From contig NZ_FSQW01000002.1 of NCBI RefSeq assembly GCF_900128895.1, forward strand, positions 1,302,001 to 1,366,000: a stretch of 64,000 nt of DNA, written 5' to 3'. The translations under genes and the position numbers were made by a program. A model generated the notes under the pieces. It had not been told where the DNA came from. It worked only from the letters and a program-made list of their open reading frames with translations, and did no database searches. This stretch comes from Parasphingorhabdus marina DSM 22363. Its GTDB lineage: Bacteria > Pseudomonadota > Alphaproteobacteria > Sphingomonadales > Sphingomonadaceae. Each line of letters starts with the position of its first letter. Position 1 is the stretch's first letter. Positions 1 to 64,000 of this stretch are shown here, piece by piece.

Positions 1-2
1 AT

Positions 3-275
3 GTCGAATTCACGGCTGTTTTTGACCTGTCCCTCGCCGACCTGAACGGTCTGCTTTCCGACAATGTGATAGAATTATCGCTCGATCTCTCCGGTCCTGT
101 GAACATTTTTGATGCCGATTCCTTCACGTCTGTGATGATCGACTATCCATCATCCAGTCCGACACCCGAGCCGGCCAGCTGGGCCATGATGATCGGCGGA
201 TTCGGCCTTGTCGGAGGAGCGATGCGCCGCAGCCGCAAACGCCGGTTGCGATTTTCTGCTGACCCGTCCGCATAG
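3..275 (+). CDS. PEPxxWA-CTERM sorting domain protein, 5' end missing
   Basis: The reading frame is already open at base 3 and has no start in the window, so only the last 90 residues are present. The tail carries the motif PEPASWAMMIGGFGLVGG followed by an arginine-rich end (MRRSRKRR), which is the tripartite sorting signal (PEP motif, one membrane helix, basic cluster) of exported proteins handled by exosortase in sphingomonads. The part before the tail looks like a secreted beta-rich domain but cannot be assigned. A second protein with almost the same tail lies at 10935-11558. No intrinsic terminator is obvious after the stop. Family is certain; the function of the mature protein is unknown. 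Confidence 0.85.
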   Translation, partial: VEFTAVFDLSLADLNGLLSDNVIELSLDLSGPVNIFDADSFTSVMIDYPSSSPTPEPASWAMMIGGFGLVGGAMRRSRKRRLRFSADPSA

Positions 276-366
276 CCACCGGCACGCGCATCTGGCGAGT
301 TGTCTGGTAGAGCAGGCTGCGTGAACAAGGCCTTGCCTCGGGCGGGTTTCACTGCAAAATGCCATA

Positions 367-1200
367 ATGGAATTTCTCGCCCCCTATGAATCTGCAATCC
401 GATTGGGCGTTTTTGCAGGCATGTTGCTGATCATGGCGGTTGTTGAAGCCGTGATGCCCCGAAAACAGCGGGTGCAGCCGCGCGGATATCGATGGGCGAC
501 AAATCTCGGTCTGGTCATCACCGGTACGCTGCTCTTGCGGGTTACTATGCCCATGTTGGCGATTGGAATGGCGCTCCTCGCCACACAAAATGGATGGGGG
601 CTGCTGGCGATGATCACCCTGCCGCTCTGGGCGGAAATCATCATGGCCTTCCTGTTGCTCGATTTGCTGATCTATGCCCAGCATGTTGTGTTTCACAAGG
701 TTCCGATATTCTGGCGGTTTCACAAGATCCATCATGCCGACCGCGATCTCGATGTGACCAGCGGGGTCCGCTTCCACCCGGTAGAGGCCGTCCTGTCGAT
801 GCTGTGGAAACTGCTCTGCATTGCCGCAATCGGCCCGGCAGCAATCGCCGTCTTCCTGTTTGAGGTTATCCTGAACGCTGCATCATTATTTCATCATGCG
901 AATTTTCGCCTGCCAGCTAGACTGGATTCTCTCCTGCGATGGATAATTGTCACGCCCGACATGCACCGGGTTCATCATTCGGTTCGCCCCGCAGAAACGG
1001 ACAGCAATTTCAGCTTCTTTCTGACCATCTGGGACCGGCTTTTCGGGACATATGTCGAGCAGCCCAAAGACGGACATGCAGGCATGACCATCGGACTGGA
1101 TGAATATCAGTCCGATGCGCCTTCGGGTCTCGGCTGGAGCCTGGTCGAGCCGTTTCGGTCACACAGCAAAAAGCCACAAAAAACGGGCGGTCACTCCTGA
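367..1200 (+). CDS. sterol desaturase / fatty acid hydroxylase family membrane protein
   Basis: A 277-residue integral membrane protein with the di-iron histidine clusters of the fatty acid hydroxylase superfamily: QHVVFH near residue 105, FHKIHH near 118-123, FHP near 135, HHAN near 175 and HRVHH near 200-204. These ligands support an oxygen-dependent hydroxylation or desaturation of a lipid at the cytoplasmic membrane; the substrate cannot be read from sequence (carotenoid, hopanoid or fatty acid are all possible). Several hydrophobic segments cover residues 10-100 and 140-165. The ATG has no clear Shine-Dalgarno sequence. The gene stands alone and ends inside a terminator shared with rpoZ on the other strand. 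Confidence 0.88.
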   Translation: MEFLAPYESAIRLGVFAGMLLIMAVVEAVMPRKQRVQPRGYRWATNLGLVITGTLLLRVTMPMLAIGMALLATQNGWGLLAMITLPLWAEIIMAFLLLDLLIYAQHVVFHKVPIFWRFHKIHHADRDLDVTSGVRFHPVEAVLSMLWKLLCIAAIGPAAIAVFLFEVILNAASLFHHANFRLPARLDSLLRWIIVTPDMHRVHHSVRPAETDSNFSFFLTIWDRLFGTYVEQPKDGHAGMTIGLDEYQSDAPSGLGWSLVEPFRSHSKKPQKTGGHS

Positions 1201-1219
1201 GAGCACCGCCCGTTTTTTT
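1178..1219. terminator. bidirectional intrinsic terminator
   Basis: Inverted repeat AAAACGGGCGGT / ACCGCCCGTTTT with a 13-base loop. T-runs follow the stem on both strands, so it can stop the hydroxylase gene from the left and rpoZ from the right. The left arm lies inside the last codons of the hydroxylase gene. Confidence 0.85.
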
Positions 1220-1236
1220 GAACAGCAAACTGGAGA

Positions 1237-1590
1237 TTAACGGCGGTTGGCGCCATAGTCTCCGGGGACGCCTGCACTGCGTGGCGGCGCGGCTGCGGTC
1301 AGCCGAAGGGCTTCTGCAGACTGGCTGATCGAACCGATTTCGTCCGGCGCATCATCATCATCAACCTGCACTTTGCGCAACGACTGAATGAGGCTGTCTT
1401 CCAGTTCATCCGGCTTGATCGTTTCTTCGGCAATCTCGCGCAGCGACACCACCGGATTTTTGTCACGGTCGCGGTCAATGGTCAGCTCCGCACCACCGGA
1501 AATTTCACGAGCGCGCTGCGCCGCAAAAAGCACCAGATCAAAACGATTGGTGACCTTGTCCACGCAGTCTTCAACGGTAACGCGAGCCAT
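1237..1590 (-). CDS. rpoZ: DNA-directed RNA polymerase subunit omega
   Basis: A 117-residue protein beginning [20 protein letters not shown], the conserved opening of bacterial omega. Omega binds the beta-prime subunit, helps RNA polymerase assembly and contributes to the ppGpp site. The start used here is the ATG at 1590, preceded by AGGAGCGG at normal spacing; the frame stays open 15 codons further upstream but those residues are not omega-like. The acidic segment DDDDAP and the Ala/Pro-rich end form a C-terminal extension as in other alphaproteobacteria. Transcription runs into the shared terminator at 1178-1219. Confidence 0.96.
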
Positions 1591-1735
1591 AAGCCGCTCC
1601 TGATTCTCTAAAATTCCTGAAAATGAGAGGTGCATCTAGGGTTTCAGCCAGCTTTTGTCAACAAATCCGTCACGCCGGCTGATCCCCGAACAGGCCAGTG
1701 TTGCGACGGCAAAGCGGATCGCCTACATCGCCGGA

Positions 1736-2950
1736 ATGGACAGTCGGGCTTCTCCTTCAGATCATCAGCCTCCATGGTTCGACATCGGGGAAAACCGCCT
1801 GAAACTGGTGCATGAACCGCAGGATCGCATGGATGCCCTGACGCATTTGATTGATCGGGCAGAACACAGGCTGCAGCTATTCTATTACATGTTTGAAGAT
1901 GATGCGGTCGGAACCAAACTTCTGAGCAAGCTTGTTGCTGCCTGTGAACGCGGTGTTTCCGTCGAACTGATGATCGACAGTTTCGGGTCCAATACCACCG
2001 CCCGCGCCTTCTTCAATCCGCTGATAGCCGCTGGCGGTAAATTTGGCGTGTTCAGCCCGCGCTTTTCCACCAGTTATCTGGTTCGCAACCACCAGAAAAT
2101 AGCGATCTCAGATACATCACGCGCACTTGTCGGCGGCTTCAACATCACGGATGACTATTTCAACCGGCGGGAAGAAGGCGAACCCAATATGTGGGAAGAT
2201 GTCGGTGTCGCCATAGAGGGACCGGAAGTCTCGGCACTGGCGCGATGGTATGACAGGCTGTCCGACTGGGTGGAGCATGACAATGGCAATATTTTGAAGT
2301 TGCAAAAGATGGTAAGGACATGGAGCGCGGGCGATGGAAGGTTCCGCTGGCTGCTGGGAGGCCCGAGCAATCGTCTCAGCCGATGGGCATGGTCGATAAA
2401 GAATGACTTGGAGGCCGGATCACGGCTCGACTTGGTCGCGGCCTATTTTTCGCCGGGTCAGGGGCTCCTCCGCCGCATCGCCAGGCTGTCCAAAAAAGGC
2501 GGAGACAGCAATCTGCTGCTGCCCGGGAAAACCGACAATGGCGCCACCATCGGGGCCAGCCGGCTTCTCTATGGCTATTTGCTCAAACGCAACGCCCGGA
2601 TATTTGAGTATCAGCCGCGGCGGCTGCACACGAAACTGGTCGTCGTCGACGATGCTGTCTATGTCGGATCAGCCAATTTCGATATCCGCAGCCTGTTCAT
2701 CAATGTCGAAATGATGGTGCGTATAGAAGACCGGGCATTTGCCGATCATGCCCGCAATCTCGTGATGCAGATGTGCGGGGCATCCCAACAGATCACTCCC
2801 GAAGTGCACAAGTCACGGAAATCCCTGCTGAACCGTATCCGCTGGGCTCTTTCCTATTTCATTGTGAACACACTGGATTACACGGTGACTCGCCGGTTCA
2901 ACCTGGGTCTCACGAGGCTGGACCGCCTTCCATCAGGCAAAGAGGACTGA
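1736..2950 (+). CDS. phospholipase D-like / cardiolipin synthase family protein
   Basis: A 404-residue protein with two HKD catalytic motifs of the phospholipase D superfamily: HQKIAISD at residue 119 followed by GGFNITDDYF, and HTKLVVVDD at residue 298 followed by GSANFDIRS. Two such motifs in one chain form the complete active site used by cardiolipin synthases (phosphatidyl transfer) and phospholipases D. No N-terminal membrane helices are seen, unlike classical ClsA, so it is closer to the ClsB/ClsC type; the exact substrate is not known. I use the ATG at 1736; the frame is open from a TTG at 1655 but the extra residues are not typical. It is divergent from rpoZ. Confidence 0.85.
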   Translation: MDSRASPSDHQPPWFDIGENRLKLVHEPQDRMDALTHLIDRAEHRLQLFYYMFEDDAVGTKLLSKLVAACERGVSVELMIDSFGSNTTARAFFNPLIAAGGKFGVFSPRFSTSYLVRNHQKIAISDTSRALVGGFNITDDYFNRREEGEPNMWEDVGVAIEGPEVSALARWYDRLSDWVEHDNGNILKLQKMVRTWSAGDGRFRWLLGGPSNRLSRWAWSIKNDLEAGSRLDLVAAYFSPGQGLLRRIARLSKKGGDSNLLLPGKTDNGATIGASRLLYGYLLKRNARIFEYQPRRLHTKLVVVDDAVYVGSANFDIRSLFINVEMMVRIEDRAFADHARNLVMQMCGASQQITPEVHKSRKSLLNRIRWALSYFIVNTLDYTVTRRFNLGLTRLDRLPSGKED

Positions 2951-3130
2951 ATAGCGGCACCCGGCATTCGCGACTTCGGGTGCCATTTATCGCACAGGGA
3001 GAATCGTTCGTCGCAAACCCGCGTTTTGTCTCTGTTAACGCTTGGGGTTGTACGTAGGGTGATGATCGGAGGCGGTTGCCCGGGTCATCGACCGCTCTTC
3101 CGGAGGCAATCAGGGTATGAGTTGGATCCT

Positions 3131-4246
3131 ATGACATATTTTCGATATCTCGCGACAATCGTCATCGCCTGCAGCATTTCCGCCTGTGTGGCCCCCTCGC
3201 AGGGTAGCGCACCCGTAACGGTTGAACGCGCCAAGGCACCCCCGCAGCCACCCCAAAAGGCGAAACCGAAGCCACGCCCCCCGGTGACCTTTGCCGCCAA
3301 TCAGCCCGATCCTGCGCTGGAACGCGAGATTTTCGAACTCTGGCGCGCCTTTCCCGGCAAGACCGGCATTGCCATCAAGCGCATAGATTCGTCGAAATCT
3401 GGTCAAAACTGGGAAATCGGCCAGCGAGCCAATGAAAATTTTCCGCAACAAAGCGTGTCGAAACTGTGGGTCGCGATGACGGTGTTGCACAAGGTCGACA
3501 AGGGAGAAATCTCCTTGTCCGATTCGATCCGCATCGGACCCGATGACCTGACATTATTCTATCAGCCGCTCGCGCGAGAAGTGGCACGCAACGGGGCCGT
3601 CACCAAATCCGTATACACCTTGCTCGACCGAGCGCTGGCACAAAGCGACAATACCGCCAATGATGCCTTGCTGCGTCACGCGGGCGGACCGGATGCGGTC
3701 AATGATTTCATCCGCCGGAGCCGCCTGGGCGAAATCAGGTTCGGACCTGGAGAAAGACTGATGCAGAGCCGGATTGCCGGCCTCACCTGGAACCAGGAAT
3801 TGTCCAAGGGCCGGAAATTTTACACGGCCCGGGCCAATCTCCCGATTGAGCGCCGGAAACAGGCGCTGGCGGATTATCTCGCTGATCCGATTGATGGGGC
3901 GACACCCGGGGCGATTGTCAATGCCCTCGACAAGATGGCGCGCGGCAAACTGCTGTCAGAAAATTCCACCCGCCTGCTGCAATCCATCCTGACCCGCACG
4001 CGAAGCGGGCCAAAGCGCCTGAAAGCCGGTGTACCGCCTGGCTGGGGGTTTTTGCACAAAACAGGCACAGGACAGGTCCTTGGCGCGGTATCCACCGGCT
4101 ATAATGATGTCGGCATCATGACGGCTCCGGACGGCACCCGTTACGCGGTTGCTGTCATGCTCGGCAATACCACGGCACCCGTCCCGGAACGCATGCAGCT
4201 GATGCAGTCCGTCACCCGTGCCGTCGCGCGATATCATCGTCGCTAG
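3131..4246 (+). CDS. beta-lactamase-fold serine hydrolase lipoprotein (class A-like)
   Basis: A 371-residue exported protein. The first 21 residues form a lipoprotein signal with Cys in ISAC, followed by a Pro/Lys-rich linker (residues 30-60). The class A motifs are present: SVSK at residue 108 (nucleophile and Lys), SDN at 172, and KTGTG at 310. The distance between SDN and KTG is about 30 residues longer than in TEM-like enzymes, and I see no clear ExxLN (the Glu166 loop needed for deacylation). It may therefore be a slow or non-lactamase D-Ala-D-Ala-type hydrolase rather than a resistance enzyme. The ATG at 3131 is preferred over upstream TTG because the signal peptide starts there. Confidence 0.8.
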   Translation: MTYFRYLATIVIACSISACVAPSQGSAPVTVERAKAPPQPPQKAKPKPRPPVTFAANQPDPALEREIFELWRAFPGKTGIAIKRIDSSKSGQNWEIGQRANENFPQQSVSKLWVAMTVLHKVDKGEISLSDSIRIGPDDLTLFYQPLAREVARNGAVTKSVYTLLDRALAQSDNTANDALLRHAGGPDAVNDFIRRSRLGEIRFGPGERLMQSRIAGLTWNQELSKGRKFYTARANLPIERRKQALADYLADPIDGATPGAIVNALDKMARGKLLSENSTRLLQSILTRTRSGPKRLKAGVPPGWGFLHKTGTGQVLGAVSTGYNDVGIMTAPDGTRYAVAVMLGNTTAPVPERMQLMQSVTRAVARYHRR

Positions 4247-4262
4247 ATAATCTTGCCGGCGG

Positions 4263-4478
4263 CTATTCGGTTGGGCTGACGGATCCGCTGTCTTCTGTTT
4301 CCGTCAGAATGGCGTTGCGCTCATCCAGCATCTCGGCGGCTTCATCAAGCGCCCTTGCTTCGCCGACGGTGACGCCGCCTGGCCCCGGATCATTCTCCGC
4401 CGGACCGCAGGAGCTGACCATCAGCAGCGTCGCCAATCCGGCGCTGACGACTTTACATCGATGTGTTGAAATGCCCAT
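4263..4478 (-). CDS. small hypothetical lipoprotein
   Basis: A 71-residue protein with a basic N-terminus, a hydrophobic stretch and a lipobox-like LMVSSC, so it is probably an envelope lipoprotein. The mature part is short and rich in Glu, Ala and Asp (for example EARALDEAAEMLDER), compatible with a helix. I do not recognise the family. It converges with the beta-lactamase-fold gene (16 bases apart) and no partner gene is evident. It is called because the signal peptide and lipobox are unlikely by chance. Confidence 0.6.
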   Translation of the reverse strand: MGISTHRCKVVSAGLATLLMVSSCGPAENDPGPGGVTVGEARALDEAAEMLDERNAILTETEDSGSVSPTE

Positions 4479-4541
4479 GGCGCGAAACTAGCCGGGATGG
4501 ACTGTGATTCCAAGCAGGACATAAGCCCAGGCCTGACTGGC

Positions 4542-4575
4542 AAAAAAAAGGGCCACCCGAGGGCAGCCCTTTTTC
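4542..4575 (-). terminator. intrinsic terminator of the Ala-rich lipoprotein gene
   Basis: On the minus strand the arms AAAGGGC / GCCCTTT enclose a GC-rich loop and are followed by a run of eight T, 19 bases after the stop of the gene at 4595-4960. Confidence 0.8.
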
Positions 4576-4594
4576 AAACTTGTCGGATCAGCAA

Positions 4595-4960
4595 TTAGCC
4601 GCCGATTTTGTCTGCAGCAGCTTTTACCTTGTCGGCAGCTTCGCCAGCAGCGTCAGCGGCGTCACCAGCAGCTTCAGCGGCATTCTTGGCCTTGTCAGCA
4701 GCGTCGGTCATCGCGTCGGTCGAACCTTCAGCGGCTTCAGCAGCATCGGCACCGGCTTCTTCGGTAGCTTCAGCAGCAGCTTCGCCCATGGCGTCTGCAG
4801 AACCTTCAGCGGCGTCCATAGCGTCTTCTGCAGCTTCTTCAGCGGTTGCTTCCGTGCCTTCTACAGCTTCTTCAGCGCCGGCTTCGGCATTTTCTGCACC
4901 GGAACAAGCAGCCAGTCCGAGAGCAGCAGCAAGTACGATTGATGTTGTAACTTTTTTCAT
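4595..4960 (-). CDS. alanine/glutamate-rich repeat lipoprotein
   Basis: A 121-residue protein with signal MKKVTTSIVLAAALGLAAC, whose lipobox LAAC ends at the modified Cys. The mature region is almost only Ala, Glu, Asp and Lys, in degenerate repeats of the type AEEAAEDA, AADAAGEAADK, which predicts one long amphipathic helix. This composition is reminiscent of small periplasmic coiled-coil lipoproteins, but no family can be named. Start: the ATG at 4960 begins the signal peptide; upstream in-frame codons are not signal-like. The biased composition also produces long empty frames on the opposite strand, which I do not call. It has its own terminator and is divergent from the methionine operon. 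Confidence 0.8.
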   Translation of the reverse strand: MKKVTTSIVLAAALGLAACSGAENAEAGAEEAVEGTEATAEEAAEDAMDAAEGSADAMGEAAAEATEEAGADAAEAAEGSTDAMTDAADKAKNAAEAAGDAADAAGEAADKVKAAADKIGG

Positions 4961-5163
4961 TTGGGTAAACCCTCTAATTTTCCTCATTATACCAACAAAC
5001 GAACGAGAAAATTCCCTCCGTCCGGATGTGGCGCACGTCATTAGCGGGATCGAAACGAGATATCAATAATCAACCGTTCACGGTGCTGCCCACATCATGA
5101 TATTTCTTGTAAACTTGCCCCTTATCAAGGCAGCAAACCCAATAAATCTAAGCGATTGACCAG

Positions 5164-5183
5164 ATATAAAGGATTCTTTATAT
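5164..5183 (+). promoter_or_regulatory. palindromic operator candidate before the methionine operon
   Basis: Perfect inverted repeat ATATAAAG-GATT-CTTTATAT ending 10 bases before the ATG of the ArsR-methyltransferase gene and just before its ribosome binding site (AAGGTGG at 5185-5190). The two-fold symmetry and position fit a dimeric ArsR-family repressor acting on its own operon. Assignment to the regulator is inference. Confidence 0.65.
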
Positions 5184-5193
5184 AAGGTGGCTT

Positions 5194-6219
5194 ATGGATG
5201 ACGTTCTGACCATTTTCCGCGCACTTGCCGATCCCACGCGGGTTCGAATCATGCTGCTATTGCTGAAAATGGAGCTGGCGGTTGGGGAGCTGGCGCAAAT
5301 TCTGGAACAGAGCCAGCCGCGGATTTCGAGGCATATCCGGATACTGGATGAAGCCGGGCTGGCCGAACGCCGAAAGGAGGGTAGCTGGGTGTTTTTACGC
5401 CCGGGGAAAGCTCCCGCCCTCGACATTTTGCAGCGCATATTTCGTTCGGACAGCATCCGGTCGTCCGACCAGGCGGCAGCCGACGAGGCCAAATTGGCAC
5501 TGGTCCGGAAAAAACGTGCGGAAATGGCCGAACAATATTTTGCATCCCATGCCGCGGAATGGGATGCGATCCGTTCGCTGCATCTGCCGGAGGACAAGGT
5601 TGAACAGGCCATGCTGGCGCTGGTCAAGGATTTGAATCTGGGACATATGCTCGATATCGGCACCGGAACGGGACGAATGGTCGAACTGTTCGGACCCCAT
5701 GCCGAGCAGGTGACCGCTCTCGACAATAGCCCGGAGATGCTACGTCTTGCGCGGGCGAAACTTCTGGATGACAACAGCAGCCCGTCTGGTCAGACCAGCC
5801 TCACGCGCAAGACAGAGCTGAGATTGGGAGATTTTAACCGGCTGCCGATCAAGGACGGCAAAATTGACAGCGTCATCATGCACCAGGTTTTGCATTATGC
5901 GCAGCACCCGGAAGCCGTGCTGGAAGAAGTAGCCAGGGTGTTGAGCCCGGGTGGATTCATTCTCATCGCTGACTTCGCCGCGCATAATTACGAGGAGCTG
6001 CGTACGGAACACGCCCATGCGCGGCTCGGTTTCTCGGATGAAAGCATGAACAGCTGGCTGAAACAGGCGGCTATCGATCTTGTCCAGACCCGTTCTCTTG
6101 ATGGGGGCAAGCTGACCGTAAAGATATGGATCGGACGAAAATCCGATCTTGGCCGTATTCACCCTTCGGGCATCGACATGTCACGTGAAGAGACCCAAAA
6201 CCGCAGAGAAAGTGCATGA
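5194..6219 (+). CDS. ArsR-family regulator fused to a SAM-dependent methyltransferase domain
   Basis: A 341-residue two-domain protein. Residues 1-80 form an ArsR winged helix (FRALADPTRVRIMLLLL, recognition helix around RISRHIRILDEAGL). Residues 140-300 form a class I methyltransferase fold with motif I MLDIGTGTGRM at 152 and LDNSPEM for the adenosine-binding acidic residue. ArsR-type regulators named SahR and SamR are known to control the methionine cycle in proteobacteria, sensing SAH or SAM; the fused domain here may be the ligand sensor rather than an enzyme (inference). Its stop overlaps the metF start by four bases (ATGA), and a perfect palindrome lies immediately upstream, so autoregulation of the whole operon is likely. 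Confidence 0.88.
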   Translation: MDDVLTIFRALADPTRVRIMLLLLKMELAVGELAQILEQSQPRISRHIRILDEAGLAERRKEGSWVFLRPGKAPALDILQRIFRSDSIRSSDQAAADEAKLALVRKKRAEMAEQYFASHAAEWDAIRSLHLPEDKVEQAMLALVKDLNLGHMLDIGTGTGRMVELFGPHAEQVTALDNSPEMLRLARAKLLDDNSSPSGQTSLTRKTELRLGDFNRLPIKDGKIDSVIMHQVLHYAQHPEAVLEEVARVLSPGGFILIADFAAHNYEELRTEHAHARLGFSDESMNSWLKQAAIDLVQTRSLDGGKLTVKIWIGRKSDLGRIHPSGIDMSREETQNRRESA

Positions 6220-7172
6220 CAGATCATATTCCCCCGTTGGGCCTGAGCCAGCTTGAAGAAGCGAAACGCGCGATTGACACCCCCCTGTTTGCAGGTCTCA
6301 ATGGCGATGCCGACGTGTCGTTCGAATTTTTCCCGCCGAAATCGGAGAAGATGGAAAAAACCTTGTGGGACAGTGTCATTACACTGGAGCCGCTGGCACC
6401 CCGCTTCGTTTCGGTCACCTATGGTGCCGGTGGATCGACCAGAGAACGGACCCACGCAACAGTCGCGAGAATTGCGAAAGAAACCCGCATTCCGGCTGCT
6501 GCGCACCTGACCTGCGTTGACGCCAGCAAGGCAGAGATCGCGCAGGTGGCCGAAGCTTACTGGGAATCCGGTATCCGGCACATTGTCGCCTTGCGGGGAG
6601 ATCCCCCGGCCGAAGGCGCAAAATTCGTCCCCCATCCGGAAGGCTATGCCAGTGCCGCTGATCTGGTCGCCGGGCTGAAGGAAATCGCCCCGTTTGAGAT
6701 ATCGGTCGCGGCTTATCCGGAAACGCATCCGGAGGCCAATTGCCCGCAGTCGGATCTCGACAATCTGAAGCGCAAGCTGGATGCCGGTGCCAGCCGTGCC
6801 ATCACGCAGTTCTTCTTCACGGCGGAAGCGTTTTTCCGCTTTCGCGAAGAAGCGACAAAAGCCGGAATCGACGCGGAGCTCGTTCCGGGCATACTTCCTG
6901 TTTCGAATGTCGCACAAACACGCAAATTCGCGGGAATGTGCGGGGCGGAGATACCCGGGTGGATGAACGACCTGTTCGAAGGTCTCGACGATCATCCCGC
7001 GGCACGTCAGCTGATTGCTGCAACCGTCGCTGCCGAACTCTGTCGGAAACTCTATGCCGGTGGCGTCCGCCAATTCCATTTCTACACGCTCAACCGCGCC
7101 GAACTCAGCTATGCGATTTGCCATCTTCTCGGCAAACGCCCTGAGGGCAAGGCCGAGGAGAAAGCGGCATGA
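6216..7172 (+). CDS. metF: 5,10-methylenetetrahydrofolate reductase
   Basis: A 318-residue FAD enzyme that reduces methylene-THF to methyl-THF, the methyl donor for methionine synthase. Recognised from FEFFPPKS near residue 31, PRFVSVTYGAGGSTRERT, HLTCVDAS and ALRGDPP, in the order and spacing of the family, and from normal length. The start overlaps the end of the ArsR-methyltransferase gene and its own stop overlaps the start of the first metH gene (ATGA), so the three are translationally coupled. Acts in the cytoplasm. No odd features. Confidence 0.95.
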   Translation: MTDHIPPLGLSQLEEAKRAIDTPLFAGLNGDADVSFEFFPPKSEKMEKTLWDSVITLEPLAPRFVSVTYGAGGSTRERTHATVARIAKETRIPAAAHLTCVDASKAEIAQVAEAYWESGIRHIVALRGDPPAEGAKFVPHPEGYASAADLVAGLKEIAPFEISVAAYPETHPEANCPQSDLDNLKRKLDAGASRAITQFFFTAEAFFRFREEATKAGIDAELVPGILPVSNVAQTRKFAGMCGAEIPGWMNDLFEGLDDHPAARQLIAATVAAELCRKLYAGGVRQFHFYTLNRAELSYAICHLLGKRPEGKAEEKAA

Positions 7173-8218
7173 CCGATATTGCCGAACAATTTCGCCAGCT
7201 TGCTGCAGAACGAATACTGGTGTTTGACGGTGGCTATGGCACGGCGATTCAGAACCATGGTCTCGGCGAACGGGACTATCGCGGAACGCTGGAGCTGAGC
7301 GATGACCAGAAGGGCAATAACGACCTGCTCAGCCTGACCCGGCCGGATATTATCGAGGGTATTCACACCGCCTATCTGGAAGCGGGCGCGGATATTGTCG
7401 AAACCAATACGTTCAGTTCTACCGAGATCAGCCAGGCCGATTATGGCTGCGAGCATCTGGTCAGGGACATCAACATCAAATCCGCCGAAATCGCACGCCG
7501 GGCCTGTGACAAGGCCGAGGCGAAAGATGGCAGGAAACGCTTTGTGGCCGGCTCCATCGGCCCGACCAACAAGACGCTGTCACTGTCACCGGACGTCAAT
7601 GATCCCGGTTTTCGCGAGATTGATTTCGACTATCTGAAAGGCGTCTATCGCGAACAGTGCGATGCCCTGATCGCAGGCGGCGTCGATTTCCTGCTGATCG
7701 AGACGATTTTCGACACGCTCAACGCGAAATGCGCGGGCATGGCCGCACGGGAAGCCACCGAGGCCAGTGGCCGCGACGTGCCCCTGATGATCTCGATGAC
7801 CCTTACGGACCTCTCAGGCCGCAATTTGTCGGGCCATACAGTTGAGGCTTTCTGGCACGCGGTGCGCCATCTGAAACCGCTGACCATGGGTCTCAATTGT
7901 TCCTTTGGCGCGGATCAGTTGCGCCCGCATCTCGCGATGCTGGCGAAGGAAGCCGACACGCTGATCATGGCCTATCCCAATGCCGGCCTGCCCAATGAAC
8001 TGGGCGAATATGATGAAACGCCGGAGCAGACCGCGGCGCTGATTGGCGAGTGGCTGGATGACAGTCTGGTCAATATTGTTGGTGGCTGCTGCGGTACAAC
8101 GCCGGAGCATATTGGCGCCATCGCCAAAACGGTAGAGAGCGCGAAGCCGCGGGCTGTTGCTTCTTCGACGGTACAGACACGCCTGTCCGGCCTTGAACCT
8201 TTCACCATGGCCGCCTGA
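7169..8218 (+). CDS. metH: methionine synthase, homocysteine-binding half
   Basis: A 349-residue protein equal to the N-terminal domain of MetH. It holds the zinc ligands for homocysteine activation: Cys244 in GLNCSFGA and Cys307-Cys308 in GGCCGTTP; the opening [11 protein letters not shown] is also typical. It has no folate, cobalamin or activation domain; these are encoded by the next gene 37 bases downstream. The two polypeptides must associate to make one enzyme. This split is a known arrangement in several alphaproteobacteria, and both frames are intact with separate starts, so it is not a recent frameshift. Confidence 0.93.
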
Positions 8219-8255
8219 TCCGATCGCCGGCAATATGCAAAAGAAACATCAGTAA

Positions 8256-10886
8256 ATGACCACAGCTCCCTCTTCCGCGCAATTCGTCAATATTGGCGAA
8301 CGCACCAATGTTACCGGGTCCGCGCGGTTCAAAAAGCTCATCCTTAACGACGACTATGAAGCCGCCGTGGAAGTCGCGCGCCAGCAGGTCGAAAATGGCG
8401 CACAGATTATCGACGTGAACATGGATGAAGGCCTGCTCGACGCTGAACATGCGATGACGACCTTCCTCAAGCTGATCGCGGCAGAACCCGATATCGCCCG
8501 CGTGCCGGTGATGATCGACAGCTCCAAATGGTCGGTGATCGAGGCGGGCCTGAAATGCGTGTCCGGCAAACCGATCGTCAATTCCATCTCGATGAAGGAA
8601 GGCGAAGAGGAATTTCTCGCCCATGCCCGCAAATGCATGGCTTATGGCGCAGCTGTTGTCGTCATGGCCTTTGATGAAACCGGACAGGCCGATACCAAAG
8701 AGCGCAAGGTCGAGATTTGCGAGCGGGCCTACAAGCTGCTCACCGGCATCGGATTTCCGCCCGAGGATATTATTTTCGACCCCAATGTGTTTGCGGTGGC
8801 AACCGGGATAGACGAACATCGCCGCTACGGACTGGACTTCATCGAGGCCGTTGCTGAAATCAAGGCACGCTGTCCGCATGTGCATTTTTCCGGCGGGCTG
8901 TCCAATCTGTCCTTCAGCTTCCGGGGCAATGAACCGGTACGCCGTGCGATGCACAGTGTCTTTCTCTATCACGCCATTCCCGCCGGACTCGACATGGCTA
9001 TCGTCAATGCCGGGCAGCTGGATATTTACGACGATATCGATCCCGTTCTGCGCGAACATTGCGAGGATGTCATTCTCGATCGTGAACCGAAAGATGGTGG
9101 TGATGCCACCGACCGGTTGATCACGCTGGCCGAGACATTTCGCGGTACCGACAAGGCGGCCGAAAAAGCCGCTGCCGAATGGCGCGGCTATGATGTCGTC
9201 AAGCGCCTTGAACATGCGCTGGTCAAAGGCATTGATGCCCATATTATCGAAGATACCGAAGAAATGCGGGTGTCGGTGAAGGATGCCGGCGGGCGGCCCA
9301 TCGAGGTTATTGAAGGCCCCCTGATGGACGGCATGAATGTCGTCGGCGACCTGTTCGGATCGGGCAAAATGTTCCTGCCACAGGTCGTGAAATCCGCACG
9401 CGTGATGAAGAAGGCCGTCGCCCATCTCTTCCCCTATATCGAGGCGGAAAAGGAAGAAGGCGCCAAGGGCAAGGGCAAAGTCGTCATGGCTACTGTGAAA
9501 GGCGACGTGCACGATATCGGAAAAAATATTGTCGGTGTGGTTCTGCAGTGCAATGGTTTTGAAGTCATCGACCTCGGGGTCATGGTGCCGTGGACAGACA
9601 TATTGAAGGCGGCCAATGAAAATGACGCGGACATGATCGGATTGTCCGGCCTTATCACGCCGTCGCTCGACGAGATGGTGACCGTTTCCGAAGAGATGGA
9701 ACGCGCCAAGATGACCATGCCGCTGCTGATCGGCGGGGCGACGACATCGAAAACCCATACGGCCCTGCGGATCGAACCGGCCTATTCCGGGCCAACTGTC
9801 TATGTGCTCGACGCCAGCCGCGCCGTGGGCGTCGCCTCGCAACTGGTCAGCGACACACAGGCTGAAGGTTTTATCGCCAGCACCCGCGAGGATTACGAGC
9901 AGGTTCGCCAGGCACGCGCGGGCAAGACGGCCAAGAAGCTGGCGACGCTGGATGAAGCCCGTGCCAATGGTGCGGCCATCGATATGGGCAAGAAGGCGCC
10001 TGCTCCGAAAAAACCCGGCCTGCATATTTATGAAGACTGGGATCTGGCGGAGCTGCGCGACTATATCGACTGGACCCCATTTTTCCGCGCATGGGAACTG
10101 GCCGGAACCTTCCCGGCCATTCTGACCGACGAAGTGGTCGGGGAAAGCGCCAGTGATCTGTATAAAGACGCACAGGTGATGCTGGACCGGATCATCGAAG
10201 AGAAATGGCTGACCGCCAAAGGGGTCGCTGGCCTATGGCGCGCGCGGCGGGATGGTGATGACATCATGGTATCACCCGAAAATGAGGAAATCGCCCTCCC
10301 CATGCTGCGTCAGCAAGTCAGCAAGCGATCCGGCAAATCAAATAATTGCCTCGCCGATTTTGTCGATACGTCCGATGACTGGATGGGCGGATTTGCGGTG
10401 ACTGCAGGACACGGCATTGACGAGCATGTCGCCCGCTTTGAAGCAGACAAGGACGACTATAACAGCATCCTCCTGAAGGCGCTGGCCGACCGGCTGGCCG
10501 AGGCCTTTGCGGAGCGGATGCACGAGCATGTGCGCAAGGACCTTTGGGGTTATGCAGAGGATGAAAGTCTCGACAACAAGGCGCTGATCCAGGAAAAATA
10601 TCAGGGCATCCGCCCTGCCCCCGGCTATCCCGCTTGCCCGGACCACAGCCTGAAACCGATATTGTTCGATATGCTGAGCGCAACCGAACATACCGGTATT
10701 GAACTGACAACCAGCTTTGCGATGACGCCGACGGCCGCCGTGTCCGGTTTCTATTTCGCCCATCCGGAAGCCGAATATTTCGGCGTCGCCCGCATCGGCG
10801 AAGATCAGGTGGAGGATTATGCCGCCCGGCGTGGTGTTCCGCTCGACCGGGCGCGGCAGTGGCTGCGGCCCAATCTCAACGAATAA
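8256..10886 (+). CDS. metH: methionine synthase, folate, cobalamin and activation domains
   Basis: An 876-residue protein covering the rest of MetH. Order of domains: pterin-binding TIM barrel (residues 1-300, [24 protein letters not shown]), B12 cap (300-400), B12 domain with the lower axial ligand motif D417-x-His419-x-x-Gly ([12 protein letters not shown]), and the SAM-dependent reactivation domain (about 530-876, with [12 protein letters not shown]). It transfers methyl from methyl-THF through cobalamin to homocysteine held on the partner protein encoded just upstream. All parts look intact. A hairpin follows directly after the stop. Confidence 0.94.
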
Positions 10887-10913
10887 AGCCGGCTCCTTGC
10901 GGAACCGGCTTTA
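10885..10913 (+). terminator. hairpin at the end of the methionine operon
   Basis: Arms AAAGCCGG / CCGGCTTT, extended by TCC/GGA, overlap the metH stop codon. The following T-run is weak (TTTAGGTATT), so termination is probable but not strong. Confidence 0.6.
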
Positions 10914-10934
10914 GGTATTCGATTGTTCTGACGA

Positions 10935-11558
10935 TCAGGCGTAGCTGACTTTCGTCGTCATTTTCCGGCGACGACGCATCGCACCGCCGACCAGACCGAA
11001 ACCACCGATCATCATTGCCCAGGTGGACGGTTCGGGAACCGGGGCCGTCAGAACGCGAATATAGTCGCCCGGGGAAGATGCCCGGAAGTCAATGTTCAGA
11101 CGATTGCCAACCACGTTGAAACTGTCGGCCGCTTCCAGACCGCGCAGGCTCACGCTGACATAATTGACAGCACCCAGTCCAAGCAACGTATCCGTCGCAT
11201 CCATATCTGCTTTGCCGCTCAAAACCCCGATGATCTCGCCATCGAAATCGACATAACCGACTCCGGTCGTGCCCCGTGCCAACGGGTCAAAAAAGACGTA
11301 GTGGCTGTTGACAAGCGTACCAGCCGTCAAGCCGCCAACGTCAGCATCCAGCGCCACGCCCTGATTTTCGTTGAAAGCAAAAAGATTGTTCGAGTCCTGG
11401 TGATTATTACCCACAATAACAGGGATAGACTCCTGAAAAACCCCGCCATTGTCGAACGCGATGCCGCCAGTCAGCTCACCGGTTATGATTGCGGCATTTG
11501 CCGTTCCCGCCAAAGCAAAGGCTGAAACAACCGCAGTGCCCAAAATTGATTTTTTCAT
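10935..11558 (-). CDS. exported PEPxxWA-CTERM protein
   Basis: A 207-residue protein with a signal peptide (MKKSILGTAVVSAFALAGTA, cleaved after NAA) and the C-terminal sorting signal PEPSTWAMMIGGFGLVGG plus the basic end MRRRRK. Such proteins are exported, processed by exosortase, and often linked to surface or matrix material. The mature part is rich in Gly, Asp, Asn and Val, in keeping with a beta-sandwich; its role is unknown. The tail is almost identical to that of the truncated gene at the window start. I looked for a sigma-54 type promoter upstream and found none. Confidence 0.88.
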   Translation of the reverse strand: MKKSILGTAVVSAFALAGTANAAIITGELTGGIAFDNGGVFQESIPVIVGNNHQDSNNLFAFNENQGVALDADVGGLTAGTLVNSHYVFFDPLARGTTGVGYVDFDGEIIGVLSGKADMDATDTLLGLGAVNYVSVSLRGLEAADSFNVVGNRLNIDFRASSPGDYIRVLTAPVPEPSTWAMMIGGFGLVGGAMRRRRKMTTKVSYA

Positions 11559-11834
11559 TTTTCTGCATTCCTTTACGCACGTTTAACAACGCACAAAATG
11601 CGACCCTCGGCGATTCTATTAACAAAATATTGACCATATGGCTACCATTGCTCCCGGGGCATGTCCCGAAATGAGACATATTTTATCACTTTTTACAGAC
11701 CGTGACGGGCTTTTAACTTCTTCGTCTCAGCTTGAATTCATTTGGGACAGAGTAAAAGCACATATTGTTGTGTTGCGCCGCCGGGCCTAACAGCCTTCCT
11801 GCAATTATCAGAACTTTCTCCGGAGCATGAGATT

Positions 11835-12782
11835 TTGAACAGCCTTTCGAAAAACATGACGATTGCCTCTCTGGCCCTGCTTGCCGCCATCCCGGCAGCG
11901 GCACAGGACAATGGCCCGGCCTTTACCGTGGTCGAAACCGGTCAGGGTTTCTACCGTCTCGCGGATGCTGTCGAGGCCATTGGCGGAAATGATGCGACAA
12001 TCGTCATTGCGCCGGGTGCCTATGGCGACTGCGCGGTCCAGACGGCCGGACGCATTACATATCGCGCGGAAATTGCCGGCCAGACGGTTCTGGATGGCGG
12101 GATTTGCGAGGGCAAGGCCAGCCTCGTCTTGCGCGGCAAAGCGGCGACAATTGACGGCATCATCTTTCAGAACCAGCGCGTCCCGGATGGCAATGGCGCG
12201 GGTATCCGCATCGAAAAAGGGGATCTGTACATCAACAATGCCCTGTTCCGGAATGCCGAGCAGGGCATCCTCAGTGCGGATGATCCTTCGGCAGAAATCG
12301 TGATTACCCGGTCCACCTTCCAGCGCCTTGGCCGCTGCGATCGCGGTCTTTCCTGTGCGCACAGCGTGTATATTGGGGATTATGGATCATTGACGGTCCG
12401 AAACTCACGCTTTGAGAAAGGCAGCGGCGGCCACTATGTCAAGAGCCGCGCGCCGCGGGTTTCCATTGCCGGCAGCAGTTTTGACGACACCAGCGGACGC
12501 GCGACCAACTATATGATCGATCTCCCCGCCGGCGCCACCGGGACGATTGCCAACAATGTTTTTGTTCAGGGGCAGAACAAGGAAAATTACAGCGCGTTCA
12601 TCGCCGTCGCCGCAGAGGGCCGGGAGCACAGTTCATCCGGTCTCAATATCCATTCCAACAATGCCGGACTGGCGAATGGCGTAGAACGCAATACCTGGTT
12701 CGTGGCCGACTGGAGCGGGGACCAGATCCGCATAGCCAATAACAGTCTCGGCCGCGGATTGTCGCGCTACGAGCGCCGCTAG
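11835..12782 (+). CDS. exported right-handed beta-helix protein
   Basis: A 315-residue protein whose middle consists of repeated short strands with stacked Asn/Ile/Ala positions (for example LYINNALFRNAEQGIL, VITRSTFQR, LTVRNSRFEKG, IHSNNAG), the pattern of parallel beta-helix (PbH1) proteins such as polysaccharide lyases. No catalytic residues are identifiable, so polysaccharide binding or cleavage is only a possibility. Start: a TTG at 11835 with GGAG eight bases upstream gives the signal peptide MNSLSKNMTIASLALLAAIP; the ATG at 11856 has no ribosome binding site. Four Cys in the mature part (CAVQ, GGICEG, GRCDRGLSC) suggest disulfides. Confidence 0.75.
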   Translation: MNSLSKNMTIASLALLAAIPAAAQDNGPAFTVVETGQGFYRLADAVEAIGGNDATIVIAPGAYGDCAVQTAGRITYRAEIAGQTVLDGGICEGKASLVLRGKAATIDGIIFQNQRVPDGNGAGIRIEKGDLYINNALFRNAEQGILSADDPSAEIVITRSTFQRLGRCDRGLSCAHSVYIGDYGSLTVRNSRFEKGSGGHYVKSRAPRVSIAGSSFDDTSGRATNYMIDLPAGATGTIANNVFVQGQNKENYSAFIAVAAEGREHSSSGLNIHSNNAGLANGVERNTWFVADWSGDQIRIANNSLGRGLSRYERR

Positions 12783-12792
12783 CTCCCGGGCG

Positions 12793-14469
12793 TCAGCGCT
12801 CGCAGCTATTGGCCTTTCCGCCATCAATATCGAGGCACTTTCCGTCAATCTCGTCGGCGGGAATCTCCACACCAATCAATGCCGCGAGCGTGGGCGCGAT
12901 ATCGACGGTCCTGACCGACAGCGGCTGTTCAAAATGTGCGAGGTCCTTGTGCCAGAACAGGATCGGAACCTGACGGTCATAGTCCCAGGGGCTGCCATGT
13001 GTCGCGACATAGCCGGGTCCACCCGAAGCGATCGGGGTCACCGCCTTTTTCAGCAAAACAATGAAATCACCGGATCTGTCCGGATGAAATGATGCCCGGG
13101 TGCGCTCGGCCATGGTCCATTCTTCCGGCGGTCCCTTCGGCATCGGCAGGGCAGACAGCATGTCATGATCGAACACCGCCTCCACCTGGGGATGCTCGGC
13201 AAACATCATCATGGCGATCTTTTTGACTTCGGCGCGTCGTTCGGCAGGCAGATCAAGGCTGACATAATAGTCGCCAAACGGGCTGTCGGCATGGAGTACC
13301 GGCACGTCCGAACTGTCTTTCAGAATGTCTTTGACCTGTTTGCCGACAAATTTCGCATTGAGATTGGGATCAATACGCTCAGCATCGGGTACGCCCTGCA
13401 AGCGCAGGCGTTCCGGCAGGTCATGGCCTCCATGATCCGCCGTTAATACCGCGACATAGTCCATCCCGGCGGCATCCAGATGCTCGAACAACAGCCCCAG
13501 ATTCCGGTCAAGCTGTGCCATCTGAATGCACATTTCCAGGCCTCCGGTACCGAAAGCATGACCGATATAATCGGTTGCAGCCAGCCCCACCGAAAGGACG
13601 TCTGTCACCTCGCCCTGCCCCAGTTTCATGGAATCAATCAGAGCCATTGCCGCTTCGATCGTGACCTTGTCAAAGTCCGGTGAACCGCGGAAGATCCGGG
13701 CCGTGCCTTCCGGCCGCCGGAAATCATAGGTCCCGACAGACTGGTTGTCGCTGACAACGATCTGATTATTGCGGGCCGCGCAATGGTCCGGCACCGGATA
13801 GGGCGCGCGGGCCTGGTCGATATAGTCGGCGATTCGCGCATTGAGCGCGGCAATGGGCGGCCCGACCTCACGGTCACTCAATGTGGCAAAGCCCTTGCGC
13901 TTCCACCAGTAGACCGCATCCACATCGGTACCGCCCATCATCAGGGCGGACCGGTCCTTGCCAGCGACAGCAACATTGCGGGATTGCGGAGATGTTGCCT
14001 TCAGCCGTTCCCCGAGCGTCGGGACGAGCAGATGCCAGGCCGAGGCAATATAGGGCCCCTGGGTCGCGGCGGTAATTGCGCCGAAACTGGTCCCCTCGAC
14101 CCGTTCGTCTTCCGCGCAATAGACCGTCTTGTCATCACGAGCGACCCTCAGATCGATCCAGTTATTTGCAATGATTCCGGCGCGCCCGGGATGACTTCCC
14201 GTCATGATGGTAGCATGTCCGGGACAGGTTTCGGTCGCCGCATGCGCCTGATAGCCGGACGGAAAGACCGCGCCACCGGCGAGACGTTTCATCCCGTGCC
14301 GGAAAGTGCTGCGATATTCGCTGAACAGATCGGACGAAAACTGGTCTACCGAGATTGCGACAACCAGTTTCGGCGACGCTTCCTGCCCCTCCTTGTGATG
14401 TTCTGCACTGGCAGCGGATGACAGGACGAACAGTCCGGTGAATAATGTAACAATTTTGGTCAGACGCAC
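12793..14469 (-). CDS. alkaline phosphatase family protein (PafA/nucleotide pyrophosphatase type)
   Basis: A 558-residue exported enzyme of the type I phosphodiesterase/nucleotide pyrophosphatase superfamily. Signal peptide at residues 1-22. Metal-binding and nucleophile region: VVAISVDQFSSDLF (metal Asp) and ETCPGHATIMTGSHPG, where the Thr after E is the likely nucleophile as in PafA-like phosphatases; VLTADHGGHDLP and later His residues complete the two-zinc site. Hydrolyses phosphate mono- or diesters in the periplasm. The start is GTG. It converges with the beta-helix gene 10 bases away. No Pho box was seen in its short upstream region. Confidence 0.88.
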   Translation of the reverse strand: MRLTKIVTLFTGLFVLSSAASAEHHKEGQEASPKLVVAISVDQFSSDLFSEYRSTFRHGMKRLAGGAVFPSGYQAHAATETCPGHATIMTGSHPGRAGIIANNWIDLRVARDDKTVYCAEDERVEGTSFGAITAATQGPYIASAWHLLVPTLGERLKATSPQSRNVAVAGKDRSALMMGGTDVDAVYWWKRKGFATLSDREVGPPIAALNARIADYIDQARAPYPVPDHCAARNNQIVVSDNQSVGTYDFRRPEGTARIFRGSPDFDKVTIEAAMALIDSMKLGQGEVTDVLSVGLAATDYIGHAFGTGGLEMCIQMAQLDRNLGLLFEHLDAAGMDYVAVLTADHGGHDLPERLRLQGVPDAERIDPNLNAKFVGKQVKDILKDSSDVPVLHADSPFGDYYVSLDLPAERRAEVKKIAMMMFAEHPQVEAVFDHDMLSALPMPKGPPEEWTMAERTRASFHPDRSGDFIVLLKKAVTPIASGGPGYVATHGSPWDYDRQVPILFWHKDLAHFEQPLSVRTVDIAPTLAALIGVEIPADEIDGKCLDIDGGKANSCER

Positions 14470-14554
14470 GAATAATTCCCAGGTATCAAAAGCAGCTATG
14501 GCAAGAGCGCCGCTGATAGCCTAAATATCTTTAGAAGCGAAATGGTGAGTTTTC

Positions 14555-16747
14555 ATGACGGACAAGTTTTTGTCGACAAAAAGCCGGGCAAAAGCCAACT
14601 GGATGACCGCAATGCAGACGCTGGTGGCGGCGCTGTTTTTCTCGCTTCTGCTGAGCGTCAGTCCGGCAAGAGCACAAAACCTGACGATGGAACAGATTGC
14701 GCCTGCCGGATTTTCTGAAAAAAAAGAGCTGAACGTTCCCGCAACTCTGGTTGCAGAGTCCCGGCAGGTCCAGGCAGGACAGAGCGTGACTCTGGCCTTT
14801 GTCATGACGCCCAAGCCCACCTGGCACGGTTACTGGGAAAATCCTGGGGATGCCGGAATCGGCATGAGTTTTGACTGGACTCTTCCCGATGGCGTCACCG
14901 CCGGCAAGGCGCAATATCCGGTTCCCGACACGCTGCTGATTTCCGGCATCATGAACTATATCTACAAGGGCGATTATGCTGTCCTTGTAAATCTTGTGGT
15001 GTCGGAACGGGTCCAGCCGGGCCCCTTGCCCATTTCAGTCAAGTCGGAATGGCTCGCCTGTACCGACGAGATCTGCGTGCCGGAACAGGACGAACTGTCC
15101 ATAGATCTGGAAGTGGTCGGGCCCGATGCAGCGGTTGCGCTGGACAGTGCCTTCAACGCCTGGCGCGAAGCCCTGCCCCGCCGGCTCGGCAGTGCCGCGA
15201 CTTTTGGTGTCGAGAATGATATTTTTCGGCTGTCGGTTCCGTTCCCGGCCGATATTGAAATCTCCGACCCCTATTTCTTCATCCGCGAAGACGGAATTGT
15301 CGATTATGGCGCGCCACAGAAGGTGAACCGGGATGGAGACCGGCTGATTATCGAGACAGCCGCGCGTGGTGATGGTCTCGAGCAAATCAGCGGTGTGCTC
15401 AAAGTCGGCCCGGACATGGGGCTTTCCCTGAATGCCAATGAAGGTAAAGTCGAAATGTCGGGCATCCCATTTGTTGGAAACACCAACGGCGGGCTGGGGG
15501 ATGGTCAGTCCCAGCTGTCGTTGCTGCTGCTAGCCCTGGGCGGCGCGGTTCTCGGCGGGCTGCTGCTCAATCTGATGCCATGCGTTTTCCCGATCCTCAG
15601 CCTCAAGGCCATCAGCCTGGCAAAGGCGGGCGGTGATCAAGCTGTCGTGCGCCGTGATGCGCTGGCCTATACCGCCGGGGTCGTGGTTGTTGCGACGGCG
15701 CTTGGCGCACTGCTGCTGGCGTTGCGCGCAAGCGGCGCGGCGGTTGGCTGGGCATTCCAGCTGCAGGACCCGCGGATCATATTCGTGCTGTTGGCGCTGG
15801 TCACGGCGATCGGACTGAACCTCGCCGGGCTGTTCGAGCTGCCCAATATCCAGTTCGGCAACAAGCTCACGCAAAAGGATGGACCGACCGGATCATTCTG
15901 GACCGGCGCGCTGGCCGCCTTTGTCGCAACCCCCTGCACTGGCCCCTTCATGGCGGCAGCTCTCGGCGCGACGATTATTCTGCCCCCGATTGCAGCGCTG
16001 GTTATCTTTGCCGGGCTGGGCATCGGGCTGGCGCTGCCCTTCCTGCTCATCGCCTTTGTCCCGGCGATCCGGGACCGGCTGCCCCGACCTGGCGCATGGC
16101 TCGACAGCTTCCGCAAGATCATGGCTATCCCGATGCTGCTCACGTCCGTCGGCCTGATCTGGCTGCTCGGTCGTCAGATCGGCACCGATGCGCTGGGTGT
16201 CTCCCTGATGTTCCTGCTGCTCGTGTCGCTGTTTTTGTGGTGGTTTGGCAGCGGACAGATCAAGGGTGTTTCGCGCGGCGCAATAACCACCGCGGCGGTG
16301 GCGGTCGCGATCATTGGCGGCATCGCGCTGCTGCCCGGCGATGACGTCATGGACGAGCGCAGAGTCGCCAGTGCCTCCACAGCCACTTTGCCGAGCGAGC
16401 CCTTTGCCGAAACCCGGCTCGCCGAACTGCGCGCCGCCGGGCAACCGGTATTTGCCTATTTCACTGCCGACTGGTGCATTACCTGCAAGGCCAATGAAGC
16501 CGCCGCCGTCCAGCGTCAGGAAACGGCGGATGCCTTTGCTGCGGCCAATGTCGCCGTCCTGATGGGAGACTGGACCCGTCCGGATCCCGAGATCAGCAAG
16601 TTTCTCGAAAAGCACGGACGCGCCGGCGTACCGCTATATCTGTTCTACGCCCCCGGCAAGGAACCAGTCATCCTCCCGCAGATCCTGACCGTCGGCACAC
16701 TCACCGATCTGGTCAACCCCCCGGAACGCATGGCCGATGCCAGATAA
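14555..16747 (+). CDS. dsbD: DsbD-family thiol:disulfide interchange protein
   Basis: A 730-residue membrane protein that carries electrons from cytoplasmic thioredoxin to the periplasm. Domains in order: signal peptide (to about residue 40, ending ARAQ), periplasmic N-terminal domain with the pair CTDEIC, eight-helix membrane core with Cys343 in MPCVFPILSLKA and Cys461 in TPCTGPFMAAALG, and a C-terminal thioredoxin domain with Cys641 and Cys644 in ADWCITCKANE. The N-terminal domain resembles the ScsB type more than E. coli DsbD, so a ScsB-like role in copper or oxidant tolerance is possible. A redoxin gene follows 19 bases later and is a likely electron acceptor. Confidence 0.9.
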   Translation: MTDKFLSTKSRAKANWMTAMQTLVAALFFSLLLSVSPARAQNLTMEQIAPAGFSEKKELNVPATLVAESRQVQAGQSVTLAFVMTPKPTWHGYWENPGDAGIGMSFDWTLPDGVTAGKAQYPVPDTLLISGIMNYIYKGDYAVLVNLVVSERVQPGPLPISVKSEWLACTDEICVPEQDELSIDLEVVGPDAAVALDSAFNAWREALPRRLGSAATFGVENDIFRLSVPFPADIEISDPYFFIREDGIVDYGAPQKVNRDGDRLIIETAARGDGLEQISGVLKVGPDMGLSLNANEGKVEMSGIPFVGNTNGGLGDGQSQLSLLLLALGGAVLGGLLLNLMPCVFPILSLKAISLAKAGGDQAVVRRDALAYTAGVVVVATALGALLLALRASGAAVGWAFQLQDPRIIFVLLALVTAIGLNLAGLFELPNIQFGNKLTQKDGPTGSFWTGALAAFVATPCTGPFMAAALGATIILPPIAALVIFAGLGIGLALPFLLIAFVPAIRDRLPRPGAWLDSFRKIMAIPMLLTSVGLIWLLGRQIGTDALGVSLMFLLLVSLFLWWFGSGQIKGVSRGAITTAAVAVAIIGGIALLPGDDVMDERRVASASTATLPSEPFAETRLAELRAAGQPVFAYFTADWCITCKANEAAAVQRQETADAFAAANVAVLMGDWTRPDPEISKFLEKHGRAGVPLYLFYAPGKEPVILPQILTVGTLTDLVNPPERMADAR

Positions 16748-16766
16748 CCTTGAATAGGAGTCCCCG

Positions 16767-17384
16767 ATGTTGAAGAACCTGACAACCGCTGCCTTTGCCT
16801 CTCTCGCCATTGTCGCCATCGCCCAGCCGGTCGCCGGCGCGCAAAAAAATGGCGCCATTGCCCAGGATTTCAAGCTCACCGACATGTTTGGAAAAACCGT
16901 TCAGCTCTCCGCATTTCGAGGCAAGACGGTTGTGCTCGAATGGCATAATCCGGGGTGCCCTTTCGTCAAGAAGCATTATGACAGCGGCAACATGCAGAAA
17001 ACCCAGGCCGCAGCCCGCGAACAGGGCGCCGTCTGGCTCACCATAAACAGTGGAGCACCCGGCAAGCAGGGGCACATGACCGTGAAAGAAGCGCAGCGCC
17101 TGTTCGCGGATCAGGGGCACAAGGCCAGTCACTATCTGCTCGACGCAAAGGGTCTGGTAGGCAAGGCCTACAGCGCCCGGACGACACCGCACATGTATGT
17201 GATCGATGGCGAAGGCACACTGGTCTACCAGGGGGGCATTGACGACAAGCCAACCGCCAATCCGGCGGATATCAAGGGCGCTCGCAATCATGTGCTGGCG
17301 GCGCTCAACGATCTGAAATCCGGCAAAGCGGTGCAGATGGCGAACACACGGGCTTATGGCTGTTCCGTCAAATATGCCAGCTAG
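16767..17384 (+). CDS. exported redoxin (AhpC/TSA-type thioredoxin-fold protein)
   Basis: A 205-residue protein with a signal peptide (cleaved near GAQ, residue 25) and a thioredoxin fold of the redoxin/AhpC-TSA class: FKLTDMFGKTVQLSAFRGK, then NPGCPFVKKHY with the likely peroxidatic Cys64, and TTPHMYVIDGEG. There is one Cys at the active site instead of CxxC, so a one-Cys peroxidase-like mechanism with an outside reductant is expected; a second Cys lies near the C-terminus (YGCSVKY). AGGAG precedes the ATG. Position behind the DsbD-family gene suggests that DsbD reduces it in the periplasm (inference). Confidence 0.85.
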   Translation: MLKNLTTAAFASLAIVAIAQPVAGAQKNGAIAQDFKLTDMFGKTVQLSAFRGKTVVLEWHNPGCPFVKKHYDSGNMQKTQAAAREQGAVWLTINSGAPGKQGHMTVKEAQRLFADQGHKASHYLLDAKGLVGKAYSARTTPHMYVIDGEGTLVYQGGIDDKPTANPADIKGARNHVLAALNDLKSGKAVQMANTRAYGCSVKYAS

Positions 17385-17426
17385 CGAACATACTCTGTCG
17401 GTTCACTGAAAATCACCGGCAAAAAA

Positions 17427-17617
17427 TCGCGCAAAACAAAAGCAGGGCGGTCGCGCAAAACACAACTGGCGCGCCCGGCCCTGCTCCCAGTGTCCGGCGG
17501 CTTACAAACCCCCTGAAAGCCCCCGTATGACGGATTGCCGGACCTGTTCTTCAAATTTTCCATCCTGATCGTCAGGATCAGGGGACAGGCCAAAACTCTA
17601 CACCAGCCTGTCCCCTG
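17427..17617. other. intergenic element with four consecutive perfect stems (candidate structured RNA)
   Basis: The 283-base gap between the convergent redoxin gene and the hypothetical gene at 17668 has no credible coding frame. It holds successive complementary arms: AGCAGGGC 17441-17448 with GCCCTGCT 17478-17485 (enclosing CGCGC/GCGCG), GTCCGGC 17492-17498 with GCCGGAC 17537-17543 (enclosing GGCTT/AAGCC), ATCCTGA 17562-17568 with TCAGGAT 17572-17578, and the 12-bp CAGGGGACAGGC 17579-17590 with GCCTGTCCCCTG 17606-17617. A 12-base direct repeat TCGCGCAAAACA occurs at 17427 and 17451. Neither strand shows a strong T-run after the last stem. It may be a non-coding RNA, a shared transcription end, or a degenerate palindromic element. 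Confidence 0.45.
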
Positions 17618-17667
17618 CCTTTGTTCCGACAACCTGCGACCCTAAACCCGGGCGCCGTCGGCCAAAG

Positions 17668-18042
17668 TCAGTTACTCATCAAATCAAATCTCTTGGTACC
17701 GTTGCTGCCAACCAGCTCGATTCCCCGACTGCCTGCCAGCCCCGAAAGCGGCATGGATCGTTCGTAACGTTGTTCGCCGGTCACCGATTCGGTTCCTGCC
17801 TCGACGACGATTTCGATGCGCCGATATTCCGGAGACGGATCACCGAGATCCGGACGCAACCGGGTTGATCGACCGTGTCCTGCCCCCGGACCGGACACGA
17901 CCAGATACAACCCGTCCCCCAATGTTGGTCCCGCACGCAGCTCGGCACGGTCAAATGCCGCACTGCCCGACCGGGCAGAAACAGACGCTTTGCGAGGGGT
18001 GTCGCGATTTGTCATGCCATTGCTGTCCACAATAAGCTCCAT
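17668..18042 (-). CDS. hypothetical protein
   Basis: A 124-residue protein that I do not recognise. It has no signal peptide or membrane segment. It is rich in Gly, Ser, Arg and Glu, with a stretch YRRIEIVVEAGTES that looks like beta strands. The ATG at 18042 is preceded by AAGGA at good spacing, which is the main reason to call it. Just upstream (18147-18171) is a 10-bp-phased repeat that could be a response-regulator site. The structured intergenic element lies directly after its stop. It may be an envelope-stress gene, but nothing in the protein shows a function. Confidence 0.5.
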   Translation of the reverse strand: MELIVDSNGMTNRDTPRKASVSARSGSAAFDRAELRAGPTLGDGLYLVVSGPGAGHGRSTRLRPDLGDPSPEYRRIEIVVEAGTESVTGEQRYERSMPLSGLAGSRGIELVGSNGTKRFDLMSN

Positions 18043-18146
18043 GGGATCCTTGCCGTTTTGAAAAGCCGGATAACGCCCGGGCCGTTCAGTTTCTGACTAC
18101 GCAACTGATATAGGCGCTATTAGTCGAACCATGGGTGAACAGTCAT

Positions 18147-18171
18147 GTAAACTATTGTAACTCGCCGTAAC
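18147..18171. promoter_or_regulatory. 10-bp-phased GTAAC direct repeats (response-regulator site candidate)
   Basis: GTAAA at 18147, GTAAC at 18157 and GTAAC at 18167 on the plus strand are spaced exactly one helical turn apart, about 105 bases before the start of the minus-strand gene 17668-18042. Phased direct repeats are typical of OmpR/PhoB-family regulators; GTAAC-like half sites are, as I recall, described for ChvI in alphaproteobacteria. The regulator is inferred. Confidence 0.4.
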
Positions 18172-18331
18172 ACTCTGAAATATTATTACAAAATCCCGCA
18201 ATGAATTCCCCGCGCCGCAAAGCGCAAGAAAGCCAGGATATTCACAGGATTTCCAGGCGGAAAAAACGCCCTTTGAGATCAAATGCTTGGCGCAGCGACT
18301 CGGATTTCGCGCCTCCCCGTAAGTGAATCTC

Positions 18332-19144
18332 CTATCCTGGCTTACGGAATCTCATGACAAACCGGTCTGTTTTTCCCCGCAGTTCCGGTGCAAAGACATT
18401 CTTGTCGAGGTCATCTGCCGGATTGGCAAACATGTCGCTCTCCGCATCAAGGACAAACCCGGCTTTTGCGAAATCGGCCTTCACGGTTGCCGGATCAATC
18501 CGGTGGGTCTTTTCGACAATAGCCCGGGTGTCCCCAGCGCGTCCGACATGATCCACAACAGCAATAATTCCGCCCGGCTTCATCCCCGCGTAAAGGTTGG
18601 CCAGCGCCACCGCCGGGTCCATCCGCTCAAATTTGAACTGTTCGCTCTCCCAGTAAAAATCGTGATAGATCAGATGGAGCATCGCAAAATCGATGCTGTC
18701 TCGCTCGGCCTCATAGTCCGGCAATTGGGACGGTACCATGGTCACATTGGACTGCCGCGATGCGATCCCCGCCCATTTGGTTTTGGCCGCTTCGCTACTG
18801 ACAAACTGGGGGGGATTGACGGCTGTCACCGACCCGTCCGGACCGACCGCGGCCCCCATGATCTCGCTATAATATCCGCCACCGGCAAAGATATCGAGGA
18901 CGGTATCGCCTTTCTCGAGACCCATGAAGGACAGCAGCTCGGCAGGTTTTCGGCTGTCATCAAGCTTGGTGTCGCCTTCGCTCCGTCCGGGCGCTGCTAC
19001 TGCTGCCGCCAGTTCGGGAGTCGCTTGCGATGCCAGCACCAGCGGTGCCTGTACTGAACTGGCCTGCACAGAACTGGCCTGTGCGTGGGAAGCGGCAGCC
19101 AGCAAGGGTGCCGCCAGTGTTACGGCGAAAAACGAAATTCGCAT
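18332..19144 (-). CDS. exported class I methyltransferase-like protein
   Basis: A 270-residue protein with a clear signal peptide (MRISFFAVTLAAPLLAAASH, cleaved at AQA) followed by a class I methyltransferase fold: motif I VLDIFAGGGYYSE, then VTAVNPPQ for the ribose-binding position and FAMLHLIYHDFYW. Similar periplasmic predicted methyltransferases are found in many sphingomonads. SAM is not known to be present in the periplasm, so the role is unclear. Between signal and fold is a short repeat (SSVQA twice) encoded by a 15-bp DNA direct repeat. It lies upstream of nothing on its strand and downstream of uvrB in the same direction, separated by 119 bases. Confidence 0.82.
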   Translation of the reverse strand: MRISFFAVTLAAPLLAAASHAQASSVQASSVQAPLVLASQATPELAAAVAAPGRSEGDTKLDDSRKPAELLSFMGLEKGDTVLDIFAGGGYYSEIMGAAVGPDGSVTAVNPPQFVSSEAAKTKWAGIASRQSNVTMVPSQLPDYEAERDSIDFAMLHLIYHDFYWESEQFKFERMDPAVALANLYAGMKPGGIIAVVDHVGRAGDTRAIVEKTHRIDPATVKADFAKAGFVLDAESDMFANPADDLDKNVFAPELRGKTDRFVMRFRKPG

Positions 19145-19263
19145 AATATGCTCCCCTCAACAAACGGCACAAGAATGAACCTGCCAGCCGGCGGGCACAA
19201 GGCACCAGGATGTCGTTTATCTACATGTTGCAGTCGTTGATCGAATAGACAGATGCCGCGATC

Positions 19264-21447
19264 TCACCCCATCCGCCGCTTGGTCGTCCGCCCGTATTTG
19301 CCCTTTCGGGTTCCCGGGCGCCCCTCGGTGGCCCTGCCCCTGGGGGCGGCGACCTGCAAGTCCGCCGGAACACCCAGTTCGTCCGCCTCCAGCTTGCGGA
19401 TCTCGTCCCGCAACCGTCCGGCTTCCTCGAACTCGAGATCGGCGGCAGCTTCCCGCATCCGTTTTTCCAGGCTCTCGATATGACTGCGCAAATTGTGGCC
19501 GACCAGATGCTCGGTATCGTCATCAATCGGTACGGTCACCTGATCCTTGCTCGCAACATGGGCAACAATGTCGCCGATATTCTTGCGGATGGTGGTCGGT
19601 GTTATCCCGTGCTCGAGATTATACCCTTCCTGTTTTTCGCGCCGGCGCCGGGTCTCGTTCAGGGCCCGTTCCATCGAACCGGTCATGCGATCGGCATAGA
19701 GAATGACGCGGCCGTCTACGTTCCGGGCCGCCCGCCCGATGGTCTGGATCAGCGAGGTCTCGGACCGCAAAAAACCTTCCTTGTCCGCATCAAGTATTGC
19801 GACCAGCCCGCATTCGGGAATGTCGAGACCTTCCCGCAACAGGTTGATCCCCACCAGAACATCATAGACGCCCAGCCTAAGATCGCGAATCAGTTCGATA
19901 CGTTCCAGCGTTTCCACATCGCTGTGCATGTAGCGTACCTTGATTCCGGCTTCGTGCATGAACTCGGTCAGGTCCTCGGCCATGCGTTTGGTCAGGGTGG
20001 TGACCAGCGTCCTGTAGCCCTGTTCGGCCACTTTCCGGCATTCGTTGATGAGATCGTCCACCTGATCTTCAACCGGCTTGATTTCCACCGGCGGATCGAT
20101 CAGCCCGGTTGGCCGGATGACCTGCTCGCTGAATACGCCGCCGGTCTGTTCCATTTCCCAGTTGCCGGGTGTCGCCGACACGCTGACCGTCTGGGGCCGC
20201 ATCGCATCCCATTCGTTGAACCGCAGCGGCCGGTTATCGATACAGCTGGGCAGCCGAAAGCCATATTCGGCCAGCGTGATCTTGCGACGGTGATCGCCTT
20301 TCGACATCGCCCCGATCTGCGGCACCGTCTGGTGGCTTTCATCAACGAAGAGCAGCGCGTTGTCGGGCAAATATTCGAACAGTGTTGGCGGCGGTTCTCC
20401 GGGCAGGCGGCCGGTGAGGAAGCGGGAGTAATTCTCAATCCCCGCGCAGCTCCCGGTCGCAGCGATCATCTCGAGATCGAAATTGGTGCGCTGTTCCAGC
20501 CGCTGGTGCTCGAGCAGTTTGCCCTCGGATTCCAGCTCTTTCAGCCGCACACCCAATTCCAGCTTGATCGCTTCCATCGCCTGTTTCATGGTCGGACCCG
20601 GCGTCACATAGTGGGAATTGGCGAATATGCGGACCCGATTGAGGCTGGCGCCCTTTTTCCCGGTCAGCGGATCAAATTCGACAATTTCCTCAATCTCGTC
20701 CCCGAAGAATGATATCCGCCAGGCCATGTCTTCATAATGCGACGGGAATATTTCGAGATTGTCACCCCTCACCCGGAAATTGCCACGCGCAAAAGCCTGG
20801 TCATTGCGCTTGTATTGCAGCGAGACCAGCTTGCGAATGATATCCCGCTGATCCACCGCCTGCTCTTTCTTCAAATCGAATATCATGGCCGAATAGGTCT
20901 CGACCGACCCGATGCCGTACAGACAGGATACCGATGCCACGATGATCACATCGTCTCGCTCCAGCAACGACCGGGTTGCGCTGTGCCGCATCCGGTCGAT
21001 TGCCTCATTTACCGAACTTTCCTTTTCGATATAGGTATCAGACCGGGCGACATAGGCCTCGGGCTGATAATAGTCGTAATAGCTGACAAAATATTCGACC
21101 GCATTGTTCGGGAAGAAGCTTTTGAATTCCCCGTAAAGCTGGGCTGCCAGGATCTTGTTGGGCGCGAGAATGAGAGCCGGCCGCTGCAGCTCTTCGATAA
21201 TCTTGGCCATGGTAAAGGTCTTGCCCGAGCCGGTCACACCCAGAAGCACCTGATCCTGATCGCCATCCGCAACACCCTCGACCAGTTCCGCAATCGCAGT
21301 GGGCTGATCTCCCGACGGTTCAAAGTCACTGACCAGTTCAAATCGCTTTCCGCCCTCGGATTTCTCCGGGCGCGCCGGCTTGTGCGGAACGAAATTCTCG
21401 TCAGTTTCCGGTTCCGCCAGACCTTCTCGTATCACCAGTTTTGCCAT
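19264..21447 (-). CDS. uvrB: excinuclease ABC subunit B
   Basis: A 727-residue DNA repair helicase of nucleotide excision repair; with UvrA it loads on damage and with UvrC makes the incisions. Walker A is [13 protein letters not shown] at residues 70-82, the beta-hairpin region is [20 protein letters not shown], later helicase motifs include LFVDESH and [13 protein letters not shown], and the C-terminal UVR domain ([17 protein letters not shown]) binds UvrC. Start: [10 protein letters not shown] at 21447; the frame is open for 145 codons upstream, but those residues are not UvrB. A one-mismatch LexA-like sequence (GAAC-N7-GATC, 21460-21474) lies 13 bases upstream. Confidence 0.97.
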
Positions 21448-21576
21448 GGTGAAACTATGGAACAAAAAGGGATCACTGTCATCCCAATTCTGGACGCAGT
21501 TCAGAGCAAATTTACAAGACTTTCCGCCGCGGCTATGGCAAACAGGACGAAACGAAACAGATGAGGGTATATAACA

Positions 21577-22119
21577 GTGAAAAAGATTCTGGTTTCTGCC
21601 GCTGCGGTGGCTTTGGTCAGCGGTTGCGCAGACAGTGGTGCAGATGCTGATGGAGACGGCAAGATCACCAACGAAGAAGTCGCCGCCGAGATGAACGAAG
21701 TGAGCCTGGAAGCGGGTGAATGGGAAAATACCGTCGAGATTGTCGATGTGGAGATCGAAGGCATGCCCAACGGCGTTCCTCCCGGCATGATCGAACGGAT
21801 GAAAAGTCAGAAAACGGTGAGCAAATCCTGCATGACCGAAGAAATGGCCAAAAACCCTGGAGCTGAGTTTTTTGCGGCTCAAGAAGAGTTTGACTGCGAA
21901 ATAAAGAAATTCAACATGAGTGGCGGTGCCATTGATTCCGAATTATCCTGCAAGAACATGAACAACGGTGCTGGCGAAATGAACATGGCGATGACCGGCC
22001 AATATGGCCCAAGCAGCTATGACATGATGCTCAACATGGACGGCGGCGCCGGACCGGTGAAAATGAAAATTTCCGCCAAAAATGTCGGCAAGCGCGTGGG
22101 TGACTGCCCCGCTGGCTGA
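21577..22119 (+). CDS. DUF3617 family lipoprotein
   Basis: A 180-residue envelope protein with lipobox LVSGC at residue 16. It has the features of DUF3617 proteins: repeated [12 protein letters not shown] near residue 43, the KSCMTEE and CEIKKFNM elements with conserved Cys, and C at SELSC. An acidic loop [13 protein letters not shown] near residue 24 looks like an EF-hand calcium loop, which is not usual for the family. The start is GTG at 21577, with GAGGG upstream. It is divergent from uvrB. Function unknown. Confidence 0.82.
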
Positions 22120-22306
22120 TATCTGTCACCAGACAGGAATTTCGAACGCAGTGCGGCCATTCGGTTGCGCTGCGTTTTTCTTTGACAGCAGCGCCAGTCA
22201 ACGGTCCTGGCCGCAGAATGCGACATAACCTCGCTGGTTATTGCATCTGCCCGCACGACTGATAGGTTTCACTCCGAAACCGAATCACCCCCTCAAGGAG
22301 AGAATA

Positions 22307-22690
22307 ATGATCGCGTACACAATGCTCGGAACCAACGACAAGGAAAAGGCCTTCGCCTTTTACGACTCCCTGTTTGAAGGAACCGACATCAAAAGGCTGT
22401 TCAAGACGCCGCTCGGCGGACAGTTTTACGGCAAAGTCCCGGGCCAGCCGATGCTCTGCATCACGTCTCCCTATGATGAAGGCGAGGCCTGTTTCGGCAA
22501 TGGTACCATGGTCGCGCTGCAATTTGAGGACACAGCAGATATCGACCGCCTGCACGCCAAAGCGCTGGAAATCGGTGGCAAGGACGAAGGCGAACCGGGC
22601 TGGCGGGCACCAGAAGTCTTTTACGGCGCCTATTTCCGCGATCTCGACGGCAACAAGCTTTGCGTTTGCAAAATGAACATGGGAGGATGA
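22307..22690 (+). CDS. VOC family protein
   Basis: A 127-residue vicinal-oxygen-chelate (glyoxalase/bleomycin-resistance fold) protein: opening MIAYTMLGTNDKEKAFAFYD, then metal-site candidates in the two beta-alpha-beta modules and the ending YFRDLDGNKLCVCKM. The fold binds divalent metal and often a small electrophile or acts as a dioxygenase or isomerase; the substrate is not known. Start at the ATG 22307 behind AAGGAG; in-frame residues upstream are not VOC-like. It is followed four bases later by a paralogue of the same size, a tandem duplication. Confidence 0.85.
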   Translation: MIAYTMLGTNDKEKAFAFYDSLFEGTDIKRLFKTPLGGQFYGKVPGQPMLCITSPYDEGEACFGNGTMVALQFEDTADIDRLHAKALEIGGKDEGEPGWRAPEVFYGAYFRDLDGNKLCVCKMNMGG

Positions 22691-22694
22691 TGCA

Positions 22695-23087
22695 ATGATC
22701 GGATATGTGACTCTGGGAACCAATGATCTGGAAAAGGCCCGGACCTATTATGACGGCTTGCTCGGCGAGCTCGGCGCCAAGCGGCTGATGGAAATGGAAG
22801 AAAATGGCTTCACGCTCTACGGCACTGACATGGCCAGCCCGTCCATCGCCCTCACCGAACCCTGGAACGGGGAACAGGCACAACCCGGCAACGGCAACAT
22901 GATTGCCCTGCAAATGCAGGAGCGATCGCAGGTCGACAGTCTCTACAAAAAGGGTCTGGAGCTGGGCGGATCCGACGAGGGGGCACCCGGAGTCCGGGGT
23001 GACGAGGGCCCGATGGCCTTTTACGCCGCCTATTTCCGGGACCCGGAAGGCAACAAGCTTTGCGCTTTTCGCCTCGGACCGGCATAA
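22695..23087 (+). CDS. VOC family protein, paralogue of the preceding gene
   Basis: A 130-residue VOC protein (MIGYVTLGTNDLEKARTYYD at the start, YFRDPEGNKLCAFRL at the end). It shares the opening, the GNGxMIALQ middle block and the end with the gene before it, so both arose by tandem duplication. GGAGG precedes the ATG, and the four-base gap to the previous stop indicates one operon. Substrate unknown. The two may form a heterodimer, which is inference. Confidence 0.85.
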   Translation: MIGYVTLGTNDLEKARTYYDGLLGELGAKRLMEMEENGFTLYGTDMASPSIALTEPWNGEQAQPGNGNMIALQMQERSQVDSLYKKGLELGGSDEGAPGVRGDEGPMAFYAAYFRDPEGNKLCAFRLGPA

Positions 23088-23112
23088 GGTGTGACGCAAT
23101 AAAGGGGAAATC

Positions 23113-24456
23113 ATGAAAAAGTCTTTTCTGGCGCTTGCAGCGGCATGCAGCATCACGGCTGGCGCACCTGCCGGTGCGCAATCCACAAATACACCGCTGG
23201 GCGCCGCGATTGCTTCCGATTATGATGCGAAGCTGGAAGCGCTGTTCATTGATTTCCACCAAAATCCCGAACTTTCCTACAAGGAAACACGCACCGCGGC
23301 CATTATCGCGCGCGAATGGCGCGCGGCCGGATGGGATGTGACCGAACAGGTGGGCGGCACCGGCGTGGTTGGTGTCATGACCAATGGCGCAGGTCCCACA
23401 GTCCTGCTCCGGGCGGATATGGACGGGCTTCCGGTGAAGGAAGACAGCGGCCTCGGCTATGCATCCACAGCGCGCCAGGTCAGCATAGATGGCACCGAGA
23501 AGCCGGTCATGCATGCATGTGGCCATGATGTGCACATCACCTCGATCATCGGCACCGCGCGGCGTCTGTCCGACATGAAGGCGCAATGGCAGGGCACCGT
23601 CGTGCTCATCGCCCAGCCGGCGGAAGAACGCCTGGGCGGTGCGCGGATGATGATGGAGGACGGCCTCTACGAGCGGTTCCCGAAACCCGATTATGCCCTC
23701 GCCTTCCATGTGTCATCCGGTGCAGCCACCGGCAGGCTAACCCTCCGGGAGTCGATCACCTACTCTTCTGCCGACACGGTCGATATCATCGTGCACGGCG
23801 TTGGTGCGCATGGTGCCAGTCCGCATCGCGGCAAGGACCCGATCCTGATGGGTGCTCAGATCATCATGAACCTGCAGACCCTGGTCAGCCGCGATATCGC
23901 ACCGCTCAAGCCGGGCGTGGTCACCGTCGGTGCTTTCAACAGCGGGTTCAAGCACAACATCATATCTGACCGGGCGACCATGCAGCTCACCGTTCGCGCC
24001 GACGATGAAGAAACGCGCCAGAAGCTGCTCGCGGGAATCCGGCGGGTGGCGGAGAATGTAGGGCGAATGAACGGCCTGCCCGAGGACAAGCTGCCCAAAG
24101 TCCTGGTGTCGAAAGAAAGTACGCCCGCGACTTATAATGATGTCGCGCTGACCCGGCGTATCCGCACGCTTTTCGAACAGCGATTTGGCGAAGAAGTATT
24201 TGATGATCGCCCGCGCGGTGGCATGGGCGCTGAGGATTTCGCCTATTTTGTGGCCCCCAATACCGATGTTCCGGGCGTTTATTTCGGCGTTGGCGGAACA
24301 CCGCAAGCCGATTTTGACCGCGAAAAGGCGGGCGGAACACCGGTCCCGTCCCATCATTCGCCTTTCTTCAAGGTGAAGCCAAGAGAGTCGGTTACGCTGG
24401 GAACCGAAGCCATGACCGCCGCGACACTGGACCTGCTGGCACCCACCGGAAACTAG
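23113..24456 (+). CDS. exported M20 family amidohydrolase/peptidase
   Basis: A 447-residue protein with signal peptide (MKKSFLALAAACSITAGAPA, cleaved at GAQ). M20D-type metal site: CGHDVHITS with Cys136 and His138, the acidic AEERLGG, then HVSSGAAT, and a late GGMGAEDFAYF. These enzymes hydrolyse amide bonds of acylated amino acids or short peptides (hippurate or N-acyl-amino acid type) with two metals. The dimerisation domain is inserted at about residues 200-310 (VHGVGAHGASPHRGKDP). AAAGGGGAAA precedes the ATG. The VOC pair lies 25 bases upstream in the same direction and may be in the same transcript. Confidence 0.9.
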   Translation: MKKSFLALAAACSITAGAPAGAQSTNTPLGAAIASDYDAKLEALFIDFHQNPELSYKETRTAAIIAREWRAAGWDVTEQVGGTGVVGVMTNGAGPTVLLRADMDGLPVKEDSGLGYASTARQVSIDGTEKPVMHACGHDVHITSIIGTARRLSDMKAQWQGTVVLIAQPAEERLGGARMMMEDGLYERFPKPDYALAFHVSSGAATGRLTLRESITYSSADTVDIIVHGVGAHGASPHRGKDPILMGAQIIMNLQTLVSRDIAPLKPGVVTVGAFNSGFKHNIISDRATMQLTVRADDEETRQKLLAGIRRVAENVGRMNGLPEDKLPKVLVSKESTPATYNDVALTRRIRTLFEQRFGEEVFDDRPRGGMGAEDFAYFVAPNTDVPGVYFGVGGTPQADFDREKAGGTPVPSHHSPFFKVKPRESVTLGTEAMTAATLDLLAPTGN

Positions 24457-24462
24457 CAGCCG

Positions 24463-24813
24463 ATGAGCGCGGACGGACTTTCGGACGGTCAGCTGCAACA
24501 GCTGAAAACCCGCCTGCTCGATCGTCAAAAGGAGCTGAAGGCACTGGATGCCGAGGCCGAAAGCTGGCGAAGCACTGTGGAACTCGATCAGCAAAGCGTC
24601 GGACGGTTGTCGCGCATGGATGCCCTGCAGCAACAGGAAATGGCACAGGCCGAAGCACGGCGGCGCACCAGTGACCTGGCCCGTATCGATCAGGCGCTCC
24701 TGCGCATGGAGGAGGACGAATATGGCTGGTGCGCCGAATGAGGCGAACCGATCGCCTTCAAGCGTCTCGAAATCGATCCCATGGCCAGTTTTTGCATCGG
24801 CTGCGCCAAATGA
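24463..24813 (+). pseudogene. DksA/TraR-type zinc finger protein with UGA at a zinc-ligand codon
   Basis: The frame starts with a coiled-coil region (residues 5-85, QQLKTRLLDRQKELKALDAE) and then reaches EDEYGWCAE followed by TGA at 24739-24741. Read past the TGA, the same frame continues GEPIAFKRLEIDPMASFCIGCAK and stops at 24813, giving the complete C-terminal zinc finger of DksA/TraR proteins. The Cys pattern would be Cys90, codon 93 (the TGA), Cys111, Cys114, so the stop replaces exactly the second Cys of the CxxC-x17-CxxC finger. A one-base change from TGC/TGT would do this. As written it makes a 92-residue protein lacking the finger. See the finding for alternatives. Confidence 0.75.
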
Positions 24814-24862
24814 ACCGGCTGGCGAAGTTCCTGGACAGCCGACAGGCACGCACTGCCCGAAA

Positions 24863-25141
24863 ATGACCCGTCCGGTAGAATATTGCTGGCTTTGCGAACG
24901 CCCGCTTGGCCGCCGCATTGAGTGGCACCATCCGGTCCCGAAAAGCCGCAAGGGCAAGGAAACTGTTGCTGTTCATCCCATTTGCCACCGGACGATCCAT
25001 GCCAATTTCACCAATGCGGAACTGGCACGGCAATTCCACGCATCCGAAGCGCTGAGAGATCATCCGAAAATCGGGCGGTTTTTGCAATGGGTCCGCAACA
25101 AGCCACCGGATTTCCATGCCCCCACGCGATCACGCAAGTGA
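24863..25141 (+). CDS. small HNH endonuclease-like protein
   Basis: A 92-residue protein with a treble-clef HNH signature: CWLCERPLG near residue 8, then the HNH core EWHHPVPKSRKG, and AVHPICHRTIHANFTN with the closing His/Asn. The Cys pairs (CxxC and the later Cys-His) can bind zinc. Such small HNH proteins cut or nick DNA in some systems, but many genomic copies are of unknown role; it shows no partner methylase. The start ATG at 24863 has no strong ribosome binding site. It follows the interrupted DksA/TraR-like gene, and the two may be transcribed together, although nothing proves a common function. Confidence 0.7.
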   Translation: MTRPVEYCWLCERPLGRRIEWHHPVPKSRKGKETVAVHPICHRTIHANFTNAELARQFHASEALRDHPKIGRFLQWVRNKPPDFHAPTRSRK

Positions 25142-25259
25142 TTGAGGAACGGCGATAATCTGGTTCGGAGCCGCCGAAAGGACTCGCATTTGCGTCCAGC
25201 CGACAAAAACCCGGCAAAATGCGCTTTCGCAGGCAAGGCTGGTGTCCTAAAGCACTTCC

Positions 25260-25715
25260 ATGGACGTTCCTTCCGATATCCAGCCGCATGACGGGCGTTT
25301 CGTGGGTGGTCGGCACTATTTCGCCTGCCGGGTCTATTTTGAGGACACGGATTTTTCGGGGATTGTTTATCACGCCAATTACCTGCGCTACATGGAGCGC
25401 GCCCGATCCGACATGCTGCGGGTGCTGGACATGGATCAAAATGCCGCATTCGGTGCCGGTGAAGGGGTTTATGCGGTCACCGACATGACGATCAAATATG
25501 TTCTGCCGGCCAGGCTGGACGATGATCTTGTCGTGGTGAGCAGGGTCCGGAAACTGCGCGCTGCCAGCGTGATCATCGAGCAGACGATCATGCGCGGCGA
25601 GGACAGGATTGCCGCGGCCGATGTGCAGGCCGCCTTTCTGACACCCTCGGGTCGGCCGCGTCGGCAACCCGAAGCATGGACAAAGGCCTTCGCCAGCGTC
25701 ATGGATGCAGAATGA
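25260..25715 (+). CDS. ybgC: YbgC-type acyl-CoA thioesterase of the Tol-Pal operon
   Basis: A 151-residue hotdog-fold thioesterase (4HBT family) with the signature VYFEDTDFSGIVYHANYLRY, whose Asp is the catalytic residue and whose His contributes to acyl binding. In proteobacteria ybgC is usually the first gene of the tol-pal cluster, as here. It hydrolyses short acyl-CoA esters and is thought to be linked to phospholipid metabolism. The C-terminal end (SGRPRRQPEAWTKAF) is slightly longer than E. coli YbgC. The start ATG at 25260 begins the cluster; tolQ follows 19 bases after its stop. Confidence 0.93.
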   Translation: MDVPSDIQPHDGRFVGGRHYFACRVYFEDTDFSGIVYHANYLRYMERARSDMLRVLDMDQNAAFGAGEGVYAVTDMTIKYVLPARLDDDLVVVSRVRKLRAASVIIEQTIMRGEDRIAAADVQAAFLTPSGRPRRQPEAWTKAFASVMDAE

Positions 25716-25734
25716 ACTACAAAGGGACTCCGTT

Positions 25735-26436
25735 TTGCTAGAAACACTCTCCGTCGTCGCCATTTCCAGCGGATTTTCGCCCTTCGAGCTTTTTCTTCAG
25801 GCGGACATCATCGTCAAACTGGTGATGATCGGCCTGCTCCTCGCCAGTATCTGGACCTGGACGATCATCGTCAGCTTCGCGATGAAGGTGCGCCGTATCC
25901 AGGATCGCACCGAAAAGTTTGAAGCCGCCTATTCCAGCACCCAGGATGTCGACCGGTTCTTCCAGAAATACAAGAAAAGCGTGCTTCCTGTCGCGCGCGT
26001 GTTTATCGCCGGAATCAAGGAATGGCGACGCTCGACAACCGCCGGGCCGGTGGATCGCGAGGGCACGCGCGAGCGGCTGGCGACGGCCATGAACGCCACC
26101 ATCGCGCGCGAAATTGATGCGATGGCGGATCGGCTGAATTTCCTCGCCACGGTCGGCAGCGTCGCCCCCTTTGTCGGCCTGTTCGGGACGGTCTGGGGCA
26201 TCATGCGGAGCTTTTCGGCAATCGCTGCAGAACAGAACAGTTCGCTCGCCGTCGTCGCACCGGGCATTGCCGAAGCGCTGTTTGCCACCGCTATCGGCCT
26301 GTTTGCCGCCATCCCGGCGGTGATCGCCTATAACCGCTTTTCCCACCGCCTCAACAAGCTGGAAGCGCGCATGGGGCGGTTTGCCGACGGCCTCCATGCC
26401 AGCCTCAGTCGCGAGCTGGAACTGGGAGCGCGATAA
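25735..26436 (+). CDS. tolQ: Tol-Pal system protein TolQ
   Basis: A 233-residue inner-membrane protein of the ExbB/TolQ family. Three membrane segments: residues about 17-40 (IIVKLVMIGLLLASIWTWTI), and two after the conserved region FLATVGSVAPFVGLFGTVWG. The FVGLFGTVWGIM signature is diagnostic. With TolR it forms the proton channel that powers TolA. Start: the TTG at 25735 has AAAGGGA at good distance; an ATG at 25705 also opens the frame but sits inside the ybgC end without a ribosome binding site. The stop overlaps the tolR start. Confidence 0.93.
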   Translation: MLETLSVVAISSGFSPFELFLQADIIVKLVMIGLLLASIWTWTIIVSFAMKVRRIQDRTEKFEAAYSSTQDVDRFFQKYKKSVLPVARVFIAGIKEWRRSTTAGPVDREGTRERLATAMNATIAREIDAMADRLNFLATVGSVAPFVGLFGTVWGIMRSFSAIAAEQNSSLAVVAPGIAEALFATAIGLFAAIPAVIAYNRFSHRLNKLEARMGRFADGLHASLSRELELGAR

Positions 26437-26894
26437 TGGGCATGAACACCCCTTCGCGAAATGGTGGCCGGACCCGCGGACGTCCGCCCATGTCCGAAAT
26501 CAACGTGACCCCCTTTGTTGATGTCATGCTGGTGCTGTTGATCATCTTCATGGTCACCGCGCCCTTGCTGGTTGCAGGGGTACCTGTCAATCTTCCGGAA
26601 AGCCGCGCCAATGCGCTGGAACAGGAACAGGAGCCGGTGCAGATTTCGATAGACCGGGACGGCCGGATATATCTGGGTGAGGAGGAGTTGAGTCGGACTG
26701 CCCTGATTTCGCGGTTGGGTGACATAGCCGCCAGCCAAAACCCTGAAAACCCACGCCAAATAATGTTGCGCGGTGACACGACACTGCAATATGGTCTGGT
26801 CATGGGTGTGATGGGCGAGTTGAACCGAGTGGGTCTGAACCGGCTTTCTTTGGTCACGGGTCCAGTCACCAGCGGTTCATCTGAGGCGCCATAG
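26436..26894 (+). CDS. tolR: Tol-Pal system protein TolR
   Basis: A 152-residue protein of the ExbD/TolR family: short cytoplasmic tail, MSEINVTPFVDVMLVLLIIF with the essential membrane Asp (VDVMLVLL), then a periplasmic domain. It binds TolQ and couples proton flow to TolA. Its ATG overlaps the last base of the tolQ stop, so it is translationally coupled. Typical length. Confidence 0.95.
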   Translation: MGMNTPSRNGGRTRGRPPMSEINVTPFVDVMLVLLIIFMVTAPLLVAGVPVNLPESRANALEQEQEPVQISIDRDGRIYLGEEELSRTALISRLGDIAASQNPENPRQIMLRGDTTLQYGLVMGVMGELNRVGLNRLSLVTGPVTSGSSEAP

Positions 26895-26909
26895 GAATGA
26901 TCGGCTGTT

Positions 26910-27722
26910 ATGGAACGCGCTGAAAAAATTGGCCTGGGAGTGGCGGCCGGCGGGCATATCGCCCTGATCGGCGTGCTGTCATTCAGCTTGCTCGGTGGGC
27001 CGGACGACAGCTTCCGGACCAAGCCGATTGAGGTGATGATTGCCGATGAAGTCGGCCTGGAAAGTGCTGCTCCCGATCCCGCGAAGCTGCCGCCCGCAAC
27101 CAGCGTTGCCCCGGAACTGGGGCCGCCTGATCCAGCCGAGCTCACCGAACCGGACCCGGCAGAACTGACCGAATTGCCGGATGTCCGGCCCACGCCGCCG
27201 CGCGAGCAACCCGCCGCACGGCCCAGGCCCGAGCCGAAAGTCGCAGCCCGCGAAAAGCCCCGGACCAAGACACCGCCCAAGGCGAAACCCAAACCAGCCG
27301 ACAAGCCCAGAGGCTCGCGCCTTGGCAAGGATTTCCTGAAAGGCGTGACCGATACGGCCTCGACCAGCCGCAACCAGAATATCGCCGCGGAAAAGGCGTC
27401 GCCGGCGGCTGTGGCCAGTCTGCAAAGAGCCGTTCTGGCGCAGCTGAAACCGCATTGGCAGAGTCTGGCACCTACTGGAGCGGATGCAGAATTGCTGCGA
27501 ACCGTCGTGCGCTTTCAGCTGGATCGGCAGGGCAATGTTGTCGGTCGTCCGACGATTGTGAACACGTCCGGCAAAACGGCCTCCAATGCGCCGCAAGCTG
27601 CGCTGCACGGCGAACGCGCCGTCGCCGCTGTCAGACGGGCCGCACCATTTGACCTTCCGGAAAAATTCTACGATTCCTGGAAAGACTTGCAGGCCAATTT
27701 TGACAAACGTCTGGCGCTGTAG
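26910..27722 (+). CDS. tolA: TolA-like energy transducer
   Basis: A 270-residue protein with a single N-terminal membrane helix (about residues 8-28), a long Pro/Ala/Lys/Glu-rich periplasmic stretch (about 55-145, PDPAELTELPDVRPTP and KTPPKAKPKP type), and a C-terminal TonB/TolA fold (residues 160-270, with LKPHWQSLAP and YDSWKDLQANFD). It connects TolQR to TolB and Pal at the outer membrane. Position between tolR and tolB identifies it even though the middle is low-complexity. Confidence 0.9.
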   Translation: MERAEKIGLGVAAGGHIALIGVLSFSLLGGPDDSFRTKPIEVMIADEVGLESAAPDPAKLPPATSVAPELGPPDPAELTEPDPAELTELPDVRPTPPREQPAARPRPEPKVAAREKPRTKTPPKAKPKPADKPRGSRLGKDFLKGVTDTASTSRNQNIAAEKASPAAVASLQRAVLAQLKPHWQSLAPTGADAELLRTVVRFQLDRQGNVVGRPTIVNTSGKTASNAPQAALHGERAVAAVRRAAPFDLPEKFYDSWKDLQANFDKRLAL

Positions 27723-27754
27723 GACAGCTGATCAAGGATGAGGAAATCCAAGGC

Positions 27755-29101
27755 ATGACCAAAAGAAAAAGATTCCCTGCGGCCCGGCAAACCATTCTCG
27801 GCCTGATTGCACTCGCGGCTGGACTTTCTGTTCCTGTGCAGGCGCAGCTGACAGTTGATGTGACAGCGGAAGGGGACAATGAACTGATCATCGCTGTCCC
27901 TGCCCTGCCCACACCGCAGAACACCGAAACCCCGGCGGGGGGTACCGCCGATCTTGGTGGCAAGATCAGCGACGTGATTGTCAGCGACTTGCGTTCCAGT
28001 GGCCTGTTCGAGCCAAAGGGTCGCAATCAGGTCCGCGGCATCAGCTTCAACGAAGTGACCGCACCGCAATTTTCCTATTGGGGCAGCACCAGCGCGGCGG
28101 CGCTGATCCAGGGCTTTGTCCGCACCAATCCGGATGGCAAGCTGACAGTCGGTTGTTATCTGTACGACGTCGCGCTCGAAACCGAGCTGACGCGGCAGGG
28201 TTTCGTGGTGTCACCGCGCGACTGGCGGCGGGCCGCACATAAATGCGCCGATGCCATCTATTCCCGGCTCAGCGGAGAATCCCCGTTCTTCGACAGCCGC
28301 ATCGCCTATATCGCCGAAACCGGTCCCAAGGATAACCGGCGCAAGCGGCTGGCGATCATGGACAGCGACGGCGCCAATCACCGGTTCATAACCAATGGCC
28401 GCGCCACGGCGCTGACGCCCCGCTTTTCGCCGGATTACAAAAGCATCGTCTATCTCAGTTTTCTCGACGGCAATCCCCGGATCTATATCTATGACATCGG
28501 CACAGGCCGCCAGCGGCTGATTACGGAGAGCAGCAATCCGACCTTTGCACCGCGCTGGTCACCGGATGGCAAATGGATCCTCTATTCCATGGCAATTGCC
28601 GGAAATACCGACATCTACAAGGTCTCTTCGCAAGGAGGACAACCGCAACGGCTGACTTTCTCGCCGGGCATCGACATTGGCGGCAGCTTTTCTCCTGACG
28701 GCAGCCGGATCGTGTTCGAAAGCGACCGCTCGGGCAGCCAGCAGCTCTATGTCATGAGCAGCAACGGCGGCAATGAACGCCGGATCAGCTTTGGTGGCGG
28801 CCGCTATGCGACACCGGAATGGAGTCCCCGTGGCGACCTGATCGCCTTCACCAAGATTGCCGGTAATTTCCGGATTGGCGTCATGACGCCAGGCGGCGGC
28901 GGCGAGCGGTTGCTGACCAACAGCTGGCAGGACGAAGCCCCTACATGGGCACCCAATGGCCGGGTCATTCAGTATTTCCGCACGACCCGTGGCAATGGCC
29001 GGACCGGAATTTGGCAGGTCGATCTGACCGGGCGCAACGAGCGGCAATTGCCCACACCGGTCAACGGCTCCGACCCGTCCTGGGGACCATTGCTGCCATA
29101 A
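27755..29101 (+). CDS. tolB: Tol-Pal system protein TolB
   Basis: A 448-residue periplasmic protein: signal peptide to about residue 30 (cleaved at QAQ), N-terminal domain (DLGGKISDVIVSDLRSSG), and a six-bladed beta propeller of PD40 repeats with the recurrent motif FSPDG/WSPDG (for example RFSPDYKSIVYLSF, RWSPDGKWILYS, SFSPDGSRIVFES). TolB binds Pal and TolA. The ATG at 27755 has AGGAAATCCAAGG in front. Normal length. Confidence 0.95.
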   Translation: MTKRKRFPAARQTILGLIALAAGLSVPVQAQLTVDVTAEGDNELIIAVPALPTPQNTETPAGGTADLGGKISDVIVSDLRSSGLFEPKGRNQVRGISFNEVTAPQFSYWGSTSAAALIQGFVRTNPDGKLTVGCYLYDVALETELTRQGFVVSPRDWRRAAHKCADAIYSRLSGESPFFDSRIAYIAETGPKDNRRKRLAIMDSDGANHRFITNGRATALTPRFSPDYKSIVYLSFLDGNPRIYIYDIGTGRQRLITESSNPTFAPRWSPDGKWILYSMAIAGNTDIYKVSSQGGQPQRLTFSPGIDIGGSFSPDGSRIVFESDRSGSQQLYVMSSNGGNERRISFGGGRYATPEWSPRGDLIAFTKIAGNFRIGVMTPGGGGERLLTNSWQDEAPTWAPNGRVIQYFRTTRGNGRTGIWQVDLTGRNERQLPTPVNGSDPSWGPLLP

Positions 29102-29189
29102 TAGCGGGAGACCGTGTAACTAATGTGGGACAAGTCCCTGAAAACAGGTTATAAGTAGACCAAGGGCAATTTTGACTAGGAGTGCCGAT

Positions 29190-29699
29190 ATGTGGAAATA
29201 CGCTACCCCCCTCGTGATTACCTCCAGCCTGGTTCTGGCCGGTTGCGGACAGAAACCGCCCGAAGAACTGCCACCGGCACCGGTGGGCACCGCACCTGAG
29301 GCTCCTCCACCCGCACCTGCTGGCCCCGGCTATGCGCCCGGCTCACAGGGTGATTTCCTCGCCAATACCATGTCCGACCGGATTCTGTTTGATACCGACC
29401 GCTTCAATGTGGATTCCCAGGATCAGGTGATATTGCAAAGCCAGGCCCAGTGGCTGGCACAGCATCCCAATGCCCGGATCACGATTGAAGGCCATGCCGA
29501 CGAGCGCGGGACACGCGATTACAACCTGGCGCTGGGAGAGCGCCGGGCCAATGCCGCGAAAAATTATCTCGCGTCGCTGGGTGTCAGCCCATCCCGCATG
29601 ACCACGGTCAGCTATGGCAAGGAGCGCCCCGAAGCACTCGGATCGAATGAAGCGGCCTGGGCCCAGAATCGCCGCGCCGTCAGCGTGGTTGTCCGCTAG
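29190..29699 (+). CDS. pal: peptidoglycan-associated lipoprotein Pal
   Basis: A 169-residue outer-membrane lipoprotein: [19 protein letters not shown] with lipobox LAGC, a proline-rich linker, then the OmpA-like peptidoglycan-binding domain from about residue 60 ([49 protein letters not shown]). It anchors the outer membrane to the wall and is the last gene of the tol cluster. ATG at 29190 is behind TAGGAG; an upstream ATG at 29172 would spoil the signal. A strong terminator follows 26 bases after the stop. Confidence 0.96.
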
Positions 29700-29724
29700 C
29701 CGGTCCTCGCCGCAAACAGAAATC

Positions 29725-29762
29725 AAAAAGGGCCGCTACCCATTGGGATAGCGGCCCTTTTT
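29725..29762 (+). terminator. intrinsic terminator of the tol-pal operon
   Basis: Arms AAAAAGGGCCGCTA / TAGCGGCCCTTTTT with a short loop, then T-rich sequence. It is T-rich on both sides, so it can also serve the convergent gene at 29800-30096. Confidence 0.92.
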
Positions 29763-29799
29763 ATATCCGCCCGGTTGGACGGATAACTCAAACGGTTTT

Positions 29800-30096
29800 T
29801 TATTTCTTGGTGCCGGTCATCGCCATTTCACCAAAAGCACCGGCATTCACCGAACCGGTCAGAACACCGTCTTCGATCGTGGCCTTGCCTTCCAGCTTCA
29901 TCGGCATCGGCACGGTCATATTCATGACCCAGGTCAGCTCATTGCCGTTGATCTTGCCTTCTTCCAGCTCCATCGAACCCATCGAACCTTCATTGGTACC
30001 GGTAAAGGTATCGCCATCGGTTGTAATCGTTACCACCGACGCCTGGTCACCCATGGGGGATTTGGTGATGCAATCATATGAACCATCAATCGACAT
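29800..30096 (-). CDS. small beta-rich hypothetical protein
   Basis: A 98-residue cytoplasmic-looking protein without signal peptide, starting MSIDGSYDCITKSPMGDQ. It consists of regular short strands separated by Gly/Asp/Thr turns (VVTITTDGDTFTGTNEG, LEEGKINGNELTWVM, GVLTGSVNAGAFGEM), the pattern of a small beta barrel. The ATG is preceded by AAGGAG. Related small proteins are, as far as I recall, common in sphingomonads but without assigned role. It converges with pal across the terminator and may share a transcript with no neighbour. Confidence 0.65.
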   Translation of the reverse strand: MSIDGSYDCITKSPMGDQASVVTITTDGDTFTGTNEGSMGSMELEEGKINGNELTWVMNMTVPMPMKLEGKATIEDGVLTGSVNAGAFGEMAMTGTKK

Positions 30097-30134
30097 AATA
30101 TTCTCCTTTTAAATTCATAGCCCTGAGCCGGCGA

Positions 30135-33059
30135 TCAATCTCCTGCGACTGCCGAATCATCTGAACTGTCCGCCTTACTAACATCCGTGTCACTAGCTTC
30201 ATAGCCACGATATTCGATCGGCATGTTCAGCGCCTCCAGCTGCGATTTGATCTTGTCCGCATCGCCGACAATCACCCAGGTGAACTTGTCCGGATCGATA
30301 GCGTCAGCCATAGCCTGGTTGAGATCATCAGCGGTCAGCGCCTTGTAGCGGTCCGCAACGGTTTCAGCATAGTTGAGCGGGCGCTGGAACAGCACGTCAT
30401 TCTGGATCTGGCCCAATACCCGGGTCGACCGTTCGAACTGGCCGGGTAACTGGCGGACATTGCCATTGACCGTGCGTTCCAGCTCGGCCGGGGTCACGCC
30501 ATTTTCGCCCAGAAAACCCTTCACCTGTTCCATCATCGCGGCAACAGCCGGGCCGGTCTGGTTGGTCTGGACCGGGGCCCGCATGATATAGGGAACACGG
30601 CCCTCGCCGCGCAACACGGTGTTGCGGGTGCCATAACTCCAGCCCTTGGTTTCGCGCAGGTCCATGTTGATCCGCGACAGGAAATTGCCGCCCAGGATCT
30701 CGTTGGCAGCATTCAGCTTCAGCAGATCATCCGTTCCATTGGCGGGTGTCACCTGCCCTGCCAGAATTACCGATTGCGGAGAATTGGCCCGGTGAATCAC
30801 GACAATCCGGCCCTGCTGATCCGGAATCGGCGCATCGAAATTCTTGGTCGGTGCGGCCGAAGGTGCCTGCCAGGTGCCAAACCGGGCTTCCAGCTTTTCC
30901 ACCAGCGCGGCGCGGTCGATATCGCCCACGGCGAAGATCTCGGCATTGCCGGCATGCATCCAGCTGGAATGAAAGTTCACCAGATCTTCACGCGTGATCG
31001 ATGCCACCGACTCTTTCGTGCCATTGCCCGACAGTCCGCGGCCATAGGGATGGTTCTCACCGAAGATCAGCGGTGGCAGGCTGTTCGTCGCGATACTGCG
31101 CGGATTGCTTTCCTCGCGATCGATGGCGGTCAGTTGCTGTACCCGGATCCGTTCGATCTCATCGGAATTGAAGGCCGGGTTTTTGACGATGTCCGCGAGC
31201 AGATCCAGCGACGCATCCAGATTGGGATTGACCGCGCTCAGACTGACACGGGTCCGGTCCCGGCCCCCGCCGACACTGATGCTCGCTCCCAGCCGTTCCT
31301 GCTGTTCGGCAATCTGGACGGAATTCAGACTGGTTGTGCCTTCTTCCATCATCGCCGAAACAAAATTCTGCAGACCGACTTTCGTTTTCGGGTCCGCAGT
31401 GGATCCCGCGTTGAACGAGATCGAAACCCGGGTCATCGGGACCGCATCGCGTTTCGCGAAATAGAGCTTGATCCCGTTGGACAGGGTCGTTTCCTCGACA
31501 TCGGGAAAGTCCACATTGGGCACTTCACCAACGTCCGGCAGCCGGGATCGATCCGGAGCAGACAGCGCATCTGGCTGATCGCCCTGCATGAAAAAGGCGG
31601 GTGCTGTCAGTGTGCCGGTACGGCCGCCTTCGCCTGAAGCCACTTCATCATAGGCTTCCCGCTCACCAGGTACCACGCGAATGCCAACCACGGGCCGGGT
31701 CAGCCATTTCTGCATGGCCTTCGTCACCGCCTCAGGCGTGGCAGATGCCAGCCGAGACAGCTCTTTCTTGTAGTGCCCGGGATCGTCGGAATAGAGTTCA
31801 CCCTCGGCCAGAGCCACCGCCTTGCCGGAGAAACCGCCCACCTGTTCCAGACCGGCAATACGCGCGGCCGCATCGCGGGTCGCGACGCGCTGCACTTCAT
31901 CGACCGTCGGTCCGGTCTGAATGAAGTCCGCGATAATCTCGTCCAGTCGCTTGGCGACGGCATCGGCATCTTCGCCCGGCTTCACGTCAGCCTGGATATT
32001 GACAAGACTGCCGTGGACGAAGGGGATGACATAAGCGGATACCGCCACCGCATTCTTCTCCTGACGCACCATGATATTGTCGAGGCGTGAACTGGCAAGA
32101 CCACCGAGAACGGTCATCCCGACATCCAGCGGCGTGTAATCGGGATCATTGAGACCCGGCACGATCCAGTTGCGGTAAATCCGCGTCGTTGCGACCTTGT
32201 CCTTCATCACGTCATAGACCGGCGCATCCAGCGTCGGCAGTTCGGGGGAGAGTTGCGGAATTGGCTTGCCACGGGGGATGGCGCCAAACCATTTCTCGAC
32301 CAGCGGCTGCGCTGCGGCCGCATCAATATCTCCGGCCAGCACCAATATGGCGTTATTCGGACCATAATGATCGGTGAACCAGGTCTTCATGTCCTCGAGC
32401 GAAGCCGCCTCGAGATCTTCCAGCGATCCGATCGTGCTGTGGCCGTATGGATGCGGATCGGGAAACAGCAATTCGGTCTGGCGATAGCTGACCAGTCCAT
32501 AGGGCCGGTTGTCACCCTGTCGCTTTTCGTTGGAGACCACACCAATCTGGTTGTCCAGTTTTTCCTGGGTCACGGCACCGAGCAGATAGCCCATGCGGTC
32601 GCTTTCCAGAAACAGGGCGACTTCCAGCGCAGATTTCGGAACAGTCTGAAAATAATTGGTCCGGTCCAGCCAGGTCGTGCCGTTCAGGTCTGTCGCTCCA
32701 ATCTGGCGCAGCGGTTCAAAGAAATCCCCCGGAGCATTTTCCGAACCATTGAACATGATATGCTCGAACAGATGGGCATATCCGGTTTTGCCTTTCGGCT
32801 CATGTTTGGATCCCACGCCATACCAGATTGAAACCGCGACGATCGGTGCCTTGCGGTCGGTGTGCACCAGCACCTTCAATCCATTGTCGAGCGTGAACTC
32901 TTCATAGGGAATGTTGACCGCGTCGACGAGCTCGCTGACGGGGGCTGGTTTCGGAGATGCGTGTTTGTCGGCAAAGGCCGGTGCAGATACGGTCAGTGCG
33001 GTCGCAGCAAGGGCCGCACCCAGGGACCGTGAAACAGAAAAGCCGGAAAAGCGTGACAT
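30135..33059 (-). CDS. exported M16 family zinc metalloprotease (two-module)
   Basis: A 974-residue protein with signal peptide (ending APAFA, residue 30). The active module holds the inverted zinc motif H96-x-x-E99-H100 in YAHLFEHIMFNG, with the downstream Glu in the same domain. A second M16 module starts about residue 520 (LPDVGEVPNVDFPDVEETT) and lacks the motif, as in the typical active-inactive pair of periplasmic two-module M16 proteases. These enzymes degrade small peptides inside a clam-shell. The final residues (DTDVSKADSSDDSAVAGD) form an acidic tail. It stands alone on the minus strand. Confidence 0.9.
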   Translation of the reverse strand: MSRFSGFSVSRSLGAALAATALTVSAPAFADKHASPKPAPVSELVDAVNIPYEEFTLDNGLKVLVHTDRKAPIVAVSIWYGVGSKHEPKGKTGYAHLFEHIMFNGSENAPGDFFEPLRQIGATDLNGTTWLDRTNYFQTVPKSALEVALFLESDRMGYLLGAVTQEKLDNQIGVVSNEKRQGDNRPYGLVSYRQTELLFPDPHPYGHSTIGSLEDLEAASLEDMKTWFTDHYGPNNAILVLAGDIDAAAAQPLVEKWFGAIPRGKPIPQLSPELPTLDAPVYDVMKDKVATTRIYRNWIVPGLNDPDYTPLDVGMTVLGGLASSRLDNIMVRQEKNAVAVSAYVIPFVHGSLVNIQADVKPGEDADAVAKRLDEIIADFIQTGPTVDEVQRVATRDAAARIAGLEQVGGFSGKAVALAEGELYSDDPGHYKKELSRLASATPEAVTKAMQKWLTRPVVGIRVVPGEREAYDEVASGEGGRTGTLTAPAFFMQGDQPDALSAPDRSRLPDVGEVPNVDFPDVEETTLSNGIKLYFAKRDAVPMTRVSISFNAGSTADPKTKVGLQNFVSAMMEEGTTSLNSVQIAEQQERLGASISVGGGRDRTRVSLSAVNPNLDASLDLLADIVKNPAFNSDEIERIRVQQLTAIDREESNPRSIATNSLPPLIFGENHPYGRGLSGNGTKESVASITREDLVNFHSSWMHAGNAEIFAVGDIDRAALVEKLEARFGTWQAPSAAPTKNFDAPIPDQQGRIVVIHRANSPQSVILAGQVTPANGTDDLLKLNAANEILGGNFLSRINMDLRETKGWSYGTRNTVLRGEGRVPYIMRAPVQTNQTGPAVAAMMEQVKGFLGENGVTPAELERTVNGNVRQLPGQFERSTRVLGQIQNDVLFQRPLNYAETVADRYKALTADDLNQAMADAIDPDKFTWVIVGDADKIKSQLEALNMPIEYRGYEASDTDVSKADSSDDSAVAGD

Positions 33060-33189
33060 GGGAATCGTCCTCTCGATAGGGGTCTTGTTATGTGCTTACT
33101 ATGGCCATGCGCGCGAAAGGCGCAAGGCCGGATTGGGTCTTCGACCAACCGTCAACAAGGGTCGACAAACGACATGAAGAAGGAACGCG

Positions 33190-33816
33190 CTATTTGCTCT
33201 TCCAGCCCCAGAACAGATGGCAGGGCAGGATATTCCAGAGCGAGTATCCATTGTCGATCTGATCGAAATGCGGCGCCATGTAATCGCGCGCCTTTTTGAC
33301 AAATTGATAGACCAGAAACGCGCCGCCGGGGCGGATAACGTCATAGGTCTCTTTCGCGATTTTCGGCCCCAGCTGATCTGGCAGTGTGGAAAAGGGGAGT
33401 CCGGACAGGACATAGTCCGCTTTTTCGTGACCCAGATCGCGGATGATCTGCTGCACGTCGGCAGCGGAACCGTGAACGGCGTAAAACCGGCTGTCACCAA
33501 TGGTCTTGCGCAGATAATCGATAAAATCCGGATTGAGGTCGATGACAACCAGCGTCGCGTCGGGCTTCATGCGTTCCAGAACCGGGCGACAGAATGTTCC
33601 AACCCCCGGCCCGTATTCGACAAACAGATCGCATTTGTCCCAGTGAACCGGCTCCAGCATCTTTGTAACCGTGGCCGCCGAGGAGGGGATGATCGAACCG
33701 ACCATGACCGGATGCTTCAGGAAGCCTTTGAAAAATACCCCCCATGCGCCAAACAGTCTCTGCAATCTTTGCCGGACCCGGCTGACAAATGGTGTCTTGG
33801 CTATGCTGTTGTTCAA
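33190..33816 (-). CDS. phospholipid N-methyltransferase-like class I methyltransferase
   Basis: A 208-residue protein with SAM-binding motif LFVEYGPGVGTFCRPVLE near residue 64 and the segment DYVLSGLPFSTLPD near 135, which is the conserved post-II region of the small PmtA-type methyltransferases. It may methylate phosphatidylethanolamine or a similar lipid at the membrane; no membrane helix is predicted. Start is TTG at 33816 with GGAGG five bases ahead, which decides it. It is divergent from the monooxygenase/MFS pair; a phased repeat lies between them. Confidence 0.75.
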   Translation of the reverse strand: MNNSIAKTPFVSRVRQRLQRLFGAWGVFFKGFLKHPVMVGSIIPSSAATVTKMLEPVHWDKCDLFVEYGPGVGTFCRPVLERMKPDATLVVIDLNPDFIDYLRKTIGDSRFYAVHGSAADVQQIIRDLGHEKADYVLSGLPFSTLPDQLGPKIAKETYDVIRPGGAFLVYQFVKKARDYMAPHFDQIDNGYSLWNILPCHLFWGWKSK

Positions 33817-33861
33817 TTCGTTCCTCCGGTTTCCGGTGTCCTGTTAGAGTATCACAGCGTC

Positions 33862-33891
33862 ATGTTCAAACATGTTCGCACTTGTTCGCGA
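33862..33891. promoter_or_regulatory. three tandem 10-bp TGTTC repeats between divergent genes
   Basis: ATGTTCAAAC, ATGTTCGCAC and TTGTTCGCGA follow each other without gap, 25 bases before the monooxygenase start and 46 bases from the methyltransferase start. A 10-bp period places each copy on the same face of the helix. The first copy also forms the palindrome CATGTTCAAACATG. The binding protein is unknown; the spacing does not match LexA. Confidence 0.45.
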
Positions 33892-33915
33892 CCAGCGGTG
33901 GCGTTATTCGGCGCC

Positions 33916-34236
33916 ATGACCGTTTTTACCAAAGGAACCATCGCTGTCATTTTCTGTGCGCGGCGCACGGATGCGGACGATAGCGGTTACGCAGACGCTG
34001 CTGACAGGATGGAGAAACTGGCCGCCTTGCAGTCCGGATATCGCGGTATCGATCACGCAAGAAATGCCGACGGGTCGGGAATCACGATCAGCTATTGGGC
34101 AACGGATGATGATGCCAAAGCCTGGCGCGACAACCCCGAACATGCCGCTATCCGCGAAACCGGACGGGGCAAATGGTACAGCAGCTACAGTCTGCATGTG
34201 GCCAGAGTGGAACGTAGCTATGATTGGGAAAAATAG
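33916..34236 (+). CDS. antibiotic biosynthesis monooxygenase (ABM) family protein
   Basis: A 106-residue ferredoxin-like ABM-fold protein: MTVFTKGTIAVIFCARRTD at the start, the central AADRMEKLAALQSGYRGIDHAR and ITISYWATDDDAKAWRDNPEH. Such proteins are heme-degrading, cofactor-free quinone-forming or unknown enzymes; no heme ligand is evident. The ATG at 33916 begins the conserved fold. The MFS gene starts 17 bases after its stop, so the two are probably one transcript. Confidence 0.78.
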   Translation: MTVFTKGTIAVIFCARRTDADDSGYADAADRMEKLAALQSGYRGIDHARNADGSGITISYWATDDDAKAWRDNPEHAAIRETGRGKWYSSYSLHVARVERSYDWEK

Positions 34237-34253
34237 CATGCCATAGGACGGCC

Positions 34254-35624
34254 ATGGCCGATTCTCCCGATCCCTCCCTGGCAACACCGGCGCGTCGCAC
34301 CATCGACAATACGCGAATGGCCGTGCTGTTTTCGGTGATGCTGGTGACCGCGTCCGGGAATACGGCCATGCAGTCGGTCCTGCCAACGATCGGGACCCAG
34401 TTGCACATTCCCGATTTCTGGGTCAGCGCCGCGTTCAGCTGGTCGGCGCTATTGTGGGTCTATACCGCCCCCAAATGGGCGAGAATGTCCGACCATCGCG
34501 GGCGAAAGGCGCTGATGCGTCTGGGCATGATCGGCTTTACCGCTTCCTTTGCCCTGGCCGGACTCGCGCTGTTTCTGGGCCTTCTGGGATGGTATAGCGC
34601 GCTGTGGACGTTCATTTTGTTTGCCGCCTTCCGCAGCCTTTATGGCGGTCTCGGTTCAGCGGCCCCGCCCGCGGTTCAGGCCTATGTCGCGGCCCGTACG
34701 GCGCGTGCGGACCGGACCAAGGCCCTGTCGCTGATATCTTCTTCCTTTGGTCTCGGCACGATTGTCGGCCCGGCAATCGCACCAATCCTGATCCTGCCTT
34801 TCTTTGGTCTGTCCAGTCCGATGTTCGCCTTTGCCGCCATCGGTATCGTCGTGATGATCGCGCTGGCGCTGAAGCTGCCCAATGACAATCCCGGATTTGA
34901 AGCAAGGGGCGTGATCACCTCCGAGCCCTACAGTTCGGCGCCATCTTCCGGCAGTCTCAAGGACAGTGACGGCGACGAGGAACAGCATGCCGTACCCGGC
35001 GCTGCCCGGGAAGGTCGGGAATTGCCGCCGCGCATGAAATGGAGCGATGAGCGGATCAAGCCGTGGCTGATTACCGGCATTCTCGGCGGCAATGCCCATG
35101 CCATTGTACTTGGCGTCATCGGGTTTCTGGTGCTCGACCGGCTCGGTCTGCGCAATGATCCCGCCACGGGGATCGAGATGACCGGCATCGTGCTGATGTC
35201 CGGCGCCGCGGCGACCCTGCTCGCGCAATGGGGTCTGATTCCATTGCTGCAGATGGGCCCGCGGTCCTCGGTATTGTGGGGCATGCTGATGGCCGCGCTC
35301 GGCTGTTTCATCATTGGCCTGTCCGACGATCTGTATGGAATCATCCTCGGCTTTGCGATTGGATCACTGGGCTTTGGCCTGTTCCGCCCCGGTTTCACCG
35401 CCGGTGCCTCACTGGCCGTGAAGAGATCGGAACAAAATGGCGTGGCCGGCATTGTCGCGTCGGTCAACGGTGTGGCGTTTATCGCCTCGCCCGCACTGGG
35501 GGTCCTGCTCTACACCTATGGCGGTGCCCTGCCCTTCTGGCTCGCGCTTACCATGTGCGTGTTCATCTTTGGCTGGGGATACAAGACGCTGCGCCTCGAT
35601 GACACGTCGCTGCAATCCCGCTAA
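34254..35624 (+). CDS. MFS transporter
   Basis: A 456-residue major facilitator with about 12 membrane helices. The first loop carries the motif-A type sequence RMSDHRGRKALMRLG; the central cytoplasmic loop (about residues 217-260, KDSDGDEEQHAVPGAAREGR) is long and charged. The fold suggests a drug/proton antiporter of the DHA type. Start: ATG at 34254 (MADSPDP) preceded by TAGGAC; an upstream ATG at 34224 is within the previous gene. It follows the ABM protein, which hints at handling a quinone-like or hydrophobic compound. Substrate unknown. Confidence 0.85.
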   Translation: MADSPDPSLATPARRTIDNTRMAVLFSVMLVTASGNTAMQSVLPTIGTQLHIPDFWVSAAFSWSALLWVYTAPKWARMSDHRGRKALMRLGMIGFTASFALAGLALFLGLLGWYSALWTFILFAAFRSLYGGLGSAAPPAVQAYVAARTARADRTKALSLISSSFGLGTIVGPAIAPILILPFFGLSSPMFAFAAIGIVVMIALALKLPNDNPGFEARGVITSEPYSSAPSSGSLKDSDGDEEQHAVPGAAREGRELPPRMKWSDERIKPWLITGILGGNAHAIVLGVIGFLVLDRLGLRNDPATGIEMTGIVLMSGAAATLLAQWGLIPLLQMGPRSSVLWGMLMAALGCFIIGLSDDLYGIILGFAIGSLGFGLFRPGFTAGASLAVKRSEQNGVAGIVASVNGVAFIASPALGVLLYTYGGALPFWLALTMCVFIFGWGYKTLRLDDTSLQSR

Positions 35625-35645
35625 TACTCTTTTTGCCCCCGCGCC

Positions 35646-37982
35646 CTAATGCTTGCTGTCGCGCTCCGGCGTCAGCATGCCGGGGGCGACAAATCCGATC
35701 GGTTCGGCGCGCATCGCACTTTGCTTGAGCGATGCTTCCATCTTGGAATATTCTTCCTCCATTTCCGGTGTCACCGAAGCGCGGCTGTCTTTCAGCGCCT
35801 TTTCGAAATGCTTCATTCCCACGGTCTCGACCAGCCCGCCATGTTCGCGCAACGCATAGAGGCCGGCCCGGCGCACCAGATCCTCGAGATCAGCACCCGA
35901 ATAGCGTTCCGTCCGCTCGGCAATGTCGTCAAGATCGACATCTTTGGCGATCGGCATTTTCGAGGTGTGGATCGCGAGGATGCGGCGCCGTCCATCCTTG
36001 CCGGGAACCGACACATAGACCAGCTCGTCAAAACGGCCCGGTCGCAAAAGTGCCGGGTCCACCAGACCGGGGCGATTCGTGGCACCGATCAGGATGACCG
36101 ACTGCATTTCCTCCAGCCCGTCCATCTCGGCGAGAATCGTATTCACCACCCGCTCCGTCACCTGCGGCTCGCCCATTCCGCGGCCCCGGGCGGGGACCAG
36201 ACTGTCGATCTCGTCGATGAAAAGGATCGTCGGGGCCACTTGCCGGGCACGGGCGAACAGGCGGGCAATCTGCTGCTCGCTTTCGCCATACCATTTGGAC
36301 AGCAGGTCACTCGACTTGGTCGCGATGAAATTGGCATCCGCTTCACGCGCGGCCGCCTTGGCCAGCAGGGTCTTGCCCGTTCCCGGGGGACCATAAAGGA
36401 GGAACCCCTTGGCCGGGCGAATGCCCAGCTTGGTAAAGGCTTCGGGATTTTTCATCGGCAGTTCAATGCCTTCCTTGAGGCGCATCTGCGCGTCATCCAG
36501 TCCGCCAATATCCTCCCAGCGCACATCGGGAGCCTGGACCATCACCTCGCGCATCGCAGATGGCTGCACGCGCTTGAGTGCCTCGACAAAGTCATTGCGC
36601 TGCACGACCAGTTCATCAAGCACTTCCGGCGGAACGGTTTCCGACTCCAGATCGAGCTTTGGCATGATTCGCCGCACGGCTTCAATCGCAGCCTCCCGCG
36701 TCAGCGCCGCCAGATCGGCACCGACAAACCCGTAGGTTGTACGGGCCAGCTCGTGCAGGTCCACTGCGCTTTCGAGTGGCATCCCGCGCGTGTGGATCCC
36801 CAGTATCTCGCGGCGGCCGCGCGCGTCGGGCACGCCGACGATGATCTCGCGGTCAAAACGGCCGGGGCGGCGCAGCGCTTCGTCAATGGCTTCCGGCCGG
36901 TTGGTGGCGGCAATCACCACCAGATTGAGCCGGGATTCCAGACCATCCATCAGGGTCAGCAATTGCGCGACCAGCCGCTTCTCGGTTTCGCCCTGGACCT
37001 CGCCCCGCTTGGGCGCGATGGAGTCGATTTCATCAATAAACAGGATCGAGGGGGCCGACTTGGTCGCAGCCTCAAAGACTTCGCGCAGCTTTTTCTCGGA
37101 TTCGCCATAGGTCGACCCCATGATCTCCGGGCCGTTGATCAGAAAGAATTCGGCATCGCTTTCATTGGCGACGGCCCGGGCCAGGCGGGTCTTTCCGGTG
37201 CCTGGCGGGCCATGGAGCAGCACCCCGCGTGGCGGATCGACACCGAGCCGCGTGAACAGCTGCGGATAGCGGAGCGGCAGCTCGACCATCTCGCGCAGCT
37301 GATCGATTGTCTCATGCAAGCCGCCAATGTCATCATAGGTGACATCTGCCCGGCGATGCTCGGTCGATTCCTCATATTCCGGCCGGAGTTCCACCTCGGT
37401 ATTCTCGTCGATATGGACAAAACCCTTCGGCGTGGTGGACACAACGGTGAGCCGTATCTGCTGCAGCGAAAAGGCCGGGGCGGCGAGCATCTGTCGCAAT
37501 TGCGGCGGCATGTCGCTGCGATCCACCTGTTGCTGGCCATGGGTCGCGACAAAATCACCGGCATTCAGTGGCCGTCCCATGAAGCTGCGCTTGAGACCAT
37601 TACCGCTGCCGTGCAGTCGCAGGTCTTTCTGGGCTGGTGCGAAGACCACTTTTTTCGCCGGCTTCGATTCGACCTTGCGGATTTCGACGAAATCGCCGGA
37701 CCCGACTCCGGCATTGGCGCGTTGCAACCCGTCCAGCCGGACAAAATCCAGTCCTTCATCTTCTGGATAGGGCAAAACCGCCCGTGCGGGAGTCGCCTGC
37801 TTGCCGCAAATCTCGATAACCTCGCCTTCCACAAGACCCAGCGTTGCCATATTGTCTCGCGACAAGCGGGCCAGACCACGCCCGCTGTCTTCCGATCGCG
37901 CATTGGCGACCTGGAGCCGAAGCATGTTCGGGTCCTTGTCGTCGTCCTTTTTTTTGTCCGGGGAGTCAGAATTGTCAGACAT
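35646..37982 (-). CDS. CDC48/VAT-type AAA+ ATPase
   Basis: A 778-residue protein with the full architecture of CDC48/p97/VAT: N-terminal double-psi barrel (from about residue 20, LQVANARSEDSGRGLARLS), second N sub-domain, ring D1 with GPPGTGKTRLARAVA near residue 254 and Walker B ILFIDEIDSIAPKRGE, and ring D2 with GPPGTGKTLLAKAAA near 529 and ILFIDEIDSLVPARG. ATP-driven unfolding of proteins for the protease is its usual role. Such ATPases are common in archaea and eukaryotes and patchy in bacteria. ATG at 37982 follows AGGAG. It converges with the MFS gene (21 bases). Confidence 0.93.
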   Translation of the reverse strand: MSDNSDSPDKKKDDDKDPNMLRLQVANARSEDSGRGLARLSRDNMATLGLVEGEVIEICGKQATPARAVLPYPEDEGLDFVRLDGLQRANAGVGSGDFVEIRKVESKPAKKVVFAPAQKDLRLHGSGNGLKRSFMGRPLNAGDFVATHGQQQVDRSDMPPQLRQMLAAPAFSLQQIRLTVVSTTPKGFVHIDENTEVELRPEYEESTEHRRADVTYDDIGGLHETIDQLREMVELPLRYPQLFTRLGVDPPRGVLLHGPPGTGKTRLARAVANESDAEFFLINGPEIMGSTYGESEKKLREVFEAATKSAPSILFIDEIDSIAPKRGEVQGETEKRLVAQLLTLMDGLESRLNLVVIAATNRPEAIDEALRRPGRFDREIIVGVPDARGRREILGIHTRGMPLESAVDLHELARTTYGFVGADLAALTREAAIEAVRRIMPKLDLESETVPPEVLDELVVQRNDFVEALKRVQPSAMREVMVQAPDVRWEDIGGLDDAQMRLKEGIELPMKNPEAFTKLGIRPAKGFLLYGPPGTGKTLLAKAAAREADANFIATKSSDLLSKWYGESEQQIARLFARARQVAPTILFIDEIDSLVPARGRGMGEPQVTERVVNTILAEMDGLEEMQSVILIGATNRPGLVDPALLRPGRFDELVYVSVPGKDGRRRILAIHTSKMPIAKDVDLDDIAERTERYSGADLEDLVRRAGLYALREHGGLVETVGMKHFEKALKDSRASVTPEMEEEYSKMEASLKQSAMRAEPIGFVAPGMLTPERDSKH

Positions 37983-38108
37983 CAGGCGATTCTCCTGCCG
38001 CTTACCTATTATCAACTAGATAGGGTCGATGCGGCCAATATGCGACTCTCAATATCGCAATCGCAGCACTGGTCCCGCGACTTCGATACCGGGCAAGCTG
38101 AAAAAACC

Positions 38109-38139
38109 AAAAAAAAGGCCAGCCCCGAAGGACTGGCCT
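38109..38139 (-). terminator. strong orphan intrinsic terminator, minus strand
   Basis: On the minus strand the stem AGGCCAGTCC / GGGCTGGCCT closes with a C(UUCG)G tetraloop and is followed by seven T. There is no minus-strand gene upstream of it before the LysR gene region. The plus strand has no such T-run. Confidence 0.85.
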
Positions 38140-38190
38140 GAAAAGTTTTTAGGAGAGGATGCCTGAAAGGCCCGTCCTAATTGGGCCAGA
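38109..38190 (-). ncRNA. candidate small RNA ending in the orphan terminator
   Basis: From about 38190 the minus strand would give a 5' hairpin (GGCCC 38187-38183 with GGGCC 38173-38169), a single-stranded CCUCUCCU (38158-38151) that is complementary to Shine-Dalgarno sequences, and then the terminator: about 80 nucleotides in all. A possible -10 (CATAAG, 38200-38195) lies at fitting distance. The region is intergenic (CDC48-type gene to LysR gene). Similar C-rich loops are the target-binding part of many alphaproteobacterial sRNAs. No homologue was recognised; the 5' end is a guess. Confidence 0.45.
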
Positions 38191-38257
38191 ATCGCTTATG
38201 TTGCAAGTGCGAAATAGACATTGATAGTTGCATGATTTGCAACCAATATAGTTCAAT

Positions 38258-38275
38258 ATGGCGGATTTCCGCCAT
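38258..38275. promoter_or_regulatory. 18-bp perfect palindrome upstream of the LysR gene
   Basis: ATGGCGGA-TT-TCCGCCAT, 65 bases before the proposed LysR start. Symmetry and place fit an operator, possibly of the LysR protein itself. It also sits about 70 bases upstream of the possible small RNA promoter on the other strand. Confidence 0.4.
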
Positions 38276-38340
38276 TATCCACAGAATCTATGAAGTTTTG
38301 CATTGCACAATCCGAAATTGGCGCCAATATGCGTTGCATC

Positions 38341-39219
38341 ATGAGACGCCTTCCTCCCCTTCGCGCGCTCGAAGCCTTTATTCGCGTGGCCAGGCTCGGG
38401 TCTTCCAAAGCTGCAGCAGCTGAGCTGGCGCTGTCCGCACCGGCCCTGAGTCGGCGGATCAAGTCGCTGGAAGACCATATCGGCAAGCCGCTGTTCGAAC
38501 GCCGTAATCAGGCGATGATTCTGAACGAGGACGGCCAGACGCTGCTGGATGCGGTCGCACCGGCGATCGAAACAATCGGCGAAGCGGTCGACCAGATGAC
38601 GGTCAGCGGTGGCGATCTCCGGCTGCGCCTCGGCGTGTTGCCGCTGTTCGGGGCGACTCGACTTCTTCCCCGGCTGCCAGAGCTGCGCCAGCTGTTTCCA
38701 AAGCTTCATATCGATGTCGATACATCCAGCCATGCGGAGAACATGCTGGGCGATGTGATCGATGCGGCGATCATCATCGCTGATCATGTCGACCCCAATC
38801 TTTACAGTGTGAAACTGGATTCGAACAAGGTCTACGCCATCGCTTCAACCGAGCTGACTGAGGGCCCGAACGCCATCCGGTCGCCGGAAGATCTGAAGCA
38901 TCACAATATTCTGGTCCACAGCGACATGACGCGCGCCTTTGAACAGTGGAAAGACGCAGTCGGCCTGCCGGATCTGGAACCGGCCAGCGTCGATCATCTC
39001 AACAGCGGACCGCTGATGCTCGAAGCCGCAGCTCAGGGGCTCGGCGTGGCGATCATGCATGGCGGGCATTTTTCCGATGCCAATGACCCCCGCCTCGCCC
39101 GGCTGTTCGACCATGATGTCGACAGTCCCTACAGCTACTGGTTTGTGTGCCGGAAGCGAGACAAGAAAAACCGCGCCGTCCGGATATTCCATGACTGGGT
39201 GATCAAGGCCGGCCTCTAA
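38341..39219 (+). CDS. LysR-family transcriptional regulator
   Basis: A 292-residue protein: N-terminal winged helix (residues 1-60, RRLPPLRALEAFIRVARLGS and ALSRRIKSLEDHIGKPLFER), a linker helix, and the type II periplasmic-binding-like effector domain. The ATG at 38341 places the HTH at the usual distance; other in-frame ATGs at 38290 and 38329 exist and no ribosome binding site decides. It resembles the GcvA-like group (EQWKDAVGLPDLEPASVDH). Targets unknown. It converges with the carboxymuconolactone decarboxylase gene. Confidence 0.88.
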   Translation: MRRLPPLRALEAFIRVARLGSSKAAAAELALSAPALSRRIKSLEDHIGKPLFERRNQAMILNEDGQTLLDAVAPAIETIGEAVDQMTVSGGDLRLRLGVLPLFGATRLLPRLPELRQLFPKLHIDVDTSSHAENMLGDVIDAAIIIADHVDPNLYSVKLDSNKVYAIASTELTEGPNAIRSPEDLKHHNILVHSDMTRAFEQWKDAVGLPDLEPASVDHLNSGPLMLEAAAQGLGVAIMHGGHFSDANDPRLARLFDHDVDSPYSYWFVCRKRDKKNRAVRIFHDWVIKAGL

Positions 39220-39231
39220 TCGGGCTTGCGA

Positions 39232-39795
39232 TCAGGCCTCAAGATCCGGATCAGCATCAAGCCCTTCGTCCAGCTGCACCCCGAAACTGTTGAGCATCAT
39301 CGACACCTGGGTGTACTGGCCGACCGTCATCACCAGATCCATGCGCTGTTTCTCGGTGAGTTCAGACAGACCGGACCACGTCGCATCCGTCACAAAACTG
39401 TCGGCAGTCAGCTCGTCCACCGCCTTGAGCAGGGCGCGATCCAGCGCTGTCCAGCCATCGGCTTCCGGCCCCTGCTTGATGCGCTCTATCTCTTCATCGC
39501 TCAGCCCGGCCTCTTTGCCGATCCGGACATGCTGCGCCCATTCATATCCCGATTTCCAGTTATAGCCCGTCCGCAAGATCACCAGTTCCCGCTCGCGCGG
39601 CGGCAGGTCATTATGGTCGGACAGGATATAACCGCCCCAGGCGAGAAACGCCTTGCTCGCCCGCGGCGCTCGCATCAGCGTTCGGAAAATGTTGTAGATC
39701 GGGCCGACCGGAAAGGTTTTGCGGATATTGCCGGACTGTCCGGAATCCAGTTCGGCATCGGAAAGGGGTTCTATCCTCGGGACTTTCAGGCGCAT
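39232..39795 (-). CDS. carboxymuconolactone decarboxylase / alkylhydroperoxidase-like protein
   Basis: A 187-residue AhpD-like fold protein: helical repeat with PPRERELVILRTGYNWKSGYEWAQH, where the catalytic CxxC of AhpD is absent (this position reads NWKSGYEW), followed by IGKEAGLSDEEIERIKQG. Without the Cys pair it is closer to the 4-carboxymuconolactone decarboxylase side of the family than to the peroxidase side. AAAGGAG precedes the ATG. It lies 12 bases from the end of the LysR gene, in convergent orientation. Confidence 0.82.
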   Translation of the reverse strand: MRLKVPRIEPLSDAELDSGQSGNIRKTFPVGPIYNIFRTLMRAPRASKAFLAWGGYILSDHNDLPPRERELVILRTGYNWKSGYEWAQHVRIGKEAGLSDEEIERIKQGPEADGWTALDRALLKAVDELTADSFVTDATWSGLSELTEKQRMDLVMTVGQYTQVSMMLNSFGVQLDEGLDADPDLEA

Positions 39796-39835
39796 GACGG
39801 AAACTCCTTTTTGCAGATCTCAAGATCAGGGAATG

Positions 39836-40261
39836 TCATTCCTCCGTCCTGCGTGTGAAGCGAAACATGCGGCCGCGCTTGCCATGTATGAAAACCAGTT
39901 TGTCTTCGGTGACGGATGACATGATGTAGCAGGTCTTTTCCCCGGATTCCTTTACAACAAAGGCCTCGCCGTCGGGGTCCGCGCTTCCGGTGCTGCAGTC
40001 TTTCACAAATACCGCCGGCCCGCGGCTTGTCTCGACCGCTTTTTCAAAGCGCACGAATTCATGGCCGGAAATTTCCAGCTCGCGATCCGTGTTTTCTTCG
40101 GAGACCCAGCGTCCCCGCAGTTCGGCTATCGCACCGGTGTCCGAAGCGGGCGGGTTTTCGAACAGCGAATCCGGATAGAGTTCCGGCTCCGCTTCAGGAC
40201 CGCTGCAGGAGGCAAGCAGGGTGGTTGCGATGATCCCGAGACCGTATCGATATACCTGCAT
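39836..40261 (-). CDS. hypothetical lipoprotein
   Basis: A 141-residue protein with lipoprotein signal (lipobox LLASC at residue 19), then a region with GRWVSEENTDRELEISGHEFVRF and VFVKDCSTGS, CYIMSS. The two Cys in the mature part could form a disulfide. The family is not recognised. It is in the same direction as the cyclophilin gene (36 bases downstream of its stop) and the CMD-family gene (40 bases after), so may share their transcript. Confidence 0.7.
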   Translation of the reverse strand: MQVYRYGLGIIATTLLASCSGPEAEPELYPDSLFENPPASDTGAIAELRGRWVSEENTDRELEISGHEFVRFEKAVETSRGPAVFVKDCSTGSADPDGEAFVVKESGEKTCYIMSSVTEDKLVFIHGKRGRMFRFTRRTEE

Positions 40262-40297
40262 GGCCTGCCTCCCCTTTGGCGCCTGATCCGTTGGCGT

Positions 40298-40747
40298 TTA
40301 TCCCAGCGTAACCGACTTGATCGTGCCAGGCTGCGCCGGTGGCTCGCCCTTGGGCAGGGCATCGACGGCGTCCATGCCGCTGGTGACTTCACCCCAGACC
40401 GTATACTGGCCATCGAGGAACGTCGCGTCGTCCAGGCAGATGAAAAACTGGCTGTTGGCACTGTTCGGATCCATGGTCCGGGCCATGGAACAGACGCCGC
40501 GCACATGGGGTTCCTGAGAGAATTCGGCGGGAATGTCGGGCTTGTCCGAACCGGACATGCCGGTACCGGTCGGATCACCGCCCTGCGCCATGAATCCGTC
40601 AATCACGCGGTGGAAAACAACCCCGTCGTAAAAACCTTCCGACGCCAGTTCGGTAATCCGCTCGACATGGCCGGGAGCCAGATCCGGACGGAGCTTGATT
40701 TCAACATCGCCGGTATCGAGGTGGAAGGTCATTTTTTCATGCGCCAT
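40298..40747 (-). CDS. peptidyl-prolyl cis-trans isomerase (cyclophilin type)
   Basis: A 149-residue cytoplasmic cyclophilin: FYDGVVFHRVIDGFMAQGGD holds the catalytic Arg and GFMxQ motif, followed by ANSQFFICLDDATFLDGQYTVWG. It speeds cis-trans change of proline bonds. There is no signal peptide. Start at 40747 (MAHEKMTFHLDTGDVEIKL) has GGA at moderate spacing; the frame is open 14 codons further upstream but lacks conservation-like residues. Confidence 0.93.
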   Translation of the reverse strand: MAHEKMTFHLDTGDVEIKLRPDLAPGHVERITELASEGFYDGVVFHRVIDGFMAQGGDPTGTGMSGSDKPDIPAEFSQEPHVRGVCSMARTMDPNSANSQFFICLDDATFLDGQYTVWGEVTSGMDAVDALPKGEPPAQPGTIKSVTLG

Positions 40748-40923
40748 GGGCTGTTCCTTGTTCTGAGATATAGTGTCGTTGCAGGGCATATAGGTGCAGG
40801 CGCACGAAAAATCACCCGCTGCTTTCGATAAATGTCACAAAACATTGCATTCTGGCCATTACTGCTACTAGACAGCAATCGTGCGGCGGTTCGGTATGCC
40901 GCTCTGAGGCGGGGAGCATCGAC

Positions 40924-42339
40924 ATGAGCGAGCCAGGCAACACTCCCGAAGACCGCGAAGCAGACGCCGCTCCCCAGAGCCTTGACGAAGATAACCGGCT
41001 GACCGACGAATTTGTCCGCTCGGTTTCAGATGCTGTCGATCAGGCCGATCCCAATCTCGCCCAGGAACTGGTCAACCCGCTACACAACGCCGATATTGCC
41101 GATCTCTTCGAACTGGTCGACGAAGACGAGCGCGCCCCGCTGGCCGCCGCCCTGGGCGATCTGGTCAGCGCGGATGTGCTTGCGGAAATGAACGAGCACG
41201 TCCGGGAAGATCTGATCGAAATACTCGAGCCCGGGCAGATTGCGGATCTGACCGAACAGCTCGAGACCGATGACGCCGTTGCGATTATCGAAGATCTCAA
41301 GGAAGGCGAACAGAAAGCCGTTCTGGCCGAACTGGATGCCGAAGATCGCGCGGTCATCGAAACCGCCCTGACCTATCCGGAAGAAACCGCCGGCCGGATC
41401 ATGCAGCGCGATCTGGTGGCAGTGCCGGAACATATGAATGTCGGGCAGCTGATCGACTATCTGCGCGAACATGATGATCTGACCACCGAATTCTGGGAAA
41501 TTTTCGTCGTTGATCCGGCGCACAAGCCGGTCGGCACCTGCCAGCTGAGCTGGATCCTGCGCACACCCCGCGACATCGCCGTCAGCGACGTGATGAAACG
41601 GGAGCAAACACTGGTCCCGGCCGACATGGACCAGGAAGAGGTCGCCCTGCGGTTCCAGAAATATAATCTGATCTCCGCCGCCGTGGTCGACGAGGATGGC
41701 CGGCTGATCGGCATGATCACCGTCGATGACATTCTCCATATCGTCGAAGACGAAGCCAGCGAGGACGTGCTGCTGCTGTCCGGTGCCGGCGAAGGGGACA
41801 TCAATGAACCGATCCGGGAAAGCTATCGGGCGCGCGTCCGCTGGCTGATCGCCAATCTTGCGACCGCGCTGCTCGCCAGCTTCGTGATTTCCATTTTTGG
41901 CGCTGCCATCGAACAGATGGTGGCACTGGCGATTCTGATGCCGATCGTCGCCTCGATCGGCGGCAACGCCGGAACCCAGACGATGGCGGTTTCCGTCCGG
42001 GCTCTCGCGATGAATGAACTCACCCGGTCCAATACCCGGCGAATTATCGGCCGCGAATTCCGCATTGCCCTGCTCAACGGTGGCACGGTGGCGGTACTGG
42101 TCGGGATCGGCACGGCACTGATCTTCGCCAATCCGATGCTGGGCGGGGTGATCGCGGCCGCGATGCTGGTCAACATCGTCATTGCCGGCTTTGCAGGGAT
42201 ATTCGTCCCGGTCATGCTTGACCGCCTCCATCAGGATCCGGCGCTGGCCTCTTCGGTCTTTGTCACCATGATCACCGATACGATGGGCTTCCTCGCCTTT
42301 CTCGGTTTCGCGGTCGCCAGCGGTCTGGTTGGACTCTAG
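40924..42339 (+). CDS. mgtE: magnesium transporter MgtE
   Basis: A 471-residue protein: N-terminal acidic superhelical domain (residues 30-150, HNADIADLFELVDEDERAPL, EDLKEGEQKAVLAELD), two CBS domains (about 160-285, IMQRDLVAVPEHMNV, VVDEDGRLIGMITVDDI), and five membrane helices from about 305 (IANLATALLASFVISIFGAA, MPIVASIGGNAGTQTM with the selectivity motif, VNIVIAGFAGIFVPVML). The acidic N-domain and CBS sense Mg2+. I see no M-box-like leader in the 176-base upstream region. Confidence 0.95.
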   Translation: MSEPGNTPEDREADAAPQSLDEDNRLTDEFVRSVSDAVDQADPNLAQELVNPLHNADIADLFELVDEDERAPLAAALGDLVSADVLAEMNEHVREDLIEILEPGQIADLTEQLETDDAVAIIEDLKEGEQKAVLAELDAEDRAVIETALTYPEETAGRIMQRDLVAVPEHMNVGQLIDYLREHDDLTTEFWEIFVVDPAHKPVGTCQLSWILRTPRDIAVSDVMKREQTLVPADMDQEEVALRFQKYNLISAAVVDEDGRLIGMITVDDILHIVEDEASEDVLLLSGAGEGDINEPIRESYRARVRWLIANLATALLASFVISIFGAAIEQMVALAILMPIVASIGGNAGTQTMAVSVRALAMNELTRSNTRRIIGREFRIALLNGGTVAVLVGIGTALIFANPMLGGVIAAAMLVNIVIAGFAGIFVPVMLDRLHQDPALASSVFVTMITDTMGFLAFLGFAVASGLVGL

Positions 42340-42738
42340 CTTTCCGTCGGACTGCGAAAGACGGAAATGAAATTGCCAATGTCAATGAAGACCCGGTCGC
42401 GTGCATCTGCACCGATCATTTCGCACAACAGACGGTCAAAAGCGGACCATCTGAAGCAAGGTGATTTCGTCCGCCGTTGTGTGCCGGCAGCAATTGCGAC
42501 CCAGATGAAAATTGTCCGGCCAGGCCTCACCGATTGTTTCCAGAACGAGCAGAAATCGTGTCACGGCAAGGCCGGTTCCCAGGCGCTCTTTCAGAACCGG
42601 CGCCGGATCCCGCTGCAGCTTCTGACACATCACCGCATGACGGAGCGCCAGTATGATCCGTGCCTCGGCCCCGGAAAGCGACAACAATTCCGGCAGCGGG
42701 GCACCCAGCTGTGCGATTTGGGCAGACCAGACTTTCAT
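42336..42738 (-). pseudogene. Fur-box controlled small protein (DUF6628-like) interrupted by a +1 frameshift
   Basis: The frame from the ATG at 42738 (MKVWSAQIAQL, with GGAGGAGAAG upstream) runs to a TGA at 42436, ending RNCCRHTTADEITLLQMVRF. The remainder of a typical C-terminus follows in the +1 frame: DRLLCEMIGADARDRVFIDI and ends at 42336. Joined, the protein is about 133 residues, and resembles, as far as I can judge, DUF6628 (ARxxLxxRR near the start, CC...T.DE..LL later). The switch point is CGC-TTTT-GAC at 42442-42436, where skipping one T restores the frame. I label it pseudogene, but programmed frameshifting or an assembly error are alternatives. It overlaps the end of mgtE tail to tail. 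Confidence 0.6.
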
Positions 42739-42776
42739 AACAGGCTTCTCCTCCGGATGATTCGAAGTCATATTAT

Positions 42777-42795
42777 GATATTGATAATCATTTGC
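42777..42795 (-). promoter_or_regulatory. Fur box
   Basis: GATATTGATAATCATTTGC matches 16 of 19 positions of the classical Fur consensus (GATAATGATAATCATTATC). It is 39 bases upstream of the frameshifted gene's ATG and lies between a possible -35 (TTGCAA) and -10 (TAATAT) on the minus strand. Confidence 0.75.
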
Positions 42796-42853
42796 AACAA
42801 TAAATATAGGGGAACTTGCACGCAGCTGTTCTTCCCGGAAAAACTGGCAGAAT

Positions 42854-43777
42854 CTAGCGGATAGCGACGGGATTGATCACCGCCTGAACCGACCCTGCAA
42901 ATCGGGGCTGGCCCAGCACGAACATGAATTCCCAGGCCTTGTCCCGGGCCAGGTCTGCCGTATTCATCGTCTCCAGAATGTAGACCCCGTAATGTGCGAG
43001 CAGCATGGCATGGACGGGAAACAGGTTTCCATCCGTTCCAAAGTCCATGGTTTCGAGAGCCGCACTGTCGGCACCAACCGCCACGACCCCCAGCTCTGCC
43101 AGATATTTCGCCCCATCCGCGTTGATCCCCGGTTGCTGCCCGATATACACGGCTGGGTCTTCGTCGGCCTTGGACAGCCAGCCGGTATGAAAGAGCACGA
43201 CATCGCCCTTGCCTATTGTCACACCCTGCGCCTTGGCCGCCGCCTGAATCTCCGCACTGCCAAAGGACGCCATCGGCGCAAGCTGCGCGACACCGCGATG
43301 TGCCGCGATATCGATCAGCACGCCACGCGTGACGATCGGCGGCACATGTTCGGTGCCCAGTTTCTTCAGTCCTTTGGGATCGAAAATCTCTTCGGCGGTA
43401 ATCCCGTTATAATGCACCTTGTCCACACCGATATGTCCCAGGCCATCCAGTTGTGATCCGATTCCGACATGGCTGACCAGACGATCGTCATGACCGGTCA
43501 CCTTGTTCGCGCCGCCTTCTGGGATCGGGAAAACCTCAATGTCAAACGCCCGCCCCGGGTAAGCGGGTGAGTTCCGGCCGGTGATCACGCCGAGTGGATA
43601 GGTCTTTCCGGTCTTCACCAGCTTCGAGGCGGCGAGCACTCCTTCGAGGCTCAGATTATTGGCAGCCCCGATCGTGTCGTCCGGTCCATGGGGGGATTTG
43701 GCGTGATCCTCTGCTGCCACCGGCGCTGCCATTGCCAGCAGACCGAATGCCGCCACCGTCATCCTGATCAGTCTCAT
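42854..43777 (-). CDS. exported cyclase family protein (kynurenine formamidase-like)
   Basis: A 307-residue protein with signal peptide (cleaved near VAAED, residue 23) and cyclase fold. The family metal motif HxGTHxDxxxH is degenerate here: SHVGIGSQLDGLGHIGVD keeps the first His, Asp and last His but has IGSQ in place of GTH. Other elements, EVFPIPEGGANKVTGHDDR and TPxxRGVLIDIAAHRG, match. An amidohydrolase is expected; the degenerate motif may alter metal binding. ATG follows GAGAGGATG. Function uncertain. Confidence 0.82.
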   Translation of the reverse strand: MRLIRMTVAAFGLLAMAAPVAAEDHAKSPHGPDDTIGAANNLSLEGVLAASKLVKTGKTYPLGVITGRNSPAYPGRAFDIEVFPIPEGGANKVTGHDDRLVSHVGIGSQLDGLGHIGVDKVHYNGITAEEIFDPKGLKKLGTEHVPPIVTRGVLIDIAAHRGVAQLAPMASFGSAEIQAAAKAQGVTIGKGDVVLFHTGWLSKADEDPAVYIGQQPGINADGAKYLAELGVVAVGADSAALETMDFGTDGNLFPVHAMLLAHYGVYILETMNTADLARDKAWEFMFVLGQPRFAGSVQAVINPVAIR

Positions 43778-43883
43778 TGGTCATCCTCTCGCTTGTGTTC
43801 CCGCATATCATTCACCCGTTGGCTGGTGCGCGCAAGTCTGATCGATGCTTGACTATGACGGTCACTCCCCACACATGAATGCC

Positions 43884-44297
43884 ATGCCGCTTCACATGAC
43901 CAAGATTGCCTTTCGCAGCGAAAGCCCGGCCACTCTCCGCCGGTGGCTGGAATCGCATGCCGGCAATGCCGCCACCAATGGCGAAGCCCGGCTGACCACC
44001 CGCTACAAGCCCAAGCGCTTCACGGAAATGGCCGGAGGTTCCCTCTACTGGATTCACCAGAAAAAGATTGTCGGGCGCAGTCCGATCATCGGATTCCAGG
44101 ACAATGGCGAAGGCCGGCAATGGATCCGGCTCGAACCGAAACTGATTGCGGTTCAGACCATCCCGCGCCGGGCACATCAGGGCTGGCGCTATCTGGAGGA
44201 CAAGGACGCCCCGCCCGATCTCGGTGATGGAGCAGAAGGGGCGGAGGACATGCCGGCGGAGATGCTCGGGGAACTCTCGAAACTCGGGCTGGTCTGA
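43884..44297 (+). CDS. DUF1489 family protein
   Basis: A 137-residue protein starting MPLHMTKIAFRSESPATLRR, with the conserved TRYKPKRFTEMAGGSLYWI and GWRYLEDKDAPPDL blocks of DUF1489, a family almost confined to alphaproteobacteria and without known function. The ATG at 43884 matches the usual start; another at 43875 is possible, and neither has a clear ribosome binding site. Stands alone. Confidence 0.88.
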   Translation: MPLHMTKIAFRSESPATLRRWLESHAGNAATNGEARLTTRYKPKRFTEMAGGSLYWIHQKKIVGRSPIIGFQDNGEGRQWIRLEPKLIAVQTIPRRAHQGWRYLEDKDAPPDLGDGAEGAEDMPAEMLGELSKLGLV

Positions 44298-44481
44298 CCG
44301 AACGACAATGGCCGTTAACAGTTCACTCCTTGCCTGTATCAATCAGGGATTGCCAGAGCACAATGGCCCGAAATCCGGCTTAAGGTCTTCTCAAAACCAG
44401 GAAATGTCTTAAACAGAAGCCCGAAACAAATTTCCGGGTGACTTGCAATAGGCACAGCCCGGAAGAACAGAGAGACAGATC

Positions 44482-45327
44482 ATGCCTGCCCTGCAACACC
44501 GCGCCGCGCATTTCATCCTGAAGAATCTCGGCATGTTCAACCGAAGCTATACCGAAGAGGCCTTTGGCCGGCGCTTTGTGATTCCGATCATAAACGGCCG
44601 GAAAACCTATGTGTCCGAACCGTGGATGGCGCAGATGATTGCCCACCTGTTCAGGCAAAAGCCCGGCGCATTCATGGATGTTGGTGTCAATCTCGGGCAA
44701 ACAATGCTCAAGGTCGCCGCGGCCGATCCCGAGCGGGAATATCTGGGCTTCGAACCCAATCCGGCCTGCGCCGACTATGCCCAGACACTGATCACCGCCA
44801 ACAATTTTCCCTATGCCGTGGTCCCGGCCGGACTCAGCGTGCATACCGATATTCTCCAGCTGCAGATTTACCGTAACGAGGATACCGATCCATCGGCCAG
44901 CCTTGTCGAGGGCTTTCGCGAAGGCGCCATCGCCACCAAGCCGGTGGTCACCGTTGGCCTGGATGATTTGCCGGAAGGCCTGCTTCCCAAACAGGTGGCA
45001 ATCGTCAAGATCGATGTCGAAGGCGGCGAAGCCTATGTGATCGAGGGCATCAGGTCCCTGCTCGCGGAACAGCGCCCGCATGTGCTGGTCGAAATCCTGC
45101 CCGCCTACAATGCCGACAATAGCCCGCGTCTCGAACAGCAGAAAAAGATCGAAGCCTGTCTGACCGACGCCAACTATGTCATGTTCCGCATTCGCAGGCA
45201 CAGTGACGAAACGCTGTCAACGATTGAGCGGATTTCGGAAATCGGCATTCACGGCGATCTGGCGCTGGCGGATTATCTGATGGTCCCGGCAGAGGAAGCC
45301 GACAGGGTTGAAGCCAGCTTTTCCTAA
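44482..45327 (+). CDS. FkbM family methyltransferase
   Basis: A 281-residue SAM-dependent O-methyltransferase of the FkbM group: motif I GAFMDVGVNLGQTMLK near residue 71, then YLGFEPNPAC, and KIDVEGGEAYVIEG near 173. These enzymes methylate sugars or polyketides; in this genome the substrate is unknown and no polysaccharide genes are next to it. Overlaps the end of nudC by four bases, tail to tail. Confidence 0.87.
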   Translation: MPALQHRAAHFILKNLGMFNRSYTEEAFGRRFVIPIINGRKTYVSEPWMAQMIAHLFRQKPGAFMDVGVNLGQTMLKVAAADPEREYLGFEPNPACADYAQTLITANNFPYAVVPAGLSVHTDILQLQIYRNEDTDPSASLVEGFREGAIATKPVVTVGLDDLPEGLLPKQVAIVKIDVEGGEAYVIEGIRSLLAEQRPHVLVEILPAYNADNSPRLEQQKKIEACLTDANYVMFRIRRHSDETLSTIERISEIGIHGDLALADYLMVPAEEADRVEASFS

Positions 45328-46232
45328 CCGGTTTGCAGGTCAATCCAGTGCCGCAGCAGGTCATGCGCGATCGCAAAAGGTGGCGGTGCGATAAAGGGGG
45401 CGTCCGGATCACCGGCCATCGCCGACTGAACCTCAGCCAGAGAAAACCAGCCCGCTTCCTCGATTTCTTCTTCATCCAGCGTCAGTGTCGGATCGTCGGT
45501 GATGCTGGTGCAGGCGATCATCAGCGATGAAGGAAACGGCCAGGGCTGGCTGGCGACATAACGTACGTCCCTGACCTTGATCCCGGCTTCTTCCCACAGC
45601 TCTCTGCGGACTCCACCTTCAATGCTCTCGCCCGGTTCGATAAAGCCGGCCAGTGCTGAAAAACGTTTGACCGGAAACCGCGGCTGGCGGCCGAGCAGCA
45701 CCTTGCCTTCACATTCCGACAACATGATCGCCACCGGATCGGTGCGGGGAAAATGCTCCGCGCCACAGCCGTCCTTTTCCGGGTCACACAATCTTGCCCA
45801 ACCGCCCTTTCGGGATTCGGTCGGTTTGCCACATTGCGCGCAAAACCGGTGGCGTGCATGCCAGTCGACCAGGCTGCGCGCCGTCGCGTAGACGGCGGCC
45901 TGTTCGGGTGGCAACCCGCCCAGTGCCTGCCAAAGCCGGGGATCGGCAGCCGGCCCCGCGTTGCCCGCCCCGTTCAGCTCCGCAAAACAGGGCGTATCCC
46001 CGTCCATGCCAAGCAACAGCAGATCATTGTCGGGGGAAGCTTCATAAGCCGCACCCCAGGCCAGATTGCCATGGTCATCAAAGACCGGATTGAGCCCATC
46101 GAGCCTGAGCAACCGCGCATTGGGCCGCATCATCGCATCGCGGAGACGGTCCGGATTGACCCGCACCTGATCGGCACGGTCCATGGTGCCGCCGGCAAAG
46201 GCGGGGGTGATCTGACTGATGTGGTCGCTCAA
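45324..46232 (-). CDS. nudC: NAD(+) diphosphatase
   Basis: A 302-residue Nudix enzyme: zinc finger CAQCGKPTESRKGG and LCDPEKDGCGAEHFPR, Nudix box GFIEPGESIEGGVRRELWEE, and the NudC-specific SQPWPFPSSLM for NAD binding. It cleaves NADH/NAD and can decap NAD-RNA. The start is TTG at 46232, overlapping the stop of the serine hydrolase gene (TTGA), so translation is coupled. Typical length and intact motifs. Confidence 0.95.
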   Translation of the reverse strand: MSDHISQITPAFAGGTMDRADQVRVNPDRLRDAMMRPNARLLRLDGLNPVFDDHGNLAWGAAYEASPDNDLLLLGMDGDTPCFAELNGAGNAGPAADPRLWQALGGLPPEQAAVYATARSLVDWHARHRFCAQCGKPTESRKGGWARLCDPEKDGCGAEHFPRTDPVAIMLSECEGKVLLGRQPRFPVKRFSALAGFIEPGESIEGGVRRELWEEAGIKVRDVRYVASQPWPFPSSLMIACTSITDDPTLTLDEEEIEEAGWFSLAEVQSAMAGDPDAPFIAPPPFAIAHDLLRHWIDLQTG

Positions 46233-47569
46233 GGGCTTGTTTTTCCTTCAACCGCCGCTGCCCCGAGCAGGTCGGCATAGACATATTTCGGAAAATCGGA
46301 CTGGAACGGATAGCTGTTCGACGGAATATACTGCGTATATCCCCCAGCACGGAACCCGTTTTTGGTGTCGACAAAGGCCGAAGTACCCGCTGCACCACCC
46401 CAGCCAAAGGTCCCGGCCGGGCTGGCTTCCGTGCCGAGACCAGCGCGGCCGCCCGCACCAAAGCCCTGTTTGGCGACCCAGGTGCCGCTGAGATCTGCGG
46501 TCTCGGGCAACAGGTTTGACATGCCAAGCCTGGCGGTTTCAGGTTTCATCACCTGCTCATCACCGAACCGTCCGAAACCGAGCAACATCTGCAGGAATTT
46601 GTCATAATCTGCTGCGGTCCCGACCAGGCCGGTGCTTCCGAATGCAAAAGCGGGGGCATCGAGGTAGATGCTTGTCGCACCGGGGTCGATCGGGATCAGC
46701 GAACCGGCAAAGGGAGCGTAATTGTCGGCCAGATCGCCGGCCCTGTCTGCCGGCACCTTGTAGAACGTGTCGTTCATGCCAAGCGGTCCGAACATGCGCT
46801 CCTGCAGGAACTGGTCCAGCGGCTTGCCGGACACTTTCTCGATCACCGCACTCAACACATCATGGCTCAGCGAATAGCTCCATTTGGAACCGGGCTGATA
46901 GACCAGCGGCAATTCGCCGAGGCGTTCGATAAACGTGGCCAGATCGGGAGTCGGAGAGCCCGGATCAACGCCCGGGATCGGATTGCGGCTGACCCGGCCC
47001 GGCGTCAGTCCCGCCTTGAGATAGGCTTTCTGAATCGGGCCCTTGGACACGATCGTGTAACCCAGTCCGGCGGTGTGCGTCTGCAGCTGGCGGATGGTGA
47101 CCGACCCCTTGGCGGCGACAGTATTTTCGACCGGGCCTTCGGGATCCACCAGAACCTGCATGTCCTTGAATGCGGGCAGGATTTCCGAAACCGGCTGGTC
47201 AAGATCGATATCGCCATCTTCGATCAACATCATGGTGGCCATGCCGGTTACCGGCTTGGTCTGCGAATACATGCGCCACAGCGTGTCGTTGAGGCCGACA
47301 GGCTTCTCGCCACCAAGTGTCAGCGTGCCGGCAGAAATGACCGTCGGCGCTTCGTTGCGATAGCCGATCGCCGCGAGCATGCCAGCGACTTTCTTCTGCT
47401 CGACATAGTCGTTGATGATCCTGGTCAGGCCGGAGAATGTCGGCCGGTTCTGCACCATTGTGCGCGCGAGCGCCGCGGTGGACTGGCCGCCAAGCAGGGC
47501 AGTGACGCCAAGGGCTCCGAGGACTGAACGCCGATCAAATGCCGGACCGTTAAGGGGGGTGACTTTCAT
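46229..47569 (-). CDS. exported serine hydrolase (beta-lactamase class C / EstB-like)
   Basis: A 446-residue protein of the beta-lactamase (Pfam PF00144) family. Motifs: SQTK for the nucleophile and Lys (RMYSQTKPVTG near residue 96) and WSYSLSHDV in the Tyr position; the third KTG-like motif is FGWGGAAG. Possible Tat signal at residues 1-40 (DRRSVLGALGVTALLGG). Esterase or peptide-hydrolase activity is likely, clinical lactamase activity is not implied. The ATG at 47569 overlaps the stop of mutY (ATGA), and its own stop overlaps nudC, making a three-gene coupled unit. Confidence 0.85.
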   Translation of the reverse strand: MKVTPLNGPAFDRRSVLGALGVTALLGGQSTAALARTMVQNRPTFSGLTRIINDYVEQKKVAGMLAAIGYRNEAPTVISAGTLTLGGEKPVGLNDTLWRMYSQTKPVTGMATMMLIEDGDIDLDQPVSEILPAFKDMQVLVDPEGPVENTVAAKGSVTIRQLQTHTAGLGYTIVSKGPIQKAYLKAGLTPGRVSRNPIPGVDPGSPTPDLATFIERLGELPLVYQPGSKWSYSLSHDVLSAVIEKVSGKPLDQFLQERMFGPLGMNDTFYKVPADRAGDLADNYAPFAGSLIPIDPGATSIYLDAPAFAFGSTGLVGTAADYDKFLQMLLGFGRFGDEQVMKPETARLGMSNLLPETADLSGTWVAKQGFGAGGRAGLGTEASPAGTFGWGGAAGTSAFVDTKNGFRAGGYTQYIPSNSYPFQSDFPKYVYADLLGAAAVEGKTSP

Positions 47570-48705
47570 TGCAGTTCCTTCTCTGTCTTCTTTTTTCTTT
47601 TCATTGCCCAGCTTGCAGACTTTGCAAACAACGTGGGAAGCCCGGCTTCTGGCAACTGGGCCAGCGGCCACCAGACTGGCGCATGCCCGACTTGCTCAGC
47701 CAGGTCCACCAATCTGCTTTCATCACTGTTAATAGCGATTTTGTCGCCATGATAAACCGCCAAATCGACTTCAAGCGAAAAATGCGTGAAGCTGTGCTGA
47801 ACAACATTCTCGTGAATCTGCCAGTTTCCCTGGAATGGCGCTTGCCCGTGACCATTTCTTTGCGCGGCCCAGTTGTCATCCGGCAGCGCGCGCATTCCCG
47901 CCAGCATGCCTTTGCCGGGACGCGTGACCAGCAGTATATTGCCGGCACTCTCGATCCAGAAAAACCGGCCTGTCCGGACCGGTTTGGCCTTTTTCGGTGG
48001 TTTGACCGGGAACTCTTCCATCTTGCCCGTGGCATGCGCCCGACAATGGCTGCGTACCGGGCAGATTGCGCATTTGGGAGATCGCGCCGAACAGACGGAT
48101 GCCCCAATATCCATACAGGCCTGGGCGAAATCTCCGGCGCCATCTTCCGGCGTCAGATCATCCATCGCGGCGCGAATGGCTTTCTTGCCAGCTGGCAGCG
48201 GTGTTGAAATGGCATGGAGCCGGGCGACCAGCCGCTCGATATTGGCATCGACCACAACCGCCCGCTGGCCAAAGGCGATCGCCGCAATCGCAGCGGCCGT
48301 ATAGGGTCCAATTCCGGGAAGCTCCAACAGTTCAGACTCTGTCTGAGGAAAAATTCCATCCCGTTTTTCCGTAACATAGGTCGCACATTTGAACAGGTTT
48401 CTCGCTCGCGCATAATATCCGAGCCCGGCCCAGGCGGCGAGAATGTCGCTCTCCCTTGCAGCTGCCATGTCAGTGACCGTCGGCCAGCGCCGGATGAAGG
48501 TTTCGAAATACCCTATCACGGCCGCAACCGTGGTTTGCTGGAGCATGATTTCGGACAACCAGACATGATAGGGATCCGGCCGTTCACCTGCCTGCGACCG
48601 GTGCGGCGGCACCCGCCAGGGCAGCTGCCGTGCGTTATCCACATAATGTGCACTGATTTTGGCGGCGATTTCTGCCGCTTCGCCTGTTATTTTGTCGACG
48701 CCCAT
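47566..48705 (-). CDS. mutY: A/G-specific adenine glycosylase
   Basis: A 379-residue base-excision enzyme that removes adenine opposite 8-oxoguanine. Helix-hairpin-helix LLELPGIGPYTAAAIAAIAF with the catalytic Asp in VVDANIERLVARL, the iron-sulfur cluster CSARSPKCAICPVRSHC preceded by CMDIGASVC, and a C-terminal NUDIX-like domain that recognises 8-oxoG (FFWIESAGNILLVTRPGKGM). ATG at 48705 after AGGAG. Divergent from the DUF721 gene; coupled to the serine hydrolase gene downstream. Confidence 0.96.
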   Translation of the reverse strand: MGVDKITGEAAEIAAKISAHYVDNARQLPWRVPPHRSQAGERPDPYHVWLSEIMLQQTTVAAVIGYFETFIRRWPTVTDMAAARESDILAAWAGLGYYARARNLFKCATYVTEKRDGIFPQTESELLELPGIGPYTAAAIAAIAFGQRAVVVDANIERLVARLHAISTPLPAGKKAIRAAMDDLTPEDGAGDFAQACMDIGASVCSARSPKCAICPVRSHCRAHATGKMEEFPVKPPKKAKPVRTGRFFWIESAGNILLVTRPGKGMLAGMRALPDDNWAAQRNGHGQAPFQGNWQIHENVVQHSFTHFSLEVDLAVYHGDKIAINSDESRLVDLAEQVGHAPVWWPLAQLPEAGLPTLFAKSASWAMKRKKKTEKELQ

Positions 48706-48732
48706 GGGGCTCCTATGCCATGATCTCTGGCG

Positions 48733-49407
48733 ATGGCGAAGGAAAATGGAACGCGCAGTGGCAACACTGGAGATGCTGGCAAAAGCAAGCGACCGCCCCG
48801 TAGTGCTGCGCCCCGAAAATACAACAAGTTCCAGCGGCCTCGCGGCGGAGAGGCACGAAGCATTTCCGACCTGATGCCGGAAATAGGACGCGCCGCCTTT
48901 CGCCGCTTCGGCTTTATCCAGAGCTCGGTCGTCAGTCGATGGCCCGAAATCGTCGGAGAACGCTATGCGGACGTCTCGCTTCCCGAATCAATCCGCTTTC
49001 CCCGCGGGGAGAAAGAAGGCGGGACGCTGCATTTGCTCGTATCCGGCGCACACGCGACATTGATGCAACATATTACACCCGAAATAATCGAGCGCGTGAA
49101 CCGGTTTTTCGGATATGGCGCGATCAGTCAGGTGCGATTCAGGCAGGGCGTCGTAACCCCGCCAAAACAAAGGGAAAAACGGGTTGCACCACCCCCCTCG
49201 CTCAAACCGGCGCCGATCGAATTGGGCGAGAGCTTGCGGGATATTGGTGACCCGGAATTGAACAGGGTGCTGGAATCACTGGCAACGGGTATTGCCAAGT
49301 CGGAAGAGGCTCCGCAAATAGGGATCAAAATCGCCGGAAAAGTTGGCGGTTCGGACAAGCCGGCGCGGTCAAAAACCGGGCCAAACGGCAAAGAGGACAT
49401 GGAATGA
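48733..49407 (+). CDS. DUF721 (DciA-like) protein
   Basis: A 224-residue protein with a basic disordered start (RSGNTGDAGKSKRPPRSAAP) and the DUF721 domain (about residues 45-130: AFRRFGFIQSSVVSRWPEIVG, LHLLVSGAHATLMQHITPEI). DUF721 proteins include DciA, the loader of the replicative helicase in many bacteria lacking DnaC. The remaining C-terminus is linker-like. Its stop overlaps the following DsbA-like gene (ATGA). Confidence 0.8.
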   Translation: MAKENGTRSGNTGDAGKSKRPPRSAAPRKYNKFQRPRGGEARSISDLMPEIGRAAFRRFGFIQSSVVSRWPEIVGERYADVSLPESIRFPRGEKEGGTLHLLVSGAHATLMQHITPEIIERVNRFFGYGAISQVRFRQGVVTPPKQREKRVAPPPSLKPAPIELGESLRDIGDPELNRVLESLATGIAKSEEAPQIGIKIAGKVGGSDKPARSKTGPNGKEDME

Positions 49408-50114
49408 AATTTGCAGCAGCGTTTTTTGCGGCAATTTGCGGGACAGCCCTCGCAATATCTTCGCCGGTCAAGGCCCAGTCTTCGGATAGCAAATCGGCCT
49501 GGTCGGATCGCGTAACGGTCTCGGCAGAAGGTGGCCATGTCATGGGCAACCCTATCGCCAAATTCCGGCTGACCGAATATATGAGCTATGCCTGCCCTCG
49601 CTGTGGACAGTTTGAGAAAGACTCCCATGTGCCGCTCAAGGCCAATTATGTGGATCGCGGACATGTCAGCTTTGAAGTCCGTCATCTGATATTGAACGGC
49701 ATTGACATGGCGGCTGCGCTGATGGCGCGATGTGGAACCCGTGATCGCTTTTTTGGCAACCACAATGCCCTGCTCGGCAACCAGATCACCATGCTCAACA
49801 GATTCGATGCGCTCGACATCAAGGCAAAGGCAGCCACGCGCGAAGGCACGGTCAGCGAAAGGCTGATCAAGACTGCGCAAGGCGCCGGCCTTTTCGAATT
49901 CATGCAGGGTCGGGGATATGGCAGGGCCGAGCTCGTCGCCTGCCTCAGCAACAAAGAAGAACAGCAAATCCTGACCGCGATGACCAATAATGCCATTGAA
50001 CTGGTCAAGCCCGAGCGGGCGCAAACGCCCACTTTTACTCTCAATGGCAAATATATCGGCAATGTCCGCGACTGGGCGCCGCTGGAGGCCGGCCTGAGCC
50101 GTTTGCCACAATGA
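49404..50114 (+). CDS. DsbA-like thioredoxin-domain protein, CPRC active site
   Basis: A 236-residue exported protein: signal peptide (cleaved at VKAQ, residue 25), thioredoxin fold with active pair Cys64-Pro-Arg-Cys67 (EYMSYACPRCGQFE), an inserted helical domain (80-180), and TPTFTLNGKYIG with the cis-Pro. Function: disulfide formation or isomerisation in the periplasm. It is coupled to the DUF721 gene and followed by a similar gene with a different CxxC; the two share the order of domains. Confidence 0.88.
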   Translation: MKFAAAFFAAICGTALAISSPVKAQSSDSKSAWSDRVTVSAEGGHVMGNPIAKFRLTEYMSYACPRCGQFEKDSHVPLKANYVDRGHVSFEVRHLILNGIDMAAALMARCGTRDRFFGNHNALLGNQITMLNRFDALDIKAKAATREGTVSERLIKTAQGAGLFEFMQGRGYGRAELVACLSNKEEQQILTAMTNNAIELVKPERAQTPTFTLNGKYIGNVRDWAPLEAGLSRLPQ

Positions 50115-50162
50115 CCAGCCAAACAGACAAGATATCCATTTCACGACGGGAACGAACACATC

Positions 50163-50909
50163 ATGCGTAAAATTCTGACACTTTCTGCTGCCGCTATGGC
50201 TCTGAGTCTGGCCGCCTGCAGCGATAATGAAGATGCCACAGCCAATGGCGCAGTATCCAGCGAGCCGATCGCGGCGATCGCAGCGCCGTCCGGACAAAAA
50301 TGGTCCGAGATGGTGACCGAAACCGAGGCTGGCGGTTATGTCATGGGCAATCCCGACGCGCCGATCAAGCTGGTTGAATTCATGTCTATCACCTGCTCGC
50401 ACTGCAAGGATTTCGGTGAACAGGCATTTGATGCCATCCGCGACGAATATGTGGAGTCCGGCCGGGTCAGTTTTGAAGTGCGCAATTATGTGCGTGATCC
50501 GCTGGACCTGACTTCTGCCATATTGTCGCGCTGCGGCGGTCCCGGACCGTTTTTTGCCCTGACAAAGCAGGCTCTCAGCAATCAGGGGCCAATGTTCGAA
50601 AAAGCCCAGGCCATGGGCGAATCCACCTATAGCTCAGTTCTCCAGTCACCCGCGGATGTCCGGTTTGTCCGCCTGGCAGAAGAGCTGGATCTGATCAGCT
50701 ATTTCCAGCAACGCGGTATTTCCGAAGATCAGGCCAGAGCCTGCCTGAGCGACACGGCAGCAGCGGAAAAACTGATTGCAGATACGGAAAAGGCGACCGA
50801 GGATTACAACATTCCCGGCACGCCGACATTCTTGATCAATGGCACGATGATCCAGGGCACCAACTGGCCCATCGTGGAAACCAAATTGCAGGAAGCGGGC
50901 GCGCGATAA
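50163..50909 (+). CDS. DsbA-like thioredoxin-domain lipoprotein, CSHC active site
   Basis: A 248-residue paralogue of the previous gene: lipoprotein signal (LSLAAC, residue 19), active pair Cys78-Ser-His-Cys81 (MSITCSHCKDFGEQAF), helical insertion, and TPTFLINGTMIQGT with the cis-Pro. The CSHC pair is different from CPRC of the neighbour and should give a different redox potential. It may be an outer or inner membrane lipoprotein. The order is DUF721, DsbA-like, DsbA-like, smc, all plus strand. Confidence 0.88.
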   Translation: MRKILTLSAAAMALSLAACSDNEDATANGAVSSEPIAAIAAPSGQKWSEMVTETEAGGYVMGNPDAPIKLVEFMSITCSHCKDFGEQAFDAIRDEYVESGRVSFEVRNYVRDPLDLTSAILSRCGGPGPFFALTKQALSNQGPMFEKAQAMGESTYSSVLQSPADVRFVRLAEELDLISYFQQRGISEDQARACLSDTAAAEKLIADTEKATEDYNIPGTPTFLINGTMIQGTNWPIVETKLQEAGAR

Positions 50910-50987
50910 CCACGTGCGTTCGGACGATACAGCCGGGGGGCATCAGATGAGGGGCGGACAAGGCCAAATGCGCATGGAACAGCATCC

Positions 50988-53900
50988 GTGCAGATAAAGA
51001 AGCTCAAACTTTCGGGCTTCAAGAGCTTTGTCGATCCCACCGAACTGCGGATCGAGAAAGGTCTCACCGGTGTTGTCGGCCCCAATGGCTGCGGCAAGTC
51101 CAACCTGCTCGAAGCGATCCGCTGGGTCATGGGGGAAAGTTCTCCCAAATCCATGCGCGGCGGCGGCATGGAAGACGTGATTTTTGCCGGAACCCAGGAT
51201 CGCCCTGAGCGACAATTTGCCGAAGTGGCATTGCATGCCGAGCGAGAGACCGACGATGTCTCCTCACTTCATGTCGGTGACAATGACAGCGAACTGGAAA
51301 TTGTCCGCCGGATCGAACGCGGTGCTGGCAGTGCCTATCGTGCCAATGGCACAGACGTCCGGGCCAAGGACGTCGCGTTGATATTTGCCGATGCCGCCAC
51401 CGGTGCGCACAGCCCTGCCCTCGTCAGCCAGGGCAAGATCAGCAACGTGATTTCCTCCAAGCCGACCGATCGCCGGGAGATGCTGGAAGAAGCGGCTGGC
51501 ATTTCCGGCCTGCATGTCCGGCGCAAGGATGCCGAACAGAAATTGCGCGCGGCGGAACGCAATCTGGCCCGGCTCGATGACATATTGGGTGACATGGAGC
51601 AGCGGGCTTCGGCCTTGCGCAGGCAGGCGAAACAGGCCGAACGTTACAAGAAACTTTCTGGCCAGATTTCAACCGTCGAGGCGCGCCTCATCTACGCCCG
51701 CTGGCAGGAAGCCGCTGCCGCTGCCGATGCTGCCAATGCAGAAGCCGAAGCCGCCGAGGCCAGCGTCAACAGCTGTCAGAACGCACAGCAGGAGGCGGTC
51801 AAGGCGCAGAATGACAGCGCCCGGTCGCTGGGCCTGATCCGCGCCGATCTCCAGAAGGCTCGCGATGAAGCCAGCGAGTCCGGCCATCGGCTCGTCACCC
51901 TGACCAATGAGCGGGACAATCTGAAGTCGCGCCTGCTCGATCTCGAATCGCAAGCCCGCCGCATTCAGGAAGACAATGCCCGCGAAGACCAGCTGACCCG
52001 CGATGCGATGGAGGCGCTGGCACAGCTGGAACAGGATGAAAGCCGGCTTGCTGCCCAGCTCACCACGCTGGAAAGCGAGCGCCCGGATCTCGAGAAGCAG
52101 GCGGAAAAAGCCGAACGGGCCGCCAGCGAAAGCGAAGTGGAACTGGCGAAAGCGGTGGCGGAAGAGGCGCGTATTCAGGCCGAGATCAAGGTCTCGGATG
52201 CCGCGCTGGAAGCGGCACAGACCCGGCTCGACCGGTTGTCGGCAGAACTGGATCGTCTGGCCGCCGAACGCGCGGAAATGGGCGATGAAGAGGAATTGCA
52301 AGCGGCGCTGGAAACAGCCCAATCCCAGCGCGAGACGGCGCAAACTGCGGCTGAATCGGGAGCCGCAGCCATCACTGCACTCGAAGCCGATCGGGTCGCG
52401 GCCAGCGAAGCCCGGGATGCAGCGGAATCTTCGGTGGCGTCGCTCAAGGCGGAACTGGCCGGCCTGCAAGCCGAACATGCCGCGCTCGACCGCGAATTGT
52501 CGCGAAGCGAGAGCGATCACAAGGCCATCGACCAGATTCGCGCTGGCCAGGGCTATGAACGCGCCCTGGCTGCCGCACTGGGTGACGATCTGCTGGCGGC
52601 TGTCGGGGAAGATGGAGACCGGTTCTGGGCCGGCAGTCAGGGGCTGGCGAGTGCTGGCAAAGCACCGTCGGGCTGCGAAATCCTCCGCGATCATGTCGAA
52701 GCCCCCGAAGCGCTGCATGATCGTCTCGCCCAGATTTTCGTCGCGGAAAGCGATGACGGGCAACAGCTCGCGGTGGGGCAACGCCTCGTAACCAAGGCAG
52801 GTGCGCTGCGCCGCTGGGACGGATTTGTGGCGCGCGACGATGGCAATGCCAGTGCCGAACGGCTGGTCCGCGCCAATCGCCATGCGGAACTGGAAAGACT
52901 ATTGGCTCCCGCCACGGATAAGGTGGCCGAGGCCGAGACTATATTGGTGCAGCAACAGCAGACACTGTCCGCCACCGAAGAACAATTGTCAGCCGCACGG
53001 GAAGCGCGTCGCACGGCTGAAGATCAGTTACGCCAGACGCTCCGCGCAGTGGATCAGGCGGAAGAAGCCCTCGCCTGGTTGCAGAAGCGCACAGCCAGCC
53101 TGAGCGATCGCGAGCAGGCGCTCGCAACCGACAAAGCTGCCGCACAGGCCGAACTGGAATCCGCCGAACAGGAGCGCGCCGGTCAGCCGGATGGCGCGGC
53201 GCAGGAGGCAGCGCGTGCCGCCTTGCAAAATCAGCGTGATGCCGCACGGGATCAGGTCATGTCGGCGCAGGCTGCGCTGTCGGCGCTGGATCAGAAACTG
53301 GCGCAGGTGAAGGAACAGAAAGCCGTTGCCAGCGCGCAGATGCGATCCTGGCGCGACCGGTCCAGCGAGGCTGCCACCCGTATGGCCGAAATGACCAAAC
53401 GCGCGGCGGAGATTGAAACCGAAGTCGAGAAGCTGGCTGACCGGCCGCGAGTCATCAATGTCCAGGTCGAAGAGCTGCAGGGCCAGCAGGATCTGCTCAA
53501 TGCGGCCGTAGCCGAGAAGGACGAGGCGCTACGTCAGGCGGAGCTGGAACAGCGGGATCATGAAGACCGGCTTAATGCCGCCAGCGAAGCACTCAGCCAG
53601 GCCCGCGAACAGCGCGCAGGTGCCAAGGCCCGCGCAGAAAACCAGGAACTGCGCCGGGTCGAAATGGGCCGGATCTCGGGCGAGAAATTCGAGTGCCCGC
53701 CACAGATGCTTCCGGAGAAAGCGGAGTTTGACGCGGAAACGGTCGGCGACGCGGGACTGGAATCTGCCGAACTGGAACGCCTCACGCTGAGCCGCGAACG
53801 TATCGGGCCGGTCAATCTCGTCGCCGCCGAAGAGCTGGCGGAGCTTGAGACCGAGTGGGAACAATCGACCCAGGAAAGCGCAGAACTCAATGAAGCGATC

Positions 53901-54428
53901 AACCAGCTGCGCGGTTCAATCGGAAGCCTCAACCGCGAAGGGCGTCAGCGACTGCTCGCCGCCTTTGAAGAAGTCGATCAGCATTTCCAGCGCCTGTTCA
54001 CCACCCTGTTCGACGGCGGCAAGGCGCATCTCGAACTGGTCGACAGCGATGATCCGCTCGAGGCCGGCCTCGAAATCATGGCGCAACCGCCGGGCAAGAA
54101 GCTGACATCGCTGACATTGCTCTCGGGCGGCGAACAGGCTTTAACCGCTGTGGCACTTATATTCGGCCTGTTTTTAACCAATCCGGCACCAATCTGTGTG
54201 CTCGATGAAGTCGATGCACCGCTGGATGACGCCAATATTGAGCGGTTTTGCGACCTGCTCGACAAGATGGTGGCGGAAACCAACACCCGCTATCTCATCG
54301 TGACCCACAACGCCGTGACGATGAGCCGGATGCATCGATTGTTCGGCGTCACGATGATCGAACGCGGGATCAGCCAGCTGGTGTCGGTGGATCTCGACGC
54401 CGCCGAGGAACTGATCGCCGCCGAGTAA
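50988..54428 (+). CDS. smc: chromosome segregation protein SMC
   Basis: A 1146-residue protein: N-terminal ATPase head with Walker A GPNGCGKSN at residues 31-39, long coiled coil (about 165-500 and 670-990), hinge in the middle (about 520-660, with GYERALAAALGDDLL), and C-terminal head with the signature LSGGEQALTAVAL and Walker B VLDEVDAPLDDAN. It condenses and separates chromosomes with ScpA/ScpB. The start is GTG at 50988. All parts are intact. Confidence 0.97.
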   Translation: MQIKKLKLSGFKSFVDPTELRIEKGLTGVVGPNGCGKSNLLEAIRWVMGESSPKSMRGGGMEDVIFAGTQDRPERQFAEVALHAERETDDVSSLHVGDNDSELEIVRRIERGAGSAYRANGTDVRAKDVALIFADAATGAHSPALVSQGKISNVISSKPTDRREMLEEAAGISGLHVRRKDAEQKLRAAERNLARLDDILGDMEQRASALRRQAKQAERYKKLSGQISTVEARLIYARWQEAAAAADAANAEAEAAEASVNSCQNAQQEAVKAQNDSARSLGLIRADLQKARDEASESGHRLVTLTNERDNLKSRLLDLESQARRIQEDNAREDQLTRDAMEALAQLEQDESRLAAQLTTLESERPDLEKQAEKAERAASESEVELAKAVAEEARIQAEIKVSDAALEAAQTRLDRLSAELDRLAAERAEMGDEEELQAALETAQSQRETAQTAAESGAAAITALEADRVAASEARDAAESSVASLKAELAGLQAEHAALDRELSRSESDHKAIDQIRAGQGYERALAAALGDDLLAAVGEDGDRFWAGSQGLASAGKAPSGCEILRDHVEAPEALHDRLAQIFVAESDDGQQLAVGQRLVTKAGALRRWDGFVARDDGNASAERLVRANRHAELERLLAPATDKVAEAETILVQQQQTLSATEEQLSAAREARRTAEDQLRQTLRAVDQAEEALAWLQKRTASLSDREQALATDKAAAQAELESAEQERAGQPDGAAQEAARAALQNQRDAARDQVMSAQAALSALDQKLAQVKEQKAVASAQMRSWRDRSSEAATRMAEMTKRAAEIETEVEKLADRPRVINVQVEELQGQQDLLNAAVAEKDEALRQAELEQRDHEDRLNAASEALSQAREQRAGAKARAENQELRRVEMGRISGEKFECPPQMLPEKAEFDAETVGDAGLESAELERLTLSRERIGPVNLVAAEELAELETEWEQSTQESAELNEAINQLRGSIGSLNREGRQRLLAAFEEVDQHFQRLFTTLFDGGKAHLELVDSDDPLEAGLEIMAQPPGKKLTSLTLLSGGEQALTAVALIFGLFLTNPAPICVLDEVDAPLDDANIERFCDLLDKMVAETNTRYLIVTHNAVTMSRMHRLFGVTMIERGISQLVSVDLDAAEELIAAE

Positions 54429-54524
54429 GGCGGCGCAGCCCGGCCTGTTTGGGCGCAAAAGCGGACTCTGCCTAATTCCGTAAACGCTTTGGACTGACTT
54501 TTTCACTCGATCCAGATCAGGTCA

Positions 54525-54555
54525 TTGACATTAAGTCGATATATATCGATATAAG
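54525..54555 (+). promoter_or_regulatory. PadR promoter with operator in the spacer
   Basis: TTGACA at 54525-54530 and TATAAG at 54550-54555, 19 bases apart, enclose the 14-bp palindrome TCGATATATATCGA (54536-54549). The -10 ends only four bases before the ATG of the PadR gene (54560), so the mRNA should start at or near that ATG (leaderless). Autoregulation is the likely role. Confidence 0.6.
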
Positions 54556-54559
54556 AATC

Positions 54560-54868
54560 ATGCGAAAAGCGAGAGCCCCTTCCAAAGCCACCAGGTCCGC
54601 CCTGATTTCCCTGCTCAATGCGTCAGAGGGCAAGTACGGCTACGAAATAATGCGAGAGGCTGGCATAGGACCAGGCACACTCTATCCGATGCTTGCCCGT
54701 CTGGAGGATCAGGAGATTCTGGTGTCGCGATGGCAGGAAGCCAGCGTCGAGGGGCGGCCGCCCCGCCATATTTACGAGCTGACCAAAACGGGCCGGATTT
54801 TTGCGCAAAGCCTGGTCGATGCCACGCATTTGGCACCAGCCCCTCAGCTGAAGCCGAAATCAGCATGA
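54560..54868 (+). CDS. PadR-family transcriptional regulator
   Basis: A 102-residue winged-helix protein of the small PadR type: KATRSALISLLNASEGKYGY, IGPGTLYPMLARLEDQEIL for the recognition helix, and PPRHIYELTKTGR. PadR repressors respond to small ligands or stress and often repress the adjacent operon. It has a palindrome in its promoter spacer and overlaps its downstream membrane protein gene (ATGATG). The transcript is probably leaderless. Confidence 0.88.
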   Translation: MRKARAPSKATRSALISLLNASEGKYGYEIMREAGIGPGTLYPMLARLEDQEILVSRWQEASVEGRPPRHIYELTKTGRIFAQSLVDATHLAPAPQLKPKSA

Positions 54869-55977
54869 TGCGGCACCAGCTGATGCGTCTGATACAATTT
54901 CTGACGCCGGATCATCGCGAAAAATGGGCGCAGGCCATGTGCGCGGAAATATCGACTTTCAGCACCGAGAGGAAAGCCGTCATCTTCGCGCTGGGATGCC
55001 TGATGGCCTGCTTTCGCTTTCATATGGAAATGGAAATCTCACCCTTCAAAAACTGGAGCAGGATCATGCAGGACAGGTTTACGATTTCGGCATTCATCGC
55101 GGGAGTGACGGCATGCCTGACCGGGCTGGCCTATCTCGCCGTTTCGGGAGCTCCGGACTCGATGCTGGTCATCAACGGCATGGCGCTGGTGGCGGGGATA
55201 CTGATCGCGATGGCCGTGATGGTGTCGGTGCGGAATACCAACGGTTTTGTGACCATGGCCGCAGTGACCGGTTCGGTGATCCTGCTTGGCACGGCGGCAA
55301 TTGGCCATGCCGTGGAGGACGCAAGACGTTGGGTCCTGATAGGACCGTTCTTCATTCAGACCAGTCTGATTTTTCTGCCGTTGATCGCGCTCTGTTTCGC
55401 CAGAATCCAGAATATTTGGACGACATTGGCGGTTGTAACAGCGGGTTTTGCCATCGCCATTCAGCCGGACCGGGCGATGGCGGCCATGCTGTTTGCCGCG
55501 ATTGCCGTAGTCTGCTGGATGCGGCCAGGCCAATGGACGTTCAGCGCGGCGATAGTTTGCGCTATCGGGCTTTTGGCCACATTGTTTCAGCCCGACCGTA
55601 TTCCGGCTGTTCCGTTTGTCGATCATATCCTCTGGACAGCCTTTGATGTCCACATCATGGCCGGACTGGCGCTCTGGATCGGCTGCCTGATACTGGTGAG
55701 CCCGGTATTTTTTGTGCCGCGAAACGAACGCAGCGCAATCCACTACACGTTCACCGCGTGCTGGGTTGCGCTGATTGCGGTCGCTGCGATGGGTGCCTAT
55801 CCCACGCCAGTCGTTGGATATGGCGCCAGTGCGATCATGGGATATTTCCTGAGTCTGATCATCGTGCGACAGGTTCCGCAATCGGATTCCGTGGCGGACG
55901 TCACCTCACCGGGTTTTCCCGATACCGACAAGGGAGAATCACCCCTGAAAAACAGCAGCCCCGTCTTCGCGCCTTGA
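54865..55977 (+). CDS. multi-spanning membrane protein linked to PadR
   Basis: A 370-residue hydrophobic protein with about ten membrane segments. The first 50 residues (LIQFLTPDHREKWAQAMCAE) form an amphipathic/charged start like that of membrane proteins found next to PadR genes. The rest alternates helices such as ALGCLMACFRF and AMAAMLFAAIAVVC. The family is not recognised and no transporter motif is evident. Start ATG at 54865 overlaps the PadR stop. A role as PadR target is inferred only from the operon. Confidence 0.75.
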   Translation: MMRHQLMRLIQFLTPDHREKWAQAMCAEISTFSTERKAVIFALGCLMACFRFHMEMEISPFKNWSRIMQDRFTISAFIAGVTACLTGLAYLAVSGAPDSMLVINGMALVAGILIAMAVMVSVRNTNGFVTMAAVTGSVILLGTAAIGHAVEDARRWVLIGPFFIQTSLIFLPLIALCFARIQNIWTTLAVVTAGFAIAIQPDRAMAAMLFAAIAVVCWMRPGQWTFSAAIVCAIGLLATLFQPDRIPAVPFVDHILWTAFDVHIMAGLALWIGCLILVSPVFFVPRNERSAIHYTFTACWVALIAVAAMGAYPTPVVGYGASAIMGYFLSLIIVRQVPQSDSVADVTSPGFPDTDKGESPLKNSSPVFAP

Positions 55978-55997
55978 AGGTTGGTAGCTCCAACCTT
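55977..55997. other. perfect 8-bp hairpin after the PadR operon
   Basis: AAGGTTGG-TAGCT-CCAACCTT. It follows the stop of the membrane protein gene without a T-run and could be a weak terminator or processing stem. The rest of the 106-base gap to the porin gene shows nothing. Confidence 0.35.
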
Positions 55998-56083
55998 TCG
56001 TTGGCTCTGCCGCGATCATGCATGGTCCAGACAACGGGCCCGAAATCAGGCCTGACAGAATGGCCGCGGAGGCATTCCCGGTT

Positions 56084-57466
56084 CTAGAAATCCACCTGCG
56101 CTCGAGCGCCAAAGACATCAACCGTGTAATTATTGCCCGAAGCCGCCGAAACAGCCGCATTGTCATATTCGATATGGGAATAGTTGAGCATGAAGCGGAC
56201 ATAGTCTGCCGGTGTCCAGATCAGCGAAGCCTGATACGCATTTTGGGTTCCGCCGATGATACCCGCGTCGGACAGGTCGAGATAGTCGAACCGGACATTG
56301 GCCTGCAACGCCCCGGCACCGCCATCACCGACAGCCGCATTGGGTTTCACCCGGTCGAACTTCCCGCTCTTGTAGCCGCGACTATCCCCCTTGGTGAAGA
56401 AATAGCCGGCCTCGACATAGCCGCCGAAGAAGGTGGGATTGGCAAGGCCGCCAGGGCGCGTGGCCTTCAGCCAGTGCGCCTCGCCCGCGACGTGCAGCGG
56501 GCCGCTCAGAACAGCCGCTTCCAGACCATAGCTGGTTTCCCTGGTCACCGTGAAATTGCCGGTATTGATGAAACGCGTATCCGTGGTGTGGATCGCCGGC
56601 CGCTGGCGATAACGCATTGCACCAGACTGGTCATTCATGTCGCGCCAGTGGACCGATCCGCCGAGATGCCATTGCGTATCACCGGTTTTCGGCATGAACA
56701 CGACGCGGCCATCCAGTCCAATGGCATTCGCTTCATCACTGCTCAGATCGTCAAAATTGGACGTAAACACGCCACCCTGGGCGAGAAAATCACCGCTCTT
56801 ATATTCGCCGGAGACACCCACGCGCCGCTGAAAGCCAAACGCATCGGTAAAGGCTGCACGTTCCAGAAAACTGATGTGCAGGCTGGAGGTCAGCTCTTCA
56901 AAGGACTGGAAATTGTTATGTTGCCCGACCGTGAATTTTGCCGCGCCGTCCTTGTAGGTCAGAACCGCGTCGGTCACGACGACTTCATTATCGGCGACGT
57001 CTACTTCGAACTTGTAGCCAAAGCCGCCGGGAATATCGCCCTGCACGCCAAGACGCGCGCGCCGGATTTCCGATTGAAAGCCGAGGCCGTTATCGACAAT
57101 CGAGCCTGGGGCATTGACCGTTCCGGCGTCATATTGCAGGCGCCCGCGCGGCTTGAATGACCAGCCGCTGGATGTGGAAATCTGGGGTGCGCCCTTCCAG
57201 GTGACTTTTTCCGTGTTCGCAGCCGCGAGTTTTTCGTCTGTGGCCGCTACCTGTTCGGCCACCGCAGAAACAGCTTCTGCCTGGCTGGCCTGGCTGGTCC
57301 GGACATTATTGAGCTGGGATCGCAGGCTTTTAACTTCGGCTTCCAGCTGGTTCAGCCGGTCCAGCAACGCTGCCGCCTGTTCTTCGGTAATGGCCTGTGC
57401 AGCTGCACCGTGAGTGGGAATCGCCAGCGCGGCAGCTGACAGAAAAAGCAGAGATTTTTTTGGCAA
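56084..57466 (-). CDS. phosphate-selective porin O/P-like outer membrane porin
   Basis: A 460-residue outer membrane barrel: TTG start at 57466 decided by GGGAGG five bases ahead, signal peptide (MPKKSLLFLSAAALAIP, cleaved at AAAQ), N-terminal coiled coil (ITEEQAAALLDRLNQLEAEV, residues 25-75), then 16-18 amphipathic strands (GRLQYDAGTVNAP, VDVADNEVVVTDAVLTYKDG) and the last strand ending with Phe (VFGARAQVDF). The coiled coil plus barrel matches the OprP/OprO family, which takes up phosphate or polyphosphate; a Pho box sits upstream. Anion or phosphate uptake is inferred. Confidence 0.88.
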   Translation of the reverse strand: MPKKSLLFLSAAALAIPTHGAAAQAITEEQAAALLDRLNQLEAEVKSLRSQLNNVRTSQASQAEAVSAVAEQVAATDEKLAAANTEKVTWKGAPQISTSSGWSFKPRGRLQYDAGTVNAPGSIVDNGLGFQSEIRRARLGVQGDIPGGFGYKFEVDVADNEVVVTDAVLTYKDGAAKFTVGQHNNFQSFEELTSSLHISFLERAAFTDAFGFQRRVGVSGEYKSGDFLAQGGVFTSNFDDLSSDEANAIGLDGRVVFMPKTGDTQWHLGGSVHWRDMNDQSGAMRYRQRPAIHTTDTRFINTGNFTVTRETSYGLEAAVLSGPLHVAGEAHWLKATRPGGLANPTFFGGYVEAGYFFTKGDSRGYKSGKFDRVKPNAAVGDGGAGALQANVRFDYLDLSDAGIIGGTQNAYQASLIWTPADYVRFMLNYSHIEYDNAAVSAASGNNYTVDVFGARAQVDF

Positions 57467-57523
57467 GGGAGCCTCCCGGACAGGGTGTGATATCGTTGGT
57501 TGTGGCGGCTCTAGGAAGTTTTG

Positions 57524-57541
57524 GTGACAATTTGCGGACAA
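57524..57541 (-). promoter_or_regulatory. Pho box of the porin gene
   Basis: Minus strand: TTGTCCG-CAAA-TTGTCAC, two seven-base direct repeats four bases apart, fits the PhoB consensus (CTGTCAT-N4-CTGTCAC). It is about 60 bases before the start codon of a phosphate-type porin. Confidence 0.65.
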
Positions 57542-57692
57542 TATTGTTGCGGTTTTTTTACACCTGCTTTTCGGGATAGCCATGAACCCGCTTTTGCTGC
57601 TTTGAAAACGGGTAACCGGTGCGATTTTCCATAAACTCCACTGGCTTATCCGGCCAGAGCTTCATACAGTCTCCCCATGTAAAAAGGGGTTC

Positions 57693-59768
57693 ATGATGAA
57701 ATTGCGTTACCTTCTTGCCGCCTGCTGCCTGTCTTCGATGGCCACAACCGCTTTCGCGAAGGATGTCGCGGACAATCGTTTTACCGCCGAACGCGTGTTC
57801 GACCTCGAATATGCGGATGATCCGCAGATCTCGCCGGATGGTTCCACCATTGTCTATGCGCGCAAGTCGATGGACCGGTTTGCCGACCGGGTGAAAAGCG
57901 AACTCTGGTCCGTTGATACCCGGAGCGGCGCCCACCGGCCAATGGTGACGGGGCAGAGCAGCTCTTCGGTTCGCTGGTCGCCGGACGGAGACCGGCTGGT
58001 GTACCTCACCTCAACCAATGGCAAACCGGACATGCGTCTGCGATATGCCGACAGCGGCGAGAGTTTTTCGCTCGGGCAATTCGAATTTCCGCCCAACGCG
58101 CCTGTCTGGTCACCCGACGGGAAATCCCTGGCCTTTGCCATGCTGGTTCCGGACAAACCGGTGACGCTGGCCCAACCGCCAAGGGCGCCCAAAGGTGCCA
58201 ATTGGGCAAAGCCAGTTAAGGTCATTGACGATCTTGTTTTTCGATTCGATGGCGCCGGCTATCTTCCGAAGGGCACGCGCCATGTCTTCGTACTGAGTAC
58301 AGAGGGCGGAACAGCGCGACAGATCACCCGTGGCGACAAGGAATTTGGTGCACCGCAATGGCTCGACAATGACACCCTGCTGGTGACCGGCAATGATGTG
58401 GAAAATGCCGATCTGGATCCGATCGAGAGTGAAATTTACCGGGTGACCCTGTCTGACGGATCCCGGACGGCCCTGACACAGCGTGATGGTCCGGACATCG
58501 CTCCCCGTGTTTCCCCGGACCGTTCGCGCATCGCCTATCTCGGCTATGACGACAAGCTGAAAGCCTATCAGCAAACGGACGTCTATGTGATGAACACTGA
58601 CGGGTCGGGCATCCGCAATCTGACCTCAGGATATGACCGGTCGATCGGCAGCATCGCATGGCGCGCGGACGGTCGCGCCCTGATCGCACAGTCAGAAGTG
58701 GATGGGGCGCTGACACTGGTCTCCATCGACCTGTCCGGCAATGTCCGCCAGCTGCAGCGGGATGTCGGTGGCACATCGATTGGCCGTCCCTATGCCAGCG
58801 GCAGCTTCTCGGTGGCCAGTCGCGCGGGCGGCAGCACACCGCTGATTGCCTATACCAAAGGATCTGCCCAACGTCCGGCGGACGTGGCTTATGCGCGCGG
58901 GGGCCGCGCTGCGCGTACCCTTACAAATCTCAACGAAGATGCGCTCGGCCATTTGCAACTGGCAACAATCGAGGAAATCCAGATCCCGTCCAGTCATGAC
59001 GGGCGTCCGATCGAAGCCTGGGTCGCCCTGCCCCCGGACTTTCGTGCCGATGGCAGCTTTCCGCTGATTCTCGAGATTCATGGCGGCCCGCACACCATGT
59101 ACGGCCCCTTTTTCGCTGCCGAGATCCAGCGATTTGCCGCGGAAGGCTATGTCACGGCCTATGTCAATCCGCGCGGTTCGACGGGTTATGGGGAGGAATT
59201 CGCACAGCTCATTGATCTCAACTATCCGGGTGAGGATCATGATGACCTGATGAGCGTGGTCGATGCGCTGGTCGCGCGCAACTATGTCAGCGCGGATCGA
59301 TTGTTCATTACTGGCGGTTCGGGTGGCGGCGTCCTCACCGCCTGGGCGGTTGGCAAAACCGATCGCTTTGCCGCCGCCGCGACGATCAAGCCGGTGATCA
59401 ACTGGGCCAGCATGGCCCTGTCAGCCGACATATCACGCTTTGTCAGCCGGCACTGGTTCCGGGCACAACCCTGGGAACAGCCCCAGGAATATTGGCGCCG
59501 CTCGCCGCTTTCGCTGGTTGGCAATGTCAAAACCCCGACCATGGTGATGGTTGGCGAGGCCGACTGGCGGACACCGACCTGGGAAGCCGAACAATATTAT
59601 ACCGCGCTCAAGGTACAGAATGTCGACACGGTTCTGGTTCGCGTTCCCGGAGCACCGCATCTGATTGCCGGCCGGCCCAGCCAGCTGATTGCCAAGACCG
59701 ACAATATCATGGGCTGGTTCGCCAAATATGATCCGGCCGGAAAAGAGGAAAACGCGGCTGAGGATTAA
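57693..59768 (+). CDS. exported S9 family peptidase (acylaminoacyl-peptidase-like)
   Basis: A 691-residue serine peptidase: signal peptide (cleaved near FAK, residue 22), beta-propeller of DPP-like repeats (PQISPDGSTIVYARKS, VRWSPDGDRLVYLTS), and an alpha/beta-hydrolase domain with nucleophile Ser543 in TGGSGGGVLTAW, acid in GEADWRTPTWE and His in VPGAPHLIAG. Cleaves short peptides or acyl-amino acids in the periplasm. It is divergent from the porin (226 bases); the gap holds the Pho box. Confidence 0.9.
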   Translation: MMKLRYLLAACCLSSMATTAFAKDVADNRFTAERVFDLEYADDPQISPDGSTIVYARKSMDRFADRVKSELWSVDTRSGAHRPMVTGQSSSSVRWSPDGDRLVYLTSTNGKPDMRLRYADSGESFSLGQFEFPPNAPVWSPDGKSLAFAMLVPDKPVTLAQPPRAPKGANWAKPVKVIDDLVFRFDGAGYLPKGTRHVFVLSTEGGTARQITRGDKEFGAPQWLDNDTLLVTGNDVENADLDPIESEIYRVTLSDGSRTALTQRDGPDIAPRVSPDRSRIAYLGYDDKLKAYQQTDVYVMNTDGSGIRNLTSGYDRSIGSIAWRADGRALIAQSEVDGALTLVSIDLSGNVRQLQRDVGGTSIGRPYASGSFSVASRAGGSTPLIAYTKGSAQRPADVAYARGGRAARTLTNLNEDALGHLQLATIEEIQIPSSHDGRPIEAWVALPPDFRADGSFPLILEIHGGPHTMYGPFFAAEIQRFAAEGYVTAYVNPRGSTGYGEEFAQLIDLNYPGEDHDDLMSVVDALVARNYVSADRLFITGGSGGGVLTAWAVGKTDRFAAAATIKPVINWASMALSADISRFVSRHWFRAQPWEQPQEYWRRSPLSLVGNVKTPTMVMVGEADWRTPTWEAEQYYTALKVQNVDTVLVRVPGAPHLIAGRPSQLIAKTDNIMGWFAKYDPAGKEENAAED

Positions 59769-59840
59769 CATGTCGTACGTTGGTTTTCGGTCACAGAGAC
59801 AAGAAAAAGGGCGCAACTCCGGGAGAGTTTGAACAGCTTT

Positions 59841-60287
59841 TCATTCATCTCCCAGCACCAGCTGCGGGCCCGGACCCTTTAGTCCCGCGCGGTCCTCCGG
59901 ATTGTAGAGCGCACATTTTTTTAGGCTGAGGCAGCCACAGCCGATGCATCCGTCCAGCCGTTCGCGCGTCCGCTCCAGCTCGGTGATCCGTCGGTCGATG
60001 ACCTTGCGCATCGCTTTGCTGATCTTGCGCCAGTCAGCTGCCGTCGGCGTTCGGCCGTGCGGCAGCCGCGCAAGCTGGCTTTCTATTTCGCTGATGCTCA
60101 GCCCCAGTTGCTGGGCGATCAGCACAAAGCTGAGGCGGCGGATATCACTGCGCAAAAACCGGCGCTGATTCCCGCCGGAACGGAAAGGCTCGACCAGTCC
60201 CTTGTCCTCATAGAAGCGGATGGCGGAGACCGAGAGCCCGGTTCTGGCGGCGAGTTGGCCGATGGTGAGTGTGGGCGTTTGAGGCAT
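59841..60287 (-). CDS. soxR: redox-sensitive transcriptional activator SoxR
   Basis: A 148-residue MerR-family regulator: HTH LTIGQLAARTGLSVSAIRFY, coiled coil helix, and the [2Fe-2S] motif CIGCGCLSLKKC near residue 112, which is the specific SoxR signature. SoxR is oxidised by redox-cycling drugs or phenazines and activates promoters with a long spacer. Start at 60287 is behind AAAGGAC. A matching SoxR promoter lies 240 bases away at 60528-60558, pointing to the VOC gene. In non-enteric bacteria SoxR usually controls a few nearby genes. Confidence 0.93.
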   Translation of the reverse strand: MPQTPTLTIGQLAARTGLSVSAIRFYEDKGLVEPFRSGGNQRRFLRSDIRRLSFVLIAQQLGLSISEIESQLARLPHGRTPTAADWRKISKAMRKVIDRRITELERTRERLDGCIGCGCLSLKKCALYNPEDRAGLKGPGPQLVLGDE

Positions 60288-60311
60288 GAGTCTGTCCTTT
60301 CCTGCGCCGTA

Positions 60312-60329
60312 TCCCTGCGCAGGCAGGGA
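60312..60329. repeat. REP-like hairpin
   Basis: TCCCTGC-GCAG-GCAGGGA, in the 407-base gap between soxR and the VOC gene. Repeats of this type are scattered in sphingomonad genomes; no further copy was found in the window. Confidence 0.4.
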
Positions 60330-60378
60330 CCCATCCCGCAACGCCGGCGGTTGACGCGACGGTCAAGGCTTGCCCCGC

Positions 60379-60417
60379 GATCCGCCGATCCGCCGATCCG
60401 CCGATCCGCCGATCTGC
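60379..60417. repeat. octamer tandem repeat
   Basis: GATCCGCC repeated four times without a break (60379-60410), followed by a degenerate copy (GATCTGC). It is not in a gene. It could vary by slippage; no regulatory role is evident. Confidence 0.7.
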
Positions 60418-60527
60418 AGCAACTTTCGCGACGCTGTTTAAGTCCCAACCAACCCCCGGATCGAACCGGCGGGAGATGGGCTCATGCCTTTGCAGGAGCC
60501 CAATGAGCGGTTCTCAAAATATATTTC

Positions 60528-60558
60528 TTGACCTCAACTTAGCTTGAGGTTGTACGAA
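60528..60558 (+). promoter_or_regulatory. SoxR box and SoxR-type promoter
   Basis: The 18-bp near-palindrome CCTCAACTTAGCTTGAGG (60532-60549) closely follows the SoxR box CCTCAAGTTAACTTGAGG. It lies between a -35 (TTGACC, 60528-60533) and -10 (TACGAA, 60553-60558) separated by 19 bases, the long spacer of MerR-family promoters. The promoter points to the VOC gene at 60695. Confidence 0.75.
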
Positions 60559-60694
60559 TCGCAACTGTGGACAGCAAAAGCGCTGTTTGACGGGCTTTGG
60601 AGCGCCGGAAATCATGACTCCCTGAACCCGCAAACACCCGTCCAGCTCGTCCAGCAACGGCAAGCACTCGCAGGTTTCAGAAGGAGAATAGGCG

Positions 60695-61096
60695 ATGAAG
60701 ATGAACCAGGTCACCGTGGGGTGCACGGACTATGAGCGGTCCGTCAATTTCTACCGGCGGCTGGGGCTGACCCAGATTGTGGACTCTCCGCCCCGCTATG
60801 CGCGGTTCGAAACCCCGGGCGGCGAGACCCTGTCGATCCATGCGGTGGAAAGCATTTCAGCTCCCACCACCATGGTCTATTTCGAACTCGATATGCTCGA
60901 CGCCGTGGTCAAACGACTGCGGGAGTCGGGGATCGCCTTTGACAGTGGGCCGACAGATCAAAACTGGGGCTGGCGTGAAGCCCATCTCAGCGATCCGGCC
61001 GGCAACCCGATCTGCCTTTTCCATGCCGGTGACAACCGGCGCTTTCCGCCCTGGCGCATCCCGACCACAGAATTCACAACAGGAGAAAAACCATGA
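60695..61096 (+). CDS. VOC family protein (SoxR-box operon)
   Basis: A 133-residue VOC-fold protein: MKMNQVTVGCTDYERSVNFY at the start, then GGETLSIHAVES and the two half sites, ending LSDPAGNPICLFHAG. AGAAGGAG precedes the ATG. It is the first gene behind the SoxR-type promoter, 137 bases downstream. Its stop overlaps the start of the next VOC gene. The tail after residue 115 (PPWRIPTTEF) is an extension. Substrate unknown; an antioxidant or toxin-binding job is possible from the SoxR context. Confidence 0.83.
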   Translation: MKMNQVTVGCTDYERSVNFYRRLGLTQIVDSPPRYARFETPGGETLSIHAVESISAPTTMVYFELDMLDAVVKRLRESGIAFDSGPTDQNWGWREAHLSDPAGNPICLFHAGDNRRFPPWRIPTTEFTTGEKP

Positions 61097-61482
61097 GCAC
61101 AGGAACACTCGAACATGTCAACCTGACCGTCACCAGCCCGCAGCGCAGCGCAGACCTGGTCTGCGACCTGTTTGGCTGGGAGATACGCTGGCAAGGTCCA
61201 TCGCAAATGGGAGGTCATTCAATCCATGTCGGCAATCCCGGCAATGGCGCGGATTATCTTGTCTTCTACACCAATGACGACGTGGAGGCCGCCGATCCGA
61301 AATTTCGGAAAGGCACCCCGCTCAACCATGTCGGTGTGACAGTAAACGATCTGGATGCCGTGGAAGCAAAGGTCAAAGCCGCCGGACTGGAACCCTTTGG
61401 CCACGAGGAATATGAACCGGGCAAGCGGTTCTATTTCTTCGACTGGAACGGGATCGAATATGAGGTCGTGAACTATGGTTGA
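61093..61482 (+). CDS. VOC family protein
   Basis: A 129-residue VOC protein with MSTGTLEHVNLTVTSPQRSA and the ending YFFDWNGIEYEVVNYG; the pair of metal sites is NHVGVTVNDLDA and FEYEV-like Glu. Overlaps the previous gene (ATGA), so the two VOC proteins are made together and could dimerise. Not close to the VOC pair at 22307-23087. Confidence 0.83.
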   Translation: MSTGTLEHVNLTVTSPQRSADLVCDLFGWEIRWQGPSQMGGHSIHVGNPGNGADYLVFYTNDDVEAADPKFRKGTPLNHVGVTVNDLDAVEAKVKAAGLEPFGHEEYEPGKRFYFFDWNGIEYEVVNYG

Positions 61483-61585
61483 CCAACCATATCCCGCCTG
61501 ACGGTCAGGCCATCATGGCCCCTGGCCCCGATATGCAGTAACCTGTCCCCGCTCCGGCGCGAACCGGGGGCAGGAGATCCAAGCC

Positions 61586-62209
61586 ATGACCTATAAATTT
61601 CTCGACATGCTGACCACCGATGCGGTGAAACAGGCGCAGGCCGACAATGGCGCCCGGGACCAGTGGGAAGATTTTGCCGGCGAGCGCCTGTTTGACCGTT
61701 TTGACGACAAAGCCGCCGCTTTCATTGCTGCACGCGACAGCTTTTACATGGCCAGCGTTTCGGAAAATGGCTGGCCCTATCTGCAGCATCGCGGCGGCCC
61801 GGCGGGATTTTTGAAGATCCTCGATGATCAGACGCTCGGCTTTGCGGATTTTCGCGGCAACCGGCAGTACATCAGTCTCGGCAACACCCGCGCCGATGAC
61901 CGCGTTGCGCTGTTCATGGTCGACTATCCCCGGCGCAAGCGCCTCAAGCTGCTCGGCCATGTCCAGGCGCATGCGCTGGATGCGGACCCGGACCTGACCC
62001 GCCGCATCGTCGACCGCGACTATGCCGGCCAGCCCGAGCGGGTCATGACAATTTCACTCGAAGCCTATGACTGGAACTGCCCGCAACATATCATTCCGCG
62101 CTACACCAAAGACATGGTCGACCAGGCCGCCAAACCGCTGCAGGACGAGATCGCGCGGCTGACAGCCGAGAATGAAGCGCTGAAAGCGCGACTGCAAGGC
62201 GATGCGTGA
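61586..62209 (+). CDS. pyridoxamine 5'-phosphate oxidase-like FMN-binding protein
   Basis: A 207-residue split-barrel flavin protein: DSFYMASVSENGWPYLQHRGG, GFADFRGNRQYISLGN and RVALFMVDYPRRKRLKLLGH match the PNPOx-like family, which binds FMN or F420. The C-terminal 25 residues (LQDEIARLTAENEALKARL) form a coiled coil that is not part of the core. The ATG is preceded by CAGGAGATCC. It may belong to the SoxR operon (103 bases after the VOC stop, past an inverted repeat at 61496-61510). Substrate unknown. Confidence 0.83.
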   Translation: MTYKFLDMLTTDAVKQAQADNGARDQWEDFAGERLFDRFDDKAAAFIAARDSFYMASVSENGWPYLQHRGGPAGFLKILDDQTLGFADFRGNRQYISLGNTRADDRVALFMVDYPRRKRLKLLGHVQAHALDADPDLTRRIVDRDYAGQPERVMTISLEAYDWNCPQHIIPRYTKDMVDQAAKPLQDEIARLTAENEALKARLQGDA

Positions 62210-62222
62210 GCGCAACCCTAGC

Positions 62223-62291
62223 CGTCATGCTGAATTCATTTCAGCATCCATCTAGCCCAGCCATGGATCCTGAACCAAGTTCAGGATGACG
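62223..62291. repeat. pair of REP-like elements in inverted order
   Basis: Two 27-base units, CGTCATGCTGAATTCATTTC onward (62223-62249) and the inverted copy ending GTTCAGGATGACG (62265-62291), separated by 15 bases. Each unit is itself a hairpin (CTGAA..TTCAG). This REP-doublet design (BIME-like) is frequent in sphingomonad intergenic regions. Confidence 0.65.
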
Positions 62292-62308
62292 ATGTCCGCT
62301 AAATCACG

Positions 62309-62641
62309 CTAGTGCCGACAGGATTGCGGGTCGATTTTAATCACATGCCCATTCGATTCCGCTTCAACTGAATCCCCAACCCGACACTGTCGGAGCAGTA
62401 CAATTGGTACGCGGGTACGCATGATCACTCCTTCCCCGGTTTTGACCATGACCACCATGTTGTCAGCGCCCCGGGCACTGTACCCAGCCGATGATCCGAA
62501 ACTCACTATAGTGGCTTCAGTTGCCGTGAAGGGGCCCATTTCTGCTCTTTGTTCGATCCCGTACGAATAGACCAGAGCCGCTACAATCATCGCCACGATG
62601 GCAATTGCGCTCCACTCCCTTGACAACCAGTGCCGAAACAT
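62309..62641 (-). CDS. hypothetical single-span membrane protein
   Basis: A 110-residue protein with one hydrophobic helix (residues 10-28, AIAIVAMIVAALVYSYG) and a beta-rich outer domain (ATIVSFGSSAGYSARG, VVMVKTGEGVIMRTRVPIVL, HVIKIDPQSC). The outer part looks like an OB or SH3-type barrel but no family is recognised. It is the last gene of the minus-strand group; it starts nine bases after the stop of the oxidoreductase gene. The REP doublet lies just behind its end. Confidence 0.65.
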   Translation of the reverse strand: MFRHWLSREWSAIAIVAMIVAALVYSYGIEQRAEMGPFTATEATIVSFGSSAGYSARGADNMVVMVKTGEGVIMRTRVPIVLLRQCRVGDSVEAESNGHVIKIDPQSCRH

Positions 62642-62650
62642 ACCGACCCT

Positions 62651-63787
62651 TTACAGTGTCGGATTCACCAGCACTTTCTCGCCCGTCGCTTTCTTCTCAT
62701 AGGCCTTGGCGGTTTCGGGATCGATCATGTCCATCAGGCTGATTTCACTGGAATAGTCGCTGTGGAAAATGCCATTGCGTTCCTCGACCGTATACATCCG
62801 CATTTCCATCATGCGTTCCATGCCAACCTCTTCGAGATGCGGGGTCAGCAGCCAGCCGCCGACACCCCAGTAGAGACCGTAACCCGCGCCGAGAATCGTG
62901 TCGCCGGTATCGAGACGTCCATAGATATAGACCTGCTTGTTGACGGTGGAGCCATAGACACTGAATTCCGCGCCGCGCTTGGCCGCAGCCTGTTCCATGG
63001 CGGTGAGGATGTAATTGGCCATTTTGCCACCGCCAATGGCATCAAAGCCCAGCGTCGCACCGGTTTCGGCCAAAGCATCGACAAGCTTCGGCATGAAGTC
63101 GTCCTTTGATGAATCCAGCACATGTCCCTCCGGCAGACCGATATCTGTCAGGATTTTCTTCTGCGCATCGCTCCGCACAATGGCGACCAGCGGAATATTT
63201 TCCTTCAGGCACAGCTTCGCGAGCATCTGGCCGAGATTAGAGGCGGCCGCGGTGTGGACCAGCGCCTCATGACCTTCGGAGCGCATCGTGTTGACGAAAC
63301 CCTGCGCGGTCATCGGATTGACGAACAGGCTGGCGCCTTCTTTCGCCGGCGCGCCTTCCGGGAGCGGCACACACATCATCGCGGGCATTACGCGGTGGGT
63401 GCGATACATTTCTCCGCCAACGATGGTGACGGTCTTGCCAAGTAGTGCCTGTGCCGCGTCAGAGGCTCCGGCAGCCACCACCTTGCCTGCGCCTTCGTTT
63501 CCTGCCGGCAGCTTCTTGCCCTTGCGACCGGCGAAAATGCGCATCATCGCCGGATCGATATCCGCAACCAGCGCCGGGTGACCGTCGACCGTCTCGCTGC
63601 GCACCGTATCCATCTGGGCGGGTGCGGTCAGCAGGCCGAGATCGGACGGATTGATTGGCACGGCTTCCATCTCGACAACCACCTCGTGGTCAGCCGGCTC
63701 CGGCACATCATAGGGCTCAATTGAAAGCACCAGCTTGCCGTCGTCGGTTACGGTGGTGAAAAGTTGTTTGGCGTTGTCGATGCTCAT
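62651..63787 (-). CDS. zinc-binding dehydrogenase-like (MDR family) oxidoreductase
   Basis: A 378-residue medium-chain dehydrogenase/reductase: GroES-like domain (EAVPINPSDLGLLTAP), catalytic-domain entrance PAGNEGAGKVVAAGA, NAD(P) site with ALVHTAAASNLGQMLAKL (AxxSxxGxxx pattern) and LGFDAIGGGKMANYIL. The classical zinc ligands are absent, so it belongs to the quinone-oxidoreductase-like branch. Substrate unknown. It follows the partial nitronate monooxygenase gene by 28 bases, same strand, and precedes the small membrane protein. Confidence 0.85.
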   Translation of the reverse strand: MSIDNAKQLFTTVTDDGKLVLSIEPYDVPEPADHEVVVEMEAVPINPSDLGLLTAPAQMDTVRSETVDGHPALVADIDPAMMRIFAGRKGKKLPAGNEGAGKVVAAGASDAAQALLGKTVTIVGGEMYRTHRVMPAMMCVPLPEGAPAKEGASLFVNPMTAQGFVNTMRSEGHEALVHTAAASNLGQMLAKLCLKENIPLVAIVRSDAQKKILTDIGLPEGHVLDSSKDDFMPKLVDALAETGATLGFDAIGGGKMANYILTAMEQAAAKRGAEFSVYGSTVNKQVYIYGRLDTGDTILGAGYGLYWGVGGWLLTPHLEEVGMERMMEMRMYTVEERNGIFHSDYSSEISLMDMIDPETAKAYEKKATGEKVLVNPTL

Positions 63788-63815
63788 CAGATGTTCCTCT
63801 TTTAATATGCTGATT

Positions 63816-64000
63816 TCAGAATGTCTTTGCGGCGTTCAGGGCGCCCATACGTTCGGTAATGGCGAAAAACTCTTCCACCGTTTCGTCAATAATCTGTCTG
63901 GCAGTTTTTACCTCGTCAATCAAACCGGAAGACTGTCCGGCCAAACCAACAGCCGCTTCCATGTCCCCGCCGAAATAGACATCCAATATGCCCTTGAACG
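63816..64000 (-). CDS. nitronate monooxygenase-like protein, N-terminal part outside window
   Basis: Only the last 61 residues are inside the window, ending with TGA at 63816. The visible piece reads LDVYFGGDMEAAVGLAGQSS and then LIDEVKTARQIIDETV, which fits the C-terminal end of FMN-dependent nitronate monooxygenases (AGQ...GLIDE pattern). The assignment rests on this piece only. The same orientation and small gap suggest an operon with the MDR enzyme. Confidence 0.7.
   Translation of the reverse strand, partial: FKGILDVYFGGDMEAAVGLAGQSSGLIDEVKTARQIIDETVEEFFAITERMGALNAAKTF

Follow-up and report, generated by a model that had tools for sequence, protein, structure and literature searches.

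The window (the whole 64,000-nucleotide stretch of DNA analysed) contains on its minus strand, at 38173–38109, a predicted small RNA gene of a known family, alpha-r8 (SuhB/MmgR), with a function known in a relative. The data are jointly explained, with a probability of about 0.9, by a trans-acting alpha-r8 sRNA that would block ribosome binding sites with the aid of Hfq and whose promoter carries an operator more likely than not bound by a LysR-type regulator. The sRNA itself is no novelty, since the homologue of Sphingopyxis granuli has already been proven to be an Hfq-dependent translational repressor (PMC6563040). The parts that appear from the sequences to be new are a lineage-wide variant of the pairing core and a conserved operator in the promoter, with LysR as the foremost candidate for its binder. 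Family membership, conservation, structure with its pair swaps, the single above-cut-off copy, the promoter elements and the co-occurrence with LysR were computed here. Loci and genomes are numbered with the prefixes L and G. The features of the locus are as follows:

38109–38173, minus strand: predicted sRNA transcript of the alpha-r8/SuhB/MmgR type, about 65 nt (full-length RF00519 match, folds)
38161–38171, minus strand: weak 5′ hairpin GCC-UUUCA-GGC (folds; GCC and GGC retained in 88 of 88 sRNAs examined)
38150–38160, minus strand: putative anti-Shine-Dalgarno pairing core AUCCUCUCCUA (unvarying in 30 of 30 genus loci)
38109–38139, minus strand: intrinsic terminator with a 10-pair stem, UUCG loop and U7 (stem scan; stem and T tract in 88 of 88)
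38178–38183, minus strand: putative −10 element CAATTA, a poor consensus match (position by homology)
38201–38214, minus strand: conserved promoter element TTTCGCACTTGCAA with a putative −35 element TTGCAA at 38206–38201 (homology)
38228–38242, no strand: palindrome TTGCA-N5-TGCAA (T-N11-A form), a proposed LysR operator (conservation; centred some 63 nt upstream of the predicted start)
35646–38015, minus strand: CDC48-family AAA ATPase gene, 3′ of the sRNA with the terminator between (TIGR01243, 924 bits, above cut-off)
38341–39219, plus strand: divergent GcvA-like LysR-type regulator gene (PF00126, PF03466); the open reading frame could start at 38290

Family membership and anatomy of the RNA

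Rfam model RF00519 (suhB/MmgR, alpha-r8) covers 38102–38178 of the minus strand over model positions 1–77, with 50 bits against a gathering score of 41, and is the only RNA family found at gathering level in the 64-kb window. Other models considered at E values up to 1, namely RF02278, RF01489, RF02869 and RF02837 on the sRNA feature and RF01694 elsewhere, were rejected, each being under its own gathering score. The sRNA has the alpha-r8 layout of a weak 5′ hairpin, a single-stranded C-rich stretch and a Rho-independent terminator. The exact internal 10-mer UUUCCUCCCU given for alpha-r8 in PMC12559287 is absent, and the core in the window reads AUCCUCUCCU; the sRNA is a lineage variant outside that exact description and was assigned to RF00519 on its model score. 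The link to an N-formylglutamate amidohydrolase gene that the same paper describes for most species was not found at the locus, where the neighbours are the LysR and CDC48 genes.

The initial annotation had proposed an sRNA of about 80 nt, with a GC hairpin, a C-rich segment and a terminator in this order. The sRNA is supported by the RF00519 gathering score, but its predicted length is smaller: the −35 TTGCAA and −10 CAATTA elements place the 5′ end at 38171–38174, corresponding to 63–66 nt. The terminator was recovered as described, with a ten-pair stem and UUCG loop at 38139–38116 (seven G-C pairs and one G-U) followed by seven U at 38115–38109 on the minus strand, and the C-rich segment CCUCUCCU lies at 38158–38151 as reported. 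The hairpin 5′ of it is present at 38171–38161 but is weak. It was also correctly stated that no minus-strand gene lies upstream, the LysR gene being divergent. The region 38182–38109 folds with −30.7 kcal/mol (z −5.19), and none of 200 shuffled sequences folded equally well. A simple terminator scan found four terminators against 4.9 expected, among which the stem of the sRNA was the sole 10-pair case, the other three having five pairs. Because this general scan gave no excess, the statistical weight rests on the family match and not on the stem alone.

The covariance search that had been suggested detected RF00519 above the cut-off in all 32 genus genomes, and the block GCCTTTCAGGCATCCTCTCCTAAAAACTTTT did not vary in any of the 30 genus loci fetched from these. 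The initial annotation had named a lack of conservation of the stem and the C-rich block as evidence against an sRNA, and both are conserved in relatives. The window's own genome contains a single copy above the cut-off, with a runner-up of 24.3 bits; seven weaker secondary matches are spread over six of the genus genomes. In the family, 225 of 249 genomes have a match (201 above the cut-off; five of the 249 belong to the window's genus), and in the class 63 of 115 genomes do (51 above the cut-off). As many as seven alpha-r8 matches are held by one genome (G042). The gathering score was reached by 6 of 20 LysR-linked Sphingorhabdus-type loci, and the core was nonetheless present in 48 of 51 such loci; the RF00519 gathering threshold is over-strict for these copies. 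In some genomes alpha-r8 matches come in pairs separated by a few hundred bases, as at G173:C50:2499-2933, G066:C10:100449-100752 and G206:C94:59683-59986.

Conservation of the core and of the terminator stem

The core AUCCUCUCC was found in all 70 family loci outside the genus, where the next base is C in 44, U in 25 and neither in one. Loci from 30 other families, one from each, all carry UUUCCUCCC, the core having been taken in three of the 30 from the printed letters where the pattern script missed it. These loci are best-scoring matches plus one listed match per further genus, a sample in which weak copies are under-represented; some weak sRNA copies carry different core readings, and at one locus (L198) a LysR-adjacent sRNA has a variant core. 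The difference between AUCCUCUCC and UUUCCUCCC is a lineage-wide change of the sRNA pairing sequence that goes beyond the known family description.

A stem of at least seven pairs followed by a T tract was found in all 88 sRNAs compared (the window, 29 genus loci and 58 other genera) with a pairing-maximising stem search; a stricter terminator count with the tail folded in gave 66 of 88. Since the stems were searched for maximal pairing, the paired fraction is biased upward and the evidence lies in the pair swaps. With one sRNA taken per genus (n = 59), position 3 of the stem is G-C in 31, C-G in 27 and G-U in one, and positions 4–9 swap too. An alignment took in 43 of these 59 sequences. The single-stranded core and the upstream promoter elements are more conserved than the stem, whose sequence varies. 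This bears on a reading without any sRNA, in which the feature would merely end transcription or act as a barrier between the divergent genes. The strong stem with its U7 tract and the absence of an abutting minus-strand gene upstream would suit a barrier, but the better conservation of the core and promoter elements than of the changeable stem, the full-length RF00519 match and the proven transcripts of homologues (PMC6563040, PMC12559287) make this reading scarcely credible.

In all 30 genus loci the sRNA is followed on its own strand by the cdc48 gene, and in other genera a cdc48 match was found at 42 of 70 sRNA loci, where LysR reaches 10 of 70. The position of cdc48 speaks for the RNA being a processing or read-through product, for example the 5′ leader of cdc48, without a promoter of its own. 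This origin is very improbable in view of the strong terminator between the sRNA and cdc48, the conserved promoter elements upstream of the sRNA, and Sphingorhabdus-type loci such as L078, L079, L081 and L082 without a cdc48 match, in which the downstream gene is a converging MFS-transporter gene.

The promoter palindrome and the LysR gene

A point against the overall explanation is that the putative −10 region is poor and was missed by a sigma-70 promoter scan. The sequence TTTCGCACTTGC of the upstream element matches exactly at all 30 genus loci, and 58 of 70 family loci show it with at most one mismatch; TTTCGCACTTGCA has one exact occurrence in the window's own genome. The palindrome, which sits 21 nt upstream of the predicted −35 element, has 0 or 1 mismatch in all 30 genus loci at a constant spacing of 13 nt to TTTCGCACTTGC. 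Of the 70 family loci sampled outside the genus (58 genera), 50 contain it with no more than one mismatch, compared with 0.07% of 12592 control windows from the same loci, and the 13-nt spacing is the same in 59 of 64 family loci with up to two mismatches. Of the 30 loci from outside the family, one has the palindrome and two have the promoter element at this level of 0 or 1 mismatch. The conserved palindrome is a new part relative to the known sRNA family and a candidate operator. LysR-type activators usually bind near −65, at T-N11-A sites. The window promoter, with a divergent LysR gene and a T-N11-A palindrome at about −63 from the predicted start, fits a layout of the gcvA-gcvB kind.

The closest NCBIfam model to the LysR protein is GcvA NF008352, with 196.3 bits under a cut-off of 288, which makes the protein GcvA-like and not GcvA. 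Relatives found through this gene belong to Sphingorhabdus, to Sphingomonadaceae or Sphingomonadales, and in one case to Sphingopyxis, and the family searched is accordingly taken to be Sphingomonadaceae. LysR adjoins the sRNA in all 30 fetched genus loci (cut short by the contig end in L002 and L009). Starting from LysR, the sRNA lies beside it in 23 of the 30 best family matches (five of the 30 being from the window's own genus) and in 15 of 40 further genera, 38 of 70 altogether, and the palindrome is present with 0 or 1 mismatch in 34 of these 38 adjacent pairs. Over 249 genomes, both genes occur in 205, LysR only in none, the sRNA only in 20 and neither in 24 (Fisher 1e-21, ancestry ignored); this co-occurrence is confounded by shared ancestry. 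Among the 20 sRNA-only genomes, six have the sRNA above the cut-off, and three of these are incomplete or fragmented assemblies (G165, G173 and G205). In the region between the sRNA promoter and LysR, TTATCCACA occurs at 38275–38283, a sequence which we take to be the DnaA box consensus; it was found in one of 30 genus loci, the window's own.

Seen from the sRNA side, an adjacent LysR gene occurs at only 10 of the 70 loci sampled in the family beyond the genus. The palindrome, with at most one mismatch, is present in 44 of 60 sRNA loci without an adjacent LysR gene and in 7 of 10 with it, in a search range slightly different from that of the 50 of 70 count. The operator being equally frequent in both groups, it needs no LysR gene next door, and adjacency as the explanation of the palindrome is weakened. 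These counts speak for a rival account in which the sRNA is unchanged but some other regulator, widely conserved, binds the palindrome, and LysR is no more than a neighbour in some genera. In line with this, eight of the 20 sRNA-only genomes (G123, G129, G165, G173, G190, G205, G230 and G270), in which no LysR orthologue was found at E 1e-60, have the palindrome at the sRNA; a diverged orthologue would escape this cut-off, and some of the genomes are incomplete. The palindrome is also missing at most LysR genes that lie apart from the sRNA: it was found at 3 of 25 of them in further genera (control 2 of 210 windows), and, among the best family matches, in L195 and L209 with L207, L210, L215 and L217 devoid of it.

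Several observations speak against a different regulator. Over the 249 genomes LysR never occurs without the sRNA, and the palindrome has the T-N11-A form and lies near −63, the usual position for a LysR activator. At four loci (L075, L077, L084 and L195) it is retained upstream of LysR where the adjacent sRNA is missing or degenerate; a search with RF00519 beside LysR at E up to 1 gave no match in three of the four and 22.7 bits in L077, and one weak RF00519 match, at E 2.0e-5, was found in the genome that contains L195 (G261). According to the open reading frame lists, 9 of 11 palindrome sites in the window's own genome lie within long reading frames, and another own-genome site, L182, is intergenic yet, with the lists read by eye, outside any divergent promoter. 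A different regulator keeps a considerable chance, somewhat short of even. LysR, adjacent or acting in trans, is the leading candidate for the binder of the palindrome, and its control of the sRNA is rated a little better than even, and no higher because the palindrome is as common without an adjacent LysR gene. A literature search for a link between the LysR gene and SuhB found nothing in the sources covered; the 2018 Environ Microbiol paper on SuhB, the 2018 Microbiology paper on the mmgR promoter and the Lagares 2016 survey of alpha-r8 lay outside this coverage and may hold parts of it.

Proposed action, related systems and PhaR boxes

Transcription, Hfq dependence and repression by pairing at 5′ UTRs have been demonstrated by others for homologues, and those of Sphingopyxis, Caulobacter and Sinorhizobium are reported to be Hfq-dependent sRNAs (PMC6563040, PMC12559287, PMC8401924). 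For this strain, we infer transcription, targets, and the binding and activation by LysR. The exposed stretch AUCCUCUCCU, together with Hfq, would pair with mRNA ribosome binding sites AGGAGAGG, sometimes reaching the AUG, and this pairing would block translation of the target mRNAs. The role of the sRNA is probably in carbon-catabolite or carbon-storage control. The operator TTGCA-N5-TGCAA around −63 would, on balance, be bound by the divergent GcvA-like LysR, and this binding would activate the sRNA promoter. A more general proposal, given close to an even chance, is that Sphingomonadaceae possess a module of an alpha-r8 sRNA and a GcvA-like LysR, encoded next to it or elsewhere, which binds TTGCA-N5-TGCAA and activates a weak promoter. 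Here the seed AUCCUCUCC would replace UUUCCUCCC, its complement spanning the Shine-Dalgarno sequence into the AUG; LysR would act as the growth-rate or carbon sensor of SuhB and, in the window's genus, would have taken the place of the PHB-sensing PhaR control apparently present at many other alpha-r8 promoters. For an SuhB-type sRNA, the palindrome together with the co-occurring LysR gene offers a specific candidate input. If true, this would be a further LysR-sRNA pairing beside gcvA-gcvB and VtlR-AbcR1, in pollutant-degrading bacteria.

The own genome carries an Hfq gene. Two Hfq domain matches lie at G000:C1:585645-586076 in a reported 175-residue open frame, and Hfq may be a tandem double protein. 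Perfect AGGAGAGG sequences before ATG were found at 15 genome sites, against 6 for the reversed pattern. Genes with a plausible start, as judged by eye from the first residues, include those for a monovalent-cation antiporter, a CBS-domain protein, an aldehyde dehydrogenase, a SnoaL-like protein and a Rieske dioxygenase alpha subunit. None of these sites is claimed as a target, since ordinary ribosome binding sites would yield such counts and account for the excess.

Among the related systems, SuhB of Sphingopyxis granuli TFA is a 61-nt RNA which with Hfq binds the thnR 5′ UTR, lowers translation and is commoner at high growth rate (PMC6563040). In this sphingomonad it has been proven to act in catabolite repression, and the available part of PMC6563040 names no regulator of it. 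The window sRNA shares with SuhB the Rfam family name, a sphingomonad host, a similar length (about 65 nt predicted), the potential to pair with mRNA leaders and an Hfq gene in the genome; the known target of SuhB is thnR (tetralin genes). MmgR of Sinorhizobium limits PHB accumulation (PMC8401924, PMC7143759). MmgR of S. meliloti likewise belongs to alpha-r8 and has hairpins, an anti-Shine-Dalgarno stretch and a terminator (PMC8401924, PMC7143759, PMC12542648). In contrast to the window sRNA, it is 77 nt long, activated by NtrC and repressed by PhaR/AniA; the window core differs from the UUUCCUCCCU of the family, and the promoters of the window's genus have no PhaR box. SisA of Caulobacter represses several mRNAs via its core, and SisA-D of C. 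crescentus resemble the window sRNA in family, layout and core-mediated repression, the last of which would be shared (PMC12559287). They comprise four copies with a CrfA sponge, sisA being linked to an N-formylglutamate amidohydrolase gene, whereas the window sRNA has one above-cut-off copy between LysR and cdc48.

Two systems are similar in their gene arrangement. Enterobacterial GcvA activates the divergent gcvB sRNA (PMC1557403), and the window has the same arrangement, its GcvA-like LysR gene pointing away from the predicted sRNA gene, which makes gcvA-gcvB an analogy for the promoter logic; GcvB is a different RNA, and LysR activation is proven for gcvB but putative for the window sRNA. 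In Agrobacterium tumefaciens, also an alphaproteobacterium, the LysR regulator VtlR adjoins the AbcR1 sRNA gene and activates it directly (PMC7486931). AbcR1 is a different RNA, and there, unlike in the window, the sRNA genes are downstream of vtlR.

The PhaR consensus box TGCRNYGCASMA, a 12-mer deduced from Bradyrhizobium footprints (PMC6201568), was searched from −80 to +10 of the sRNA starts. Regulation through a PhaR box is rejected in the window's genus, as neither TGCRNYGCASMA nor its first nine bases were found in the 80 nt upstream of the sRNA at any of the 30 loci. The box is present in 25 of 70 family loci (flanking windows 26 of 2597; shuffle mean 0.5) and in 12 of 30 loci of other families (flanking windows 3 of 930; shuffle mean 0.15). 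The PHB_acc domain PF05233, taken as PhaR, was found in 241 of 249 family genomes, including the window's own. Four PhaR-gene regions were inspected and no box was seen at the phaR gene starts, so that autoregulation lends no support. In S. meliloti, mmgR is already known to be controlled by PhaR (PMC12542648, PMC8401924), and the boxes at alpha-r8 promoters are for this reason regarded as an extension of a known link. PHB-sensing control of alpha-r8 sRNAs may be widespread across genera and families. Boxes of the PhaR type lie near −12 of the sRNA in the family loci L152, L173, L048, L134, L143, L149, L153, L156, L157 and L169, and such boxes occur in other families in L254, L257, L258 and L274. 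The boxes of L152 and L173 are identical to footprinted sites of Bradyrhizobium (PMC6201568).
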